From the NCBI RefSeq assembly GCF_008015755.1, contig NZ_SSGF01000022.1:1-64000 (forward strand): a DNA stretch of 64,000 nt, written 5' to 3'. This document shows, piece by piece, positions 1 through 64,000 of the stretch. The notes below the pieces were generated by a model. It saw only the letters and a list, made by a program, of their open reading frames with translations, was not told the origin of the DNA and did no database searches. The stretch's first letter is position 1. Every line of letters starts with the position of its first letter. The position numbers were made by a program, and so were the translations under genes. Source of the stretch: Methylophilus sp. (lineage in GTDB: Bacteria; Pseudomonadota; Gammaproteobacteria; Burkholderiales; Methylophilaceae).

Positions 1-1017
1 GGCTGGCAACATGGTGGCGGTTCCGTATGGGGCTGGTGGCCATATGATGCACGTACAAACCTGGTTTACTACGGTACTGGTAACCCATCCGTATGGAACC
101 CAGATGTACGTCCAGGCGACAACAAATGGTCCATGACAATTTTTGCTCGTGATTTGGACACTGGTGTGGCTAAATGGGGCATGCAAATGACTCCACACGA
201 TGAGTGGGACTACGACGGTATTAACGAAGTGATCCTGTTCGACAAAGGTGGCAAAACATACGCATGGCACCATGACCGTAACGGTTTCATCTACACATGG
301 CAAGCTGGTAACGGCACATTGGTAGCTGCTGAAAAAGTACACCCATTCGTTAACTGGGCAACTGATGTTGACCTGAAAACAGGTGTGCCTAACAAACTGG
401 CATCTGCTTCTACTCACCAAGACTACAACGCTAAGGGTGTTTGCCCAGCTGCTCTGGGTACTAAAGACCAACAGCCAGCTGCTTACTCTCCAAAAACTGG
501 TCTGATGTACACACCATTGAACCACGTATGTATGACTTACGAGCCAGTTGAGTCTAAATACGTTGCTGGTCAACCATGGGTTGGTGCTACTTTGACTATG
601 TTTGCTGGTCCTGACGGCGTAATGGGTGGCTTCGGCGCTTACGATCCAATGACCAACAAAAAAGTTTGGTACAACAAAGAGAAATTCTCTGCATGGGGCG
701 GTGCTCTGACTACAGCTTCTAACATCGTGTTCTACGGTACTCTGGATCGTTGGTTCAAAGCTGTTGATGCACAAAACGGTAAAGAACTGTGGAAATTCCA
801 AGTTGGTTCCGGCGTGATTGGTAACGCATTCACATACGGCAACAAGGGTAAACAATACGTTGGCGTACTGTCCGGTATCGGCGGTTGGGCTGGTGTTGCG
901 ATGAACTTGGGTATGACCAACGACACAGACGCACTGGGTGCTGCTGGTGGTTACAAAGAGTTGACCAAGTACAACGCTGCTCCTGGCGGCGGTGCACTGA
1001 ACGTTTTCTCACTGTAA
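1..1017 (+). CDS. xoxF: Lanthanide-dependent methanol dehydrogenase XoxF (C-terminal part, 5' truncated)
   Basis: The reading frame is open from base 1, so the gene starts outside the window; 338 residues are visible of a family usually near 600. It is a periplasmic PQQ-dependent alcohol dehydrogenase (eight-bladed propeller) that oxidises methanol and passes electrons to a cytochrome c-L. The stretch DEWDYDG (bases 199-219) carries the catalytic Asp followed two residues later by a second Asp. In the family that second Asp marks lanthanide-dependent XoxF, where calcium-dependent MxaF has Ala. The tail ending GGGALNVFSL is typical of quinoprotein dehydrogenases. The following xoxJ and cytochrome genes support the assignment. 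Codon choice is strongly biased, as in very highly expressed genes. Subtype within XoxF (for example XoxF4 or XoxF5) cannot be settled here. Confidence 0.95.
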   Translation, partial: GWQHGGGSVWGWWPYDARTNLVYYGTGNPSVWNPDVRPGDNKWSMTIFARDLDTGVAKWGMQMTPHDEWDYDGINEVILFDKGGKTYAWHHDRNGFIYTWQAGNGTLVAAEKVHPFVNWATDVDLKTGVPNKLASASTHQDYNAKGVCPAALGTKDQQPAAYSPKTGLMYTPLNHVCMTYEPVESKYVAGQPWVGATLTMFAGPDGVMGGFGAYDPMTNKKVWYNKEKFSAWGGALTTASNIVFYGTLDRWFKAVDAQNGKELWKFQVGSGVIGNAFTYGNKGKQYVGVLSGIGGWAGVAMNLGMTNDTDALGAAGGYKELTKYNAAPGGGALNVFSL

Positions 1018-1061
1018 TTTGAGCTAGTCTTAAGTTACACGTAGTAATACGTTGACTCCTC

Positions 1062-1090
1062 AACACCCTGCTTCGGCAGGGTGTTTTTTT
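1062..1090 (+). terminator. Intrinsic terminator after xoxF
   Basis: A perfect 10-bp stem (AACACCCTGC / GCAGGGTGTT) closed by the very stable TTCG tetraloop is followed by a T run. It lies 45 bases after the xoxF stop. It should end most xoxF transcripts and keep xoxJ expression lower, or make it depend on a separate promoter in 1091-1245. Confidence 0.93.
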
Positions 1091-1260
1091 TCATGAATAT
1101 CATGATTCAAAACAATGGGAATAAAATTAAATGTGTTTTGGCTACAAATGAAAACGCATTCACGATAAGATGATTCAGATTGTCGTTGGTTGGCAGAACT
1201 TTTGCGCGATGCGAGGCTCCAAAAACGACAGGAAACAATCACAACAAGGATGAAGTCAAA

Positions 1261-2139
1261 ATGAGAACTACATGGAATATACTGGGTGCGTTTGCGATGA
1301 TGTTTGCCACACAAAGTGTGGTGTTTGCCGAAGAAATTGATATCCCGTCTATTAATCCGGACGAAGGCCGTATTGGTGAAGTGCGTCGTGTGGCGGATGA
1401 GTCAGAGTTTAAAGTCTGTTCAGACCCCGACAATATGCCTTACTCCAACATCAAACTTGAAGGGTTTGAAGACAAGATCGCTAAAGTGTTGGCCGATGAT
1501 CTGGGTAAAAAGTTGACCTTTCAATATGCGTACAATCGTCAAGGTTTTTTGCGTAACACCATTAACGCCATGCGCTGTGATGTGATTATTGGCATGACTT
1601 CCGATTTTGATGGTTTGAGAACTTCCAAGCCATATTACCGCTCTGGTCATGTGTTTGTCTGGCGTAAAGACAGTAACTACGACATCAATAACTGGGATTC
1701 CCCAGATCTTAAAAAAGGCATTATTGGCATTGTCGATAAAAGCCCTGCAACCATTCCTTTAAACGACTTCAACTTGATGACAAACGCACGCCCTTACCGT
1801 TTGCAGCGTGATTTGAATTTACCAACCAGCTTTATTATCGATGACTTGGTTAAAGGTGATATCGATGTCGCCGTTATGTGGGGTCCGATAGCAGGCTATT
1901 TTGCCAAGCAGTCTAAAGTGCCTTTGGAAGTGCGTTTGATTCCTGAATACAATAAAGTAAACCTGAAAGGTAAGGAATACTGGAACATTTCAGTGGCTGT
2001 TCGCATGAAAGATAAAGATCGTATGAAAATGATCAATGAAGCGCTGGAACGCAACAAAGACAAGATTGATGCGATCCTCAAAGACTACGGCATTCCAACT
2101 GTGCCTGTGGTTGAAGGCGACAGTGTGTATAAAAAATAA
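1261..2139 (+). CDS. xoxJ: XoxJ/MxaJ-like periplasmic binding protein of methanol oxidation
   Basis: A 292-residue protein related to the periplasmic type 2 solute-binding fold, in the family of quinoprotein dehydrogenase-associated binding proteins. Known members (MxaJ, XoxJ) are encoded with methanol dehydrogenase and are thought to help activate or assemble it rather than to serve a transporter; no ABC transporter genes are nearby. The start is the ATG at 1261, preceded by AAGGA at 1246-1250; an in-frame upstream start at 1180 would add an unlikely leader. Residues 1-23 form a signal peptide ending in VVFA before EE. The gene lies 243 bases after xoxF, beyond the terminator. Confidence 0.9.
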   Translation: MRTTWNILGAFAMMFATQSVVFAEEIDIPSINPDEGRIGEVRRVADESEFKVCSDPDNMPYSNIKLEGFEDKIAKVLADDLGKKLTFQYAYNRQGFLRNTINAMRCDVIIGMTSDFDGLRTSKPYYRSGHVFVWRKDSNYDINNWDSPDLKKGIIGIVDKSPATIPLNDFNLMTNARPYRLQRDLNLPTSFIIDDLVKGDIDVAVMWGPIAGYFAKQSKVPLEVRLIPEYNKVNLKGKEYWNISVAVRMKDKDRMKMINEALERNKDKIDAILKDYGIPTVPVVEGDSVYKK

Positions 2140-2181
2140 CACTCATCGTGAAAAAGTTTTAAAAACAGACAGTTGCTAATG

Positions 2182-2220
2182 ACAAGGCAAAAGAAACGCA
2201 GTAGAATCGTTGCCTTGTTT
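2182..2220 (+). terminator. Possible weak terminator after xoxJ
   Basis: The inverted repeat ACAAGGCAA / TTGCCTTGT (9 bp, 19-base loop) is followed by a short T stretch. It lies 42 bases after the xoxJ stop. The long loop and short T run make this a weaker candidate than the other terminators in the cluster. Confidence 0.45.
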
Positions 2221-2292
2221 TGAGATGGCGCAGTGAAACTTTCTGTTATTAAATTCGGAAATATTCGTCAACCGTTTCTGGAACGATTCGTT

Positions 2293-2348
2293 AAATGAGC
2301 ATGCGTTAATGTTGGTTGGGTCTAGATATTAACGTCGCTCATTTTGTT
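2293..2348 (+). promoter_or_regulatory. Large hairpin in the leader of the first cytochrome c-L gene
   Basis: AAATGAGC (2293-2300) pairs with GCTCATTT (2337-2344), and GTTAAT (2305-2310) pairs with ATTAAC (2328-2333). This gives an interrupted 14-bp stem with a small internal loop and a 17-base apical loop. A TTTTGTTT stretch follows immediately, and the ribosome site AGGAG and the ATG at 2366 come next. It could be a partial terminator (attenuator), an RNA stabiliser at the 5' end of the cytochrome mRNA, or a protein-binding DNA palindrome. Which of these applies is not known. Confidence 0.5.
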
Positions 2349-2365
2349 TAGGATTAGGAGAAAAC

Positions 2366-2848
2366 ATGTTAGGCAACACATTTAAATCAGCATTGTTGAT
2401 TTCCTTGATGGCATTTGCCACAGGTGCGATGGCTGATATCACTTTTTCAGCTACTCAAGACGGCTCAACCATCAACATCGACAAAGCAATGTTTGATACA
2501 GATGCTTCAAAAGAGTTTTTGGCTACAGGCAAAAACCCTTATATCGGTAACGAAGAAGCGATCAAAAAAGGCAAGAAGATTTTTAACTTGTACTCTTGCG
2601 TTGCTTGTCACGGTGGTAAAGGTGAAGGCGCAGTTGGTCCAGGCTTGATCGGTGCAAACTTCCGTTATGCGAAAAACGCAACTAACAAAGGGATGTTTGA
2701 AACCATCTGGCACGGTACTAACGGCGGTATGGGTGCTAAAGGCTTTGGCTTGATGGCTCCAGATGACGGCATCAAACCAGACGAATTGCTGAAAGTGATT
2801 GCTTTCATTCGCAGCAATAGCAATGTAGGTACGACAGGTAACGAATAA
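2366..2848 (+). CDS. xoxG: Cytochrome c-L-type electron acceptor of XoxF (first copy)
   Basis: A 160-residue exported monohaem c-type cytochrome of the MxaG/XoxG family, the direct electron acceptor of methanol dehydrogenase in the periplasm. A signal peptide ends near residue 23 (ATGAMA before DI). The haem motif is C78-V-A-C81-H82. A Met-rich GGMGAKGFGLM segment near residues 98-110 can supply the distal Met ligand, and the domain ends with the KVIAFIRS helix typical of cytochrome c-L. The ATG is preceded by AGGAG. The next gene is a close paralogue. A terminator follows the stop within 15 bases, so this gene can be its own transcription unit. Confidence 0.9.
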   Translation: MLGNTFKSALLISLMAFATGAMADITFSATQDGSTINIDKAMFDTDASKEFLATGKNPYIGNEEAIKKGKKIFNLYSCVACHGGKGEGAVGPGLIGANFRYAKNATNKGMFETIWHGTNGGMGAKGFGLMAPDDGIKPDELLKVIAFIRSNSNVGTTGNE

Positions 2849-2860
2849 TTCGTTACGAAT

Positions 2861-2888
2861 AAAAACGGTCACTGAGGTGACCGTTTTT
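2861..2888 (+). terminator. Intrinsic terminator after the first cytochrome gene
   Basis: A 12-bp stem (AAAAACGGTCAC / GTGACCGTTTTT) with a TGAG loop and T-rich tail begins 13 bases after the stop. The symmetric A and T arms let it act on either strand. Confidence 0.92.
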
Positions 2889-2989
2889 TGTTTTTGTGGC
2901 ACAATAAAAACAGTCGGTTTGATTATAAAAAACAAATAAAAACCGTTTTATTTCAAAGAACATGGATCTTAAGAAAGTTGGGGGTAATC

Positions 2990-3499
2990 ATGAGAAGTAT
3001 GCTTTTGACAGCGCTGCTCGCCACGATGCTGGCAGCATGTAATAACGGTGGTCAATCTGGTGCAGCCGCAGATGCCGGCGGTGATATCAAAGCGGTTCAG
3101 TTTGTGACCACACAAGATGGTCAGCCGTTGGTAATTGATCAAAAAATGTTTGATACCCCTGCTGCCAAGGAGTTTTTGGCAACGGGTAAAAACCCTTACA
3201 TTGGTAATGAAGAAGCGATTAAAGAGGGTAAAAAAAGATTTAACTTGTTCTCTTGTGTGGCTTGCCACGGTGGACATGGCGAAGGCGCTGTTGGTCCAGG
3301 CTTGATTGGTGAAAATTTCCGTTACGCCAAGAATGCGACTAACAAAGGCATGTTTGAAACCATCTGGCATGGCACGAATGGTGGCATGGGTGCCAAAGGC
3401 TTTGGTTTGATGGCGCCGGATGATGGCTTGAAGCCGGATGATGTATTGAAGGTCATCGCTTTTATTCGTAGTCATGCCAAAATTACTGGTAACGAATAA
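2990..3499 (+). CDS. Cytochrome c-L paralogue, predicted lipoprotein (second copy)
   Basis: A 169-residue c-type cytochrome closely related to the preceding XoxG-like protein. By hand comparison about 98 of 108 residues of the haem domain are identical. The haem motif is C89-V-A-C92-H93. The N-terminus differs: residues 1-17 form a lipoprotein signal with lipobox LAAC (Cys17), followed by a Gly/Ala-rich linker. The protein is therefore probably lipid-anchored, and Asn at the position after Cys gives no inner-membrane retention signal of the Asp type. The start at 2990 has GGGGG just upstream; an open frame reaching back to 2888 is rejected because it crosses the terminator. The role as a membrane-tethered acceptor or shuttle for XoxF is inferred. 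Confidence 0.88.
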   Translation: MRSMLLTALLATMLAACNNGGQSGAAADAGGDIKAVQFVTTQDGQPLVIDQKMFDTPAAKEFLATGKNPYIGNEEAIKEGKKRFNLFSCVACHGGHGEGAVGPGLIGENFRYAKNATNKGMFETIWHGTNGGMGAKGFGLMAPDDGLKPDDVLKVIAFIRSHAKITGNE

Positions 3500-3502
3500 C
3501 GG

Positions 3503-3552
3503 TATAATTGAGATGTTGTGCGCGCTTGGCAGTACGGCAGGCGCGCTTTTTT
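3503..3552 (+). terminator. Intrinsic terminator after the xox region, with a TATAAT just upstream
   Basis: GCGCGCTTG (3520-3528) pairs with CAGGCGCGC (3538-3546), allowing one G-T pair, and T6 follows. This is a good terminator for the cytochrome gene that ends at 3499. A perfect -10-like TATAAT lies at 3503-3508, about 12 bases before the stem, but no convincing -35 box is visible. If it is a promoter for ndh, its transcripts would meet the terminator almost at once. Confidence 0.8.
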
Positions 3553-3568
3553 ATTGAAGGATGGAAGC

Positions 3569-4894
3569 GTGACAGACGAAAATGATTTACACCATGTCAT
3601 CATTGTAGGTGGCGGAGCCGGTGGCCTTGAGTTGGCGACCAAACTGGGTGACTCTCTGGGCAAAAAGAAAAAAGCCAGCATTACGCTGATTGATGCAACC
3701 AGAACCCATGTATGGAAACCGCTACTGCATGAAATTGCAGCGGGTAGCATGGACCCGGATCGTCATGAGCTGGAGTATTTGGCACAGGCGCACTGGCATC
3801 ATTTTAAATTCCGTCTTGGCCGCATGGATGGACTGAACCGCAGCACGCGTGAAGTGTTGCTAGCGCCAGTGCATGATGAAGATGGTAATGAGATTATTGC
3901 GCGCCGTTCGTTCAAATATGACACCTTGATTATTGCCGTGGGTAGTACCACCAATGACTTTGGGATTAAAGGTGCGCGTGAGTTCTCAATGGCGCTGGAC
4001 ACCCAGTCACAAGCCCAGAAATTCCACCGTTATCTGCACAACGCTTTGTTGCGTGCACAAACGCAGCCTGAGCCATTAAAACCAGGTCAGCTGGAAGTCG
4101 CGATCGTGGGCGCAGGCGCGACTGGTGTTGAGTTGGCAGCTGAATTGCATAATACAACACGTGAGTTGGCAGCGTATGGCCTGGATAAAATTGACGCAGA
4201 TCGTGATGTGAAAATCTCACTGATTGAAGCGAGCGATCGTATCTTGCCTGCATTACCCGCTAAATTGTCGTATGCGGTGGATGTTGAATTGCGTAAATTG
4301 CGCGTCAACGTCTTCACTGGCGAGCGCGTGACCGAAGTCTCAGCGAAAGGGATTACGACGCATAGCGGTCGTACCATTCCAGCAGAATTGGTCGTATGGG
4401 CGGCAGGCATCAAGGCACCAGATTTCTTAAAAGATATCGATGGCCTCGAAACCAACCGTATTAACCAGTTGGTGGTGAATCAGCACCTGCAAAGCACGCG
4501 TGATGAGAATATTTTTGCCTTTGGTGATTGCGCGGCTTGTCCATGGCTGGGCCATGATACGACAGTACCACCGCGTGCGCAGGCAGCGCACCAGCAGTCT
4601 TCACTGCTGGTTAAAACAGTTAAAGCGCGTGTGGCTGGCAAAGCACAATTACCTGAGTTTCATTACACGGATTACGGCTCATTGGTGAACCTGGGTAAGT
4701 ACTCTACCGTGGGTAGCCTGATGGGCGCCGTGGCCGGTGGCAGCATGTATATTCAAGGCCTGTTTGCGCGAGTGATGTATCGCTCGTTGTACAAGATGCA
4801 TTTGATGGCATTGCATGGCATTCTGGCAGTGATTGTGCATACAATTGGACGCATTATTTCCAGACGGACTGAACCGCATGTCAAATTGCACTAA
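3569..4894 (+). CDS. ndh: Type II NADH:quinone oxidoreductase
   Basis: A 441-residue flavoprotein that oxidises NADH and reduces quinone at the inner face of the membrane without pumping protons. Two Rossmann motifs are visible: IIVGGGAGG near residue 11 for FAD and VAIVGAGATG near residue 175 for NADH. The FAD-binding IFAFGDCA motif lies near residue 315, and a C-terminal hydrophobic or amphipathic segment ends in RTEPHVKLH. I chose the GTG at 3569 (GAAGG and GGAAG upstream) over the GTG at 3518, because the latter would put the terminator hairpin inside the gene. It can reoxidise NADH made by the formate dehydrogenase encoded downstream. It is followed by a bidirectional terminator. Confidence 0.92.
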   Translation: MTDENDLHHVIIVGGGAGGLELATKLGDSLGKKKKASITLIDATRTHVWKPLLHEIAAGSMDPDRHELEYLAQAHWHHFKFRLGRMDGLNRSTREVLLAPVHDEDGNEIIARRSFKYDTLIIAVGSTTNDFGIKGAREFSMALDTQSQAQKFHRYLHNALLRAQTQPEPLKPGQLEVAIVGAGATGVELAAELHNTTRELAAYGLDKIDADRDVKISLIEASDRILPALPAKLSYAVDVELRKLRVNVFTGERVTEVSAKGITTHSGRTIPAELVVWAAGIKAPDFLKDIDGLETNRINQLVVNQHLQSTRDENIFAFGDCAACPWLGHDTTVPPRAQAAHQQSSLLVKTVKARVAGKAQLPEFHYTDYGSLVNLGKYSTVGSLMGAVAGGSMYIQGLFARVMYRSLYKMHLMALHGILAVIVHTIGRIISRRTEPHVKLH

Positions 4895-4911
4895 CTAGTT
4901 CGATTCGCATG

Positions 4912-4948
4912 ACAACAAAAAAGGCGCCATATGCGCCTTTTTTGTTGT
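4912..4948. terminator. Bidirectional terminator between ndh and lplT
   Basis: A perfect 16-bp stem (4912-4927 with 4933-4948) around a CATAT loop has A-rich and T-rich outer arms. It can terminate both the plus-strand ndh and the minus-strand lplT transcripts, which converge here. Confidence 0.93.
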
Positions 4949-4962
4949 GCAGTATTACAGCC

Positions 4963-6129
4963 TTATTTTTGAATTTGCTTGCGGTAAATCACGGTAATCA
5001 AAGACATGCTGACGATAATAAACACACCAAAAATAGCGACAATGGTGTTGATATCGAGTTTTGCGCCTACCATCCAAGTGTAAGCACCCAATAGCAGTAA
5101 TATGCCTATGTTTTCATTAAAGTTTTGCACCGCAATGGAATGACCAGCACCCAGCAAATGATGTCCTCTATGTTGTAACAGCGAGTTGAGCGGTACCAAA
5201 AAGTAGCCTGACAGTACGCCAATCACGAACAGCAAAATACCGGCCAGCACCGCGCTGTGGATGACCATCATGCTGATGACCAGAATGCCCATATAAATAC
5301 CTGCAGGTAATACTTTGACCGCGTTTTCCAGCTCAACATAGCGCGACGCAATGATAGAGCCAGCCGCAATCCCAACCGCTAGAATGGCAATCAAATAGGT
5401 TGCTTGCTGTTGCGAAAACCCTAAGCGGACATCAGCCCATTGTAGTACGACAAACTGTAGTGTAGCCCCTGCGCCCCAAAACAAGGTGGTTACTGCCAGT
5501 GAGACTTGTCCTTGCGGATCTTTCCACAGTGTGACAAACGCATGCCAAAAGTCTTTGAGTAAAAAGCGCAGTGTTTTTTGCTCAACCTTGTGATCAATCG
5601 GCACTTTTGGAATGTAATAGTTAAACCCCGCCGCCAGCAAATACAGCAGCATGATGAAGGCGATGCCGATATAAGGGTTATTTGCCGACAAGGTAGAGCC
5701 AAGCACAGGTCCCAGGATAATGGCCGTGACGGTGGTGCCTTCCATCCAGGCGTTGGCTTTAATCAGCAGCTTGGATGGCAGCATTTCGGTCAGGATGCCG
5801 TATTTTGCCGGGGAGTAAGCAGCAGCACCGACGCCGACCATGGCATAAGCATATAGAGGTGGGACGCCGACCAGTGCCATTAAACAGCCGATAAACTTCA
5901 GACCGTTGCTTAAAAACATCACGCGGCCCTTGGGCAATGCGTCAGCAAATGGGCCGACAAAAGGCGCCAGCACTATGTAAGAGATGACAAAGAACTCTCG
6001 CAGCAGCGGTTCGTGCCAGCTCGGTGCATTAAGCTGAGCCAGCAGCGCAATCGCTGCAAACAAGAGCGCATTATCAGCGATTGCCGATAAGAACTGGGCA
6101 ACCAGTAAGGTATAAAAGCCTTTAACCAT
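4963..6129 (-). CDS. lplT: Lysophospholipid transporter LplT (MFS)
   Basis: A 388-residue major facilitator protein with about twelve membrane segments. It resembles LplT, which flips lysophospholipids such as lyso-PE inward across the inner membrane for re-acylation. The first segment holds FLSAIADNALLFA, a characteristic start in this family, and the loop GVGAAAYSPAKYGILTE is also typical. No acyltransferase-acyl-ACP synthetase gene (aas) lies next to it. Possible starts are ATG 6129, GTG 6132 and TTG 6138; ATG is preferred, although no clear ribosome site is seen. It lies 20 bases after phoH2 and is probably cotranscribed with bcp and phoH2. Confidence 0.85.
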   Translation of the reverse strand: MVKGFYTLLVAQFLSAIADNALLFAAIALLAQLNAPSWHEPLLREFFVISYIVLAPFVGPFADALPKGRVMFLSNGLKFIGCLMALVGVPPLYAYAMVGVGAAAYSPAKYGILTEMLPSKLLIKANAWMEGTTVTAIILGPVLGSTLSANNPYIGIAFIMLLYLLAAGFNYYIPKVPIDHKVEQKTLRFLLKDFWHAFVTLWKDPQGQVSLAVTTLFWGAGATLQFVVLQWADVRLGFSQQQATYLIAILAVGIAAGSIIASRYVELENAVKVLPAGIYMGILVISMMVIHSAVLAGILLFVIGVLSGYFLVPLNSLLQHRGHHLLGAGHSIAVQNFNENIGILLLLGAYTWMVGAKLDINTIVAIFGVFIIVSMSLITVIYRKQIQK

Positions 6130-6149
6130 CACATTCAAGCAGACTGTGT

Positions 6150-7544
6150 CTACAGGACCTCGGCTGCAAAATCGGCCAGGCGCGAACGTTCGCCACGCAC
6201 CAGGGTGATATGGCCGTTGTGCGACCAGTTCTTGAAGCGATCAACCACATACGTCAGGCCAGAACTGCCTTCGGTCAGATAGGGGGTATCGATCTGGGCG
6301 ATGTTGCCTAAACAAACGACTTTAGTGCCCGGGCCTGCGCGCGTAATCAGGGTTTTCATTTGTTTGGGCGTCAGGTTTTGTGCTTCGTCGATAATTAAAA
6401 ACTTATTGAGGAAGGTACGTCCGCGCATGAAGTTTAACGATTTAATTTTAATGCGGGTGCGGATGAGGTCCTGGGTAGCTGCACGCCCCCACTCACCGAC
6501 ATCCTCATCGGTTTTATTCAATACGTCCAGATTGTCTTCGAGTGCGCCCATCCATGGCGCCATTTTCTCTTCTTCGGTGCCGGGTAAAAAGCCGATGTCT
6601 TCGCCCACCGGCACGGTGACGCGGGTCATGATGATTTCTGAGTAGCGCTTTTTATCCAGTGTTTGTGTCAATGCCGCTGCCAGCGTGAGCAAGGTTTTAC
6701 CGGTGCCGGCCTGGCCTAGCAGGGTAACAAAATCAATATCAGGATCCATCAGCAGGTTGAGTGCAAAGTTCTGCTCGCGGTTACGTGCCGTAATGCCCCA
6801 CACGCTGTGTTTCGGGTTCTGGTGATCATGAACGATTTCCAGCACTGCCGAGTTGTCTTCAATTTTGCGGACAATGGCGTGAAAAGGTTTATGATATTCA
6901 TAAAACACAAATTCATTGATCAGCAATGACTTGACGATAGGGCCGTTGATTTTATAAAACATGCGGCCAGATTCCTGCCAGGAGTGCATGTCTTTGCTGT
7001 GTGCATCCCAGAAATCTTCCGGCAGTTCACGCAGGCCGGTGTACAGCATATCGCTGTCTTCGAGCACTTTATCGTTAAAGTAGTCTTCAGACGGCACGCC
7101 CATGGCGCGCGCTTTAATGCGGATATTAATATCCTTGCTGACCAGAATGACATTGCGTTTAGCAAACTGTTTTTTTAGAGACAGCGCAACGCTGATGATC
7201 TGGTTATCTGCCTTGCTGCCTGCCAGGCCTGGCAGATCAGTCGGCACATGTTCCATTTGGAAGAACAGCTTACCGGTGAGGTGGCGATTGCCCTGAATGC
7301 CCAGTGGGCAGCCTTCTTCCAGTTTGTCCGTGTCTATGCTGCCGATGATTTCTTCGAGAAAACGGCTGGCCTGACGGGCATTGCGGGCGACTTCTGTCAG
7401 CCCCTTTTTGTTGTTGTCTAGTTCCTCCAATGTCACCATTGGCAAATAAACATCGTGCTCTTCAAATCTGAACAGAGACGAGGGGTCGTGCATCAGCACA
7501 TTGGTATCAAGAACAAACAGCTTGGTGTGTAGAGCACTGGCCAT
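6150..7544 (-). CDS. PIN-PhoH fusion ATPase (PhoH2 type)
   Basis: A 464-residue two-domain protein. The N-terminal PIN nuclease domain (about residues 8-150) shows VLDTNVLMHD and further conserved acidic residues. The C-terminal PhoH ATPase domain (about residues 250-460) has Walker A GQAGTGKT at 277-284 and Walker B LIIDEAQ. Homologues called PhoH2 couple RNA unwinding to ribonuclease cleavage, and in actinobacteria some form toxin-antitoxin-like pairs. No antitoxin-like gene is visible here. The ATG at 7544 lies 11 bases after the bcp stop, so the two are probably translated from one mRNA. Confidence 0.88.
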   Translation of the reverse strand: MASALHTKLFVLDTNVLMHDPSSLFRFEEHDVYLPMVTLEELDNNKKGLTEVARNARQASRFLEEIIGSIDTDKLEEGCPLGIQGNRHLTGKLFFQMEHVPTDLPGLAGSKADNQIISVALSLKKQFAKRNVILVSKDINIRIKARAMGVPSEDYFNDKVLEDSDMLYTGLRELPEDFWDAHSKDMHSWQESGRMFYKINGPIVKSLLINEFVFYEYHKPFHAIVRKIEDNSAVLEIVHDHQNPKHSVWGITARNREQNFALNLLMDPDIDFVTLLGQAGTGKTLLTLAAALTQTLDKKRYSEIIMTRVTVPVGEDIGFLPGTEEEKMAPWMGALEDNLDVLNKTDEDVGEWGRAATQDLIRTRIKIKSLNFMRGRTFLNKFLIIDEAQNLTPKQMKTLITRAGPGTKVVCLGNIAQIDTPYLTEGSSGLTYVVDRFKNWSHNGHITLVRGERSRLADFAAEVL

Positions 7545-7555
7545 AGAAAATCACT

Positions 7556-8026
7556 TTATGAGTGGGAAGACTGAATACTGGCATAGACCTCGGCGGCATG
7601 CCCATCCACTTTGACACCACGCCATTCGCGCACGATGATGCCTTGTGGGTTGACCAGGAATGTACTGCGTTCAATGCCACGTACCTGTTTTCCGTACATG
7701 TTTTTCATTTTAATGACGTTGAATGCCTGACAGGCGACTTCTTCGGTGTCAGCAATCAACTCAAACGGAAACGTGTACTTGGCTTTGAAATTTTCGTGTG
7801 ATTTCAGGCTGTCGCGTGAAATGCCAAAGATCACCGCATTGGCCGCCACAAACTGATCATGCAGGTCACGAAACTGCATGCCTTGCGTTGTACAGCCAGG
7901 GGTCGCGTCTTTGGGGTAAAAATAGACAACAAGAAACTTACCTAAATAGTCTTTGCTATTAAATTGCAGGCCGGAGGTGGCCGGTAAGGAGAGTTCTGGA
8001 ACAGGTGAATTCAACATAGTAGTCAT
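7556..8026 (-). CDS. bcp: Peroxiredoxin of the BCP/PrxQ family
   Basis: A 156-residue thiol peroxidase that reduces hydrogen and organic peroxides in the cytoplasm. The peroxidatic Cys45 sits in DATPGCT. The resolving Cys found five residues later in E. coli Bcp is replaced by Met50; another Cys is at position 99. The enzyme may therefore work as a 1-Cys type or use a different resolving thiol. I chose the ATG at 8026; an in-frame extension to 8083 lacks family similarity. It is the first gene of a probable bcp-phoH2-lplT operon. Confidence 0.92.
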   Translation of the reverse strand: MTTMLNSPVPELSLPATSGLQFNSKDYLGKFLVVYFYPKDATPGCTTQGMQFRDLHDQFVAANAVIFGISRDSLKSHENFKAKYTFPFELIADTEEVACQAFNVIKMKNMYGKQVRGIERSTFLVNPQGIIVREWRGVKVDGHAAEVYASIQSSHS

Positions 8027-8114
8027 GACAATCACTTCATCACATTGTTTATAAAAATACAAAATTAAGCAAGCACAAAACACACATTTTCATTTTAGCC
8101 GTCGCGCTTGTCAT

Positions 8115-9587
8115 TTACTGCGGCAAGGTGATGGTAATACGGGTGCCTTGGCCTGGCTCGCTGTCAAATGCCATGGCGCCGCCCAGCTCTTCACAGACCT
8201 TGAACGCAAACGGAATGCCGAGGCCGGTGCCGAAACGTTTAGTGGTCGGGCCTGGTGTCAAGGCATGCGGCTCTGGCTTGAAGGGCATGCCTGGTCCCTG
8301 GTCGCTAATGGTAATCGTCAGCAGATGGTTCACCAACGCGCACATTAACTGGATTTCAGTCCCTTTGGGTGACGCTTCTGAAGCATTTAGAAGCAGGTTG
8401 TACAGCATTTGTTCCAGCAAATGTTCATCTGTGAGCACCAGCCGTTTGATAGTAGCGCTGTTTTCAATTACCTTGATCTGTTTTTCATTCAGCTTGGGCT
8501 GCAAGGTGCTGATGGCGCCCTGCACGATAGAAGACAGCAATAGCTGATTGAGCATGGGTTTGATCGGGTGCAGGTAAGACAGCAGGCTGCCTGTCCAACG
8601 TTCGAGCCGGTCTACGGTGTGGATAATGCCCTGAATCGATTCCAGCGTGTCTTTGTCGAGCAGTGGGTCATCAATCACCTGTGCCGTCGCACGGATGCTG
8701 GCCAGCGGGTTGCGGATATTATGTGCCAGCATGGGCACCAGCAGTCCAAGTGCGGCCTGTTTTTCGCTTTTAACCAGCGCGTCACGGCTCGCCGCCAGGT
8801 CTTCCGCCATTTTGTTGATTTCCCTCGACAGCACGGCCAGCTCTTCTGCGCCTGCTTCGGGAACTTGATGAGTCAAGTTGCCAGCACTGATGGCGTTAGT
8901 AGCCTGCATGATGTCGTTAATAGGCCTGACAATAGAGTTTTTCAGAATGCGCCGTGAATACACAATCAGGATGCATGCCAGAATCAGTGGCAATGACAGC
9001 ACCGCGATTGAGTTGCTTCTGGCGTCATCCAGCCGATGTTTAATTTCGCCTTGCTTCACAAAAAGCAGGTTTTCGGCACGCTTGGAAACCTCTTCGTAGT
9101 GTCTGAAAATGCCGGTTTCAATATCCTGATAAATAGACTTTTGTGCTTTACGATCCGGATTATGCTGGTAGCGGTAAAACAAGGCGGGCGCTTCGTTCAC
9201 CAGATTGCGGTATTTTAGTTCAATCTCCATCAAGGCATCGCGTTCTTCCTGGTCGATGGCGATGCTTTGTAAGCGCTCCAGATGGTCGAGAATGGAAGTG
9301 GTGTATTGGTTGTACTCCTGTAATGCATTTTCTTCCTGCAAAAAAAACGCATCAAACAGCTCTTTGGTCTGGCGATAGAGATCCCCGCGCACCAAGTAGA
9401 TTTCCTGAATCACAAAGTTAATACGTTGTGATTGCTTGGAGGCTTTGTCCCACAAGTAAATACCATAGCCACCGCTGGCCACGGCCAACACGATAAGAGC
9501 AATAAAATACAGGTCATGAAACAGCAGCAGGTGCCGTAGCGGTTTGTCTCTGATTGAGGAGTCTAAGGATGAGCGCTTGAAAAACAT
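8115..9587 (-). CDS. Membrane sensor histidine kinase without an adjacent response regulator
   Basis: A 490-residue protein. One membrane segment (about residues 25-46), a periplasmic helical domain (about 47-192) and a second segment (about 193-211) are followed by a HAMP domain, a dimerisation domain with phosphoacceptor His289 in LAHNIRNPL, and a C-terminal ATPase domain with N-box and GLGIPFA G-box. The periplasmic part looks like a four-helix sensor but names no ligand. No receiver-domain gene is nearby. The start lies 6 bases after the tonB stop, so tonB and the kinase are almost certainly one operon. The signal and partner are unknown. Confidence 0.88.
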   Translation of the reverse strand: MFFKRSSLDSSIRDKPLRHLLLFHDLYFIALIVLAVASGGYGIYLWDKASKQSQRINFVIQEIYLVRGDLYRQTKELFDAFFLQEENALQEYNQYTTSILDHLERLQSIAIDQEERDALMEIELKYRNLVNEAPALFYRYQHNPDRKAQKSIYQDIETGIFRHYEEVSKRAENLLFVKQGEIKHRLDDARSNSIAVLSLPLILACILIVYSRRILKNSIVRPINDIMQATNAISAGNLTHQVPEAGAEELAVLSREINKMAEDLAASRDALVKSEKQAALGLLVPMLAHNIRNPLASIRATAQVIDDPLLDKDTLESIQGIIHTVDRLERWTGSLLSYLHPIKPMLNQLLLSSIVQGAISTLQPKLNEKQIKVIENSATIKRLVLTDEHLLEQMLYNLLLNASEASPKGTEIQLMCALVNHLLTITISDQGPGMPFKPEPHALTPGPTTKRFGTGLGIPFAFKVCEELGGAMAFDSEPGQGTRITITLPQ

Positions 9588-9593
9588 GGTTGC

Positions 9594-10376
9594 TTAACTG
9601 GCCAGCTTAAAGCTAACCGGCACATTGGTCGACTTCAACCTGCCGCGCAAGATGTCGTTAAACAGGGATTTAAACTGCGACTTTTTGATGGTGGCAATTG
9701 CGGCTTCATCCAGTGCCTTATTGCCGCTGGACTCCACCACTTCAATGCTGGTGACATTGCCATGGTCATCAAAAGTAATGTGCAGATTAGTCACGCCTTC
9801 GATGCCACGGTCTAGCGCAATTCTAGGATAGCGCAGGTTTTTCTGGATTTCACGCTGTGCCGCTTCTTTAAAAGCATTGCGCGCCGCTTCTAAATCGCCT
9901 TCACTCGGCCCGGTGGCTTTCACCGGCTCAGGTGGCGGTGCCGGGGGCGCAGGTGGCGGCACCACCACTTCTGGCTTCGCTTCACTGACGCTTGGTTTGG
10001 CTGCGATCACTGCCGGCGCAGGCGATTCAACCACCGGGTGTGCAGTGTCTGAGGGTGGTTCCGGGGTGATGGAAGGCTTTTGTGGCGTGACTGGCTTTTG
10101 CTCAACGGGTTTGGCTGCTTGCTTTACCGGTGGTGGCTTAACAGGCTCCGGTTTAGGGGGTGTTGGCGTAGGCTCCGCTGGCGCCACGGGCACTGCAGGC
10201 GCGGGCGGTTGTTCTTTTACCAGCTCAATGCGGATTTCCTGTTTTTTGGGCGGTGGCAGGTCATAGTCTGGCTTGGGCATGGTAAACATGATCGCGGCAT
10301 GGATGAGCAGTGAAGCGATCAAGCACCACTCTAATACATGATTGAACTGTTTTGATTCTTTTAACACGGCTTGCAC
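9594..10376 (-). CDS. tonB: TonB-family energy transducer
   Basis: A protein of about 260 residues with one N-terminal membrane anchor (WCLIASLLIHAAIMF), a long Pro/Lys/Glu-rich periplasm-spanning region and a C-terminal TonB domain (YPRIALDRGIEGVTNLHITF). With ExbB/ExbD it energises outer-membrane receptors; no exbBD genes are in the window. Its receptor is unknown; siderophores, vitamin B12 or lanthanide chelates are all possible in a XoxF organism. The GTG at 10376 has AAGGG seven bases upstream, so I prefer it to the GTG at 10403, which has no ribosome site. It is followed directly by the sensor kinase gene. Confidence 0.85.
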   Translation of the reverse strand: MQAVLKESKQFNHVLEWCLIASLLIHAAIMFTMPKPDYDLPPPKKQEIRIELVKEQPPAPAVPVAPAEPTPTPPKPEPVKPPPVKQAAKPVEQKPVTPQKPSITPEPPSDTAHPVVESPAPAVIAAKPSVSEAKPEVVVPPPAPPAPPPEPVKATGPSEGDLEAARNAFKEAAQREIQKNLRYPRIALDRGIEGVTNLHITFDDHGNVTSIEVVESSGNKALDEAAIATIKKSQFKSLFNDILRGRLKSTNVPVSFKLAS

Positions 10377-10465
10377 GCCAACACCCTTATGATTAACCCC
10401 CACTGCGAGCCGACACTATAAGCTATTTTTTATGATTCATGCCAGCTTGCGCGCGTTGGGGGAGG

Positions 10466-11731
10466 TTAGCAAATGCCGTGAAAAGGTTGCACTTCAACCA
10501 TGCTGCCTGCTGCCAGTGCAGTCGTGGATTCATCTAGCACAATAAAGCAATTGGCCTGGCTCATGCTGCTCAAAATGCCGGAGCCTTGTTCGCCTGTGGT
10601 TTTGACTTTCCAGTGTTCGCCGTCTTTGAATAATATGCCGCGCTGAAACTCGGTACGTCCGGCGGCTTTTTTAATCGCGCTCACACACTCGACCCGAAAT
10701 GCAGGCTGGGTCAATGCGCTGACACCCATCAGACTTTTAAGCGCGGCTTGTACAAACTGGTAAAAGGTCACCATGGTAGACACCGGGTTGCCGGGTAAGC
10801 CAAAATAATGTGACTGGCCAATTTTGCCATAGGCCAGCGGACGACCCGGTTTCATATTGATTTTCCAGAATAAGACCTGGCCATGTTTTGCCAGCAGTTG
10901 CTTCATAAAGTCAGCTTCACCCACTGAAACACCGCCACTGGTGATCACGACATCATGCGCTGCGGCTGCATCTAGTAATGTTTTTTCGAGGGCGGCAGGA
11001 TTATCAGCGACATTGCCGAGGTCATGCACGTCTGTGCCCAGCGCCTGCAACATGCCCCATAAGCTATAACGATTGCTGTCGTAAATCTGGCCCGTTTGCA
11101 AGGGCTGACCGACGCTGACCAACTCATCGCCGGTACTGAAGAAAGCTACTTTCAGGCGGCGATAAACCTGAATCTCGGCAATGCCGAGGGAGGCCAGCAA
11201 GCCCATGTCGGCGGCTTGTATTTGATGCCCACGCAACAGCACAGACTGGCCCAGCGCAATATCTTCTCCGGTCAGGCGGATGTTGGCGCCAACGGCTGGC
11301 GTTTTGAGCAGCGTGACCTTCCCATTTTCAGTTGCGGTATGTTCCTGCATCACAACGGTATCCACACCGGGCGGAATCACTGCGCCGGTCATGATTTTGA
11401 CACAAGCGCCTGTAGGCAACTCACCGCTAAAGGGATTGCCCGCAAATGCAGTGCCGACGATTTTCAGTGGCTGCGTGGCTTCTGCATGTCTAAAAGCAAA
11501 GCCGTCCATGGCCGAGTTGTTGTGCCCGGGCACATTCATGCCGGAAGTCACGGCCACTGCCAGTGTGCGCCCCAGCGCCTGCTTGATACCGATGGTTTCG
11601 GTGTCTTGTACGGGCGATAAAAATTGCTGGATATACTGACGCGCTTGCGTCACCGACATCGCGTTAGGGTCGTAATCGTCTGCGCAGGAAGGGTTGCTGG
11701 CCAGTTGCTGCAAAAGGGGTTGGTTATTCAT
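10466..11731 (-). CDS. moeA: Molybdopterin molybdotransferase MoeA
   Basis: A 421-residue enzyme that inserts molybdate into adenylylated molybdopterin to make the molybdenum cofactor. Family marks include PGHNNSAMDGFA near residue 70, the TGDELV motif, the MoCF-binding ITSGGVSVGE region and LPGNPVST near residue 315. It is third in the moaA-mobA-moeA series, 5 bases after mobA. The likely consumer is the formate dehydrogenase encoded divergently, which needs bis-MGD. Confidence 0.95.
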   Translation of the reverse strand: MNNQPLLQQLASNPSCADDYDPNAMSVTQARQYIQQFLSPVQDTETIGIKQALGRTLAVAVTSGMNVPGHNNSAMDGFAFRHAEATQPLKIVGTAFAGNPFSGELPTGACVKIMTGAVIPPGVDTVVMQEHTATENGKVTLLKTPAVGANIRLTGEDIALGQSVLLRGHQIQAADMGLLASLGIAEIQVYRRLKVAFFSTGDELVSVGQPLQTGQIYDSNRYSLWGMLQALGTDVHDLGNVADNPAALEKTLLDAAAAHDVVITSGGVSVGEADFMKQLLAKHGQVLFWKINMKPGRPLAYGKIGQSHYFGLPGNPVSTMVTFYQFVQAALKSLMGVSALTQPAFRVECVSAIKKAAGRTEFQRGILFKDGEHWKVKTTGEQGSGILSSMSQANCFIVLDESTTALAAGSMVEVQPFHGIC

Positions 11732-11736
11732 GACGG

Positions 11737-12324
11737 CTAAGAGGGGGATTGGTTGATGTTAGTAAACGCTTGCTCATCTTCGAAGCTCACAAATACGTGG
11801 GGATGTTGGGCTTGCCAAGCACTGACTTTGCGCTGGCCTTGTGCCAGAAATGCATCAAGGTCTGCGCTTAATTGTCGTGGCATCAGGCAAAACACTGGGT
11901 GCGTACCACTGGCACTGCGCGCAATGGCCAGCATGGTGGGCGTGTTGTGAATAGCGGATGCCTGTTCTATCGCGCGGCGTAAGCGGCTGACCAAATCCAG
12001 AGGTAATAACGGCGAGTCACAAGGGACGCTGAGCACCCAGTCGGTGGTGGCATGGTGCATGCCTGCCAGCATGCCTGCGAGTGGGCCATCAAACTGATCG
12101 TTCGCATCGGTGACCACGGGGAGACCGTATTCTTGGTATTGATCGAGGTTGCGGTTGGCGTTAATGATGACCTGGTCTACTTGTGGCTGTATGCGTTCCA
12201 GCACGTGCGCGACCATGGGTTTATGCGGCTGGTCGGGTTTATGCTGATAGTCGACCAGGCCTTTATCCACGCCACCCATACGCATGCCGCGACCACCGGC
12301 CAGAATCACTGCGGTAATCTGCAT
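11737..12324 (-). CDS. mobA: Molybdenum cofactor guanylyltransferase MobA
   Basis: A 195-residue nucleotidyltransferase that joins GMP to molybdopterin to give the guanine dinucleotide cofactor used by DMSO-reductase-family enzymes such as formate dehydrogenase. It begins with the nucleotide-binding ITAVILAGGRGMRMGG and has DKGL and the SVPCDSPLLP loop with the metal-binding Asp. Its ATG shares one base with the moaA stop (TAATG), which implies translational coupling. Confidence 0.94.
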   Translation of the reverse strand: MQITAVILAGGRGMRMGGVDKGLVDYQHKPDQPHKPMVAHVLERIQPQVDQVIINANRNLDQYQEYGLPVVTDANDQFDGPLAGMLAGMHHATTDWVLSVPCDSPLLPLDLVSRLRRAIEQASAIHNTPTMLAIARSASGTHPVFCLMPRQLSADLDAFLAQGQRKVSAWQAQHPHVFVSFEDEQAFTNINQSPS

Positions 12325-13334
12325 TAACCACCTGTATGCGACATAAAGCGGATCACCGCAGGCGTGGCCCGCTGCAAATCAAAATCATGGCCTTCAGGCT
12401 TGATGCGCATGCCATGCAAAATGCCCTCAATCAGCGGTTGATCATCGTCAGGGTGATTACGTAGCAGCGGCAGTAAATTTACTTGGTGATCTTGCCCCAG
12501 GCACAAAAACAGCTCGCCCTGGCAGGTAATGCGCACACGGTTACAACTCTCACAAAAGTTGTGACTATGCGGCGAAATAAAGCCAATTTTGGTTGGCTGG
12601 CCATTGACCTGCCAATAGCGTGCTGGCCCGCCTGTTTTGTGGGTGCTGGGTGTGAGTGAGAACTTACTTTTTAGCAGAGCGAGCGTGTCAGTATTGCTGA
12701 CGCAGCTTTGTTCGCGGTCATGCGCCACGGCGCCGAGCGGCATCTCTTCAATAAAGCTGATATCCACCTGTTTTTCAATCGCAAAGTTGACCAATGCTTC
12801 GGCCTCATCGTCGTTGATGCCACGCATCAGCACGCTGTTGATTTTAATGTTGTCAAAACCAGCAGACCTGGCTGCGTCTAGCCCGGTCAGCACTTTGGAT
12901 AATTCACCCACGCGGGTAATGGTTTTAAAGCGTTCTGCTTGCAGGCTGTCGATAGAGATATTGATGCGTTTGACGCCAGCGGCTTTGAGTGCCACAGCAT
13001 ACTTATCCAATTGGCTGCCATTGGTGGTGAGTACGCATTCATCCAGCCCGGGCAAATGGCCAATCTCTTCAAACAGCCATAAGGCATTCTTGCGTACCAA
13101 AGGCTCGCCCCCCGTAATGCGAACTTTACGCACACCCATACGGACAAACAGTTTAACCAGGCGTGCGCATTCTTCGAGTGATAACACGGCATCGCGCGGC
13201 AGAAAAGTCATGTCTTCTGCCATGCAGTACTGGCAACGGAAATCACAACGGTCAGTGATCGACAGGCGGATATAGTCCACCCGCCGACCAAACTGGTCGA
13301 TCAATTGTGAAGGAATGTTGGCAATGGTTTGCAT
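12324..13334 (-). CDS. moaA: GTP 3',8-cyclase MoaA
   Basis: A 336-residue radical SAM enzyme that with MoaC converts GTP to cyclic pyranopterin in the first step of molybdenum cofactor synthesis. The N-terminal CX3CX2C cluster is CDFRCQYC near residue 30. The C-terminal [4Fe-4S] ligands lie in FCESCNRVRITC near residue 258. The protein ends with GG, as the family requires. It is the first gene of moaA-mobA-moeA and is transcribed away from the fds operon. moaC, moaD and moaE are not in the window. Confidence 0.95.
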   Translation of the reverse strand: MQTIANIPSQLIDQFGRRVDYIRLSITDRCDFRCQYCMAEDMTFLPRDAVLSLEECARLVKLFVRMGVRKVRITGGEPLVRKNALWLFEEIGHLPGLDECVLTTNGSQLDKYAVALKAAGVKRINISIDSLQAERFKTITRVGELSKVLTGLDAARSAGFDNIKINSVLMRGINDDEAEALVNFAIEKQVDISFIEEMPLGAVAHDREQSCVSNTDTLALLKSKFSLTPSTHKTGGPARYWQVNGQPTKIGFISPHSHNFCESCNRVRITCQGELFLCLGQDHQVNLLPLLRNHPDDDQPLIEGILHGMRIKPEGHDFDLQRATPAVIRFMSHTGG

Positions 13335-13362
13335 GACGGTATCAAGGTCTAAAGTAATTCGT

Positions 13363-13390
13363 ATTTTATGCCCTTTTTAGGCTTTCACAA
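13363..13390 (-). promoter_or_regulatory. Candidate sigma70 promoter of moaA
   Basis: On the minus strand a TTGTGA -35 box (13385-13390) is separated by 16 bases from a TAAAAT -10 box (13363-13368). A start near 13356 would give a leader of about 20 bases before the moaA ATG. Confidence 0.55.
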
Positions 13391-13426
13391 GGCATAAATA
13401 GAGGATATGATTCGAGGGTGATGGAA

Positions 13427-13445
13427 TGTAACTAAATTGTAACTA
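13427..13445. promoter_or_regulatory. Direct repeat TGTAACTA between moaA and fdsG
   Basis: TGTAACTA occurs at 13427-13434 and again at 13438-13445, an 11-base offset (one helical turn). The second copy overlaps the palindrome AACTAGTT at 13441-13448. It sits 18 bases before the fdsG start, in the shared control region of the molybdenum cofactor and formate dehydrogenase genes, so it may be an activator or repressor site. No binding protein is known. Confidence 0.4.
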
Positions 13446-13463
13446 GTTAAATGTGAGGTCGGT

Positions 13464-13943
13464 TTGGATAACACATTAAGCCATAAGCAACACGCGAAAA
13501 TTCAGGCGCATATTCAAGCACACCAGCATGTGCCAGGTGGGCTCATGCCTTTGTTGCACGCGATTCAGGACGATATCGGCTACGTGCCAGAAGCCGTTTA
13601 TCCAGAGATCGCCAAAGCGCTGGCCCTGTCGGTGGCCGAGGTGCATGGTGTCGTCTCTTTTTACCATCATTTTCGTACGCATCCTATTGGCAAGCATGTG
13701 CTGCAAATCTGTCGCGCGGAGTCTTGTCAATCCATGGGGTCTGACAAACTGGAGGCTGCGCTTAAAGCCAATCTGGGGGTTGATTACCACCAGACTACCG
13801 CTGACGGCAATGTGACCTTGTTACCGGTGTATTGTCTGGGTAACTGTGGTTGCTCGCCAGCCGTTATGCTTGACGATGAAGTCTACGGACGCATGAGCGC
13901 CGAAAAAGTCGCTGATTTAATTGCCGAGGTGTGCCATGGTTAA
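13464..13943 (+). CDS. fdsG: NAD-dependent formate dehydrogenase, gamma subunit FdsG
   Basis: A 159-residue subunit with a thioredoxin-like [2Fe-2S] domain homologous to NuoE. The cluster ligands are visible as CRAESCQ and CLGNCGC. In the soluble FdsABG diaphorase module it carries electrons between FdsA and the FMN in FdsB. The start is a TTG at 13464 with GAGG five bases upstream; no in-frame ATG precedes the conserved region. It overlaps fdsB by 8 bases. Confidence 0.93.
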
Positions 13944-15501
13944 AATCTATGTGCCGATTGACTCGACAGCGCTGTCATTAGGGGCTGAAAGCACGGCGAA
14001 AAAAATCATGCAAGAGGCGCAGGCGCGCGGTATCGAAATCACGCTGGTGCGCAACGGTTCACGCGGCTTGTTCTGGCTCGAGCCGCTGGTGGAAGTTGAA
14101 ACGGCGCAAGGCCGTGTCGCTTTTGGCCCGGTGCAGCCCTCAGATGTCGCTGGCATGTTTGATGCAGACTTCACTCAAGCGCAGGCTGACAAAGCTAAAG
14201 CGCATCCTTTGTATTTAGGCCTGACCGATGAACTGTCCTGGCTGAAAAAACAGCAACGTTTAACCTTTGCCCGCGTTGGCATTACTGATCCATTGTCGCT
14301 AGACGACTATCTGGCGCATGACGGTTACCAAGGTCTCAAGAATGCCCTGGCCATGTCCGGCACCGATATTGTCAAGGCGGTGACCGACTCTGGGTTGCGT
14401 GGTCGTGGTGGCGCCGCTTTCCCGACCGGTATCAAGTGGAATACCGTACTTAATGCCCCGGCTGAACAGAAGTATGTGGTGTGTAACGCTGATGAAGGTG
14501 ATTCTGGTACCTATTCTGACCGCATGATCATGGAAGATGATCCTTTTGTGTTGATTGAAGGCATGACGATTGCGGGGATTGCCGTGGGCGCGACACAAGG
14601 CTATATTTATTTGCGCAGCGAATATCCGCATGCGCTCAAAACCTTGAATGAGGCGATCCGCAAAGCCAATCTGGCAGGTTATCTGGGCGACAATATCCAG
14701 GGCTCTGGCCATACATTCCATCTCGAAGTGCGCCGCGCTGCCGGGGCTTACGTGTGTGGTGAAGAAACCTCTTTGCTGGAAAGCCTGGAAGGCAAGCGCG
14801 GCCTGGTACGCTTTAAACCGCCGTTGCCTGCGATTGAAGGCTTGTTTGGCAAGCCGACCATTGTTAATAACGTGATTTCACTAGCGACCGTGCCGATTAT
14901 CCTGGACAAGGGCGCGCAATATTATGCTGATTACGGCATGGGCCGTTCGCGCGGTACGTTGCCTATCCAGTTGGCAGGCAATTTAAAACAGACCGGCTTG
15001 GTCGAGTTGGCTTTTGGGGCGACCTTGCGCGAGCTGCTGTATGAATATGGCGGTGGTTCTGCATCAGGGCGGCCGATTCGTGCCGTACAAGTCGGCGGCC
15101 CATTGGGGGCTTACCTGCCGGAGAGTCAGTTTGATACACCGCTGGATTATGAAGAATTTAGCAAAATTTGGGCGGTGTTGGGCCATGGCGGCATTGTGGC
15201 GTTTGATGACAGTGTCGATATGGCCAAAATGGCACGCTACGCCTTTGAATTTTGTGCCGTTGAAAGTTGCGGCAAATGTACGCCTTGCCGCATAGGCTCG
15301 ACGCGCGGCGTTGAGGTGATGGACAAGATTGTGGCAGGCCAGAACCGTGCCAAGCAGGTGCATTTGCTGCGTGATTTGTCTGACACGATGCTCAACGGGT
15401 CTTTGTGCGCGCTGGGCGGCATGACACCTTACCCGGTGCTGAGCGCCTTGAATCATTTCCCTGAAGATTTTGGTCTGAGTAATAAAGAAGCTGCTGCCTG
15501 A
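13936..15501 (+). CDS. fdsB: NAD-dependent formate dehydrogenase, beta subunit FdsB
   Basis: A 521-residue NuoF-like subunit that holds FMN, a [4Fe-4S] cluster and the NAD site where NADH is made. An N-terminal thioredoxin-like region (about residues 1-90) precedes the NuoF core. [10 protein letters not shown] near residue 155 binds [17 protein letters not shown] near residue 270 belongs to the nucleotide site, and [10 protein letters not shown] plus a later Cys in NGSLCALGG bind the cluster. The ATG at 13936 overlaps the end of fdsG. A start at 13921 is rejected because it lies within fdsG without a ribosome site. Confidence 0.95.
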
Positions 15502-15521
15502 AGGTAGCAAAGGATGACGTT

Positions 15522-18443
15522 ATGGATGACATCAACTACACCTCTTCCCAACCGCAAGCACCGAAGTATGATCCTGACAAGGATTACGGTACGCCCAAGT
15601 CAGACAGCACCACCATGGTGACGCTGAATATCGATGGCGTCGATGTGACGGTGCCTGATGGAACCTCGATTATGCATGCGGCACAGTTAGGTGGTGTGAC
15701 CGTGCCCAAGCTGTGTGCAACAGATTCTCTGGAACCGTTTGGCTCCTGTCGCTTGTGTTTGGTCGAGATTGAAGGCCGTCGTGGTTACCCAGCCTCTTGT
15801 ACGACGCCAGTCGCGCCTGGACTCAAGGTCAAAACGCAGACGCCGAAACTGGCTGATGTGCGTCGCGGAGTGATGGAGTTATATATCTCTGACCATCCGC
15901 TGGATTGCCTGACCTGTGCTGCCAATGGGGACTGTGAATTGCAAGACATGGCAGGCGCTGTGGGGCTGAGAGAAGTGCGTTATGGCTATGATGGCGAAAA
16001 TCACCTCGGTCAAGCCAAGGATGAATCCAATCCGTATTTCACCTTTGACCCGTCTAAATGCATCGTCTGTTCGCGTTGTGTACGTGCCTGTGAAGAAACC
16101 CAGGGTACTTTTGCGCTCACCATTCAGGGCCGTGGTTTTGAGAGCAAGGTGTCTGCCGGTAACACCGATTTTCTAGACTCAGAATGTGTGTCTTGTGGTG
16201 CTTGTGTGCAAGCTTGCCCAACCGCGACCTTGATGGAAAAAACCGTGATTGAGGCGGGTACACCAGAACATAAAGTCACCACGACTTGTGCTTATTGCGG
16301 GGTCGGTTGCAGCTTTGATGCCGAAATGAAAGGCGAGCAGGTGGTGCGTATGACACCGAGTAAAGAGGGTGGCGCCAACCACGGTCATAGCTGTGTCAAG
16401 GGACGTTTTGCCTGGGGATACGCCACCCATGCTGACCGCATCACCACGCCTATGATCCGTAAAAGTATTCATGACCCCTGGCAAAAAGTGGGCTGGGATG
16501 AGGCGTTTAATTATGCTGCCAGCGAAATCCAACGCATTCAAGCTAAATATGGCAAAGAGTCAGTAGGGGGTATTACCTCCAGCCGCTGTACCAATGAAGA
16601 GGTGTATGTCACACAAAAGCTGATTCGTGCGGTGTTTGGCACTAACAACGTAGATACCTGCGCCCGAGTTTGCCACAGCCCGACTGGCTATGGCTTAAAA
16701 CAAACCCTGGGTGAATCCGCTGGTACGCAGACGTTTGACTCCGTGATGAAGTCAGATGTGATTTTTGTCATGGGCGCCAATCCGACCGATGGTCACCCGG
16801 TGTTTGGTTCAATGATGAAACGCCGTTTGCGCGAGGGCGCCAAACTGATTGTGGTCGATCCGCGTGAAATTGACCTGGTAGACAACTCGCCGCACGTGCG
16901 TGCCGACTATCACTTGAAACTGCGTCCTGGGACTAACGTGGCGATCATTTCGGCCATATCACATGTGATTGTGACCGAAGGCCTGGTGCAGGAAGACTTT
17001 GTCAAAGCACGTTGTGAGTGGGATTCATTTGTGGCTTGGCGTGACTTTGCTGCCAAGCCTGAAAATTCACCAGAAGCATTGGAAAAAGAGTTAGGTGTGC
17101 CAGCCGATATCGTGCGTGAGGCTGCGCGTTTATATGCCACTGGCGGTAATGCAGCGATCTACTATGGGTTGGGCGTGACTGAGCATAGCCAAGGCTCTAC
17201 CACCGTCATGGGCATTGCCAACCTCGCCATGGCGACGGGCAACCTTGGTCGCGAAGGCGTGGGCGTGAACCCGTTACGCGGCCAGAACAACGTACAAGGC
17301 TCATGTGACATGGGCTCCATGCCGCATGAGTTCCCGGGTTATCGCCATGTGTCGGATGACGAAACGCGGGCGCAATTTGAGCAAGCCTGGGGCGTCAAGC
17401 TGAGTGCCGATCCTGGGTTGCGGATTCCTAATATGCTGGACCTGGCCGCCGAAGGCAGCTTTAAAGCGGTGTATTGCGTGGGTGAGGATATTGCGCAATC
17501 TGACCCTGACACCCAGCATGTGACACATGCACTGGAGAGTATGGAGTGCGTGATTGTGCAGGACTTGTTCCTCAACGAAACCGCTAAATTTGCCCACGTG
17601 TTTTTCCCAGGTGCGTCTTTCCTGGAGAAAAACGGCACCTTTACCAATGCCGAACGTCGCATTTCACCCGTGCGTAAAGTGATGACGCCCAAGAATGGTC
17701 TCAGAGACAATGGTCAGCATGAGGCCGGGATGGAAGACTGGGAAATTACAGCTAAATTCTCAGAAGCGTTGGGTTACCCTATGCATTATGCGCATGCCAG
17801 CGAAATCATGGATGAGATCGCGGCGCTGACACCGACCTTTACCGGCGTTAGTTTCAAAAAACTCGATGAACTGGGCAGTATCCAATGGCCATGTAATGAT
17901 GAAGCACCGACAGGCACGCCGACCATGCACGTCGATGAATTTGTGCGCGGTAAGGGTAAGTTTTTTATTACCCAATATGTGCCGACCACGGAGCGTGTCA
18001 ATCAGAAATACCCACTGATTTTGACCACCGGTCGTATTTTGTCGCAATACAATGTAGGCGCACAAACCCGCCGAACACATAACGTGGCCTGGCATCATGA
18101 GGATGTGATTGAAATTCATCCGCACGATGCTGAAGATCGCGGTATTGCTGAGGGCGATTGGGTAGGCATTAGCAGCCGTGCGGGTCAAACCGTGTTGCGT
18201 GCCAAAATTACCGAGCGCGTGCAGCCAGGCGTGGTGTATACCACTTTCCACCACCCTGAGTCAGGCGCCAATGTGATCACCACTGACAACTCCGACTGGG
18301 CAACCAATTGCCCTGAATATAAAGTCACGGCCGTTCAAGTATCCAAAGTGAACCAGTTATCTGATTGGCAACAGCATTACCGCGCATTTAGCGATACGCA
18401 AGTTGAATTGTCGGGAATGGATCCGCACACGGTTGTGTCTTGA
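15522..18443 (+). CDS. fdsA: NAD-dependent formate dehydrogenase, catalytic alpha subunit FdsA
   Basis: A 973-residue molybdenum bis-MGD enzyme that oxidises formate to CO2. In order: a plant-type [2Fe-2S] domain (about residues 32-110), a NuoG-like His/Cys3 cluster (HPLDCLTCAANGDC), two ferredoxin clusters (CIVCSRCVRAC and CVSCGACVQAC), a further [4Fe-4S] (CAYCGVGC) and the molybdopterin oxidoreductase domain. The molybdenum ligand is Cys384 in ARVCHSP, so this is a Cys enzyme, not a selenocysteine one. GGATGACG precedes the ATG. Its TGA overlaps the start of fdhD. Confidence 0.96.
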   Translation: MDDINYTSSQPQAPKYDPDKDYGTPKSDSTTMVTLNIDGVDVTVPDGTSIMHAAQLGGVTVPKLCATDSLEPFGSCRLCLVEIEGRRGYPASCTTPVAPGLKVKTQTPKLADVRRGVMELYISDHPLDCLTCAANGDCELQDMAGAVGLREVRYGYDGENHLGQAKDESNPYFTFDPSKCIVCSRCVRACEETQGTFALTIQGRGFESKVSAGNTDFLDSECVSCGACVQACPTATLMEKTVIEAGTPEHKVTTTCAYCGVGCSFDAEMKGEQVVRMTPSKEGGANHGHSCVKGRFAWGYATHADRITTPMIRKSIHDPWQKVGWDEAFNYAASEIQRIQAKYGKESVGGITSSRCTNEEVYVTQKLIRAVFGTNNVDTCARVCHSPTGYGLKQTLGESAGTQTFDSVMKSDVIFVMGANPTDGHPVFGSMMKRRLREGAKLIVVDPREIDLVDNSPHVRADYHLKLRPGTNVAIISAISHVIVTEGLVQEDFVKARCEWDSFVAWRDFAAKPENSPEALEKELGVPADIVREAARLYATGGNAAIYYGLGVTEHSQGSTTVMGIANLAMATGNLGREGVGVNPLRGQNNVQGSCDMGSMPHEFPGYRHVSDDETRAQFEQAWGVKLSADPGLRIPNMLDLAAEGSFKAVYCVGEDIAQSDPDTQHVTHALESMECVIVQDLFLNETAKFAHVFFPGASFLEKNGTFTNAERRISPVRKVMTPKNGLRDNGQHEAGMEDWEITAKFSEALGYPMHYAHASEIMDEIAALTPTFTGVSFKKLDELGSIQWPCNDEAPTGTPTMHVDEFVRGKGKFFITQYVPTTERVNQKYPLILTTGRILSQYNVGAQTRRTHNVAWHHEDVIEIHPHDAEDRGIAEGDWVGISSRAGQTVLRAKITERVQPGVVYTTFHHPESGANVITTDNSDWATNCPEYKVTAVQVSKVNQLSDWQQHYRAFSDTQVELSGMDPHTVVS

Positions 18444-19354
18444 TGACAGAGGTAGTCGATGTGAAAGATTGCCCATTGCCAGTGAGCAGTGAGTGGTCAT
18501 CGATGTCTGCCGAGCAGGCGGTGAGTACGCTGAACGTCACCCGCTGGCGCGAAGGGCAACCTGTTCTTGTGCCCGATGCCGTGGCACAAGAAGTGCCGAT
18601 TGCGCTGGTGTATAACGGTATTTCGCATGTGGTGATGCTGGCGACGCCGGCCGACCTTGAGGATTTTGCCTATGGCTTTTCGTTTACTGAGGGCATTATC
18701 ACGCATCGTGGCCAGATTTATGGCGTAGAAGCAAAAGCTTTGTTTGATGCGCAGGGCCAATTGCAAGGCGTAGAGCTGCATATTGAATTGGCGACGCAGC
18801 AATTTACGGCGCTCAAGGCCCAGCGCCGCAATTTAACCGGCCGCACAGGCTGTGGCTTATGCGGTGCAGAGAGTTTGCAGCAAGTATTTAAACAGCCCAA
18901 GTCAGCCACCAGTGCGTTGGTGGCCGTGTCATCGTCGGCCATTGATGCCGCAATGCTGGGCTTGAAGTCACAACAACCGCTACAGCAACTGACAGGCGCG
19001 ACCCACGCCAGTGCGATTGCGGATGCCAGTGGGCAGGTGGTATGCGTGCGCGAGGATGTGGGCAGGCATAATGCACTGGATAAACTGATTGGCAGCCTGT
19101 TGCGGCAGGACTGTGATTTTTCAATGTTTTGGCCGCAACATTGGGTGTTGACGACCAGCAGGGCCAGTTACGAAATGGTGCAGAAAGTAGCCATGGCTGG
19201 CGGGCAGACCTTGATTGCTTTGTCTGCGCCTACCGCACTGGCGGTGAGTCTGGCACAAGAGTATGGATTTTTGCTGGTGGGTTTTGCCAAAATCGGGCAG
19301 TGCGTGGTGTATAGCGGCGCCCTGTCAGAAACTGACGCACGTGAGTCTTGCTAG
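18443..19354 (+). CDS. fdhD: Formate dehydrogenase accessory sulfurtransferase FdhD (FdsC)
   Basis: A 303-residue chaperone that transfers sulfur from IscS to the molybdenum cofactor and delivers it to FdsA. The sulfur-carrying CXXC is in GRTGCGLCGAES near residue 135. The conserved VREDVGRHNALDKLIG stretch near residue 200 is also present. The ATG at 18443 shares its A with the fdsA stop (TGATG), which implies coupled translation. Confidence 0.93.
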   Translation: MTEVVDVKDCPLPVSSEWSSMSAEQAVSTLNVTRWREGQPVLVPDAVAQEVPIALVYNGISHVVMLATPADLEDFAYGFSFTEGIITHRGQIYGVEAKALFDAQGQLQGVELHIELATQQFTALKAQRRNLTGRTGCGLCGAESLQQVFKQPKSATSALVAVSSSAIDAAMLGLKSQQPLQQLTGATHASAIADASGQVVCVREDVGRHNALDKLIGSLLRQDCDFSMFWPQHWVLTTSRASYEMVQKVAMAGGQTLIALSAPTALAVSLAQEYGFLLVGFAKIGQCVVYSGALSETDARESC

Positions 19355-19369
19355 AAAGAGTGTAAGCCT

Positions 19370-19588
19370 ATGGAAGTGGAAAAACTGATTAAGATGGCCA
19401 ACCAGATTGGTGATTTCTTCGAAGCCAATCCAGATGTGGAAGAGGCGAAGCTGGAGATTGCCAGTCACCTGAAAAAATTCTGGAATTCAGTGATGATTAA
19501 ATCATTGGTTGCGCATGTGCAGCAGCATCAAGGGCAGGGCCTGCATCCCAGAGTGCTCGCTGCCATCCAGCAACACGTGCAGGCATAA
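19370..19588 (+). CDS. fdsD: Formate dehydrogenase delta subunit FdsD
   Basis: A 72-residue helical protein of the FdsD family. It begins with LIKMANQIGDFF, as these proteins do, and has AAIQQHV near the end. FdsD is needed for full activity or assembly of soluble formate dehydrogenase although it carries no cofactor. It is the last gene of fdsG-fdsB-fdsA-fdhD-fdsD, 15 bases after fdhD. No clear terminator follows. Confidence 0.9.
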   Translation: MEVEKLIKMANQIGDFFEANPDVEEAKLEIASHLKKFWNSVMIKSLVAHVQQHQGQGLHPRVLAAIQQHVQA

Positions 19589-19655
19589 GTGATTTCGGTC
19601 TGCGCGTATGATTACTTAGCGCGATGTGCGTCAAACCCTCCGCCTTAAAAAATCC

Positions 19656-21335
19656 TTAATGGCGCTGTAGTAACCTGAAAGACTCCCTATTTTGGCGGGT
19701 TTGTTCGCCTTCCCAAATGACACGCCATTCTTCGCCAGGCAGTAGATGGCGTTTACCTGGCTGGTCTTCAATCAGATATAAATCACATTGCGTTGATTTT
19801 GCTTGTTCATTATCTTTGAGGTGTATGCCCGCGTGATAATGCAGCAGGTCCTCTTGTGAGGCGCCTATATTCTGGGCGTGTATGCAGTTGTAATGCGCAG
19901 GCAGATGTTTGCGTAAGTCTTCAAACAGCGGCTGGTAGGTACGTGCCGCTTCTATCATCGGTAGCCATAAGCTCATGAAAACTGTCCAAGCGCAGGTCAT
20001 GCCGATCGCCCAGTTGGTCGCGCTGGAGCGGTTGGAGTGTTTGGCGCGCAACACGATGGATAGCCAAATGAGCGTTACGGCGACGGCAATCGCACCATAG
20101 AGCAGGCTAAAGCGGATGGTTTCCAAGCCGGATAAATAACTCAGGCGCTGGTAAAGTTTTACCGGTGAACCATTCAGCATGGCCCACCATCCCAGCCAGG
20201 CCATGGCAATCAAAATGCCAAACAAAATCAAGCCAAACCAGTTTAAGGCACCGGCGGCGCCACGTTTGAGCGTTTCTATACTGCCCGCAGCCAACACTGT
20301 TAATGGCACCAGCAGCGGCAATGCACTGACTTCGCTGCGGTCGCTCATAAAGCCAATCAATATAAACGCGATGCTCAAGAAAATGAGGCTTAGCTGAAAA
20401 CGGTAGGTGGTCAATACGGAGTGTCTGAATCGCCAAACGCCCCACATGGCAAATGGCAGTGCTGGCCAGGCATACCAGGCCAGCGTTCTTAAAAAGTAGC
20501 CATGGTTACCAGGTAGCTGTAATTGCCATTGCGATTGCCACCAAGCGTGCCATAGCCCAGGCGCCCATTGCTGGCAAAGCCAGCACCAGAGCCATATCCC
20601 TGGCATGGCAAGCAACGTGCCCGCCAGCATGGCACGATAGGTCGGGCGATGCTGGCGTATATCAGGTACCAATAACAGGCAGATGACTGACAGCATGATG
20701 GTCAGTGCAGGCACAATGCCACCTGCTAAAAAAGCGATTAACAGGCCTGTGCCTAGCAACCACATGGCGCGTATCGGTTTGCGCATGACCAGCGCCAGCG
20801 CGTAAAAAGCCATGCTGATGCCACTGAGTGCAGCCACCGCGGGCATCATGGTGTGCGCGCTGACGACCAGCCCCAGGCAGCCGATGAAAATAAAATTGGT
20901 TTGACGGCCGACGCCAAGATTCCATAACTCGCGGCCACTGAGGCCGGTCATAATCAGGGTGACCAGCATCCAGATACCGACACTGAGTCTGGCGGCGTCG
21001 TGCGTAGGCAATAGGGGAGATAATAAATGAGCAAAGCCAGTGGCCGCCCAATAGAACAAGGGTGGGGTTTCCAGCAAGGGATGTCCGGCAGAGACTGGGG
21101 CGATCCAGTGGCCGTGCGTCCAACTATCTGCAGACAGAAACGGGTAGTCGATCAGGGTTTGAATGATGCTGGCTGATTGCGACTCAAAAGGTTTCCATGG
21201 CGAGTGGCCGATTAATCCGACGCACAGCCAGATGGCACATAGCAAAATTAGCAAATGCGTTTTTGCGCGTTCGCCCACTTTGGCGCGAGGCGTGGCCATG
21301 TTTTCTTGCCAGTCGTGATCAATATAAAACTGCAT
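19656..21335 (-). CDS. ArnT-like (GT-C fold) membrane glycosyltransferase
   Basis: A protein of up to 559 residues with about eleven to thirteen hydrophobic segments and a soluble C-terminal part. Early features fit the GT39/ArnT-like superfamily, which moves sugars from polyprenyl phosphate carriers on the periplasmic side: an acidic residue in the first loop (PWKPFESQSA) and a PLLETPPLFYW loop. The substrate cannot be read from the sequence; lipid A or protein O-glycosylation are both possible. An alternative ATG at 21299 would remove 12 N-terminal residues. It stands alone between fdsD and rpmE. Confidence 0.7.
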   Translation of the reverse strand: MQFYIDHDWQENMATPRAKVGERAKTHLLILLCAIWLCVGLIGHSPWKPFESQSASIIQTLIDYPFLSADSWTHGHWIAPVSAGHPLLETPPLFYWAATGFAHLLSPLLPTHDAARLSVGIWMLVTLIMTGLSGRELWNLGVGRQTNFIFIGCLGLVVSAHTMMPAVAALSGISMAFYALALVMRKPIRAMWLLGTGLLIAFLAGGIVPALTIMLSVICLLLVPDIRQHRPTYRAMLAGTLLAMPGIWLWCWLCQQWAPGLWHAWWQSQWQLQLPGNHGYFLRTLAWYAWPALPFAMWGVWRFRHSVLTTYRFQLSLIFLSIAFILIGFMSDRSEVSALPLLVPLTVLAAGSIETLKRGAAGALNWFGLILFGILIAMAWLGWWAMLNGSPVKLYQRLSYLSGLETIRFSLLYGAIAVAVTLIWLSIVLRAKHSNRSSATNWAIGMTCAWTVFMSLWLPMIEAARTYQPLFEDLRKHLPAHYNCIHAQNIGASQEDLLHYHAGIHLKDNEQAKSTQCDLYLIEDQPGKRHLLPGEEWRVIWEGEQTRQNRESFRLLQRH

Positions 21336-21435
21336 GGATGTGAAGCTGTCTGGTTGAAACCTATCTGGTTGAGTGCGCGTCGCAGAATGCCTGCATTATG
21401 ACAGTGTGATATTACGCCTGAAATGCCACGCTATA

Positions 21436-21464
21436 AAAACAAAAAAGGCAGCCATGCTGCCTTT
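21436..21464 (-). terminator. Intrinsic terminator of rpmE
   Basis: Read on the minus strand, AAAGGCAGC pairs with GCTGCCTTT around a 3-base loop, and a T run follows. It lies 20 bases after the rpmE stop. Confidence 0.85.
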
Positions 21465-21484
21465 CTGGACCAACTTCGCCGAAA

Positions 21485-21685
21485 TTACATGCCGTATTTT
21501 TGGCGGAATTTCTCAACGCGACCTGCCGTATCCACGATCTTCTGTTTGCCAGTGTAGAACGGGTGGCATTGTGAACATACTTCAATGTTCAGGTCTTTAC
21601 CTGTAGTAGAACGGGTTTGGAATTTGTTGCCACAGCTACATGTGACGTTGATTTCCGGGTAATTTGGGTGAATGTCAGCTTTCAT
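21485..21685 (-). CDS. rpmE: 50S ribosomal protein L31
   Basis: A 66-residue L31 of the zinc-binding (C+) type, with Cys16 and Cys18 in CSCG and Cys37 and Cys40 in CSQCHPF. It bridges the ribosomal subunits. It is a single-gene unit with a good promoter upstream and a terminator downstream. Confidence 0.97.
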
Positions 21686-21726
21686 GCTTTTCTCTCTAAT
21701 CTGTAAGCAGTTGCAGTAAACGCGCG

Positions 21727-21755
21727 ATTATCTATGATTTTTATGGATTTATCAA
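21727..21755 (-). promoter_or_regulatory. Sigma70 promoter of rpmE
   Basis: On the minus strand a TTGATA -35 box (21750-21755) and a GATAAT -10 box (21727-21732) are separated by exactly 17 bases. The transcript would start near 21720, about 35 bases before the ATG. Confidence 0.72.
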
Positions 21756-21790
21756 TAGTTAAATCATAAATAATCGCATCTAGGGCGACA

Positions 21791-23050
21791 TTAGCCGCGA
21801 CGCATGCTGTCGAAGAAGTCGTTGTTGCTCTTGGTCGCCTTGATTTTGTCGAGCAAGAACTCCATCGCCTCGAGGTCGTCCATTGGGTAGAGCAGTTTGC
21901 GCAATACCCATATTTTTTGCAGTACGTCTTTATCCAGCAGCAGCTCTTCGCGGCGGGTGCCAGATTTGTTGACGTTGATCGCAGGGTAGGTACGTTTCTC
22001 GGCCATACGTCTATCCAGATGGATTTCCATGTTGCCGGTGCCTTTAAACTCTTCGTAAATCACGTCATCCATACGTGAGCCGGTGTCCACCAGCGCTGTC
22101 GCGATAATGGTCAGTGAACCACCTTCTTCGACGTTACGCGCAGCACCAAAAAAGCGTTTCGGCTTTTGCAGGGCGTTGGCATCCACACCACCGGTCAATA
22201 CCTTGCCTGAGGAAGGAATCACGGTATTGTAAGCACGGGCCAGTCTAGTAATCGAATCCAGCAGAATCACCACGTCTTTTTTGTGTTCTACCAGGCGTTT
22301 GGCTTTTTCTAGTACCATTTCGGCCACTTGTACGTGACGGGTGGCAGGCTCATCAAACGTCGATGCCACCACTTCGCCGCGCACAGAACGCGTCATTTCA
22401 GTCACTTCTTCCGGGCGCTCATCAATCAGCAGTACGATCATGATACAGTCAGGATGGTTGGCGGTAATGGCATGCGCAATGTTTTGCAGCATGACGGTTT
22501 TACCACTTTTCGGGCTGGCGACCAGCAATGCGCGTTGGCCTCTACCAATCGGCGCAATCATGTCGATGACGCGGCTGGTAATGTTCTCTTCGCCGCGGAT
22601 CTCTCGTTCCAGCTTTAATGGCACGGTCGGGAACAGCGGCGTCAGGTTTTCAAACAAAATCTTATGTTTGGTGTTTTCTGGCGCCTCGTTGTTGACGCTA
22701 TCCACTTTGACCAATGCAAAATAGCGTTCGCCGTCCTTGGGGGTGCGAATCTCACCCTGGATGCTGTCACCTGTGTGCAGGTTAAAGCGGCGGATTTGCG
22801 AAGGCGAGACGTAAATATCGTCCGGGCCCGCCAGGTAGGATGTATCTGGAGAACGCAAAAAGCCGAATCCGTCTGGTAATACCTCCAGAGTGCCATCGCC
22901 AAAAATGCTGTCGCCTTTTTTAGCCTTGTTTTTAAGGATCGCAAAAATAAGATCTTGCTTGCGCATGCGGCTGGCATTTTCAATGTCATTGGCAATGGCC
23001 ATGTCGACCAGTTCGGTCACGGGGAGATGTTTGAGGTCGGATAAGTGCAT
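21791..23050 (-). CDS. rho: Transcription termination factor Rho
   Basis: A 419-residue hexameric RNA helicase that ends transcription at Rho-dependent sites. The N-terminal cold-shock-like RNA-binding domain (FGFLRSP near residue 54) is followed by a RecA-type ATPase with Walker A SPKSGKT near residue 180 and [11 protein letters not shown]. Length and order match the family, with no insert. It follows trxA on the same strand, separated by an intrinsic terminator. Confidence 0.97.
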
Positions 23051-23090
23051 TGAGTAACTCGCTAGACTGAGAAACGGCGGAGAGATTGAA

Positions 23091-23123
23091 AAGAAAACCC
23101 GGTTTCGCAGACTGGAAACCGGG
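23091..23123 (-). terminator. Intrinsic terminator between trxA and rho
   Basis: On the minus strand CCCGGTTTC (stem), an 8-base loop and GAAACCGGG are followed by TTTTCTTTT. It begins 9 bases after the trxA stop and ends 41 bases before the rho start, so rho is fed either by readthrough or by its own promoter. Confidence 0.88.
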
Positions 23124-23131
23124 TAAGTAGA

Positions 23132-23458
23132 TTAAATGTTGCTGTCGATAAACGCGCTGAGTTGAGACTTGGACAATGCGCCGACTTTAGTCGCTTCTAC
23201 ATTGCCGTTTTTAAACAACATCAGGGTTGGGATGCCACGAATGCCGTATTTTGGCGGCGTATTCTGGTTATCATCAATGTTCAGTTTTGCCACTTTCAGA
23301 CGGCCAGCGTATTCTTTGCTGATATCGTCCAAAATCGGTGCAATCATTTTACAAGGGCCGCACCATTCTGCCCAATAATCCACCAGGACAGGAACCGTGG
23401 ATTGCAATACTTCTTGTTCAAAGCTGGCGTCGCTTAAATGGGTAATGTTGTCGCTCAT
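23132..23458 (-). CDS. trxA: Thioredoxin 1
   Basis: A 108-residue cytoplasmic thioredoxin with the active site WCGPC near residue 33 and the cis-Pro in [10 protein letters not shown]. It reduces disulfides in many enzymes, probably including the Bcp-type peroxiredoxin encoded at 7556-8026. Its usual bacterial neighbour rho lies downstream. Confidence 0.97.
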
Positions 23459-23595
23459 TATTGCCTCTTAAGAATGGTGAAGAATTTAAATCAAATGTAG
23501 ACTGGATTTAAACAGAAAATTTTTGAAAGTGTGGCTAAATTTTGTTTGAATTAGTAATTTGCTGAAAGATGAAATTACCAAACGAGATAACAACT

Positions 23596-23625
23596 AGTAT
23601 AGCAACAGTTTTCAAGCATAATCAA
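23596..23625 (-). promoter_or_regulatory. Candidate sigma70 promoter of trxA
   Basis: On the minus strand TTGATT (23620-23625) and TATACT (23596-23601) are 18 bases apart. The transcript would have a leader of about 130 bases before the trxA ATG. Confidence 0.55.
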
Positions 23626-23650
23626 GTTTTTTCGGTCACTGGTATTCAGT

Positions 23651-24178
23651 ATGGGGAGTGTTTTGAATAAAAACAAGGGCTGGCGTCTGTTAAATCTTCT
23701 GTTCACACATTTGTTGGTAGCGGTGTTGAGTGTTTGCATGCAGGGTCATTGTCTGGCAGCAGCGCCGGCGGCGAACTGGGTAATGCAGGATATGGCTGGG
23801 CAGACACATCAGCTCTCGCAATACAAAGGACGCTGGGTAGTGGTGAACTATTGGGCGCCATGGTGTCCGCCATGTCTGGAAGAAATGCCGGAGCTGGTGA
23901 CGTTTTACGATGCGCAGGCAAACCACAATGTCATGTTGCTGGGGGTGGCGGTGCAATACGAAACTGTGCAAAGCGTGAAAAAGTATGCCGACGATATGCT
24001 GATTTCTTATCCGATTATACTCGGCGATGCGCAGAAAATTGCGATACCGACACCAGAAGTGCTGCCCACCACTTATATTTATACGCCGGATGGCTCGCTG
24101 TACAAAGTCAAACGCGGCGCGTTAAGCAGGCAATGGTTAGAAAGCTTGCTTAAAGCCGCCGCGTCAGCGCCTAAATAA
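23651..24178 (+). CDS. Exported TlpA/ResA-like thiol-disulfide oxidoreductase
   Basis: A 175-residue protein with an N-terminal membrane anchor or signal peptide (hydrophobic residues about 15-36) and a periplasmic thioredoxin fold with active site WCPPC near residue 74. Such proteins act as reductants in cytochrome c maturation or as general periplasmic thiol reductases; a role in loading haem into the c-type cytochromes of methanol oxidation is possible but not shown. The annotated ATG is at 23651. A TTG at 23663 has a better ribosome site (GGGGAG) and may be the true start. Confidence 0.82.
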   Translation: MGSVLNKNKGWRLLNLLFTHLLVAVLSVCMQGHCLAAAPAANWVMQDMAGQTHQLSQYKGRWVVVNYWAPWCPPCLEEMPELVTFYDAQANHNVMLLGVAVQYETVQSVKKYADDMLISYPIILGDAQKIAIPTPEVLPTTYIYTPDGSLYKVKRGALSRQWLESLLKAAASAPK

Positions 24179-24187
24179 CGTTTAACA

Positions 24188-24475
24188 CTAAATGGTGACA
24201 GTTTCGCCAGCTGGATTAATGACGCTGAGCTGGTTTTCTTTGGCAAATTGAATCAGCTGCTCAAATCCAGCCGGGTTCACGTCCTTTAATTTCATATCCA
24301 CCGATAAACTGCGCACGTTATTGACCAACTTTGGTTTCAGGTAGGGCGAGTAGCGCAGTTTTTTGTCATCGCCAAACGTGGCGTAGGTACTGCACATGCG
24401 GTCCACCCAGTCACTCGGGCGAAAAGGCTTGCCGGCCAATGTAATGCCCTGAATAATAATTTCCTGATTTTCCAT
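24188..24475 (-). CDS. DUF3579 family protein
   Basis: A 95-residue cytoplasmic protein that I recognise as the DUF3579 family of betaproteobacteria, by its opening IIIQGITLAGKPFRPSDW and its DRMCSTYATFG segment. No function is known. It ends 9 bases from the convergent TlpA-like gene and follows dolP by 28 bases, so it may be part of the dolP transcript. Confidence 0.8.
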   Translation of the reverse strand: MENQEIIIQGITLAGKPFRPSDWVDRMCSTYATFGDDKKLRYSPYLKPKLVNNVRSLSVDMKLKDVNPAGFEQLIQFAKENQLSVINPAGETVTI

Positions 24476-24503
24476 GCAGATTCCTTAAAAGCGAAGTTAA
24501 CAA

Positions 24504-25088
24504 TTAATTGGTGTATTCAAATACTTTGACGACTTTAGTCACGCCTTCGGTGGTTCTGGCGATTTCAACGGCGTCCGCGGCTTCTTTTTCAGACACAATG
24601 CCCATCAGGTAAACCACGCTGCCTTCGGTGACGACTTTCACCACGTTGGCTGGGAACAGGCGCTCACTAACAAAGCGTGTTTTGACTTTGGTGGTGAGGT
24701 AAGTGTCGTTACTACGGTCGCCAATCGACGAGGCAGGGGCAACGGTCAGCCCATTGTGAATGTTGCGCACATTGGAGATTTCACGTGTCAGCGTTTCTGC
24801 TTGTGTCAGTTGGCCTTCGTTAGGCACTTCGCCAGACAGCAGCACAATGCGGTTGTAGCTGGTGACATTAATATGCGAGGCTTTATCCATATATTGCGAC
24901 AAGCGTTTGAGGGTTTTTAATTCGATGTTTTCATCTTCTACATAAATACCAGAGGTGCGGCGATCTGCTGCCATCGCGCCGCCTGCGGCTGCGCCACCGA
25001 CCACGGCTGGAAAGCAGCCGCTCAATTGGGTGCTGATCAATAACAAAGCAATGGCAGAAACTTTTCTGGTGAAAATTGGTTGGGTCAT
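24504..25088 (-). CDS. dolP: DolP-like outer-membrane lipoprotein with two BON domains
   Basis: A 194-residue lipoprotein with lipobox LSGC (Cys25) followed by a Gly/Ala-rich stretch and two BON domains (about residues 50-118 and 125-192). This matches DolP (YraP), a phospholipid-binding outer-membrane protein linked to envelope integrity and BAM function. It follows yraN on the same strand by 75 bases, the order seen in many proteobacteria. Confidence 0.87.
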   Translation of the reverse strand: MTQPIFTRKVSAIALLLISTQLSGCFPAVVGGAAAGGAMAADRRTSGIYVEDENIELKTLKRLSQYMDKASHINVTSYNRIVLLSGEVPNEGQLTQAETLTREISNVRNIHNGLTVAPASSIGDRSNDTYLTTKVKTRFVSERLFPANVVKVVTEGSVVYLMGIVSEKEAADAVEIARTTEGVTKVVKVFEYTN

Positions 25089-25163
25089 GAAACTTCCTTG
25101 ATCGACGACAAAAACTAAAGATGCTGGGTGTGACAGCAGAAGATTAATAAAATTCTACGCTTT

Positions 25164-25520
25164 TTATGTGTCGATTGCATTACGAATCCAGTCAGGTGCG
25201 CGGTATTCGGTGTTATTAAACAAAATGGCATCGAAGCGGCAAGGGCTGTTGAGCGCGTTTGCCTGCAGGTAATACTGTGCGGCGCGGATCAATTTTTGTT
25301 GCTTGCGATGGTCTATGCTGTCGGCCGCACTGGCGAACGCGCGGTGGCTACGCAGCCGCACTTCGACAAAGACCAGTGTTTGTTTGTCGCGCATGATCAA
25401 GTCAATTTCGCCATAGCGGCAGCTGTAGTTTTGCGTGATCAGCACCAGGCCTTGCTGTTGCAAAAAGTGGGCGGCAGCCGTCTCTGCGGCCAAGCCCTGA
25501 TTGTTTGAGTTAAGTTTCAT
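25164..25520 (-). CDS. yraN: YraN (UPF0102) putative nuclease-fold protein
   Basis: A 118-residue protein of the UPF0102 family, which has a restriction-endonuclease-like fold. The conserved pattern is visible in YGEIDLIMRD and LVFVEVRLRS, with the Glu/Asp/Lys-type site partly conserved (Arg in place of Lys in VEVR). The cellular role is not established. It diverges from rsmI with 77 bases between them, a widely conserved pair. Confidence 0.9.
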   Translation of the reverse strand: MKLNSNNQGLAAETAAAHFLQQQGLVLITQNYSCRYGEIDLIMRDKQTLVFVEVRLRSHRAFASAADSIDHRKQQKLIRAAQYYLQANALNSPCRFDAILFNNTEYRAPDWIRNAIDT

Positions 25521-25597
25521 CGTGCGCCTGACTGTGGTCGTGATGCTTGCCTGCTTTAATGCTTAGCGAAACTGGCGTGATGACATAAAATGCCAGC

Positions 25598-26452
25598 ATG
25601 AACGAGATTGGTACATTATATGTGGTGGCAACGCCCATCGGCAATCTGGGCGATATCACCCAGCGAGCCCTCACCACCTTGCAACAGGTGGATGCGATTG
25701 CGGCCGAAGATACGCGCCATAGTGTGGGCTTGTTGCGGCATTTTGGCATTAGCAAGCCCTTGCTGGCGGTGCATGAGCATAATGAGCAGCAGTCGGCACA
25801 GGGCTTGATTAAGCGCTTGCTGGCAGGCGAATCTATCGCGCTGATCACGGATGCCGGTACGCCAGCCGTGAGTGACCCGGGTGCCGTGGTGGTGCAGGCC
25901 GTGCGCCAGGCTGGGGTCAACGTAGTGCCTATTCCTGGCGTAAGTGCGGTGATTACGGCCTTGTCAGCAGCAGGCATCACCCAGGCCGGTTTTTACTTTG
26001 ATGGTTTTTTGCCTGCCAGTGGCTCGCAACGTCGCAAGCGCCTGCAACTGCTCAAAGGCATACCGTCTACGCTGGTGTTTTATGAAGCACCGCACCGCAT
26101 TGTTGAATGCGTGCAAGACTTGCATGATGTATTGGGTGGTGCGCGGCAACTGACGCTGGCACGCGAGCTGACCAAAACCTTTGAAACCATCCATACCTGC
26201 CTCTTGACAGACGCGGTAGACTGGTTAAAAGCTGATTTAAATCAGCAGCGTGGTGAGTTTGTGCTGCTGGTGCATCCAGACATGCAGGAAAAAGCCGAAG
26301 GCCTGGATGAGGAGACATTAAGAGTCTTGCAGCGATTGTTGCAAGAGCTGCCGCTCAAGCAGGCAGTCGCGTTGGCGACGGATATTACCGGCCAGAAAAA
26401 GAACGAACTATATGAAGCAGCGCTTGCGCTTAAAGCCGCAAGCCCAGATTAA
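25598..26452 (+). CDS. rsmI: 16S rRNA 2'-O-methyltransferase RsmI (C1402)
   Basis: A 284-residue SAM-dependent enzyme of the tetrapyrrole methylase fold that methylates the ribose of C1402 in 16S rRNA. It opens with LYVVATPIGNLGDIT and has AAEDTRHS and the ITDAGTPAVSDPG loop, all strongly conserved. RsmH, encoded at 32123-33112, methylates the base of the same nucleotide. pyrC follows 13 bases later and is probably cotranscribed. Confidence 0.96.
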   Translation: MNEIGTLYVVATPIGNLGDITQRALTTLQQVDAIAAEDTRHSVGLLRHFGISKPLLAVHEHNEQQSAQGLIKRLLAGESIALITDAGTPAVSDPGAVVVQAVRQAGVNVVPIPGVSAVITALSAAGITQAGFYFDGFLPASGSQRRKRLQLLKGIPSTLVFYEAPHRIVECVQDLHDVLGGARQLTLARELTKTFETIHTCLLTDAVDWLKADLNQQRGEFVLLVHPDMQEKAEGLDEETLRVLQRLLQELPLKQAVALATDITGQKKNELYEAALALKAASPD

Positions 26453-26465
26453 AAGGTAACAAGTT

Positions 26466-27500
26466 ATGACCACTGAAATCACCCTGACCCGTCCTGACGA
26501 CTGGCATTTGCACCTGCGGGATGGTGCCGGTTTGCAGGCTGTGCTGCCAGATACCGCTAAACAATTTGCGCGCGCGATTGTGATGCCAAATTTGCGCCCG
26601 CCAGTGACGACTGCCGAACTGGCGCTGGCGTATTATCAGCGTATCCAGCAGGCCTTGCCTGCCGGGCTCAGCTTTGAGCCGTTGATGACCTTATATTTAA
26701 CCGACAATACGCCCGCGCAAGAAATTGCGGCCGCTCGCGCCAGTGGTGTGGTGCAGGCGGTGAAGTTGTATCCGGCCGGGGCGACCACCAACAGTGACTC
26801 TGGTGTGACCAGTTTAAATAAATGTGCCGCGGCACTGGCCGAGATGGAAAAACAAGGCATGCCTTTGCTGATTCACGGTGAAGTGACCGATGGTGATGTC
26901 GATGTGTTTGACCGTGAGAAGGTGTTTATCGAGCGTCATTTGCAGCCATTGTTAAAAGACTTTCCAGGCCTCAAAGTCGTGTTTGAGCATATCACCACCA
27001 AAGACGCAGCTGAATTTGTGGCGGCTGGCCCGGCCAACCTGGCCGCAACGATTACCGCCCACCATTTGCTGATGAACCGTAACGCCATGTTTACTGGCGG
27101 TATCCGCCCGCATCATTATTGTTTGCCAGTGCTCAAGCGCGAAACACATCGTCAGGCCTTGGTGAAAGCCGCGATTTCAGGGTCGGCCAAATTCTTTTTG
27201 GGCACCGACAGTGCGCCACATCCAAAATCGGCCAAAGAAGCCAGTTGTGGTTGTGCGGGCATGTATACCGCCCACGCGGCGATTGAGTTATATGCTGAAG
27301 CCTTTGAAGAGGCCGGTGCGCTGGACAAACTGGAAGGCTTTGCCAGTTTTTATGGCGCAGACTTTTACGGTTTGCCGCGCAACACGGATCAAGTGACCTT
27401 GCGCAAAGAGCGCTGGCTGGTGCCGGAGAGCATTCCGTTTGCCGATGATGTGCTGGTGCCGTTACGCGCCGGTCAAACGATTGCCTGGAAGTTGGTGTAA
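26466..27500 (+). CDS. pyrC: Dihydroorotase
   Basis: A 344-residue zinc enzyme of pyrimidine synthesis that interconverts carbamoyl aspartate and dihydroorotate. It is the E. coli PyrC type: [10 protein letters not shown] near residue 10 holds two metal-binding His, AVKLYPAG near residue 100 the carboxylated Lys, and HITT and GTDSAPH complete the site. AAGGT precedes the ATG. Confidence 0.96.
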
Positions 27501-27526
27501 CACTTTAAAACATTGGAGAATAAGCG

Positions 27527-28024
27527 ATGAACAACACATGGTTGGTTGCAGGATTCGGTGTCATGTTAAGTACTCAGGTGTTTGCGGTCACGATTGATGA
27601 CATGCGTGGTGAGCAAACGCCGTATGCACAAGCGTTTAAAGCACTCGATAGTGATGGCAATGGTAAGTTATCGAAGAAAGAAGCTGTTAAAGATAAAGAT
27701 TTTGCGCATAGCGCGTTTGCCAAGGCGGATAAAAACCATAATGGCAGTCTGGATCAGGATGAGTTTGCCGCATATAAGTCCAAGGTCGATAACGCAGAAA
27801 ACAAACAAACAGCTGCGGACAGCGCCATCACCGCCAAAATCAAATCCAAATACCTGGTAGAAAAAAACTTCAGCAGTTTGAAGGTCAGTGTTGAAACCAA
27901 GGACAATGGTGTGATTTTGAGCGGTTTTGTCGATAGCGAAGAACAAAAAGCCCGTGCCGAGAAAATTGCCATGGGTGTCAGCGGCGTCAAGTCGGTCAAG
28001 AATGCACTGGTCGTCAAGCCCTAA
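27527..28024 (+). CDS. Exported EF-hand and BON domain fusion protein
   Basis: A 165-residue protein with signal peptide (residues 1-20, ending QVFA), a pair of EF-hand loops and a C-terminal BON domain (about residues 97-163). Loop 1, D41-S-D43-G-N45-G-K-L-S-K-K-E52, has all canonical metal ligands. Loop 2 runs D68 to E79 with N70, N72 and D76. BON domains bind phospholipid or other envelope components. The combination suggests metal-controlled envelope binding. Calcium is the usual EF-hand ligand, but lanthanides fit too. The loops lack the Pro at position 2 seen in lanmodulin. GGAG precedes the ATG. The function is unknown. Confidence 0.85.
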   Translation: MNNTWLVAGFGVMLSTQVFAVTIDDMRGEQTPYAQAFKALDSDGNGKLSKKEAVKDKDFAHSAFAKADKNHNGSLDQDEFAAYKSKVDNAENKQTAADSAITAKIKSKYLVEKNFSSLKVSVETKDNGVILSGFVDSEEQKARAEKIAMGVSGVKSVKNALVVKP

Positions 28025-28047
28025 CGGTTAAAGGTGAGGGCTTGGAT

Positions 28048-28734
28048 TTACAATTGCCAGTTAATCGGTGTTTGTCCGTGCGCGGTCAGGTATTCATTAA
28101 TTTGTGAAAACTGGCGCGTCCCAAAAAAGCCGCGGTGTGCCGATAAAGGCGAAGGATGTACAGATTTTAAAACCAGATGTTTATTGGGGTCGATCACGGC
28201 CCCTTTTTTTTGTGCATAACTGCCCCACAGCACAAACACCAGGCCTTCGCGCTGTGCATTGAGGGCGGCGATGGCGGCGTCGGTAAATGTTTCCCAGCCG
28301 CGCTTCTGATGCGAGCCTGCATTGGCCATTTGCACCGTCAGGGTCGCGTTCAATAACAATACGCCCTGGTCTGCCCATGGCGTTAAATCGCCGCTGCCGC
28401 TCATGCGGATGTTGAGGTCGGATTGAATCTCTTTAAAAATATTCATCAGTGACGGCGGCAGTGGCACGCCAGCCTGCACCGAAAAACTGAGTCCATGTGC
28501 TTGCCCCGGGCCGTGGTAAGGGTCTTGGCCGATAATCACCACGCGCACTTGATCAAACGGCGTATGGTTAAACGCGTTGAAAATCAGTGGCCCGGGTGGG
28601 TAGATCGTTTTGCCAGCAGTTTTTTCCTGCTGCAAAAATGCCTTGAGCGATTGCATATAGGGTTTGTCGAATTCTGTGCCGAGCACGGCTTGCCACGAAG
28701 GGTCTAGCTGGCCGGGTTTTTCCTGTGTGATCAT
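28048..28734 (-). CDS. ung: Uracil-DNA glycosylase
   Basis: A 228-residue family 1 enzyme that removes uracil from DNA. The catalytic water-activating Asp is in [19 protein letters not shown] near residue 70, and the DNA-intercalating [13 protein letters not shown] loop is near residue 190. It converges with the EF-hand gene (23 bases between stops) and diverges from rnpB. Confidence 0.97.
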
Positions 28735-28786
28735 GTCAGCAATATCAATAAAGGGTTTTGTGCATTATAGGCGCTTCAGCCAAGCG

Positions 28787-28795
28787 TGGTAAAAT
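28787..28795 (+). promoter_or_regulatory. Extended -10 promoter element of rnpB
   Basis: TGGTAAAAT is an extended -10 box (TGN plus TAAAAT) that ends 6 bases before the expected 5' end of the RNase P RNA. No good -35 box is visible, as is common for extended -10 promoters. Confidence 0.5.
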
Positions 28796-28801
28796 AGTCA
28801 T

Positions 28802-29133
28802 GAAGCCAACCAGACAGTCGCCGCTTAGTGTTTGCTAGGGGGAGGAAAGTCCGGGCTGCACAGAGCGGGATGACGGCTAACGGCCGTACGCTGAAAGCTG
28901 GTAACAGTATAAGGTGAGGAATAGGGCCACAGAGACGAGCGTATTAAGTTACGGTGAAACGCGGTAACCTCCATCTGCAGCAATATCAAATAGGCTGGCA
29001 CTTTACGCAAGTAATAAGGCGTGGCTCGCGCTGCCAGCGGGTAGATAGCTTGAGCGTGTGAGCAATTGCACGCCTAGATGAATGACTGTCGCCACGCAAG
29101 TGGATACAGAACCCGGCTTATCGGTTGGCTTTA
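28802..29133 (+). ncRNA. rnpB: RNase P RNA component (bacterial class A)
   Basis: About 332 bases forming the catalytic RNA that trims the 5' ends of pre-tRNAs. The 5' GAAGCCAACC pairs with 3' GGTTGGCTTT as helix P1. The conserved GAGGAAAGTCCGGGC block, the GGTGAAACGCGGTAACC region and the 3' CAGAACCCGGCTTATCGG block are all present in order. The ends are set by P1 and by similarity to the E. coli RNA, so they may be off by a few bases. Confidence 0.96.
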
Positions 29134-29306
29134 CTTTCTCTTGCCTCACCATTTTTGCCTGAGGCAGCTGCCTCAATTTGAATGAGCTTGCGCACCGCCG
29201 CCTTGAGCGTTTGCTTGGTTCAGCTCAGCGGGCCATTGCGCTGTGCGTTGGCATGACTTTCTTGTATAGTGATACGAACGAATGCGCAATCAGCGGTGAC
29301 TTTATC

Positions 29307-30932
29307 ATGGGGATGTTAAGTATTTTGGGCCGTGTGTTGGGGGCGGTCATGATTGCTTTGCTATCTGTTAGCATCGCACACGCTTCCCCGCAGTCTATCG
29401 CGGGTGATTGGCATCTTGTAAGCCCGTATCACGGCGCGCAAAGTCACCAGCAATTTCTTGCTAATCCGCTACATCAGCAATATCCCTCTTCTCAAGCAGT
29501 CAGCCTGACGGGTGGCCACTATCTTTATAAAGGCTCTTTTGAAATCCATACTGCGCAAGCCTATGTGTTTGATTTCAAAAACACCAGCACCATAGAATAT
29601 TTCAGGCATCAGGTGTATGACCAGCAAGGGCGCGAAGTGGCCAGCCTCGAGGGTGGCATTGGTCGTCACATAGAGAATCCTTTTTTCTTGCGGCATGGGC
29701 GCAGTGTCAGCTTGGTGCCAGGCAAATACGTCCTGGCCACGCAAGTGATCTCTACTAATTATCTGGCCATTCCTGAACCCTATCTGCAAGACCAGGCAAG
29801 TTATATGCATGCGATCAAGCGTGGCAATGCGCTGACGCTATTTGCGCTGGGTATCTTTTGCGGGCTTGGCATCTATTATGCGGTACTCGCAACAAGCCGT
29901 AACCGCAGCGTCGAAGCCATGTATGCCATCTTTATTGCGGGTAATTTTATTTATAACAGTGCGGCGCTACTGGTTCTCTCCGACCTGTTTAATATGCACT
30001 CGATTTATTGGGTATCGATGCCAGTATTGATCTCCAGCATGGCGTACATGCTGTTTGTGATTCATCTGCTGGAAATCAACCGTTATCAGCATCGGCAGCT
30101 GTATCATGCGGGCGTGGTGATCTTGGTGGTGATGGCCTTATTTCTGCTGCTGGCCATGGTTTACCCGAATTGGGCGCTGCAGTTTTGCCGCTATGAGGTG
30201 GGCTTGTTTTTATGCTTTGGGCTGGCCGCAGCAATCAGGCTCAGTCAACGTAACAATCCAACCGCCAAGCGCTATTTAATTGCGATCAGTCTGTTTTTTG
30301 TCTGTGGCATTATGGCGATTAGCCTGAGCAGATTGCATGAGCAGTTTGATCTGTATATTGAGCATCTGGGATTGGTGAGTGTGGCCATTGAGGTGGTGCT
30401 GCTGGCATTGGTACTTTCCTTTCAGTTTTCTCAATTGCGTCAAGAAAAAGAAGAGGCGCTGGAAGCGCTGGGCATGACAGAAAAAGTGGCGCATTCGGAT
30501 GCTTTAACCAGCTTGCCGAATCGCTATGCTTTCGTCAAAGCGCTGGAGCAGATGCCTTTGCATGGCACCATGACCTTTATTGATCTGGATGGACTCAAAT
30601 TCTACAACGATCATTATGGGCATGCGCGTGGCGACGCGTTGCTGGTGAGTTTCGCAAAACACTACCAGCATTATTTGGGTGGCCATCTTGTGTTGTACAG
30701 ACTGGGCGGCGATGAGTTTGCAGTGTTGAGTCACAAAGGCGAGGTACTGGTAGTTGAGCAGGCCTTGCAAAAAACCATTGAAAGTGTCCGCCTTGACGGC
30801 TTTGAGTTTTCTGGCGCCAGCGCAGGCTCAGCTTATTATTATGAGGCTGAAAACATCACCGAACTCATGCAGTTGGCAGATGAGCGTATGTACGAAAATA
30901 AGCGCGCGCGTCAGTCGGCGGTGACTGCTTGA
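29307..30932 (+). CDS. 7TM-DISM diguanylate cyclase
   Basis: A 541-residue membrane receptor: a signal-like N-terminal segment, a periplasmic beta-rich sensor of the 7TMR-DISM extracellular type (about residues 30-180), seven membrane segments (about 185-395), a short coiled linker and a C-terminal GGDEF domain. The active site RLGGDEF is canonical, and DIDG-type metal residues appear as FIDLDG, so it should make cyclic di-GMP. I see no EAL domain. The start at 29307 is chosen over an open frame from 29178, which would begin with an unrelated cytoplasmic leader next to rnpB. The ligand is unknown. Confidence 0.85.
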   Translation: MGMLSILGRVLGAVMIALLSVSIAHASPQSIAGDWHLVSPYHGAQSHQQFLANPLHQQYPSSQAVSLTGGHYLYKGSFEIHTAQAYVFDFKNTSTIEYFRHQVYDQQGREVASLEGGIGRHIENPFFLRHGRSVSLVPGKYVLATQVISTNYLAIPEPYLQDQASYMHAIKRGNALTLFALGIFCGLGIYYAVLATSRNRSVEAMYAIFIAGNFIYNSAALLVLSDLFNMHSIYWVSMPVLISSMAYMLFVIHLLEINRYQHRQLYHAGVVILVVMALFLLLAMVYPNWALQFCRYEVGLFLCFGLAAAIRLSQRNNPTAKRYLIAISLFFVCGIMAISLSRLHEQFDLYIEHLGLVSVAIEVVLLALVLSFQFSQLRQEKEEALEALGMTEKVAHSDALTSLPNRYAFVKALEQMPLHGTMTFIDLDGLKFYNDHYGHARGDALLVSFAKHYQHYLGGHLVLYRLGGDEFAVLSHKGEVLVVEQALQKTIESVRLDGFEFSGASAGSAYYYEAENITELMQLADERMYENKRARQSAVTA

Positions 30933-30978
30933 CGCTCACAGGCGCTGATGATGGCACTCTGTCTATGATGTTCAGCCG

Positions 30979-31347
30979 TTATTTCACCGAGATGGCTGCT
31001 TGCCGTTGCCAGCGATCCAGTGCCGCTTCCATTATTTGTGGGTGATAGCCTCGCACCACTTCCCCAGCCACCAGTAATACCGGGACGCCCTGCGCGGCCA
31101 GTCGTTGGTATTGGCTGCGTGCTTCCGCCGAGGTTTCAATATTCATTTCCTGGTATGGGATACCTTTGGCTGCCAGCAGCGCACGTGTTTTTTCGCAATA
31201 TGGGCACCAGTCGGTGGCGTAGAGCACCACTTGTCCGTGGCTAAAATCTGGTGGTGGCGTCAGGTAAAACCACCATGTGCGCCATTCCATCGCCAGCAAA
31301 ATGACGGCGCCGATGATCAGGAATTTCAATCGTGGTGAACGCGGCAT
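30979..31347 (-). CDS. Membrane-anchored glutaredoxin-like protein
   Basis: A 122-residue protein with one N-terminal membrane segment (about residues 9-30) and a glutaredoxin domain with active site CPYC near residue 48 and the cis-Pro and glutathione site QGVPVLLVAGEVVRGY. With Arg/Lys-rich residues before the segment, the domain probably faces the periplasm, where glutathione chemistry is less usual; it may act in thiol exchange or metal handling. It is transcribed convergently with the diguanylate cyclase. The substrate is unknown. Confidence 0.8.
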   Translation of the reverse strand: MPRSPRLKFLIIGAVILLAMEWRTWWFYLTPPPDFSHGQVVLYATDWCPYCEKTRALLAAKGIPYQEMNIETSAEARSQYQRLAAQGVPVLLVAGEVVRGYHPQIMEAALDRWQRQAAISVK

Positions 31348-31563
31348 CTTAATCGTCTATGTAGTATGAGGGACATGCTGAAGTTGACCTGTTTTTTGCA
31401 TCAATATTCATCAAAAAATAACATTTTTTAATTATTCAATATTTTCAATGAGATAGCTATTTTTATTAAACAACTTTATGTGTTTACTGCGCCAATATGT
31501 TGATTTGAATTGCTTTGTTAAAATGCTCTAAGTCGTTGTCTTTAAAAGAGATTTTTTCACCCA

Positions 31564-31590
31564 AAGTGCTTGCCAAGCACTTTTTTTTTA
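31564..31590 (+). terminator. Intrinsic terminator upstream of mraZ
   Basis: AAGTGCTT (31564-31571) pairs with AAGCACTT (31575-31582) around a 3-base loop, followed by seven or more T. No plus-strand gene ends nearby (the cyclase stops 630 bases earlier). It may shield the dcw promoter from readthrough or end a short RNA made from the extended -10 box at 31516. Confidence 0.82.
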
Positions 31591-31598
31591 ACTATAGT
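31570..31598 (+). promoter_or_regulatory. Candidate main promoter of the dcw cluster (mraZ promoter)
   Basis: TTGCCA (31570-31575) and TATAGT (31593-31598) are 17 bases apart, five of six and five of six matches to the sigma70 consensus. The -35 box lies inside the loop of the terminator hairpin. Transcription would start near 31605 with a leader of about 75 bases before mraZ. Confidence 0.62.
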
Positions 31599-31679
31599 GT
31601 GCAAAAGGGTGATTTTGTGTTGAATTGTGGGGAATTTATCCCTCTTTTAAACAAAATGGGCAGATAAAGGTCAATATTG

Positions 31680-32126
31680 ATGTTTCGCGGGGCGGTACAG
31701 TTAAGTTTGGATGCTAAGGGACGGCTCGGTGTGCCGGCCAAGCATCGTGACGCCCTGACGGCTGGCGGGCAGGGCGAGGTTGTGCTCACCGCCCATCCGC
31801 ACCGTTGCCTGATTTTGTATCCCCAAGCAGCTTGGGAGCCGATTGAGTCCAAGCTGACCAGTTTGTCCAGTTTTAATCCTCAAACCAGTGGTATTCAACG
31901 CATGATCGTCGGTCAGGCAGATGTGATGCATCTGGATTCTGCCGGTCGCTTGCTGGTGAATGCCGTCCTGCGCAAGTTTGCCAAGCTCGATAAAGACGTG
32001 ATGATGGTCGGGCAGGGTAGTCATTTTGAATTGTGGGATCTGGCCGCATGGGATCAGCAGTTGGAAAGCCTGATGGCGACCGACCAGTTGCAGATCCCGC
32101 AAGAGCTAGAAGGATTCTCGCTATGA
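31680..32126 (+). CDS. mraZ: Transcriptional regulator MraZ
   Basis: A 148-residue protein with two SpoVT-AbrB repeats (about residues 5-50 and 75-125), the first containing [15 protein letters not shown] and the second [14 protein letters not shown]. MraZ forms ring-shaped oligomers, binds near its own promoter and regulates the dcw cluster it heads. The ATG at 31680 has AAAGG nine bases upstream. Its stop overlaps the rsmH start by four bases. Confidence 0.95.
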
Positions 32127-33112
32127 CGCGGGGCGCGAAGTCAGCGCCCGCGTCCTTGACGGAAACGTCAGAGTCACCAGTCGCCGCCAGTCATATCACC
32201 GTGTTGTTGCATGAAGCGGTGGATGCGTTGAATGTGCAGGCCGATGGCATCTATGTCGATGGCACCTTTGGTCGTGGTGGGCATAGCCGACTCATTCTTT
32301 CCAAATTAGGCAGCAATGGGCGTTTGATCGGCTTGGATCGCGATCTGGCGGCGGTGGCGCATGGGCAAACAATTGCCGATGCGCGTTTTACGATGGTGCA
32401 TGCACATTTTTCTGCCATGGCCACGGTATTGGCAGAGTTAGGTGTGCAGGCGGTAGACGGCATTTTGCTCGATTTGGGTATTTCGTCACCGCAAATTGAT
32501 GAGGGTGTGCGTGGGTTCAGTTTCCGTTTTGACGGGCCGCTGGATATGCGTATGGATCAAAGTCGGGGCAAAACCGCCGCTGAGTGGCTGGCGACGATGT
32601 CTGAAAAACAATTGGTTGAGGTGATTAGGGATTATGGTGAAGAACGGTTTGCTAAGCAGGTTGCAAGGGCGATTGTTAAAGAGCGCGAAGATGGGCATGC
32701 CATCACCACTACAGGGCAGCTTGCCAAGATCGTGGCAAGCGCCATCCACAAGAATGAGCCGGGCCAGAACCCTGCAACGCGCACATTTCAAGCTCTACGG
32801 ATTTTCGTCAATCAAGAGCTTGAGGAGCTCTCGCTAGTGCTGCCAGATTGCTTGCAGTTGCTGCGTCCGCAAGGCCGCTTGTCGGTGATTAGCTTCCATT
32901 CGCTGGAAGACCGCATCGTCAAACGCTTTATCCAGTCTGAAGTGGATAGAGACAATCTGCCAGCCGGATTGCCGGTGCGTGCCAGTGAGTTGCCGCAGCC
33001 GCGCATGTTGTCGGTTGGGCGCGCGATCAAGCCAAGTGCTGCTGAAGTAAAAGCCAATGTGCGTTCACGCAGTGCCGTGTTGCGCGTGGCTGAGCGCACA
33101 AGTGTGCAGTAA
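32123..33112 (+). CDS. rsmH: 16S rRNA (cytosine1402-N4)-methyltransferase RsmH
   Basis: A 329-residue SAM-dependent enzyme that methylates N4 of C1402 in 16S rRNA. It shows [13 protein letters not shown], the SAM loop [11 protein letters not shown] near residue 49, [10 protein letters not shown] and the C-terminal [12 protein letters not shown]. The ATG at 32123 overlaps the mraZ stop (ATGA) and has AAGGA upstream. A longer frame from 32033 would run through mraZ and is rejected. Confidence 0.96.
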
Positions 33113-33123
33113 GTAGTTGCAGG

Positions 33124-33402
33124 ATGATTCGGCTCAATTTGATTTTATTTGCGTTGACGATTGCCATGGCCCTGGGTGTGGTGACGGCGCAATACAAAGC
33201 GCGCAAATTGTATTTTGAGCTGGATAGACAAGAGGTGTTGACCAAGCAGTATATGACGGAACATGACCAGTTGCAGATCGAGCAAAGCACCTGGGCCATG
33301 CATTCGCGGCTGGAAGACTTTGCCACCACACGTTTGCATATGCATAGCCCGAGCATGCAGCAGACGCAAGTGATTATGGTGGATGTGGCGCCTGCGCCAT
33401 AG
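33124..33402 (+). CDS. ftsL: Cell division protein FtsL
   Basis: A 92-residue bitopic membrane protein with a membrane segment near residues 3-22 and a periplasmic coiled coil (LDRQEVLTKQYMTEHDQLQIEQS). FtsL joins FtsQ and FtsB in the divisome complex that activates FtsWI. Its position between rsmH and ftsI is the standard one, and short length and weak sequence conservation are normal for the family. Confidence 0.9.
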   Translation: MIRLNLILFALTIAMALGVVTAQYKARKLYFELDRQEVLTKQYMTEHDQLQIEQSTWAMHSRLEDFATTRLHMHSPSMQQTQVIMVDVAPAP

Positions 33403-33422
33403 CCCACGATATTGCGAGGTGA

Positions 33423-35156
33423 ATGGTCATGCTGCTTAAAGAGAGTCAACACAAGCTGGTGAAATTGCCGGCCTGGCGCAGAAGAACGCTGCTGGTGTTG
33501 CTGCTATTGAGTTTTGTCTTATTGCTGGGACGCGGGTTTTACCTGCAAACCCTGCATAAAGACTATCTGATTAAAAAAGGCGAAGCGTTTTCGCGGCGCA
33601 AAGTGGTGTTGATGCCGCATCGCGGCAAGATTTATGACCGTAATTTCAAGCCATTGGCGATCAGTTTGCCGGTGGAGTCGGTGTGGGCTAACCCGACCGA
33701 TGTGCAGATTTCGGCCGCGCAGTTGAAGCAAATGTCCACCTTGTTGGATATGCGGCCAAAAGAGTTGCAGCTAAAGCTGCAAAAAAAGAAAAAAGAATTT
33801 GTTTATGTTAAACGGAGAGTGGCGCCCGATGTGGCAAAACAGGTGATGGCGATGAAAGTGCCCGGCGTATTCAGTCAAAAGGAATACAAACGCTTCTACC
33901 CGGCGGCAGAAGTGACGGCGCATATCGTCGGTTTCACCGGCGTCGATGACACCGGCGTGGAGGGCATGGAGCTTTATCGCAACCACGTGTTGTCTGGTAG
34001 CCCAGGCAAACGTGACTTTGTGCGTGACCGCAAAGGTCATGTGGTAGAAGACCTGGTGGCCGTGAAATTGCCACACGATGGCCAAGACCTGGTGTTGAGC
34101 ATAGACCGCACCGTGCAATATGTGGTGCATCGCGAGCTTTCACGTGCCGTTGAAAAACACAAGGCCAAAGCCGCCGCGGCAGTGGTGCTGGATGCCAAAA
34201 CCGGTGAAGTGCTGGCGCTGGTGAATATTCCAACCTACAACCCGAACAATCCCGTCAATGTGGCCAGCAAGTTGCGCAACTCGGCGATTGTCAATATTTT
34301 TGAACCCGGCTCGACCATGAAGCCGGTCACTGCAGCCGCGGCCATGGAGTTTGGCCCTTATCAGCCGGATACCAAGATTCAGACCGCGCCTGGCTATCTG
34401 CGCATAGGCACTGCGACGATTCATGATGCACACCCCAATCAGGTGCTGACTGTTGCGCAAGTGATTCAGAAATCCTCTAACGTTGGCTCAGCCAAGATGG
34501 CGCTCGATTTAAATCGTGAGCAATTGTGGAACACCTATGTGCAACTGGGGTTTGGTGCCGCGACCAAAATTGGCTTTCCTGGCGAGGCCGCAGGCAAAGT
34601 GCGCGACTATAAAACCTGGCGCCCGATTGAGCAGGCCACCATGTCTTATGGTCACGGTATCAGCGTGACCTTATTGCAATTGGCACGCGCCTACACGGTG
34701 TTTGCTAATGAAGGCGAATTACTGCCTGTCACGCTGACCAAACTCTCTGAGCCACCCGTTGGGCGTCAAGTGTTTTCGGCCAAAGTGGCTAACTCAGTCA
34801 AAGATATGCTGGAGCTGGTCGTGCAACCTGGCGGCACCGCTTTGAAAGCACAAGTCACTGGTTATCGCGTGGCGGGTAAAACCGGCACCGCGCACAAGCT
34901 GGGCGATCATGGTTACGAGCATGACAAATACGTCGGTTCTTTTGTCGGCATGGTGCCTGCGTCTAATCCGCGCCTGATTATGGCCGTGATGATAGATGAG
35001 CCTAGCAATGGCGAGTATTACGGTGGCAGCGTCGCTGCGCCGGTGTTTAGTGCCGTGATGAATGATGTGCTGCGTATGCTGGTGATTCCGCAGGATGGCA
35101 ATGCCTTGCCCGTGGCCGCCCCGGCTGACGCGGCTGAAGTGAAGGAGGCGATGTGA
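33423..35156 (+). CDS. ftsI: Septal peptidoglycan transpeptidase FtsI (PBP3)
   Basis: A 577-residue class B penicillin-binding protein. It has a cytoplasmic tail, a membrane anchor (about residues 20-40), a pedestal domain (RGKIYDRN near residue 67) and a transpeptidase domain with the active-site Ser in GSTMKP near residue 297, SSN near 351 and KTGT near 487. It cross-links septal peptidoglycan together with FtsW. GAGGT supports either ATG 33423 or ATG 33429 as the start. The end overlaps murE. Confidence 0.96.
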   Translation: MVMLLKESQHKLVKLPAWRRRTLLVLLLLSFVLLLGRGFYLQTLHKDYLIKKGEAFSRRKVVLMPHRGKIYDRNFKPLAISLPVESVWANPTDVQISAAQLKQMSTLLDMRPKELQLKLQKKKKEFVYVKRRVAPDVAKQVMAMKVPGVFSQKEYKRFYPAAEVTAHIVGFTGVDDTGVEGMELYRNHVLSGSPGKRDFVRDRKGHVVEDLVAVKLPHDGQDLVLSIDRTVQYVVHRELSRAVEKHKAKAAAAVVLDAKTGEVLALVNIPTYNPNNPVNVASKLRNSAIVNIFEPGSTMKPVTAAAAMEFGPYQPDTKIQTAPGYLRIGTATIHDAHPNQVLTVAQVIQKSSNVGSAKMALDLNREQLWNTYVQLGFGAATKIGFPGEAAGKVRDYKTWRPIEQATMSYGHGISVTLLQLARAYTVFANEGELLPVTLTKLSEPPVGRQVFSAKVANSVKDMLELVVQPGGTALKAQVTGYRVAGKTGTAHKLGDHGYEHDKYVGSFVGMVPASNPRLIMAVMIDEPSNGEYYGGSVAAPVFSAVMNDVLRMLVIPQDGNALPVAAPADAAEVKEAM

Positions 35157-36598
35157 GTAAGTACATTATTCCAGCGCCGGTACACGGCATCACCGCGGAC
35201 AGCCGCCAGGTGGAAAAGCATGGCTTGTTCCTGGCTTACCCTGGGCAGCATAGTGACGGCCGAGACTATATTGAGGACGCCATCGCTAAAGGCGTGAATA
35301 CCGTGATTTGGGATAGCCAGGGCTTTGACTGGAACCCGGCATGGACCGTCCATAACATCGCCATCGCTGACTTGAAGTCACAGGTTGGGCATATTGCCAG
35401 CCAGTTCTATAAAGATCCATCCGAGCAGATGTGGTGCGTGGGCGTGACCGGCACGAATGGTAAAACCACAGTGACCCACTGGCTGGCTCAGGCTTACCAC
35501 TTTTTGCAGCAAAAGTCTGCCGTGATTGGCACCCTGGGCAATGGGGCGCTGGATGATTTGCAACCGACGCAAAACACCACGCCCGGCCCGGTAGAGTTGC
35601 AAAAAATGCTGGCTAATTTTGTGCTCGATGATGTGCGCATGGTTGCCATGGAGGTCTCCTCGCATGGCCTCGATCAAGGCCGTGTTAATGGCGTGGCTTT
35701 TGATGTCGCGGTGCTGACGAATATCACGCGTGACCACCTTGATTACCACCTGACCATGGAAGCTTACCAGGCTGCCAAACGCAAACTGTTTGACTGGCAA
35801 ACCCTGGCGGCGGCCGTGGTGAATGCCGATGACCCGTTTGGCTTGGCGCTGATTGAAGACCTGCGCAAACAAGGTAAAAAAGTATTGAGTTATGGTCTGC
35901 ATCAGGAGGCGGATGTGTGTGCCACAGCCGTCACCATGCATGCCACCGGTTTTGAAATTCAGGTGCGCACAGCACAAGGCAATGGCGACATCCAGTTGCA
36001 TGCGTTGGGTCAGTTTAATGTCTATAACGCGCTGGCGGTGCTGACTTGTCTGCTGGCGAATGAGGTGGCGTTACCTGCGGCGTTACAGGCTGTGTCTGGC
36101 CTGGTGCCAGTGGCGGGACGCATGCAGATGTTTGGCGGCGGTGACTTGCCATTGGTGGTGGTTGACTACGCGCATACCCCGGACGCATTGGAAAAAGCAC
36201 TGCATACCTTGCGCATTCAAGCACAAGGAAAATTGAGCTGCGTGTTTGGTTGCGGCGGCGACCGCGACAGTGGCAAACGCCGCGAGATGGGCCGGATTGC
36301 TGACACTTTGGCCGATAGTGTCATTGTCACCAATGATAATCCGCGCAGTGAAAATCCTTACGCGATCATTGCGGCGATTGCCGAAGGCATGGCGCGTGAG
36401 GCGACGGTGGAAACCGACCGCGCTAAAGCCATTGCACTCGCGGTGAGCCAGGCTGGCAAAGGCGATGTGGTGCTGGTGGCAGGTAAAGGCCATGAAGATT
36501 ATCAAGAGATGCAAGGCATCCGTTATCCGTTCAGTGATGCGGACTGGGTGCAAAGCGCTTTGAAAAAGCACAGTTTGAAGGCGAAGGTAAACGCATGA
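35153..36598 (+). CDS. murE: UDP-MurNAc-tripeptide synthetase MurE
   Basis: A 481-residue ATP-dependent ligase that adds the third amino acid to the peptidoglycan precursor. The ATP site is TGTNGKTT near residue 100. The signature DNPR (TNDNPRSENP, near residue 400) marks enzymes using meso-diaminopimelate. The start is a GTG at 35153 overlapping the ftsI stop, with AAGGAGG upstream. Confidence 0.96.
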   Translation: MSKYIIPAPVHGITADSRQVEKHGLFLAYPGQHSDGRDYIEDAIAKGVNTVIWDSQGFDWNPAWTVHNIAIADLKSQVGHIASQFYKDPSEQMWCVGVTGTNGKTTVTHWLAQAYHFLQQKSAVIGTLGNGALDDLQPTQNTTPGPVELQKMLANFVLDDVRMVAMEVSSHGLDQGRVNGVAFDVAVLTNITRDHLDYHLTMEAYQAAKRKLFDWQTLAAAVVNADDPFGLALIEDLRKQGKKVLSYGLHQEADVCATAVTMHATGFEIQVRTAQGNGDIQLHALGQFNVYNALAVLTCLLANEVALPAALQAVSGLVPVAGRMQMFGGGDLPLVVVDYAHTPDALEKALHTLRIQAQGKLSCVFGCGGDRDSGKRREMGRIADTLADSVIVTNDNPRSENPYAIIAAIAEGMAREATVETDRAKAIALAVSQAGKGDVVLVAGKGHEDYQEMQGIRYPFSDADWVQSALKKHSLKAKVNA

Positions 36599-37974
36599 TT
36601 GCGCTGCAAACCATTGCTGAAGTTTGTCACGGCACCTTGCATGCTGTGAATGGGCAAGGTGCTGAGGTCAGTGTGACGTCAGTCGATACCGATAGCCGTC
36701 GCGTGGTGCCAGGCCAGTTGTTTGTCGCTTTGCCGGGCGACAAGTTTGATGGCCATGATTTCTTGTCGCAAGTGGCGGCACAAGGCGCTGTCGCCGCCTT
36801 GATCAGCAAACCGGTGGAGGTGCCTCTGCCAACAGTGCTGGTGAAAGATACCCGCCTGGCGTTGGGCCAATTGGCCAGCTGGTGGCGTCAGCAGCTAGCG
36901 TTGCCTCTGATTGCAGTCACCGGTAGCAATGGCAAAACCACCACCAAGGAAATGATTGCGGCCATCATGCAAGTGCGTGTTGGCGGCGCGGACCAGGTGT
37001 TGGCTACCGCTGGTAACTTTAATAACGATATTGGCATGCCACTGACATTGCTGCGTTTGCGCGATACACATCGCTGCGCCGTGATTGAAATGGGCATGAA
37101 TCATCTGGGTGAGATTGATTACCTAACCCACCTGGCGCAGCCCAATGTGGCGGTGATTAACAACGCGGGCACGGCGCATATCGGCGAGCTTGGCTCACGT
37201 GAAAACATCGCCAAAGCCAAAGGCGAAATTTTTGCCGGGTTGAGCCAAGGTGGCATCGCTGTGATCAATGTCGACAGTGAGTTTGCTGACTACTGGCGCG
37301 GCTTGAACGGCGGGCGCCGTGTACTGGGCTTTGGTTTGCATCACGCGACCGATATCCGCGGTGAAGTGCTGGGCGATGGGTCCGGTTTCAAATTGCATTA
37401 TCAAGGTGAGGTGATCACGTTAACCCTGGCGGTGCCTGGTGCGCATAACGTGATGAATGCCTTGGCGGCTGCGGCTGCGAGTTTAGCTGCTGGTGCCAGT
37501 TTGGCCGATGTTGCGCAGGGCCTGCAAGGGTTTGCCGGGGTTAAAGGCCGCTTGCAAGTGAAAGTGGCTGCCAACGGCGCCAAAGTGATTGATGACACTT
37601 ACAACGCCAACCCGGATTCTATGCAGGCCGCCCTCGACGTTTTAAAAACGGCAGGCGCCAGCACGGTGTTTGTGATGGGCGATATGGGAGAACTTGGCCC
37701 AGATGCCGAGGCCATGCACGCACAGATTGGCTTGTATGCCAAAGCCAGTGGTATCAGTCGTTTGTATGCTTTGGGCAGGTTCACGCCTGCTGCCACACAG
37801 ACATTTGGCCCGCACGCGCAACATTTTGCCACCATTGAAGCCCTGTTGGCGGCATTGCAGGCAGAAACCACCGCGAAGGACGTGGTGTTGGTAAAAGGCT
37901 CGCGCTTTATGCAGATGGAGCGCGTAGTGAATGCGTTGGTAGAGTCACAAGCCACTGAATTAGTGGGGAAATAG
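36595..37974 (+). CDS. murF: UDP-MurNAc-pentapeptide synthetase MurF
   Basis: A 459-residue ligase that adds D-Ala-D-Ala to the tripeptide precursor. The ATP loop [12 protein letters not shown] is near residue 108, and the metal- and ligand-binding [11 protein letters not shown] near 163. The central and C-terminal Mur ligase domains follow in full ([11 protein letters not shown] near 333). The ATG overlaps the murE stop (ATGA). Confidence 0.96.
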
Positions 37975-37982
37975 GGAAGCAT

Positions 37983-39086
37983 ATGTTATTAGAACTGACC
38001 AAATGGCTGGCATCGGATGTACACGGATTTCATGTATTTAACTACATCACCTTTCGTGCTGTCCTGGCGACGCTGACGGCATTGGCCATCTCGTTTCTGG
38101 TCGGGCCTGCCATGATCCGCAAACTGACCGAGTACAAAGTTGGCCAGGCCGTGCGCGATGATGGTCCACAAACACATCTGGTCAAAGCCGGGACGCCAAC
38201 CATGGGTGGCGCGCTGATTCTGGTCGCCATTGCGATTTCAACCTTGCTATGGGGCAATCTGCATAACCGCTTTATCTGGGTGGTATTGATCACCACGCTC
38301 GGTTTTGGCGCGGTAGGCTGGGTCGATGATTACCGCAAAGTGGTCTACAAAAACCCGAAAGGCTTGTCTGCCAAAGCCAAATATTTCTGGCAAAGCTTGG
38401 TCGGTTTAGGCGTAGCAGGGTTTTTATATGCCACGTCTACCACGCCAGTTGAAACGACATTGATCGTGCCTTTCTTTAAGCATCTGGTATTCCCGTTGGG
38501 CGCAGTGGGCTTTATCGTGCTGACCTACCTGGTGATTGTGGGTAGCAGCAATGCCGTCAACCTGACCGATGGCCTGGATGGTCTGGCCACTTTGCCGACG
38601 GTGATGGTAGGCAGCGCGTTGGCGATTTTTTCTTATGTTGCCGGGCATGCGGTGTTTTCAAAATACCTGGGCATTCCATATGTGGCAGGGGCCAGTGAGC
38701 TGATGGTGTTTTGTGCGGCGATGGCCGGTGCTGGCTTGGGTTTCTTGTGGTTTAACGCGTATCCGGCAGAAGTGTTTATGGGCGATGTCGGTGCGCTGGC
38801 ACTGGGCGCTGCGCTGGGGGTGGTGGCGGTGATTGTGCGCCAGGAAATCGTATTGTTCATCATGGGCGGTGTGTTTGTGATTGAGACTTTTTCGGTGGCG
38901 GCACAGGTGCTGTATTTCAAATACACCAAAAAGATGACCGGCACCGGCAAGCGTATCTTTTTGATGGCGCCTTTGCACCATCACTACGAACAAAAAGGCT
39001 GGAAAGAAACGCAAGTGGTGGTGCGTTTCTGGATCATCACCATGATGCTGGTGCTGGTTGGTTTGTCTACCCTCAAGTTGCGATAA
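37983..39086 (+). CDS. mraY: Phospho-MurNAc-pentapeptide translocase MraY
   Basis: A 367-residue membrane enzyme with about ten membrane segments that links the MurNAc-pentapeptide to undecaprenyl phosphate, forming lipid I. The catalytic Asp residues lie in [13 protein letters not shown] near residue 107 and in [10 protein letters not shown] near 195. The HHHYE loop ([11 protein letters not shown] near 324) is intact. GGGAAG precedes the ATG. Confidence 0.97.
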
Positions 39087-39112
39087 ACGGAATTAACAGG
39101 TCGGCCTCGAAC

Positions 39113-40483
39113 ATGAAAAAACAGTTTGAACAACAGCGCGTTGCGGTACTGGGACTGGGTGATACCGGCTTCTCAGCCTTGCGCTGGCTGCGTCATATGG
39201 GCGCAGACGTCGTGATGTTCGACTCGCGTCCGCATCCGGCCGGGCTTGATCGCCTGCAGGCCGAGCACCCAGAGGTGGAATGCCATCTGGGGCCGTTTAA
39301 TTACAACCTGCTCGCGAATATGGATTTAATCGTGGCCAGCCCCGGTGTGTCGCTCAAAGAGCCGGTCATTGCGCAACTGATGGCGCAAGGCAAAACCCTG
39401 GTTGGTGATGTGGAGTTGTTTGCGCGCTTTCGTGCACCCTATGCCAAAGTGATTGCGATCACTGGCTCCAATGGTAAAACCACCGTGACTTCATTGGTCG
39501 GTGAAATCTGCAAGCAGGCAGGCCTTAATACCATTGTGGCAGGCAACATCGGTTTGCCGGTGCTGGATACCTTGCAGATGACGGCGCCAGATGTCTATGT
39601 GCTGGAACTGTCCAGCTTTCAACTGGAAGCCGTGCATCAGTTGCAGGTCGACGCGGCGACGGTGCTGAATCTGTCAGAGGATCATATGGATCGTTATGAC
39701 GGCATGGAGGCTTATGCGCAAGCCAAGGCACGTATTTACCAACACGCGCGCATTGCCATCGTTAACCGTGATGACCCGGCCAGTGCTGCCTTGGCTGGTC
39801 AGTTGCCACAAGTCTCGTTTGGCGTGAATCCGGCGCCGACGATTAACGATTACGGTCTGAACGATGCTGGCTGGTTATGTGCTGGCCACCGTCATTATAT
39901 TGAAGCGGATAGCTTGCAGATTCGCGGCAAACACAATATCGCCAATGCGCTGGCGGCCATTGCCCTCACGCAAGCCATCGGCATCGACAAAGTGTCTATT
40001 CTGCACACCGTGCAATCTTTCGCTGGTTTGCCGCATCGCGTGGAGTGGGTGGCAAGCATCAATGAGGTGGATTTTTACGATGACTCTAAAGGCACTAATG
40101 TCGGGGCGACCTGCGCAGCCATTAGTGGCATGCTCAAGCAAGGCAAACCGCAAAAAGTGGTCTTGATTGCCGGTGGTGATGGTAAAGGCCAGGATTTTAG
40201 TCCCTTGCGTGAAGCCGTGTTGCATCATGCGCGGGCCGTGGTGTTGATTGGTCGTGATGGGCCAAAAATCCAGCAGGTTTTACACAACTTGCAATTGCCA
40301 GTGGTCGATGCGGTCGATTTAACGGCGGCCGTCCATATTGCCAACACGCTGGCCGAAGCGGGCGATGCCGTGCTGTTGTCCCCGGCGTGCGCCAGCTTTG
40401 ATATGTTCCGTAATTACGAGCATAGGGCTGAGGTATTTGTTGAGGCTGTCAAAGCCATGGAGGCCGCATGCTCGGCCCATTAA
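39113..40483 (+). CDS. murD: UDP-MurNAc-L-alanine:D-glutamate ligase MurD
   Basis: A 456-residue ATP-dependent ligase that adds D-Glu to the precursor. It has an N-terminal Rossmann domain ([14 protein letters not shown]), the ATP loop TGSNGKTT near residue 120 and the C-terminal domain with [10 protein letters not shown]. The last 16 bases overlap ftsW. Confidence 0.96.
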
Positions 40484-41634
40484 TGATGAACCGCGAGCGG
40501 TATAACTCGCCCAACTACGATGTGTCGCTGTTGTGGGTGGTGTTGTCCTTGCTGGCGTTTGGCATGGTCATGGTGTATTCCGCCTCGATTGCTTATGCCG
40601 ATTCAAGCAAGATGTTTGGCCATAACAGCACCTATTTCCTGATGCGCCAGGCGTTATATATCGTGGTCGGTCTGGTCGCTGCCGTCATTGTGTTCCAGGT
40701 GCCTATGGCCTGGTGGCAAAAAATGTCGCCTTACCTGTTCATTATGGGCATTGTGCTGCTGATCATGGTACTGATCCCAGGCATAGGCAAAGTAGTCAAC
40801 GGTAGCCGCCGCTGGATCTCTTTACTCATCATGAATCTGCAACCTTCAGAGCTCATGAAGTTGTTTATCGCCATGTACGCCTCGGATTACGCCGTGCGCA
40901 AGGCCAGCAGCATGCACAGCATTAAAAAAGGCTTCTTGCCCATGCTGGGGGTGATGGTGTTTGTGGGTGTGCTGCTACTCAAAGAACCCGATTTCGGCGC
41001 ATTTGCCGTGACGGCGTCGATTGCGTTTTCCATCATGTGGCTGGGCGGTGTCAACCTCAAGGTGTTTATTGCCATGCTAGGCGCGTTGCCTTTGGCCGTG
41101 TTTGGTCTGGTGGTGATGGAGCCTTATCGCCTTGAGCGCATGAAAGGCTTTTTGAATCCGTTTGATGACCCATTTGATACCGGTTACCAGTTGTCACACG
41201 CGCTGATTGCTTTTGGCCGTGGCGAGTTCTGGGGCGTCGGTCTAGGCGGCAGCGTAGAAAAATTATTGTACCTGCCAGAAGCGCATACCGACTTCTTGCT
41301 GGCGGTGGTGGCTGAGGAGCTGGGGTTTGTCGGCGTGCTGGTGGTGGTGTTGCTGTTTGCCTGGCTGGTCATCCGCGCCTTTAGCATTGCCAAAGAAGCG
41401 GTAGCCAATGAACGTTACTACTCTGCATTGCTGGCACAAGGCATTGGGGTCTGGATGGGCGTGCAAGGTTTTATCAATATGGGCGTGAACATGGGCCTGT
41501 TGCCAACCAAAGGCCTGACTCTGCCATTGCTATCTTACGGCGGTAGCGGCATTTTGGCCAATTGCATTGCGCTGTCTGTGTTGCTGCGTATTGATTTTGA
41601 AAATAGACGGCTGCAAAAGGGCTTGACGACATGA
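40468..41634 (+). CDS. ftsW: Septal peptidoglycan glycosyltransferase FtsW
   Basis: A 388-residue SEDS protein with ten membrane segments that polymerises septal glycan with FtsI. Family marks include [18 protein letters not shown] near residue 113, LQPSELMKL and the loop [19 protein letters not shown] near 253. The ATG at 40468 has GGAGG four bases upstream and overlaps murD by 16 bases. An ATG at 40483 is possible but has no closer ribosome site. Confidence 0.96.
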
Positions 41635-42731
41635 GCGGTCAATCCACATTGATGGTGATGGCCGGTGGCACCGGTGGCCATGTGTATCCAGCCATGGCCG
41701 TGGCTGATGCGCTGCAGGCGCAAGGCTGGAAAATTGTCTGGCTGGCGACCGAGGGGGGCATGGAAAACCGTCTGATCGCTGACAAGCCTTATGACAAAGC
41801 GATGATGACCATGCAAGGCGTGCGTGGCAAAGGTCTGCAGGGCTGGCTGACACTCCCAGTGAAACTGGTGCGTGCCTTTGCCCAAGCCAGACAGGCGATT
41901 CGTCAGCATCAACCAGATGTCGTGCTGGGCATGGGTGGTTTTGCCGCTTTTCCTGGCGGTGTCATGGCCAAACTGGCAGGGATTCCGCTGGTGATACACG
42001 AGCAAAACTCCATTGCTGGCCTGACCAATAAAGTGTTGGCCAAGATCGCTAGCCGTGTATTAACCGGTTTCCCCGGCGCGTTGGGCCCACAAGGCGAGAT
42101 GGTCGGTAACCCGGTGCGCGAAGGCATTACGACCTTACCCACACCAGAGCAGCGTTTTGCCGAGCATCATGGTGTGCTGCGCGTGTTGGTGGTCGGTGGT
42201 AGCCTGGGCGCAGTCGCGTTGAATACCTTGTTGCCACAGGCTTTTGCGCAATTGGCTGTGCATACGCGTCCACAGATCATTCACCAGGCCGGTGAAAAAC
42301 AGTTTGAGGCGTTGAAAAAGGCGTATGCCGAGGCCGGTGTCGCCGCAGATTGCCGTGCTTTTATTCACGATATGGCCGAAGTATATGCCTGGGCAGATTT
42401 AGTCATTTGCCGCGCGGGCGCATTGACCGTTGCCGAGCTGGCCAATGTCGGTGCTGCCAGCATTTTGGTGCCGTTTCCTTTTGCGGTGGATGACCACCAA
42501 ACAACCAATGCCGCTTACTTGCAGCAGGCGGGGGCAGCGTTGCTGATACAGCAACGCGACATGGAAGTCGTCCAACTGGCGGCAACATTGCAAACGTTGG
42601 ATAGACCGACCTGTTTGATGATGGCACAAAAAGCGCGTGCACTGGCCAGGCCGCAGGCCACCAGTCAGGTTGCGGATATTTGCCAGCAACTGGCGACAGG
42701 CAATAAAAGAGGAACACCAGGGGCAGTATGA
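41631..42731 (+). CDS. murG: Lipid II synthase MurG
   Basis: A 366-residue membrane-associated GT-B glycosyltransferase that adds GlcNAc to lipid I. The Gly-rich [14 protein letters not shown] is near residue 8, a second GGSLGA loop near 187, and the UDP-GlcNAc site [12 protein letters not shown] near 261. The start overlaps the ftsW stop (ATGA) and the end overlaps murC. Confidence 0.97.
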
Positions 42732-44122
42732 AACATAAAGTTAAAAAAATTCACTTTATCGGTATTGGCGGCTCAGGCATGAGCGGCATCGCCGAAGTGT
42801 TGCTGAACCTGGATTTTGAAGTCAGTGGTTCTGATCTGGCCAGCAATGCCACCACCAAACGCTTGCAAGGCTTTGGCGCCACAGTGTTTCAGGGCCACGC
42901 CACCGAGCATCTGAATGATGCTGATGTGGTGGTGGTCTCCAGTGCCATTAATGAAGAAAATCCGGAAATCATTGCTGCACGTGCGCGCAAAGTGCCGGTG
43001 ATTCCACGGGCAGTGATGCTGGCTGAGTTGATGCGTTTCAAGCAGGGCATTGCGGTCGCAGGTACGCATGGCAAAACTACGACCACTAGCCTGATCGCTA
43101 GCATTCTGGCGGAAGCGGATATGGACCCGACCTTTGTCATTGGTGGCAAGCTGGAAGCGGCCAGCGCCAATGCGCGCTTGGGCACTGGCGAGTGGATTGT
43201 GGTGGAAGCCGATGAATCGGATGCGTCCTTTTTGCACCTGACGCCGATCATGGCCGTAGTGACCAATATCGATCAGGACCACATGGACACCTATGAACAC
43301 AGTTTTGAAAAACTCAAAACTGCGTTCGTTGAATTTTTGCAGCAGATTCCATTCTGGGGCATGGCCGTGTTGTGCATCGATGATGCCAACGTGCGCGAAA
43401 TTTTACCGCGCGTGACGCGCCCGGTGACGACCTACGGCACCCACGAAGAGGCCGCGATTCGCGCCGAAAATATTGTGGCTGATAACGGCAAGATGCATTT
43501 CACGCTGGTGCGTAAAAACGGCATCACCGTGCGCAACGAAGTAACACTGAACCTGCCTGGTCATCATTATGTGCTGAACGCGCTGGCGGCGATTGCGATT
43601 GCCACAGAGTTGAATGTCCCGGATACCGCCATTTTGAAAGCGCTGGCTGAGTTCCGTGGCGTGGGTCGTCGCTTCGAGCGTTATGGCGAAATCCCGGTCA
43701 ACGGTGGCCATTTCACGCTGGTGGATGACTACGGTCATCACCCGATTGAAATGCAGGCAGTCATTGCTGCCGCCCGCGGGGCTTTCCCTGATCGCAGGCT
43801 GGTGCTGGCGTTTCAGCCGCACCGTTACACGCGTACGCGTGACTGCTTTGAGGATTTCGTCAAAGTGTTATCTACCGTCGATGCATTGCTGCTAACCGAA
43901 GTCTATAGCGCAGGCGAAGCGCCGATTGTGGCCGCTGATACGCGCAGTTTGATTCGTGCCATCCGCGTCAATGGCAAGGTGGAGCCACGCTTTGTGGAAA
44001 CGACCGATGAATTGCCAGCAACCATACTGGAAAGCGTACAGCCAGGGGATGTCGTCGTGGTGATGGGCGCAGGCAGTATCGGTAGCGTGGCCGCCAAAAC
44101 CAGGGAGTTTGCTAGCGTATGA
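42728..44122 (+). CDS. murC: UDP-N-acetylmuramate:L-alanine ligase MurC
   Basis: A 464-residue ligase that adds the first amino acid, L-Ala, to UDP-MurNAc. The N-terminal Rossmann motif is [18 protein letters not shown], the ATP loop [10 protein letters not shown] is near residue 113, and DDYGHHPIE near 340 lies at the active site. It is joined to murG and murB by four-base overlaps. Confidence 0.97.
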
Positions 44123-45024
44123 GCGCCTCGGGATTAAAAGCGACTGGCCTGCAAGTGCTGAACAACGAGCCATTGGCGCGTTATACCAGCTGGCGCGTTG
44201 GTGGTCCGGCAGACCGTTTGGTGCTGGCTGACAGCGTCGCGCATTTGCAACAGTTTTTACAGCAATTGCCAGCCAGTGAACCGCTGACTTTTATTGGCCT
44301 GGGTAGCAATTTGCTAGTGCGTGATGGCGGTGTGCGCGGCACGGTCGTAGTCATGCACCAGGCCTTACAAGCACTGGAAATGCAAGGGGAGCGTGTGTAT
44401 GCCGATGCCGGGGTCACTTGCGCCAAGCTGGCGCGTTTTGCCGCCAGCCACAATCGCGCCGGTGCTGAGTTTATGGCCGGTATTCCAGGCACGGTCGGCG
44501 GTGCGCTGGCGATGAATGCCGGTTGCTATGGTGGAGAAACCTGGCAATGGGTAGATGAGGTGAAAACGATTAATCGTGCCGGTGACGTGCAAGTACGCGC
44601 TCGGGCCGAGTACCAGCCGACTTATAGGCATGTGGTACATCCGGCGGCCGATGAGTGGTTTTTGGGCGGTTGGTTTGCGGTGCCCGCAGGCGATGGCAAG
44701 GCGTCTGCTGAGCAGATTAAACAATTGCTGGCAAAACGCCTAGCGAGTCAGCCACTGAATATGCCAAGCGCTGGTTCGACTTTTAGAAACCCTGAAGGCG
44801 ACTTTGCCGCGCGTTTGATTGAAGCGTCAGGTTTAAAAGGTAACACCATCGGTGGCGCACAGGTGTCTGAAAAGCATGCCAATTTTATTGTGAATCTGGG
44901 CAACGCCAGCGCTGCAGATATTGAAGCCTTGATTGAGCACGTCAAAACGACGGTGCATAGCAAGCAGGGCGTGGCATTAATACAGGAAGTGAAAGTCATT
45001 GGGGAAGGTGTTTTAACGGCATGA
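44119..45024 (+). CDS. murB: UDP-N-acetylenolpyruvoylglucosamine reductase MurB
   Basis: A 301-residue FAD enzyme that makes UDP-MurNAc with [15 protein letters not shown] near residue 24 and [14 protein letters not shown] near 59 form the FAD site, and [15 protein letters not shown] near 120 holds catalytic residues. The GSTFRNPEG segment marks the shorter type I-like or IIa family; length favours the compact type. It overlaps both neighbours by four bases. Confidence 0.95.
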
Positions 45025-45941
45025 GTGTAGGTCAATATACATTTGGCAAGGTCGCGGTATTGTTTGGCGGCCGTTCTGGCGAGCGCGAAGTGTCGCTCAA
45101 GAGTGGTTCGGCTGTGTTGGCCGCGTTGCAACGTCAGGGCGTGGATGCGCATGCGTTTGACCCTGCAACCCAGGACCTGTCGGCACTGAAAGCGTATGAC
45201 CGTGCCTTTATTGCCTTGCATGGCCGCTATGGCGAAGACGGCACCATTCAAGGCGCGCTGGAACTGATGGATATCCCTTATACCGGCAGCGGCGTGATGG
45301 CTTCTGCGCTGGGCATGGATAAATGGCGTACCAAATTGTTGTGGACCGCTGCTGGCGTGACCACCCCTAACTATGTGCTGATGGATGACAGTACACATGC
45401 CGAGAATGTGGTCACGGCACTGGGTTTGCCGCTGTTTGTGAAACCGGCCAACGAAGGCTCCAGCATCGGCGTGAGCAAGGTCAAGCAGGCAGGGGATTTA
45501 ATGGCGGCTTATAGCTTGGCCAAACAGTCTGACCCATTGGTGATTGCCGAGCAGTTTGTCGGTGGCGGCGAATACACCGTCGGTATTTTGGGTGACACCG
45601 CGCTGCCTATCGTGCGCATTGTGCCTAAAAACGAATATTACGATTACGAAGCCAAATACCTGCGTGATGACACCGAATATCGCTGCCCGAGCGGCTTGTC
45701 TGCCGAGCAGGAAAAGCAGATTCAGGCAGAAGCCTTGCAGGCGTTTAAGGTGCTGGGTTGCAAGGGCTGGGGCCGGGTCGACTTTTTGATGGATGACGCT
45801 GGTAAACATTATTTTTTAGAGGTGAATACCAGCCCCGGCATGACCGATCACAGCTTGGTGCCGATGGCCGCCAAAGCCGCTGGCCTGGATTTTGAAGCGC
45901 TGGTGATTCACATTTTGCAACAAACCGTGCGTGACGCATAA
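45021..45941 (+). CDS. ddlB: D-alanine:D-alanine ligase
   Basis: A 306-residue ATP-grasp enzyme that makes D-Ala-D-Ala for MurF. It opens with [19 protein letters not shown], has the [14 protein letters not shown] loop and the magnesium-binding [15 protein letters not shown] near residue 266. Its place between murB and ftsQ is standard for this cluster. Confidence 0.96.
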
Positions 45942-45958
45942 AGAGGAAAACGGACTCG

Positions 45959-46663
45959 ATGTGGGATAGACCAACATTGCTGAACTGGATCGCCAACCTG
46001 CTGTTTTCGCTGGCAGTGGTGATGCTGCTTTACGCCCTGTTGTTTGTGGTGTTGCATTTGCCCATCTTCCCAGTCAAGCAGGTGCAGGTCGAAGGCAATC
46101 TGGATCACGTCAATCACGAGCAGATCCAGTTGATCGTGAGCAAGTATCTCAAAGGCAATTTTTATACGCTGGATTTGCAGCGTACACGGGCTGCGTTTGA
46201 AAAGTTACCCTGGGCACGCAAGGTCAGTGTGCGCCGCCAATGGCCAGACACCATTGTGGTGCAGATTGAAGAACACCAGGCCTTGGGCCGCTGGGGCGGC
46301 GTGGCGTTGGTGAACCGCTATGGCGAGTTGTTCCAGGCCGCCTCTGACGAACAATTGCCGACTTTTTACGGTCCGGGCGATGCGATTAAAGAGGTGGCAC
46401 AAGGCTATGCCAGTTTTGCCCAGATGCTGGTGGATACACCGCTGCAAATCCAGCAGTTGAGTTTGTCTTCACGTCGCGCCTGGGAGATCAAGACCGTGGA
46501 TGGTCGACAAATGATGCTGGGTCGCGAAGCGGCCAAGCAGCGATTACAACAGTTTGTGTCGGCGTATCGCCAGCAGGCAAGTATCGCGGAAAGTGACTGG
46601 CGTTATGCCGATTTGCGTTATCCCAACGGCTTTGCCTTGCGCATGCCACGTGGTGGCGCCTGA
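45959..46663 (+). CDS. ftsQ: Cell division protein FtsQ
   Basis: A 234-residue bitopic protein with a membrane segment (about residues 11-34), a POTRA domain (FPVKQVQVEGNLDHVNHEQIQ) and the FtsQ beta domain. It links FtsB and FtsL to the divisome. It is somewhat shorter than the E. coli protein, as usual in betaproteobacteria. It follows ddlB by 17 bases. Confidence 0.94.
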   Translation: MWDRPTLLNWIANLLFSLAVVMLLYALLFVVLHLPIFPVKQVQVEGNLDHVNHEQIQLIVSKYLKGNFYTLDLQRTRAAFEKLPWARKVSVRRQWPDTIVVQIEEHQALGRWGGVALVNRYGELFQAASDEQLPTFYGPGDAIKEVAQGYASFAQMLVDTPLQIQQLSLSSRRAWEIKTVDGRQMMLGREAAKQRLQQFVSAYRQQASIAESDWRYADLRYPNGFALRMPRGGA

Positions 46664-46700
46664 GAAATAAGACTGCCAGAAAGAAGTTCAAGGAAAAGAC

Positions 46701-47939
46701 ATGAGTAGAGTCAGAGAAGATAAAAATTTAATTGTGGGGCTGGATATCGGCACCTCCAAAATTGTTGCCATAGCGGCTGAGATTTTGCCGGAAGGTACAT
46801 TGAAGGTGATCGGTGTTGGGCAACATGCTTCCCGCGGCTTGAAAAAAGGCGTGGTGGTCAATATCGACTCTACCATGCAGGCGATTCAGCGCGCGATTGA
46901 AGAAGTGGAGCTGATGGCCGATTGCAAAATTAATACAGTGTATTCAGGCATTGCTGGTAGCCATATCAAGAGCTTGAATTCGCATGGCATGGTGAAAATT
47001 AAAGAGAGCGAAGTCTCACAAATGGACATCGACCGTGTGGTCGAAACCGCGCGTGCGATTGCCTTGCCAGCCGACCAGCAGATTCTGCATATCCTGACCC
47101 AGGAATTTATTATCGACGGCCAGGAAGATGTGCGCGAGCCATTGGGCATGAGCGGCATCCGTCTTGAGGTACGCGTGCATATTGTGACTGGTGCGATTGC
47201 GGCGGCGCAAAACATCGTCAAGTGCATCAAGCGTTGCGGCCTAGAGGTGAGCGATCTGATTTTACAACCGCTGGCTTCCAGTGAGTCTGTACTCACCGAT
47301 GACGAAAAAGAACTGGGCGTGTGCCTGGTGGATATCGGTGGTGGCACGACGGACCTGGCGGTATTTAAAAATGGCGCGATTCGCCATACGGCGGTGATCC
47401 CGATTGCCGGTGACCAGATCACCAATGATATCGCTGTGGCCTTGCGTACACCAACGCAGTCGGCGGAAGAAATTAAAGTGAAGCACGGCTGTGCCTTGCG
47501 CCAGTTGGCCGATCCGCGCGAAGTGGTGGAAGTGCCTGCGGTCGATGGCCGTGAGCCACGCCAGTTGTCTTGCCAGGCCTTGACCGAGGTGATTGAAGAC
47601 CGCGTGGAAGAAATTTATGAGTTTGTGCAGCAAGAGCTGCGCCGCAGCGGCATGGAATCGATGATCGCCTCTGGCATCGTGATTACCGGCGGCGCGGCAC
47701 AGATGCGCGGCATGGTTGAGTTGGGCGAAGAGATATTCCATACCCCGGTGCGCCTGGGCGTGCCCAGGGGTGTGGAAGGGTTGTCTGAAGTGGTGGGCAA
47801 CCCACGTTATGCCACCGGCATAGGCTTGCTGCTGATGGCCAAGCAGCAGGTAGAAAAACAAATGGTGGGTAATTTGCAATCTGGGTCAGTGGGCAGATTG
47901 CTAGAGCGGATGAAGAGTTGGTTTACCGGTAATTTTTAA
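46701..47939 (+). CDS. ftsA: Cell division protein FtsA
   Basis: A 412-residue actin-like ATPase that ties FtsZ filaments to the membrane. The phosphate-binding GLDIGTSKIVAIAAEI opens the protein, a second loop VDIGGGTTDLAVF is near residue 210, and GIVITGGAAQM near 332. The C-terminal amphipathic helix (LLERMKSWFTGNF) is the membrane-targeting sequence. Confidence 0.97.
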   Translation: MSRVREDKNLIVGLDIGTSKIVAIAAEILPEGTLKVIGVGQHASRGLKKGVVVNIDSTMQAIQRAIEEVELMADCKINTVYSGIAGSHIKSLNSHGMVKIKESEVSQMDIDRVVETARAIALPADQQILHILTQEFIIDGQEDVREPLGMSGIRLEVRVHIVTGAIAAAQNIVKCIKRCGLEVSDLILQPLASSESVLTDDEKELGVCLVDIGGGTTDLAVFKNGAIRHTAVIPIAGDQITNDIAVALRTPTQSAEEIKVKHGCALRQLADPREVVEVPAVDGREPRQLSCQALTEVIEDRVEEIYEFVQQELRRSGMESMIASGIVITGGAAQMRGMVELGEEIFHTPVRLGVPRGVEGLSEVVGNPRYATGIGLLLMAKQQVEKQMVGNLQSGSVGRLLERMKSWFTGNF

Positions 47940-48022
47940 GTTTTTGTTGTTTTTTTAAACTGTTTTAGGGCGGGTGTACGGGGCAAACCAAGCACTCAAA
48001 TAATAGGCAATGGAGGGTTAGT

Positions 48023-49183
48023 ATGATTGAGATTTTTGACAAAGAGAATGACGGCGCCGTAATCAAGGTAATTGGTGTCGGCGGTTGCGGTGGTAACGCC
48101 GTGGAACACATGATGACCAAGAGCGTGACTGGCGTGGAGTTTATTTGCGCCAACACCGACATGCAGGCGCTGAAAAAGAGCCATGCCAAAGTCGTGCTGC
48201 AAATTGGCTCTGACATCACTAAAGGCCTAGGTGCTGGCGCGAAACCAGAAATCGGCCGCGAAGCTGCGCTAGAAGACCGCGACAGCATTGCAGAAACCAT
48301 TGATGGCGCTGACATGCTGTTTATTACTGCGGGTATGGGTGGTGGTACGGGAACTGGCGCGGCACCGATTATTGCTGAAGTGGCGCGTGAAATGGGTATT
48401 TTGACGGTGGCTGTGGTGACCAAGCCATTCGCGTTTGAAGGCAAGCGTGCCAAAGTGGCGCAAGAAGGCCTGGAAGAACTTTCACAGTATGTCGACTCTC
48501 TTATCGTTATCCCTAACGAAAAATTGATGGACGTGTTGGGCGAAGATGTGACGGTGGTAGAAGCTTACCGTGCCGCGAACGATGTATTGCACAACGCAGT
48601 GTCTGGTATTGCTGAAATCATTAATTGCCCAGGCATGGTCAACGTTGACTTTGCTGACGTACGCACTGTGATGTCTGAAATGGGCATGGCGATGATGGGT
48701 TCCGCAGAAGCCAGCGGCCCTAACCGTGCACGTATTGCGGCTGAACAAGCCGTTGCCAGCCCATTGCTGGAAGATGTGAACCTGGCGAATGCGCGTGGTG
48801 TGTTGGTGAACATCAGCGCCAGCGGCAGCTTCAAAATGCGCGAATACTATGATGTGATGAACACCATCAAAGAATTCACCGCAGAAGACGCAACGGTGAT
48901 TGTGGGTAACGTGATGGACGAAAGCATGGGTGACAACCTGCGTGTGACCATGGTGGCGACCGGTTTGAACGGTTCACTGGGTAAACGTCAGGCTAAACCT
49001 GAGTTGAAGGTCATGACAACGTTGCGTGATGGTACGACTAACCAGCCTATCTTCAGTGCAGTTGAAGAAGATGAGCCAGCCGTATTTACCAGCAACAGCC
49101 GTCGTGCACAGGTTGAGGCCATGAAAAATTCCGGGATTGAAGAATATGATATCCCAGCGTTTTTGCGTAAACAGGCTGACTAA
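48023..49183 (+). CDS. ftsZ: Cell division protein FtsZ
   Basis: A 386-residue tubulin-like GTPase that forms the Z ring. The G-box GMGGGTGTGAAP is near residue 103 and the T7 loop NVDFADVRTVM near 206. The C-terminal conserved peptide EEYDIPAFLRKQAD binds FtsA and ZipA-like partners. A short variable linker precedes it. GGAGGGT is upstream. SlmA, a regulator of FtsZ in other bacteria, is encoded at 56043-56636. Confidence 0.98.
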   Translation: MIEIFDKENDGAVIKVIGVGGCGGNAVEHMMTKSVTGVEFICANTDMQALKKSHAKVVLQIGSDITKGLGAGAKPEIGREAALEDRDSIAETIDGADMLFITAGMGGGTGTGAAPIIAEVAREMGILTVAVVTKPFAFEGKRAKVAQEGLEELSQYVDSLIVIPNEKLMDVLGEDVTVVEAYRAANDVLHNAVSGIAEIINCPGMVNVDFADVRTVMSEMGMAMMGSAEASGPNRARIAAEQAVASPLLEDVNLANARGVLVNISASGSFKMREYYDVMNTIKEFTAEDATVIVGNVMDESMGDNLRVTMVATGLNGSLGKRQAKPELKVMTTLRDGTTNQPIFSAVEEDEPAVFTSNSRRAQVEAMKNSGIEEYDIPAFLRKQAD

Positions 49184-49189
49184 TCGTTT

Positions 49190-49204
49190 AACCAATCATT
49201 GGTT
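49190..49204. repeat. Palindrome between ftsZ and lpxC
   Basis: AACCAAT and ATTGGTT flank a single C seven bases after the ftsZ stop. No T run follows, so it is a poor terminator. Further ATTGG copies lie at 49231 and 49245 before lpxC, which hints at a protein site, but this is weak evidence. Confidence 0.4.
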
Positions 49205-49227
49205 AGAGCCATGCATGGCTTGACTAA

Positions 49228-49257
49228 TTCATTGGTGATGACGGATTGGCTTATAAT
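49228..49257 (+). promoter_or_regulatory. Candidate promoter of lpxC
   Basis: A perfect -10 TATAAT lies at 49252-49257. TTCATT at 49228-49233, 18 bases upstream, is only a partial -35 match. A start near 49264 gives a leader of about 23 bases before lpxC. A separate lpxC promoter after ftsZ would match the arrangement known in E. coli. Confidence 0.45.
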
Positions 49258-49286
49258 AGAAGTGATTAGTTAACACAGAGAAAACC

Positions 49287-50222
49287 ATGTTAAAGCAACG
49301 CACGCTTAAACAATCGATCAGCGCCACTGGCGTTGGGCTGCACAGCGGTGAGAAAGTCACGCTGACGCTCAAGCCTGCGCCCGCTGATCATGGAGTGGTG
49401 TTCCAGCGTGTCGATTTGCCCGATACGCCTGCCATGCGGGTCGCCCCGACGGCAGTGAATGACACTCGCCTGAGCTCCGCCCTAGAGTTTTCAGGTGCGC
49501 GCGTTGCTACCGTGGAGCATTTGATGTCTGCCCTCGCCGGTTTGGGGGTGGATAATGTGCTGATAGAGCTGACGGCCGCTGAAGTGCCCATCATGGATGG
49601 CAGTTCAGGGCCGTTTATCTATTTGCTGCAGACAGCCGGTCTGCAAGAGCTGGACGTGCCCAAGAAGTTTGTGCGCATCCTTAAACCGGTTGAAGTGATT
49701 GATGGCGATAAATGGGCAAAGTTTACGCCGCACCATGGCTTTAAAGCCGAATTTACCATTGATTTTGCGCACCCTGTGTTCGAGTTCTCCGGCAAAACCG
49801 TGACCATTGATTACGATAGCCAGAGTTATGTCGATGAAATCAGCCGTGCGCGCACGTTTGGGTTTATGCATGAGGTGGAATACCTGCGCGCCAACGGTTT
49901 AGCCAAAGGCGGCAGTCTGGATAACGCGATTGTGCTGGATGAATATAAAGTGCTCAATGGCGGTGGTTTGCGCTATGACGACGAGTTCGCCAAACACAAG
50001 GTGCTGGATGCGATTGGTGACCTGTATATCCTGGGTTATCCGATTATTGGTCAGTTTACGGCCTTTAAGTCTGGCCATGCCCTGAATAACCAGTTGTTGC
50101 GTGCTTTGCTGGCCGATGAGAGCGCCTGGGAATATTGCAGCTTTGATAATGATGCTCACGCCCCGGTCGGCTTTTTAAAACAGCGCGACTACTTTAGTCC
50201 CGTGCCACTGTTGCCCGCATAA
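49287..50222 (+). CDS. lpxC: UDP-3-O-acyl-N-acetylglucosamine deacetylase LpxC
   Basis: A 311-residue zinc enzyme for the committed step of lipid A synthesis. It opens with [20 protein letters not shown] and has the zinc His in [12 protein letters not shown] near residue 76, and the [10 protein letters not shown] motif near 235 with zinc His and Asp. It closes the dcw cluster, as in E. coli. Confidence 0.97.
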
Positions 50223-50241
50223 AACGGCGAGCAGATTAATC

Positions 50242-50424
50242 ATGTGGTGGATACGTATTTTGTTTACAGTGCTGGTGCTCAGTACGCTGATACTGGTGCT
50301 GTTAGGGTGGCAAACTGGCCAGCCACGTTATTGGCGTTGGCTCAAAACCATCTGGCGTAGTGGCTTTGTATTATTACTGCTGCTGTTGCTGTTTTTCTTT
50401 CTGAGTCGCTTGGCCAGAATTTAA
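50242..50424 (+). CDS. Small two-segment membrane protein of unknown function
   Basis: A 60-residue open frame with two hydrophobic segments (about residues 3-21 and 42-56) joined by a Trp/Arg-rich loop (GQPRYWRWLKTIWRSG). I do not recognise a family. It sits 19 bases after lpxC and 33 before slt on the same strand. GGCGAGC upstream is a modest ribosome site. Placement in an otherwise tight operon suggests it is real, perhaps with an envelope role. Confidence 0.55.
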   Translation: MWWIRILFTVLVLSTLILVLLGWQTGQPRYWRWLKTIWRSGFVLLLLLLLFFFLSRLARI

Positions 50425-50457
50425 TTGTCCTCACGTCTTGCACGTGATGGTTGACAC

Positions 50458-52437
50458 ATGAAGACTAGACTCACTTCCCTCCTTCTTCTGGCTGCCTGTT
50501 TACTGGGGCTGGCCAGCACCGTCTCTGCTGGCGACAGCGATACGTATGCGCAAGCAAAACAGGCCTATCAAACCAGGAACCTGCCGCAGTTAATCGAAGC
50601 CACTGAAACACTCAAGCAGCGTCGTTCACCGCTGCTACCTTACCTGCAATACTGGCAAATGATCCTGACCATGGACCAGTTATCTTATTATCAGGTACAG
50701 GCATTCTTGCAAGAAAATAACGAGTCCTTGTTGTCACAACGTGTGCGTGAACTGTGGCTCAAGCGGCTGGGTCGTTTACAGTTTTGGGACCAGTTTGTCG
50801 AGATGCAGGCGCAGATGCCTATGTATTACAGCATCAATGATGTCGGTAACCAGTGCTATCAGGTGCAGGCTGGCATAGCGCTGGATGATCCCAACGCCTA
50901 TGAAGACGGCAAAAAGTTGTTGCTGGCTGGTAAAGATTTACCTGCAGATTGCCAGGGCATGCTCGAAGCGTTACAGCAGGTAGGCGTGCTGGATGAAAAA
51001 TTATTACTCACCTTGTATCGCGATGCCTTGTTCAGCAATAAAACAGGCTTGGCCAAAGTGCTGGCCAAACGCAGCAATAAAACCGATGCCAGCTTGCTGA
51101 AACAAATCGACGACATGGCGCAGAACCCGACGCTCACGCTGAAAAAAGGCGGCATTCAAGAGCGCTCGCCGTATGCGCGCGCCTTGTATATGTATGCCAT
51201 CCATCGTCAGGCCAAGGCAGATACTGGTGTGGCGAAAACCAGCTACCAGAAATACAGCGGTTTGCTTGATAACGATGAAAAACAACTGGCCCAGGCCTAC
51301 ATCGCCTTAGAAGCGGCGCGCAAGCATGAGCCGGAGGCGTTGGCGGGCTTTGGCAAGGTCAATGCTGCCTTGTTGAGCAACGAACAATGGGAGTGGTATG
51401 CACGCAGCGCCTTGCGCCAGCAAGACTGGGGCCTGGTGTTAAAGGTGATTAATGACATGCCTGCAGGTTTGGCTGATGAATCTACCTGGCGGTATTGGAA
51501 AGCGCGTGCGCTGATGGCCAAAGGCCAGGTCGCAGATGCCAACCAGATACTGGCCAAGCTTTCTCAGGAAAGGCATTTTTACGGCTGGCTGGCGGCAGAA
51601 GATTTAGGACCGGTCGCGGGTGAGCCCATGGCCACTTATCAGCCTACAGATGAAGAAGTGCGGCAATTTGCCAGACAACCGGCAGTCAAACGTATGGAGG
51701 CTTTGTTTGATGTCGAGGCCCGCTATGAAGCCAGGCTGGAGTGGATGTATTTGCTCGAAGCGCTGGATGACCCAACCCGCATCGTCGCCGCGCAATATGG
51801 GCTCCTCAAGGGCTGGTATGACCTCGCGGTGCTGGCGGCAGACAAAACCAGTCGCACGCACAACTTTGAGTTGCGATACCCGACGCCTTATCGTGATTAT
51901 TTGCAAAAAGCCTCGCGTAGCCGGGCCATTGATGAGGCCTGGGTGTATGGCATTATTCGCCAGGAAAGCCGCTTTATGCACTACGCCAAGTCGTCTGTGG
52001 GCGCGGGTGGCCTGATGCAGGTGATGCCAGCCACCGCCAAGTGGATTGCCAAGAAACTGGGCTGGAGTAGCTATCATGATGGCATGTTGCATGATATTGA
52101 TACCAATGTGAACCTGGGCACTTACTATATGCGCTACACGTTGGACACCTTTAACGGCCAGGAAGTGATGGCGACCGCCGCCTATAATGCGGGTCCCAGC
52201 CGTGCCAGGCGTTGGGCGGCGAACACGCCGTTAGAAGGCGCTATTTACGCGGAAACCATCCCGTTTAGCGAAACACGCAATTATGTCAAAAAAGTGCTGG
52301 CCAATGCGCATATGTACGCCCCGCGACTTGGCCTGCCGATGCTCACGCTTAAAAAACGTCTGGGCACGATCCCGGCCCGTAGTAGCGGCGAGAGTGAAAG
52401 CGTGACGACGACGATCAGCATTTCAGAGCAAGAGTAA
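50458..52437 (+). CDS. slt: Soluble lytic murein transglycosylase (Slt70 type)
   Basis: A 659-residue periplasmic enzyme that cleaves glycan strands to 1,6-anhydro-muropeptides. A signal peptide (residues 1-24, ending VSAG) is followed by the long superhelical U-shaped domain (about 30-470) and a C-terminal SLT domain. The catalytic Glu is in YGIIRQESRF near residue 505, with GAGGLMQVMPATAKW and ATAAYNAGPSRARRW following. Recycling fits with its position just after the cell-wall cluster. Confidence 0.94.
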   Translation: MKTRLTSLLLLAACLLGLASTVSAGDSDTYAQAKQAYQTRNLPQLIEATETLKQRRSPLLPYLQYWQMILTMDQLSYYQVQAFLQENNESLLSQRVRELWLKRLGRLQFWDQFVEMQAQMPMYYSINDVGNQCYQVQAGIALDDPNAYEDGKKLLLAGKDLPADCQGMLEALQQVGVLDEKLLLTLYRDALFSNKTGLAKVLAKRSNKTDASLLKQIDDMAQNPTLTLKKGGIQERSPYARALYMYAIHRQAKADTGVAKTSYQKYSGLLDNDEKQLAQAYIALEAARKHEPEALAGFGKVNAALLSNEQWEWYARSALRQQDWGLVLKVINDMPAGLADESTWRYWKARALMAKGQVADANQILAKLSQERHFYGWLAAEDLGPVAGEPMATYQPTDEEVRQFARQPAVKRMEALFDVEARYEARLEWMYLLEALDDPTRIVAAQYGLLKGWYDLAVLAADKTSRTHNFELRYPTPYRDYLQKASRSRAIDEAWVYGIIRQESRFMHYAKSSVGAGGLMQVMPATAKWIAKKLGWSSYHDGMLHDIDTNVNLGTYYMRYTLDTFNGQEVMATAAYNAGPSRARRWAANTPLEGAIYAETIPFSETRNYVKKVLANAHMYAPRLGLPMLTLKKRLGTIPARSSGESESVTTTISISEQE

Positions 52438-52517
52438 ATCCGTCATGACAGCAAGTTAAGTGTCGATGTGGTTTTTGGGTACAATATCATTCATTGCAAG
52501 ACGAATCAGGAATAAGC

Positions 52518-53480
52518 ATGATGAAAACAGTCACTGTATTAGGTGGTAGCGGTTTTGTAGGCAGTAGTGTAGTTGCCAGGCTGGATCAGGCAGGATATCA
52601 GGTAAAAGTGCTGACGCGGCGCCGTGAACAGGCCAAGCACCTGATTTTGTTACCTAATGTGCAAGTGGTGGAGTGTGATATTCACGCGCAGTCTGCATTA
52701 AAAGCCCAATTGCAAGGCAGTGATGTGGTGATTAACCTGATTGGCATTTTGCATCAGACCAGCGATAACGGCTTTGAAAAAATGCACCATCAGTTTCCAC
52801 GCCGCGTGGCACAGTTATGTGAAGAGCTGGGGGTGCCCCGTTTGTTGCATATGAGTGCCTTGCAAGCGTCTGTGAGTGCGCCGAGTGAGTACTTGCGCAG
52901 CAAAGCCGCGGGTGACCAGGCCGTGCTGGAATTCAGCAAAAAACTGCATGTGACCATTTTCAGGCCCTCGGTCATTTTTGGTACGCGTGACCGTTTTATC
53001 AACCTGTTTGCCAAGCTGATTCAAATGATTCCGGTGCTGGTGCTTGCCATGCCGCAAGCAAGGTTTCAGCCGATTTGGGTCGAGGATGTGGCGGCGGCCA
53101 TGGTCAATGCGGTGGACGAGCCTGCAACCTATGGTAAGACTTATGAACTCGGTGGCCCTGCTATCATGACCTTGCAACAAATCATGGAGGCGGTGATGAA
53201 AACCATCCATGTGCAGCGTCCTATCATGGGCTTGAGTCTGAATATGTCCTTGTTGCAAGGCAGCTTTATGCAGTTGTTACCGATCAAATTGCTCTCACGC
53301 GACAATGTGAAGTCTATGCAGGTGGATAATGTCTGCCAGGAACCCATGGCCAACGAATTGTGTGTGGTGCCAACCGATATGTTTGCCGTGATCTCAGGCT
53401 ACCTGGTCAAGAACAATCCACGCGGGGCTTACGATCAGTTTCGTGCCGCGGCTGGCCGGGTGATTAATGCCAGACGCTAA
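52518..53480 (+). CDS. NDUFA9-like atypical short-chain dehydrogenase
   Basis: A 320-residue NAD(P)-binding protein with Rossmann motif VTVLGGSGFVGSSVV at the N-terminus. The family is the complex I NDUFA9 subunit-like extended SDR group, common between slt and cca in betaproteobacteria. In place of the usual YxxxK it has YLRSKAAGD, which still offers Tyr and Lys. The substrate is unknown; a link to quinone or lipid metabolism has been proposed for relatives. AGGA supports ATG 52518 rather than the open frame from 52494. Confidence 0.82.
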   Translation: MMKTVTVLGGSGFVGSSVVARLDQAGYQVKVLTRRREQAKHLILLPNVQVVECDIHAQSALKAQLQGSDVVINLIGILHQTSDNGFEKMHHQFPRRVAQLCEELGVPRLLHMSALQASVSAPSEYLRSKAAGDQAVLEFSKKLHVTIFRPSVIFGTRDRFINLFAKLIQMIPVLVLAMPQARFQPIWVEDVAAAMVNAVDEPATYGKTYELGGPAIMTLQQIMEAVMKTIHVQRPIMGLSLNMSLLQGSFMQLLPIKLLSRDNVKSMQVDNVCQEPMANELCVVPTDMFAVISGYLVKNNPRGAYDQFRAAAGRVINARR

Positions 53481-53499
53481 TGTCTGGCCCTGACGCACC

Positions 53500-54720
53500 A
53501 TGCAGAGCTATCTGGTAGGAGGCGCTGTCCGCGACAGCCTGCTGGGCTTGGCGGTCAAAGACCGAGATTATGTGGTTGTGGGGGCCACGCCAGCCCACAT
53601 GCTGGCCGCGGGCTTTCGTGCCGTCGGCAAAGACTTTCCGGTCTTTCTGCATCCGCAAACGCAACAGGAGTACGCGCTCGCGCGCACCGAGCGCAAAACC
53701 GGCAAGGGTTACAAAGGGTTTAGTGTTTACGCAGACCCAGACGTGACGCTGGAAGAAGACCTTGCCCGACGCGATTTCACCATCAATGCCATCGCGCAAG
53801 CCGAAGATGGCAGCCTGATCGACCCTTTTAACGGCCAACTGGATATCCAGAAAAAACTGCTGCGGCATGTCACCGCCGCTTTTAGCGAAGACCCGGTGCG
53901 TATTTTGCGCGCCGCACGTTTCTTGGCACGCTTTACTGACTTTAGCGTTGCCGCCGAAACCATGCTGCTGATGCGTGAGATGGTCGCGGCTGGAGAGGTG
54001 AACGCGCTGGTGCCTGAGCGGGTGTGGCAGGAAATTGCCAAAGGTCTGATGGAGAAACAACCCAGCCGCATGTTTGAAATGTTGCGCGACTGTGGCGCCC
54101 TCAAGGTGATATTCCCTGAACTAGACCGGTTATGGGGCGTGCCACAAACAGCGACCTATCATCCCGAAATTGATACCGGCATCCACGTCATGATGGTGAT
54201 TGATTATGCTGCCAAACAAGGTTATAGCTTGCCGGTCAGGTTCGCAGCACTCACGCATGACTTGGGCAAAGGCACGACGCCCGCTGATGTGTTGCCACGC
54301 CACATCGGCCATGAACTGCGTAGTGTTGATTTGATTCGTGACGTGGTTGCCCGCTTGCACGTCCCCAATGATTGCAAAGACTTGGCACTGGTGGTGGCAA
54401 AATACCATGGCAAACTGCACGCTGCGCGGCAGATGAAAGCCAGTACCTTGCTACAGTTTTTAGAGGAACTGGATGCATTTCGCCAGCGTGCGCGTTTCGA
54501 GGATTTTTTACTGGCTTGCGAGTGTGATAGCCGTGGGCGTTTAGGACTGGGAAATTGTCCTTTAGACGATGCAGCACATCTAGCCTACGCCTTACAAGCG
54601 GCGCTCACTATTGATGCGGGCGCAATTGCCAAGCAATGTAGCTCCCCCGTACATATTAAGCACTCAGTGGCTGAAGCACGCATACATGCCATACAATCTG
54701 CACTGCATTTATCGCGCTGA
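53500..54720 (+). CDS. cca: CCA-adding tRNA nucleotidyltransferase with HD domain
   Basis: A 406-residue class II enzyme that adds or repairs the 3' CCA of tRNA. The nucleotidyltransferase head has LVGGAVRDSLLG and KDRDYVVVG, followed by RRDFTINAIA. ARFLARF lies near residue 143, and an HD phosphohydrolase domain (LTHDLGKGTTP near 252) marks the gammaproteobacterial/betaproteobacterial form with 2',3'-cyclic phosphodiesterase and phosphatase activities. It converges with the PAS-GGDEF gene, 6 bases between stops. Confidence 0.95.
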   Translation: MQSYLVGGAVRDSLLGLAVKDRDYVVVGATPAHMLAAGFRAVGKDFPVFLHPQTQQEYALARTERKTGKGYKGFSVYADPDVTLEEDLARRDFTINAIAQAEDGSLIDPFNGQLDIQKKLLRHVTAAFSEDPVRILRAARFLARFTDFSVAAETMLLMREMVAAGEVNALVPERVWQEIAKGLMEKQPSRMFEMLRDCGALKVIFPELDRLWGVPQTATYHPEIDTGIHVMMVIDYAAKQGYSLPVRFAALTHDLGKGTTPADVLPRHIGHELRSVDLIRDVVARLHVPNDCKDLALVVAKYHGKLHAARQMKASTLLQFLEELDAFRQRARFEDFLLACECDSRGRLGLGNCPLDDAAHLAYALQAALTIDAGAIAKQCSSPVHIKHSVAEARIHAIQSALHLSR

Positions 54721-54726
54721 TTTGCT

Positions 54727-55662
54727 TTAGGCGCCTTTCACTACAATACGGTTTCTGCCATTGCGTTTGGCCTCATACATCAGCGCATCCACAGACTCCA
54801 CAAAGGTTTTAAGTTCATCATGCTGGCTAGGCGTGATACTGCCAGCGCCTACGCTAATGGTCAGAATCTGGCTGACTTCAGATTTTGCGTGGGGAATTTG
54901 ATCCTTGAAGACCAGGTTACGGCAGCGCTCGGCAATTTTACTGGCGGATACCTCATTCGTCTCCGGCAAAATCAATGCAAATTCTTCACCACCAAAGCGG
55001 GCAAAAAAGTCTTTGCCGCGCACCCCAGCATGTGCCAACGTATTGGCTACTTGCTTGAGCACTTCATCGCCGCGCAAATGGCCGTAAAAGTCATTAAATT
55101 GCTTGAAATAGTCGATATCTATCATGATCAGTGAGAGCGGCTGCTGGTGCTGCCTGGCTTCCAGCCATTCTCGCTCTAGCACGCTGTCAAACATGCGGCG
55201 ATTTGCAACGCCAGTTAAACCATCTTTGTAAGACAGCTCTTCAAGTTTTTTTTGCATGATGAGCAATTGCTCTTCGGTCTTTTTACGTTCGCTAATATCA
55301 AACATAAAACCGACCAAGGCTTCAGGCTCGCCGCTGGGCGTACGTATTACATGCACCACATCACGAATCCAGACAAAGTCACCGGTAGCTGTCAGTGCGC
55401 GGTAGTCCGCTTCATGATCCAGGCCTTGCAATGATTGCTGCACGCAAAAATGAAACACGCGCTCGCGATCATCTTCATGAATGCGGTTGACCCAGTCTTC
55501 GACCGATTGCCAGCTTGCAGGTGCCCAGCCTAACAAGGGCTCGATTTGCGGGCCGATGTAAGTGAATTGTTTGCTCGCCCAGTCTATCCGCCATGGAATC
55601 GCCTTGGTCGATTCGAGCAGGGTTTTGTAGGTATCGCTGTCGTTAGGGGGTGAATTGTCCAT
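54727..55662 (-). CDS. PAS-GGDEF diguanylate cyclase
   Basis: A 311-residue cytoplasmic protein with a PAS/PAC sensor domain (about residues 14-130, including DFVWIRDVVHVIRTPSGEP and the PAC tail) and a C-terminal GGDEF domain with intact active site RFGGEEFALI and LIMIDIDYFKQFND. It should make cyclic di-GMP. No membrane segment or second domain is present. The ATG at 55662 is preferred to an in-frame TTG three codons earlier; neither has a clear ribosome site. Confidence 0.9.
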   Translation of the reverse strand: MDNSPPNDSDTYKTLLESTKAIPWRIDWASKQFTYIGPQIEPLLGWAPASWQSVEDWVNRIHEDDRERVFHFCVQQSLQGLDHEADYRALTATGDFVWIRDVVHVIRTPSGEPEALVGFMFDISERKKTEEQLLIMQKKLEELSYKDGLTGVANRRMFDSVLEREWLEARQHQQPLSLIMIDIDYFKQFNDFYGHLRGDEVLKQVANTLAHAGVRGKDFFARFGGEEFALILPETNEVSASKIAERCRNLVFKDQIPHAKSEVSQILTISVGAGSITPSQHDELKTFVESVDALMYEAKRNGRNRIVVKGA

Positions 55663-55793
55663 ATCACACAAGTATTTATCACTATCTATGGTTTAGATTA
55701 GCGGACTGCAACAGACACCGCAATAGTCCACTGGCGCCATGCAGGTAATAAAGCGTTAACGCATAGTTTGGTCTAAGCGCTATCGCAGCAGCT

Positions 55794-56018
55794 TTAATGG
55801 ATATTCAGATAATGCTGAATCACCAGCTTGGCCAGAAAACCGACCATGCCTAAGGTGAGCGCGAGAAACAGCGCAAATGTGCCGGTTTTGCCTGCTTTGG
55901 ATTTCCAGGCCAGGTTGCCAACAATAAACACAATAAACAAGATCAGCCCGGCCAGGCCCCAGCTCATGCCAAACTCGGTGAGCTGGGCTTCATTCATGCC
56001 AAAAACGGTGGTTTCCAT
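55794..56018 (-). CDS. DUF2788 family small membrane protein
   Basis: A 74-residue protein with two membrane segments (about residues 20-38 and 48-68). I recognise the DUF2788 family by MNEAQLTEFGMSWGLAGL. The function is unknown. It lies 24 bases after slmA on the same strand. An ATG seven codons in (55997) is an alternative start. Confidence 0.72.
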   Translation of the reverse strand: METTVFGMNEAQLTEFGMSWGLAGLILFIVFIVGNLAWKSKAGKTGTFALFLALTLGMVGFLAKLVIQHYLNIH

Positions 56019-56042
56019 CGATTAAAACTTTCTACATCTCTT

Positions 56043-56636
56043 TTATTGCAAGCAGCCGGTGATCAGTTGTGTGACATGCTGCTCAAGGTTGTCACTGGGT
56101 TTGCGTTTAAATCCGCTTTTGGCAAAAGCATGCCAGCGGCCAAGCACAAAGCTGATCATGGTGTTGGCGGCGATGCCAGCATCGGTGATTTTATTGCCTT
56201 GTGCCTCAGCAATGCGTAATGACTGTTTGAGGCTGGCTTCCAAGCGATCCAGCAACTGGTTAATGCGCGCCTGCAGGGCATCGTCTTCGTTGACCAGCGC
56301 ATCGCCTATCAGGACGCGGGACATGCCTGGGTTGCGCTCGGCAAACTTGAGCATGGTTTGCAGCATAAGCTGTACTTGTTTGAGGCCGTCGGTTTCGTCA
56401 GTGGTGATTTTGTTCATCACACCAAACAGCGCGCCTTCAATAAACTCAATCAGGCCTTCAAACATTTTGGCTTTGTTGGCAAAGTGGCGGTATAAGGCCG
56501 CTTCGGAGACATCCAGCTTGGCTGCCAGCGCGGCAGTGGTGATTTTTTCACCACGCGGCGTTTGCAGCATGCCTGCCAGGGTTTCCAGAATTTGCTGTTT
56601 GCGGTTTGCGCGTGCTTCTTTATTGATGGTTGCCAT
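56043..56636 (-). CDS. slmA: Nucleoid occlusion factor SlmA (TetR family)
   Basis: A 197-residue TetR-type DNA-binding protein. The helix-turn-helix (ITTAALAAKLDVSEAALYRHFANKAKMFEGL) spans about residues 36-66. The sequence matches SlmA, which binds sites across the chromosome and blocks FtsZ ring formation over unsegregated DNA. AGGA precedes the ATG. It lies in the argA-argB side of the window, about 7 kb from the dcw cluster. Confidence 0.87.
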   Translation of the reverse strand: MATINKEARANRKQQILETLAGMLQTPRGEKITTAALAAKLDVSEAALYRHFANKAKMFEGLIEFIEGALFGVMNKITTDETDGLKQVQLMLQTMLKFAERNPGMSRVLIGDALVNEDDALQARINQLLDRLEASLKQSLRIAEAQGNKITDAGIAANTMISFVLGRWHAFAKSGFKRKPSDNLEQHVTQLITGCLQ

Positions 56637-56701
56637 TGTGATTTCCTAGACCAAACCCATGTGAGTGTTGTTATTTTGGCAGGTATTTTAACCGCATTCG
56701 C

Positions 56702-57364
56702 TCAGCTCGGGAATGTATGTGGCGCTTTTTTCAATGCACTGTGAGTGAGCGCCAACACATGCGGCAACCTATATTGCACAAAGTTTGGTTTATGCAGGCG
56801 ACGGCTGATCCATACCGTACGCATACCCAAACGCTTGGCGGTCATCAGGGCAGGCAGGCTGTCTTCAAACAAGGTGCAATCTGCTGCCCGGCAACGCAAT
56901 TGCCGTAATAGCAGTTGAAACCCGCGCACGCTGGGTTTGGCATGAAAACGGCTAGACTCGACGCTAAACACCAGTGAAAAACAATCGGCGATGCCCAGTA
57001 CCTCCAGCACGCGCAAGGCATACACGCGTGGGGCGTTGGTAAACACACATTTACGGCCTGGCAGGGCTTTGAGCAGTTGCCGCAACTGCTTGGTGGTTTG
57101 CACCATGTCGTCGGTTAAAAAGGCGTGTGTCTCGGCCAAAAAATGGTGTGGATTGATGCCGTGGTGGCGCATCAAGCCCTTGAGGGTTGCGCCGTAAATG
57201 CGCCAGTAATGCTGGCGCAGTGAACAGGCAGCAGGCTCTTCAAGCTGTAAATGGGTTTGGATATATTGCGTCATTGCCCGGTTCATCACCGGGAAGATGT
57301 GCGCGGAGGCGTTATGCAGTGTGTCGTCGAGGTCAAAAATCCACACCTGTTGGCGTCGCGGCAT
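56702..57364 (-). CDS. Pyrimidine 5'-nucleotidase-like HAD hydrolase
   Basis: A 220-residue HAD-superfamily phosphatase. The nucleophile motif is WIFDLDDTLHNA (Asp at residues 11 and 13). A helical cap follows, with KCVFTNAPRVYALRVLEVLG as motif II and LFEDSLPALMTAKRLGM as motif IV. Relatives (SDT1/YjjG-like) dephosphorylate pyrimidine nucleotides. It starts 4 bases after the GST stop; an overlapping ATG at 57379 is also possible. A longer frame to 57586 runs through the GST gene and is rejected. Confidence 0.84.
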   Translation of the reverse strand: MPRRQQVWIFDLDDTLHNASAHIFPVMNRAMTQYIQTHLQLEEPAACSLRQHYWRIYGATLKGLMRHHGINPHHFLAETHAFLTDDMVQTTKQLRQLLKALPGRKCVFTNAPRVYALRVLEVLGIADCFSLVFSVESSRFHAKPSVRGFQLLLRQLRCRAADCTLFEDSLPALMTAKRLGMRTVWISRRLHKPNFVQYRLPHVLALTHSALKKAPHTFPS

Positions 57365-57368
57365 TGAA

Positions 57369-57986
57369 TCAGGCCGCATCGACGCGTTGCTTGGCCGGAC
57401 GCTGCAAGGCAACGCGCAGATAGTCGCTGAACACTGGGCGCGGGGCGATGGTTTTCGTGTAGTACATATCCATTTGCAAGTGTGAGGCCAGATAAATATC
57501 GGCGGCGGTAAATTGCTCGCCGCATAAAAACGGCTGCTGCTGCAAATGCGCTGCCAGCGTATCGATGGTGAGCGCCAGTGAGCCAAAGCCGAGAAATCCT
57601 GTGGCTGGCGTGCCCATGCGCGTGGTTTCCGGCGTTTTCCAATCCATCAGTGCGGCGGTGGTCGCTGCCTCTAGCGGGCCAGCCACAAAAAATAGCCAGC
57701 GGAAAAAAGCCGCCCGCGCAGCCGTGCCACCAGCCGGAATGAAGCCTTTGTCGGCAAAGGTGTCGGCCAAATAGGTGAGGATAGCGGCCGTTTCAGTTAC
57801 CACTGCGTCGCCATGCGTTAACGCTGGCAGTTTGCCCATGGGGTTGATGGCCAGAAACGCCTCCGATTGCAGTGTCGGGCCCAGCGCCAGCCACTCTACG
57901 CGATAGGGCACTGCGAGCTCTTCGAGCAACCAGTGCACAGCACGGCCACGAGTGCGCTTATGGCTATAAAGAACGATCTCTGCCAT
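57369..57986 (-). CDS. Glutathione S-transferase family protein
   Basis: A 205-residue protein with an N-terminal thioredoxin-like domain and a C-terminal helical domain. LYSHKRTRGRAVHWLLEEL and NPMGKLPALTHGDAVVTETAAI show the glutathione site, with the cis-Pro and Glu-Thr. The likely catalytic residue is Ser or Thr near position 8-11. The substrate is unknown. The ATG at 57986 is preferred to the GTG one codon upstream. Confidence 0.88.
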   Translation of the reverse strand: MAEIVLYSHKRTRGRAVHWLLEELAVPYRVEWLALGPTLQSEAFLAINPMGKLPALTHGDAVVTETAAILTYLADTFADKGFIPAGGTAARAAFFRWLFFVAGPLEAATTAALMDWKTPETTRMGTPATGFLGFGSLALTIDTLAAHLQQQPFLCGEQFTAADIYLASHLQMDMYYTKTIAPRPVFSDYLRVALQRPAKQRVDAA

Positions 57987-58041
57987 CACGGATCATGTTG
58001 TCACTGGTTATTTTGCCTGGATCGATATTTTGCTTTGATCC

Positions 58042-58926
<885 letters not shown>

Positions 58927-58992
58927 TCAAACTTTCATTCAATCATCGGGCGATTGCAGTCAATCGGGTACAGGCTGAATTTTAGCCAAAAC

Positions 58993-60561
58993 TCATAACG
59001 GTTTGATGAAAACTTTGGATTTTCTCTGAAAATTGTAGAGTTTTTGTTTCTCGTGCGGCAATTGGTCGACATTTTGCTCGGTAAAGCCGCGTTCGAGAAA
59101 CCAGTGTTCGGTACGTGTGGTCAGGCAAAATAGCCTTTTATAGCCTTTTTGACTAGCCTGCTCCTGGCAATAGTTAAACAATTTATCGCCACGGCCACCA
59201 CCACGATAAGTCGGGTCTATGGCCAGGCAGGCAAATTCCACCATTTTTTCCTGGGCAAACGGATACAGTGCGGCACAACCAATCACCCGGTTGTCGTGCT
59301 CCATGACATAAAAGTAATTGATTTCCATCTCGATGCGCTCGCGTCCGCGCCGCACCAGAATACCTTCATTTTCCAGTGGTTCTATCAGCATCAAAATGCC
59401 GCCAACATCGTCAATATTGGCCTGGCGCATGGTTTCCAGCGGTAGTTCGGTAATCATGGTGCCTATGCCCTGGCGCGTAAAGAGCTCCTGAATAATGGCG
59501 CCATCGATGTGCCGCGAAATCAGGTGCGTTCTCGTTACGCCATGTTCGCAGGCGCGAACAGCGGCAGGTAAGTAATAGTTGACGTCCTCCGAGTAGTGGA
59601 TGGGCTCATCACTCTCTTGCACATTGCGCAGCAGGTTTTTGGCTTTGGCCGAGGTCATTTCACGCAATAACTCGCCGCGCAGGTTTTGTACGCCACCCGA
59701 GTCCATCAAAAAAATCAGTTTTTCAGCATCCAGCGCGCTGGCCGCGCTCACTGCCACGTCTTCCAGCGTTAAGTTAAAGGTTTCACCGGTCGGCGAGTAG
59801 CCCATAGGGGATAACAACACCAATTCGCCGTCATCTAACCGCTTTTGGATGCCAATGGCATCTATCTTGCGTACTTCTCCGGTATGTTGCAGGTCTACGC
59901 CGTCGCGCACCCCTAGCGGTTTGGCGGTGACAAAGTTGCCGCTGGCGACACGGATATCGCTGCCTGCCATCGGCGAATTGGCGATGCCCATAGATAGTAG
60001 CGACTCAATTTCAACGCGGATGGCGCCGTTGGCTTCTTTGACCGCCTCCATGGCGGCATCGTCGGTAATCCGCAGGCCATTGTGTAGTTTGGGTGTCAGG
60101 TTGTCGCGTTTGAGGCGCTGTTCAATTTGCGGACGGGCGCCGTGGACCAGCACTAGCCTGACTTCCAGGCTGGCCAGTAGGTTAAGGTCGTGCGATAGGG
60201 CGACAAATTGCTGCTCGCTGACAACCTCACCGCCAAAGGCAATCACAAACGTGCTGCCGCCAAAGGCATGGATGTACGGCGCTGCTGAGCGAAACCAGTG
60301 CACAAAGTCTTTGCTGTTGGCGCTGGAGAGAATGGCAGGCGGTGTATTGGTCAGCGAGACTGGCGTCAGATTGGCATCGTACAAGCGGCCCGGTGTGGTA
60401 TTTAATGCCTGCGCTGCGGCACGCAGCAGGGTCTCAGAGATGCCGATTTCACCGCGTTCAATACGTGACAAATTACTCGCATCTGTGCCCATGCGGGCAG
60501 CGAGTTGTTGTAAGGTTAAATTTTGCGATTTACGCAAATCTCTAATGTTTAATCCAAGCAT
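58993..60561 (-). CDS. argA: XRE-type HTH fused to N-acetylglutamate synthase
   Basis: A 522-residue fusion, about 80 residues longer than ordinary ArgA. Residues 6-60 form a complete Cro/C1-type helix-turn-helix: LTLQQLAARMG, then TDASNLSRIERGE, then a final helix ending at GRLYD. A linker (about 62-84) leads to a full ArgA: the amino acid kinase-like domain (about 85-360, starting DFVHWFRSAAPYIHAF) and a GNAT acetyltransferase domain (about 375-515) with the acetyl-CoA loop YRGGGRGDKLF. The enzyme acetylates glutamate from acetyl-CoA and is normally inhibited by arginine. No stop or frameshift lies between the parts. The HTH suggests a DNA-binding, possibly arginine-sensing regulator; this is inference. 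Confidence 0.93.
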   Translation of the reverse strand: MLGLNIRDLRKSQNLTLQQLAARMGTDASNLSRIERGEIGISETLLRAAAQALNTTPGRLYDANLTPVSLTNTPPAILSSANSKDFVHWFRSAAPYIHAFGGSTFVIAFGGEVVSEQQFVALSHDLNLLASLEVRLVLVHGARPQIEQRLKRDNLTPKLHNGLRITDDAAMEAVKEANGAIRVEIESLLSMGIANSPMAGSDIRVASGNFVTAKPLGVRDGVDLQHTGEVRKIDAIGIQKRLDDGELVLLSPMGYSPTGETFNLTLEDVAVSAASALDAEKLIFLMDSGGVQNLRGELLREMTSAKAKNLLRNVQESDEPIHYSEDVNYYLPAAVRACEHGVTRTHLISRHIDGAIIQELFTRQGIGTMITELPLETMRQANIDDVGGILMLIEPLENEGILVRRGRERIEMEINYFYVMEHDNRVIGCAALYPFAQEKMVEFACLAIDPTYRGGGRGDKLFNYCQEQASQKGYKRLFCLTTRTEHWFLERGFTEQNVDQLPHEKQKLYNFQRKSKVFIKPL

Positions 60562-60590
60562 TGGTCGTTTTATTAAGTTTAATATGCAAA

Positions 60591-60619
60591 ATAATAATTA
60601 AAAATGGTTTTAATTGCAA
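60591..60619 (-). promoter_or_regulatory. Promoter of argA with a palindrome in the spacer
   Basis: On the minus strand TTGCAA (-35, 60614-60619) and TATTAT (-10, 60591-60596) are exactly 17 bases apart. The perfect palindrome AATTAAAA / TTTTAATT with a 4-base centre spans 60596-60615, so it fills the spacer and touches both boxes. Near-identical TGCAAA(A)TAATAA blocks (60585-60597 and 60615-60626) flank it as direct repeats 30 bases apart. This is the layout of a repressor operator; the HTH of the downstream gene product is an obvious candidate. Confidence 0.6.
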
Positions 60620-60660
60620 ATAATAAGGTTTTTATGATTTTTGTAGGGGTCTGCATAGAC

Positions 60661-60690
60661 AAAAAAATGACGGCAATCGCCGTCATATAA
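60661..60690 (-). terminator. Intrinsic terminator of cfa
   Basis: On the minus strand the 8-bp stem ATGACGGC / GCCGTCAT with a 4-base loop is followed by seven T. It lies 35 bases after the cfa stop and separates cfa from the argA promoter. Confidence 0.87.
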
Positions 60691-60720
60691 GGTCAGAGAA
60701 CACAGAGGACTACGTCAACA

Positions 60721-61893
60721 TCAACTTACTGGCAGCGGGCGCATTGAGCGATACACACGGTTGCTCTGCCGTTTGCTCAATACCAGCTGCCAGAGTTGCC
60801 CTTGCCGAGCGCGGAAATAACCTGCGCAACACATCAGGTAGTATTTCCACATCCGGTAAAAACTTTCATCATATTTAAATTGTAACTCTGGCCAGGCCCG
60901 ATTGAATTTATCCCACCAGGCCATCAGCGTGCGGTCATAATCAGGGCCAAAATTGTGCCAGTCTTCAATCAGGAATTTTTGCTCAATTGCCTGCGTGATT
61001 TCGCTGGCCGAAGGGACTTTGCCATTGGGGAAAATGTGGCGATCGATCCAGGCGTCGGTATGCAAGGCGGTTTTATGGTTGCCGATGGTATGCAGTAAAA
61101 ACAGGCCGTTATCTTTGAGCAGGCGGTGTGCTGTTGCAAAATATATGGCATAGTTTTTTTGCCCGACATGCTCAAACATGCCGACGGATACAATTTTGTC
61201 GAATTGGCCATGCAGGTCGCGGTAATCCTTGAGCTGAATATCTACCGGTAATTCGGCGCAGCGTTCTTTGGCCACGGTTTGTTGCTCAACCGAGACGGTG
61301 ATACCCACGACCTGTACGCCGTAGTGCTTGGCCATATGTCTGGCCAGGCCGCCCCAGCCGCAACCGATTTCAAGTACGCGGTCACCTGGTTGCAAGTCCA
61401 GCTTGCGGCAAATCATGTCCAGCTTGTTAAACTGGGCTTCTTCTAGCGTGCTGGCATGCTGCCAGTAGCCGCAGGAATAGCTCATGCTGCTGTCTAGCAT
61501 GGCTTCAAACACGTCGTTACCAATATCGTAATGTTGTTGCGCGACCTGGTAGGCGCGGTGCGGCGCTTGCAAGTTAAACAGGCTATGGCGAATGACCTCA
61601 CCCAGCAAGGTGAGCTTGGCCATGCCGCCCATTTTTTCATCAATATCAGCGCGCATCACGCGGTGAAAAAACTCATCCAGCCGTTTGCAGTCCCAGCGGC
61701 CTTCAATAAAAGCCTGCCCCAATCCCAACGTGCCCTTGGTCAACACATCGCGGTAAACACTTTCTTCATAGACCTGGATATCCCACGGCGCATGGCCATT
61801 AATAGTCACGCCCGTTGCGGCCAGCAGGCGGGTCAGAGTCTCGGGTGGCGCAGGCTGCTGCGCAAGCGGGTGGTGGATCGTGGTTTTCGGCAT
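60721..61893 (-). CDS. cfa: Cyclopropane-fatty-acyl-phospholipid synthase
   Basis: A 390-residue SAM-dependent enzyme that converts double bonds of membrane lipids to cyclopropane rings. The SAM-binding motif VLEIGCGWGGLA is near residue 171, HYDIGNDVFEAMLD near 122 and VSVGMFEHVG near 233. The C-terminal domain with YYLMCCAGYFRARQGQLWQLVL is intact. It is a single gene with its own terminator. Confidence 0.95.
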   Translation of the reverse strand: MPKTTIHHPLAQQPAPPETLTRLLAATGVTINGHAPWDIQVYEESVYRDVLTKGTLGLGQAFIEGRWDCKRLDEFFHRVMRADIDEKMGGMAKLTLLGEVIRHSLFNLQAPHRAYQVAQQHYDIGNDVFEAMLDSSMSYSCGYWQHASTLEEAQFNKLDMICRKLDLQPGDRVLEIGCGWGGLARHMAKHYGVQVVGITVSVEQQTVAKERCAELPVDIQLKDYRDLHGQFDKIVSVGMFEHVGQKNYAIYFATAHRLLKDNGLFLLHTIGNHKTALHTDAWIDRHIFPNGKVPSASEITQAIEQKFLIEDWHNFGPDYDRTLMAWWDKFNRAWPELQFKYDESFYRMWKYYLMCCAGYFRARQGQLWQLVLSKRQSNRVYRSMRPLPVS

Positions 61894-62065
61894 AATCGTC
61901 TGATAATCCCAAATAACACAAAACGAAAGAATGACGGCTTAACAGCATCTTAAAAAGAGTCGATGTTGCTGACAACTCGTCATATGACGTATGACAGCAT
62001 GCAGCATAAAAATTCACACGGATTGCGTGATTTTAGGGAGTTGGCTGAGAGATAACAGGCCGCTT

Positions 62066-62995
62066 TTATGGCTGCAAGAGGGCAAACCAGAGTGATAAGC
62101 TGCCCATACTAAGCAAGGTGCTCAGAAATACCGCTGCGGCGTATAAGGCGCCATCTAGCCGATAGCGTTCGCAAATCACAATGCCAAACACCATGGTGGG
62201 CATAGCTGCCAGCAGTACGCAGGCAGTGAGTTGATAGCCATACAGGCCGAGCGCGATGGCAGTATATCGCGCCGCCAATGGTGCAATCAGTAAACCAATC
62301 ACGCACACAGGCAGCAGCAAAGGAATCAATTTGAGTTTAAAAGTATCCCAGCGGATGCTCATGCCTAGCGCAATCAGCATCAGCGGCACCACACCACCGG
62401 CCAAGGTATGTAGCGCGTGGCCGATCATGATAGGCTGCGGAGTGTGGCTGAGGTTGAGCAGGGTGGCTAGCAACAGTGCCCACAACGGTGGCACTTTTAA
62501 TAATTCTTTTACTGGGTGTGTTTGATGCTCAGACTGGCCATAGCTTTGTGCCATCAGCATACCCAGTGTTAGCAGCACTGGTGTGCAGGCAAACAGGTCA
62601 AACTTGAGCACGATTTCGTGTGTCCAGTCGCCCAGCACTTCGCTGGTGACCGGCAGGCCAAGATAGGTGGCGTTAGGAAACGTGGCTGCCAGCATCAATG
62701 CGCCTTGTTGGGAGCGTGAAATAGTCACCACGCGCTGCAACAGTTGCAGCGTCAGCCACATGCATAAAGCCGCAACTGACAGGCGACTGAGCGCAGTCAT
62801 GGCAAAGGCGAGGGTGCTGGCGTCAAACGGTGCCTGCCATAAAATATCCAGCACCAGCGCTGGCAGCAGGATATAAAACACTAGGTCTGTCAGCGCGCGC
62901 CGGTGCGACAACGCCGACATATGCCCAGGCGCCAGGCGCTGCCAGAGCATCCCCGCGGCGATCAATAGCGCCATTTGCAACATCACTGCGAGCAT
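62066..62995 (-). CDS. AEC-family (auxin efflux carrier-like) transporter
   Basis: A 309-residue membrane protein with about ten hydrophobic segments in two inverted halves. FPNATYLGLPVTSEVLG near residue 110 and LAAMPTMVFGIVI near 263 fit the AEC/BASS-type fold. Bacterial relatives export or import small organic acids such as malonate or malate. The substrate is not predictable. It lies 7 bases after the DUF1348 gene and is probably in one transcript with it and rsmE. Confidence 0.82.
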   Translation of the reverse strand: MLAVMLQMALLIAAGMLWQRLAPGHMSALSHRRALTDLVFYILLPALVLDILWQAPFDASTLAFAMTALSRLSVAALCMWLTLQLLQRVVTISRSQQGALMLAATFPNATYLGLPVTSEVLGDWTHEIVLKFDLFACTPVLLTLGMLMAQSYGQSEHQTHPVKELLKVPPLWALLLATLLNLSHTPQPIMIGHALHTLAGGVVPLMLIALGMSIRWDTFKLKLIPLLLPVCVIGLLIAPLAARYTAIALGLYGYQLTACVLLAAMPTMVFGIVICERYRLDGALYAAAVFLSTLLSMGSLSLWFALLQP

Positions 62996-63002
62996 GCGTG
63001 GC

Positions 63003-63470
63003 TTACAATCCTAAGTCGCTCAGCCCAGCATGGTCATCCGGGCGTCTGCCCAGTGGCCAGAAAAATTTGCGGTCTGTTTCTTTGATGGGGAGGTCGTTAA
63101 TGCTGGCATGGCGCTGCATCATGAGGCCGGCCTCATTAAACAGCCAGTTTTCATTGCCGTAGCTGCGATACCACTGGCCGGCATCGTCGTGCCATTCGTA
63201 AGCAAAACGCACGGCAATTTTATTGTCTAGAAAAGCCCAGATTTCTTTAATTAAACGGTAATCCAGCTCGCGCGCCCATTTGCGTGATAAAAATCCATGC
63301 ACTGCTTGGCGGCCCACAGGAAACTCGGCGCGGTTACGCCAAATGGTGTCTTCGGTATAGACCTGAATCACGCGGTCTGGGTCATGGCTGTTCCAGGCAT
63401 CTTCTGCCAGGCGCACTTTCTGGATGGCAGTTTCTAAAGTAAATGGCGGTAACGGTGGACGGGTTTCCAT
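63003..63470 (-). CDS. DUF1348 family protein (NTF2-like fold)
   Basis: A 155-residue cytoplasmic protein of the DUF1348 family, related to the SnoaL/NTF2-like fold. [27 protein letters not shown] and [23 protein letters not shown] are characteristic. No enzyme activity is established. The ATG at 63470 has GGAG seven bases upstream, which excludes a longer frame to 63530 that would overlap rsmE. Confidence 0.85.
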
Positions 63471-63495
63471 CAGGTAACTCCTTTGGCTAGCGAAT

Positions 63496-64000
63496 TTAAA
63501 AATCGCCCCACAGCGACTGCATGCTCGCAATGGCTGTGAGCGCGGCGGTTTCGGTGCGTAAAATTCTGGGGCCGAGGACGATCGATTGAAAGTGGTGTTG
63601 TGTGGCGAGTTCGATTTCAGCCGAGCTTAGGCCGCCTTCCGGGCCAATCAACAACTGAATGGCGCTCGCTGGTTTGCTTAAAGCGGCCAGCCGTTTGGCG
63701 CCAATCGGGTTCAGTAATAAATTCAGGTCATTCGGACTTGCGTGCTGGCTAAGCCATTGCGCCAGCGTGAGTGGTGCATGCACGGTGGGCACCACCGCGC
63801 GGCCGCTTTGTTCACAGGCGGCAATGGCGACGCCTTGCCAGTGTTCAGTGCGTTTTTCGGCACGGTCGCCCGTTAACTTGGTGACGCAGCGCTCGGTGCT
63901 GAGCGGATAAATCTCCGTCACGCCGAGTTCGACGGCTTTCTGGATGGTGTAATCCATGCGGTCGCCGCTGGAAATCCCTTGCAGCAATCGAATCGCAAGT
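63496..64000 (-). CDS. rsmE: 16S rRNA m3U1498 methyltransferase RsmE (C-terminal part, 5' truncated)
   Basis: The frame is open to the window edge, so the N-terminal PUA-like domain is missing; 167 residues of the SPOUT domain are visible of a protein usually near 245. [34 protein letters not shown] and [16 protein letters not shown] contain the knot and SAM-binding loop. The enzyme methylates N3 of U1498 in 16S rRNA. It ends 25 bases before the DUF1348 gene. Confidence 0.95.

Follow-up and report, generated by a model that had tools for sequence, protein, structure and literature searches.

An N-acetylglutamate synthase fused to a Cro/C1-type DNA-binding domain, with conserved palindromes at its promoter, as a candidate trigger enzyme in the Methylophilaceae

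Background

Trigger enzymes such as PutA, NadR and BirA combine an enzyme with a DNA-binding domain. One account names five of them in Escherichia coli K-12, and describes PutA as binding the spacer between putA and putP and as repressing when its substrate is lacking (PMC8249747). The protein described here, HTH-ArgA of the methanol-using Methylophilaceae, likewise joins an enzyme, the one that opens arginine synthesis, to a DNA-binding domain, and repression of its own gene is proposed for it. It differs from PutA-type trigger enzymes in that the enzyme is an N-acetylglutamate synthase (NAGS), made up of kinase-like and GNAT domains, the DNA-binding domain is of the Cro/C1 type, the candidate sites form phased pairs and the end product is the presumed effector.

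Classical NAGS, represented by the Neisseria gonorrhoeae structures 2r8v and 3d2p, the best matches in the PDB, has the same enzyme part, arginine loop and lysine as HTH-ArgA, but lacks the helix-turn-helix (HTH). In the known hexamer, neighbouring N-terminal helices interlace, and arginine moves the N-terminal helix, the ring becoming about 10 Å wider and the particle about 20 Å shorter (PMC4490483). As in HTH-ArgA, NAGS is joined to a second function in the NAGS/K of Xanthomonas and Maricaulis and in the ArgH-NAGS of Moritella (PMC4490483); the partners there are enzymes of the pathway, whereas that in HTH-ArgA is a DNA-binding domain. The words helix-turn-helix and DNA are both absent from the main text of this 2015 review of NAGS (PMC4490483). 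No report of an HTH-fused NAGS was found in the literature, mostly among best-ranked matches, which is weak evidence of absence.

ArgR is a hexamer with winged-helix DNA-binding domains, and its target, the ARG box, has the form TG-N10-CA. The task that HTH-ArgA is proposed to share with ArgR/AhrC is the arginine-dependent repression of argA, although the dyad at HTH-argA has the form TG-N9-CA, against the TG-N10-CA of the ARG box, and the other arg genes scanned show no enrichment of it. One survey describes ArgR as well conserved across many groups of gammaproteobacteria, with none in other classes (PMC5343134). The corresponding model (Arg_repressor, PF01316) matched none of 61 genomes from the Methylophilaceae and their order, while 9 of 14 control genomes gave a match; it is also absent among the Pfam matches of the HTH-ArgA protein.

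Results

Domain architecture of HTH-ArgA

HTH-argA was analysed in a 64 kb stretch of Methylophilus DNA, here called the window (Table 1). The preliminary description of the gene had claimed that one continuous frame joins an HTH to a full-length ArgA, and this was borne out, the 522 codons encoding intact Pfam and NCBIfam domains. The XRE domain is recognised both by HTH_3, at 45.5 bits against a gathering score of 23 (Pfam, residues 6-58), and by a five-helix fold in the structure model; AA_kinase follows at residues 104-349, with GNAT models within 412-495 (Pfam). Full-length equivalog matches above curated cut-offs, to PRK05279 over residues 81-522 (E 8.5e-207, 687.3 bits against 344, profile 4-441 of 441; NCBIfam) and to TIGR01890 over residues 86-522 (575.5 bits against 202.85, profile 1-429 of 429), place the enzyme with classical bacteria-like NAGS. 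Since these profiles are covered essentially end to end from residue 81 or 86, the ArgA part is complete and the HTH is additional. The nearest solved structure for the enzyme part is that of N. gonorrhoeae NAGS (2r8v, residues 85-519, E 2.6e-89).

The argB gene follows argA after 69 bp, on the same strand, and was returned in the window's own genome (G000) as a weaker, kinase-only match when the HTH-ArgA protein was used as the query; co-transcription of the two genes is a guess. An ORF resembling rsmE by eye, with the end WGDF, lies upstream of argA at 63496-63987 of the window, with other genes between, and many relatives have an ORF with a similar end directly before argA, whether or not this encodes an HTH.

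Table 1. Features of the HTH-argA locus in the window
Feature	Position	Strand	Evidence
HTH-argA ORF, 522 aa and stop, ATG start	58993..60561	minus	ORF list
Cro/C1-type (XRE) HTH, residues 6-58	60388..60546	minus	PF01381 (HTH_3), E 7.8e-12
Third HTH helix, residues 28-35	60457..60480	minus	Residue conservation and model helix
Variable linker, probably disordered, residues 63-81	60319..60375	minus	pLDDT and pN/pS
N-terminal helix of amino-acid-kinase domain, residues 80-100	60262..60324	minus	Model and PMC4490483
Complete classical ArgA part, residues 81-522	58996..60321	minus	PRK05279, TIGR01890, 2r8v match
Arginine-site loop ELFTRQGIGT, residues 359-368	59458..59487	minus	Motif from PMC4490483
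argB, acetylglutamate kinase	58042..58923	minus	ORF; name from position and sequence
Candidate operator O1, left half-site TTTGC kept, right half degenerate	60604..60620	minus	PWM 9.1
Candidate operator O2, left half-site kept	60574..60590	minus	PWM 9.6
Candidate operator O3, TTTGCGTAAATCGCAAA, within codons 8-14	60522..60538	minus	PWM 16.4
Putative -35 box TTGCAA, inside O1	60614..60619	minus	Consensus match, 17-bp spacing
Putative -10 box TATTAT, between O1 and O2	60591..60596	minus	Consensus match

An AlphaFold2 monomer model, made with 51 sequences, had a mean pLDDT of 82.5 and a pTM of 0.67. Its HTH consists of five helices (residues 2-12, 17-24, 28-35, 43-52 and 57-61; block pLDDT 80-87), the third of which we take, from general knowledge of the fold, to be the recognition helix. 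The linker at 65-83 falls below a pLDDT of 50, and helix 80-100 runs into the kinase-like domain; in this model it is the counterpart of the helix moved by arginine in N. gonorrhoeae NAGS. The model is closer to arginine-bound NAGS (3d2p, rmsd 3.8) than to the native form (2r8v, 12.4), a monomer model giving no certain word on the state in the cell.

The arginine loop, E-(L/I)-(F/M)-(T/S)-X-X-G-X-G-T, is present in 98 of 101 family loci, with an ELYT variant in the other three, and Lys281, matched to the published lysine by alignment context, is kept in all 101. Because the arginine site is intact and arginine moves the N-terminal helix of the related enzyme, arginine is a plausible switch of HTH-ArgA.

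Distribution and conservation of the fusion

The 101 loci, one per genome, were drawn from 108 loci of the 175 family genomes with a match, after setting aside a duplicate (L034, of L069), two contig fragments (L066, L067) and two pairs each from a single genome, one with a run of N in the frame (L040/L089) and one with a frame break (L041/L068). The interruptions in L089 (G206, run of N) and L041/L068 (G107, frame break) may be assembly faults or real breaks.

Two checks suggested in the preliminary description concerned the domain order of other Methylophilaceae ArgA proteins and the loss of HTH residues in relatives. The frame is no accidental read-through: the same HTH-ArgA order was found in frame in all 101 loci, those of streamlined 1.2-1.4 Mb genomes included, and the HTH residues have been retained: R10, L31 and E35 occur in all 101, S32 in 100, N30 in 98 and R33 in 94. 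A match (E 1e-60 or better) was obtained in 175 of 187 family genomes, and in 118 of the 119 that are at least 90% complete and at most 5% contaminated. The full-length family matches listed start at residues 1-6, the exceptions being G028, with the HTH as a second piece in the same frame, the interrupted G206 and G107, and fragments such as G180.

Another 24 families of the order were sampled with a single genome each; there the alignment set in at residues 63-86, save in G046, where it began at 39 and included an internal stop. Across 274 genomes of the class, 185 of them with ArgA, no other in-frame HTH fusion appeared among the matches listed, where only the window's own genome aligned from residue 1 in an open frame. 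Among named relatives (the best 80 of 581), all 11 with an HTH were Methylophilaceae or genera thereof; carriers include Methylophilus methylotrophus, Methylotenera versatilis, Methylobacillus arboreus and Candidatus Methylopumilus. As far as sampled, the fusion marks the Methylophilaceae, since it is in frame within the family and unseen in the genomes sampled outside it. Several apparent fusions were rejected: alignments in G411, G425, G419 and G304 began at residues 18-52 but had stops inside, that in G344 started only at residue 57, and L254 matched from residue 28 but had a stop between another ORF and ArgA.

Across five groups, pooled pN/pS lay at 0.08-0.22 in the HTH and 0.04-0.16 in the enzyme domains, with 0.23-0.75 in the linker; these values are rough because synonymous sites are near saturation. 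By these estimates the HTH is under purifying selection. Its third helix is nearly invariant.

Palindromes before HTH-argA across the family

The DNA before HTH-argA carries a dyad of the form TTTGY-N7-RCAAA, counted as TGY-N7-RCA with AT-rich flanks in 99 promoters, two of the 101 loci having too little upstream DNA. Within 120 bp upstream, 150 dyads were found in 79 of the 99 loci, compared with 6.9 (sd 2.7) in shuffles. The N7 gap is specific, as gaps of 2-6 and 8-15 yielded 4-17 dyads in the same 120 bp. When 110 bp were taken together with the first 15 coding bases, there were 161 dyads in 85 of 99 promoters (8.2 in shuffles, sd 2.4), and after dereplication to below 80% identity 58 dyads remained in 29 of 30 promoters (4.0 in shuffles, sd 1.4). 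From -95 on, 28 of the 30 dereplicated promoters have at least one dyad and 21 at least two; in the full set, 58 of 99 promoters have at least two. Of the 15 loci in which no strict dyad occurs from -95 on, 14 belong to the window's genus; the other, L026, has a misplaced start and a dyad pair further up, 29 bp apart. In Methylotenera the upstream pair is intact.

Distances between paired dyads cluster at 28-32 bp (40 pairs), 41-42 bp (10) and 50-52 bp (14), with 10 pairs elsewhere; this spacing amounts to about three, four and five helical turns, which places paired sites on the same face of the DNA. L074 and L075 have a third dyad at about -91, some 30 bp above the usual pair. The best match to a -35 box, boxes here being consensus matches only, lies inside a dyad or half-site in 55 of 99 promoters, with a strict dyad in 30, and outside any site in the other 44. 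In 39 of 99 there is, in addition, a further site whose first base falls 6-14 bp past that of the -10 box. In the 55 and 39 promoters with such placement, the predicted layout of sites is that of a repressor.

Promoters of HTH-less argA, one each from 20 of the 24 other families, contained no dyads in 20 cases, and the 10 dyads in 69 named HTH-less loci are background, with other gaps giving 5-15. Because HTH-less genomes are often richer in G+C, other gaps in the same DNA are a fair yardstick. XRE factors bind palindromic operators specifically, and the palindromes conserved at the gene's own promoter are candidates for such sites. Whether Gly or Ser at residue 29 goes with a lost right half-site was also considered; the idea was dropped, as L052-L054 have Ser and each keeps a palindrome.

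Candidate operators in the window

In the window, O1 overlaps the putative -35 box and O2 adjoins the putative -10 box, with 30 bp between O1 and O2 and 52 bp between O2 and O3. The matrix used for scoring was a family matrix of 138 training sites, two of them from the window's genus, with a chance expectation per 64 kb of about 3 hits at a score of 9 and 0.1 at 16. Four hits at 9 or above were found in the 64 kb, three of them at argA. Given some three chance hits per 64 kb, the support for O1 and O2 comes not from score but from their conserved position in relatives and their 30-bp distance: the left halves are kept in 16 own-genus loci at about -57 (O1) and -27 (O2), the conservation of O1 being partly that of the -35 box.

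O3 has the best score in the window and perfectly matching six-base arms, and its palindrome is present in 16 of 16 own-genus loci (scores 12.3-16.4). When synonymous difference was computed for 517 six-codon windows in these loci, codons 9-14 came lowest (0.117, the overall value being 0.639). Reduced synonymous change close to the start of a gene can also arise for other reasons, though codon 7 does not share it (pS 0.69). Of 102 invariant Leu, Ser and Arg columns, only Leu9 (TTG) and Ser12 (TCG), both within the palindrome, use a single codon in all 16 loci. The next lowest windows, codons 363-374, surround the arginine loop, where there is no known site.

Search for a wider regulon

A pathway-wide arginine regulon was not supported. 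Stretches containing carA, argH, argC and argJ, and that upstream of argF, in 14 genomes each, gave two matrix hits of at least 11 and seven of at least 9 in about 222 kb, which is no enrichment; the two hits were at a carA locus (11.2) and an argH locus (15.7). The scan took argD to be part of the stretch preceding argF and had no separate stretch for argG; the own-genome argJ locus (L182) was shorter than the rest, and weak half-sites would hide in the background. ArgJ was found in all 14 genomes; since it is present, ArgA may, we presume, mainly top up the acetyl cycle.

Searched genome-wide in six genomes, a single-site pattern gave 8-41 hits, against 7-22 for the reversed pattern, and a stricter pattern in four own-genus genomes gave 14-22 against 9-13. 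A large regulon was rejected, the counts in these six and four genomes being only modestly above the reversed-pattern control. The sites listed, 75 in all, take in only part of G185 and none of G200; 67 of them were scored. A set of 14 with strong scores away from argA, though not exactly the 14 highest, was inspected: nine lie inside predicted ORFs (one of them the metW start, L228), one at an ORF end and four between ORFs (L223, L225, L231, L232), next to unrelated genes with no common theme. In G185, an intergenic site of 19.7 precedes a gene that by eye is XRE-type-like, followed by a small acetyltransferase-like ORF (L225:1492-2797), and sites of 20.4 and 16.5, 19 bp apart, precede an ORF that by eye is unrelated to arginine (L223:1479-1514).

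The argA site is common to all four own-genus genomes, as is TTTGCATTAATTACAAA, which has the same sequence in each of them and falls within the opening codons of metW; another site stands 30 bp ahead of it. The metW pair is found at L332:2046-2092 (G000:C36:28845-28891, outside the window) and in L366-L381, metW lying directly after metX. Of 16 own-genus genes, drawn from 22 genomes with six more distant genes set aside, 14 have a metW site 2 with a score above 18, one has a site 2 of 12.1 and one lacks it; in 9 of the 16 each of the two sites reaches at least 14, and in four more the first site has a score of 10-11. Codons 13-18 of the 16 metW genes, where site 2 falls, are the lowest of 197 synonymous windows (0.202 against 0.610). 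The six distant genes include one with the pair and one with a single site; the other four have none. Among 22 genomes across the family, which include two of the six and none of the 16, nine have a site of at least 10 at the metW start, with pairs only in G136 and G025 (42 and 30 bp apart). No site was found at the metW start in eight outgroup genomes. Because part of site 2 follows from a conserved protein motif, metW is a likely target in Methylophilus only; that it is a second target in part of the family is possible. The metXZ element, the usual control of metXW in beta-proteobacteria, is reported to lie before metZ in three Methylophilales (PMC4239095), and metXW may therefore have needed new control.

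Discussion

We consider it likely that HTH-ArgA is a trigger enzyme that acts as autogenous repressor of argA. The proposal builds on the fusion and its conservation, on the palindromes and their spacing, and on the intact arginine site. A classical NAGS, presumably hexameric and arginine-sensitive, would have gained an XRE domain in the ancestor of the Methylophilaceae and would now repress its own gene, and probably argAB. Pairs of HTH domains would bind palindromic operators, TTTGY-N7-RCAAA, two of which, on the same face, would cover the promoter and start region; as the operators share one face of the DNA, a single oligomer could hold both and exclude RNA polymerase, and the three HTH pairs of a hexamer could offer two dimers to two in-phase operators. 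The HTH would hang on the N-terminal helix that arginine moves, and through this helix arginine would probably switch the repressor, strengthening binding as a co-repressor, the sign of this effect being part of what we infer. In the window's genus, the upstream sites appear to have weakened to half-sites, with a third strong site inside the HTH codons.

The likeness to PutA and NadR as enzyme and regulator in one, drawn in the preliminary description, gains from the co-occurrence of conserved, often paired and phased palindromes with the HTH at the argA promoter; with enzyme and DNA-binding domains both intact and palindromes present, the comparison with trigger enzymes is one of sequence. 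The broader suggestion of a transcriptional sensor for the whole pathway was not supported, there being no enrichment in the carA, argH, argC, argJ and argF stretches, and regulation looks autogenous.

The palindromes might be operators of another regulator, such as a free-standing XRE protein, with the HTH of ArgA serving another end, for example as an anchor of the enzyme on DNA or on a partner protein. The motif comes from promoters and has no direct tie to the protein, conserved sites also occur in metW, a gene of another pathway, and a strong site precedes the XRE-type gene of G185. Nevertheless, we judge this reading improbable: the sites accompany the HTH, promoters of HTH-less argA have none or a background number, ArgR was not found in 61 genomes, residues of the third helix are conserved as expected for a conserved site, and counts across ten genomes only modestly exceed the reversed-pattern control. 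A single gain of both HTH and operators is probable, which makes their co-occurrence one evolutionary event rather than many, and the metW sites and the four of 14 strong sites that are intergenic could reflect either a separate regulator or more targets. That the HTH is a non-binding relic, kept for folding or oligomerisation, is very improbable. Its evolution is indeed faster than that of the enzyme domains, with a mean pairwise identity of 51% where theirs is 65% and 59%, but conservation within it peaks in the third helix, and conserved palindromes stand before the gene. Scarcely credible is a translation start in the linker, raised in the preliminary description, that would make HTH and enzyme separate proteins. 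The window has an in-frame GTG at codon 87, a possible additional internal start, but such a start is not conserved: in aligned codons 63-92, 50 of 101 loci have no ATG or GTG and 43 no ATG, GTG or TTG, and the HTH stays in frame in all 101 despite a linker varying in length and sequence.

Autorepression could also operate without an arginine switch, the loop being set by enzyme concentration or by an acetyl-CoA or glutamate signal, an alternative that we regard as unlikely while giving it real weight. As the linker is variable and predicted to be disordered, coupling to the arginine-moved helix may be weak; against this, the HTH is attached next to the NAGS helix that arginine moves (PMC4490483), and the arginine site is intact. 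Returning to self-repression with arginine as co-repressor, its most extensive form seems rather doubtful: a hexameric, arginine-sensing self-repressor would bridge phased operators at argA, playing there, throughout a family that lacks ArgR, the part of ArgR elsewhere, and would also control metXW in part of the family, coupling the acetyl-CoA-consuming committing steps of arginine and methionine synthesis.

Conclusions

Few trigger enzymes are known, and HTH-ArgA is a candidate conserved in a family with streamlined lineages as well as methylotrophs in culture. A candidate operator sequence is at hand for it, as is a known structural switch, the N-terminal helix moved by arginine. O3 would be a clear example of dual coding, an operator spelled out by conserved synonymous codons of the very DNA-binding domain. 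If the proposal is true, it would explain the control of argA in a lineage without ArgR, and would bring allosteric feedback and gene repression together in one polypeptide.
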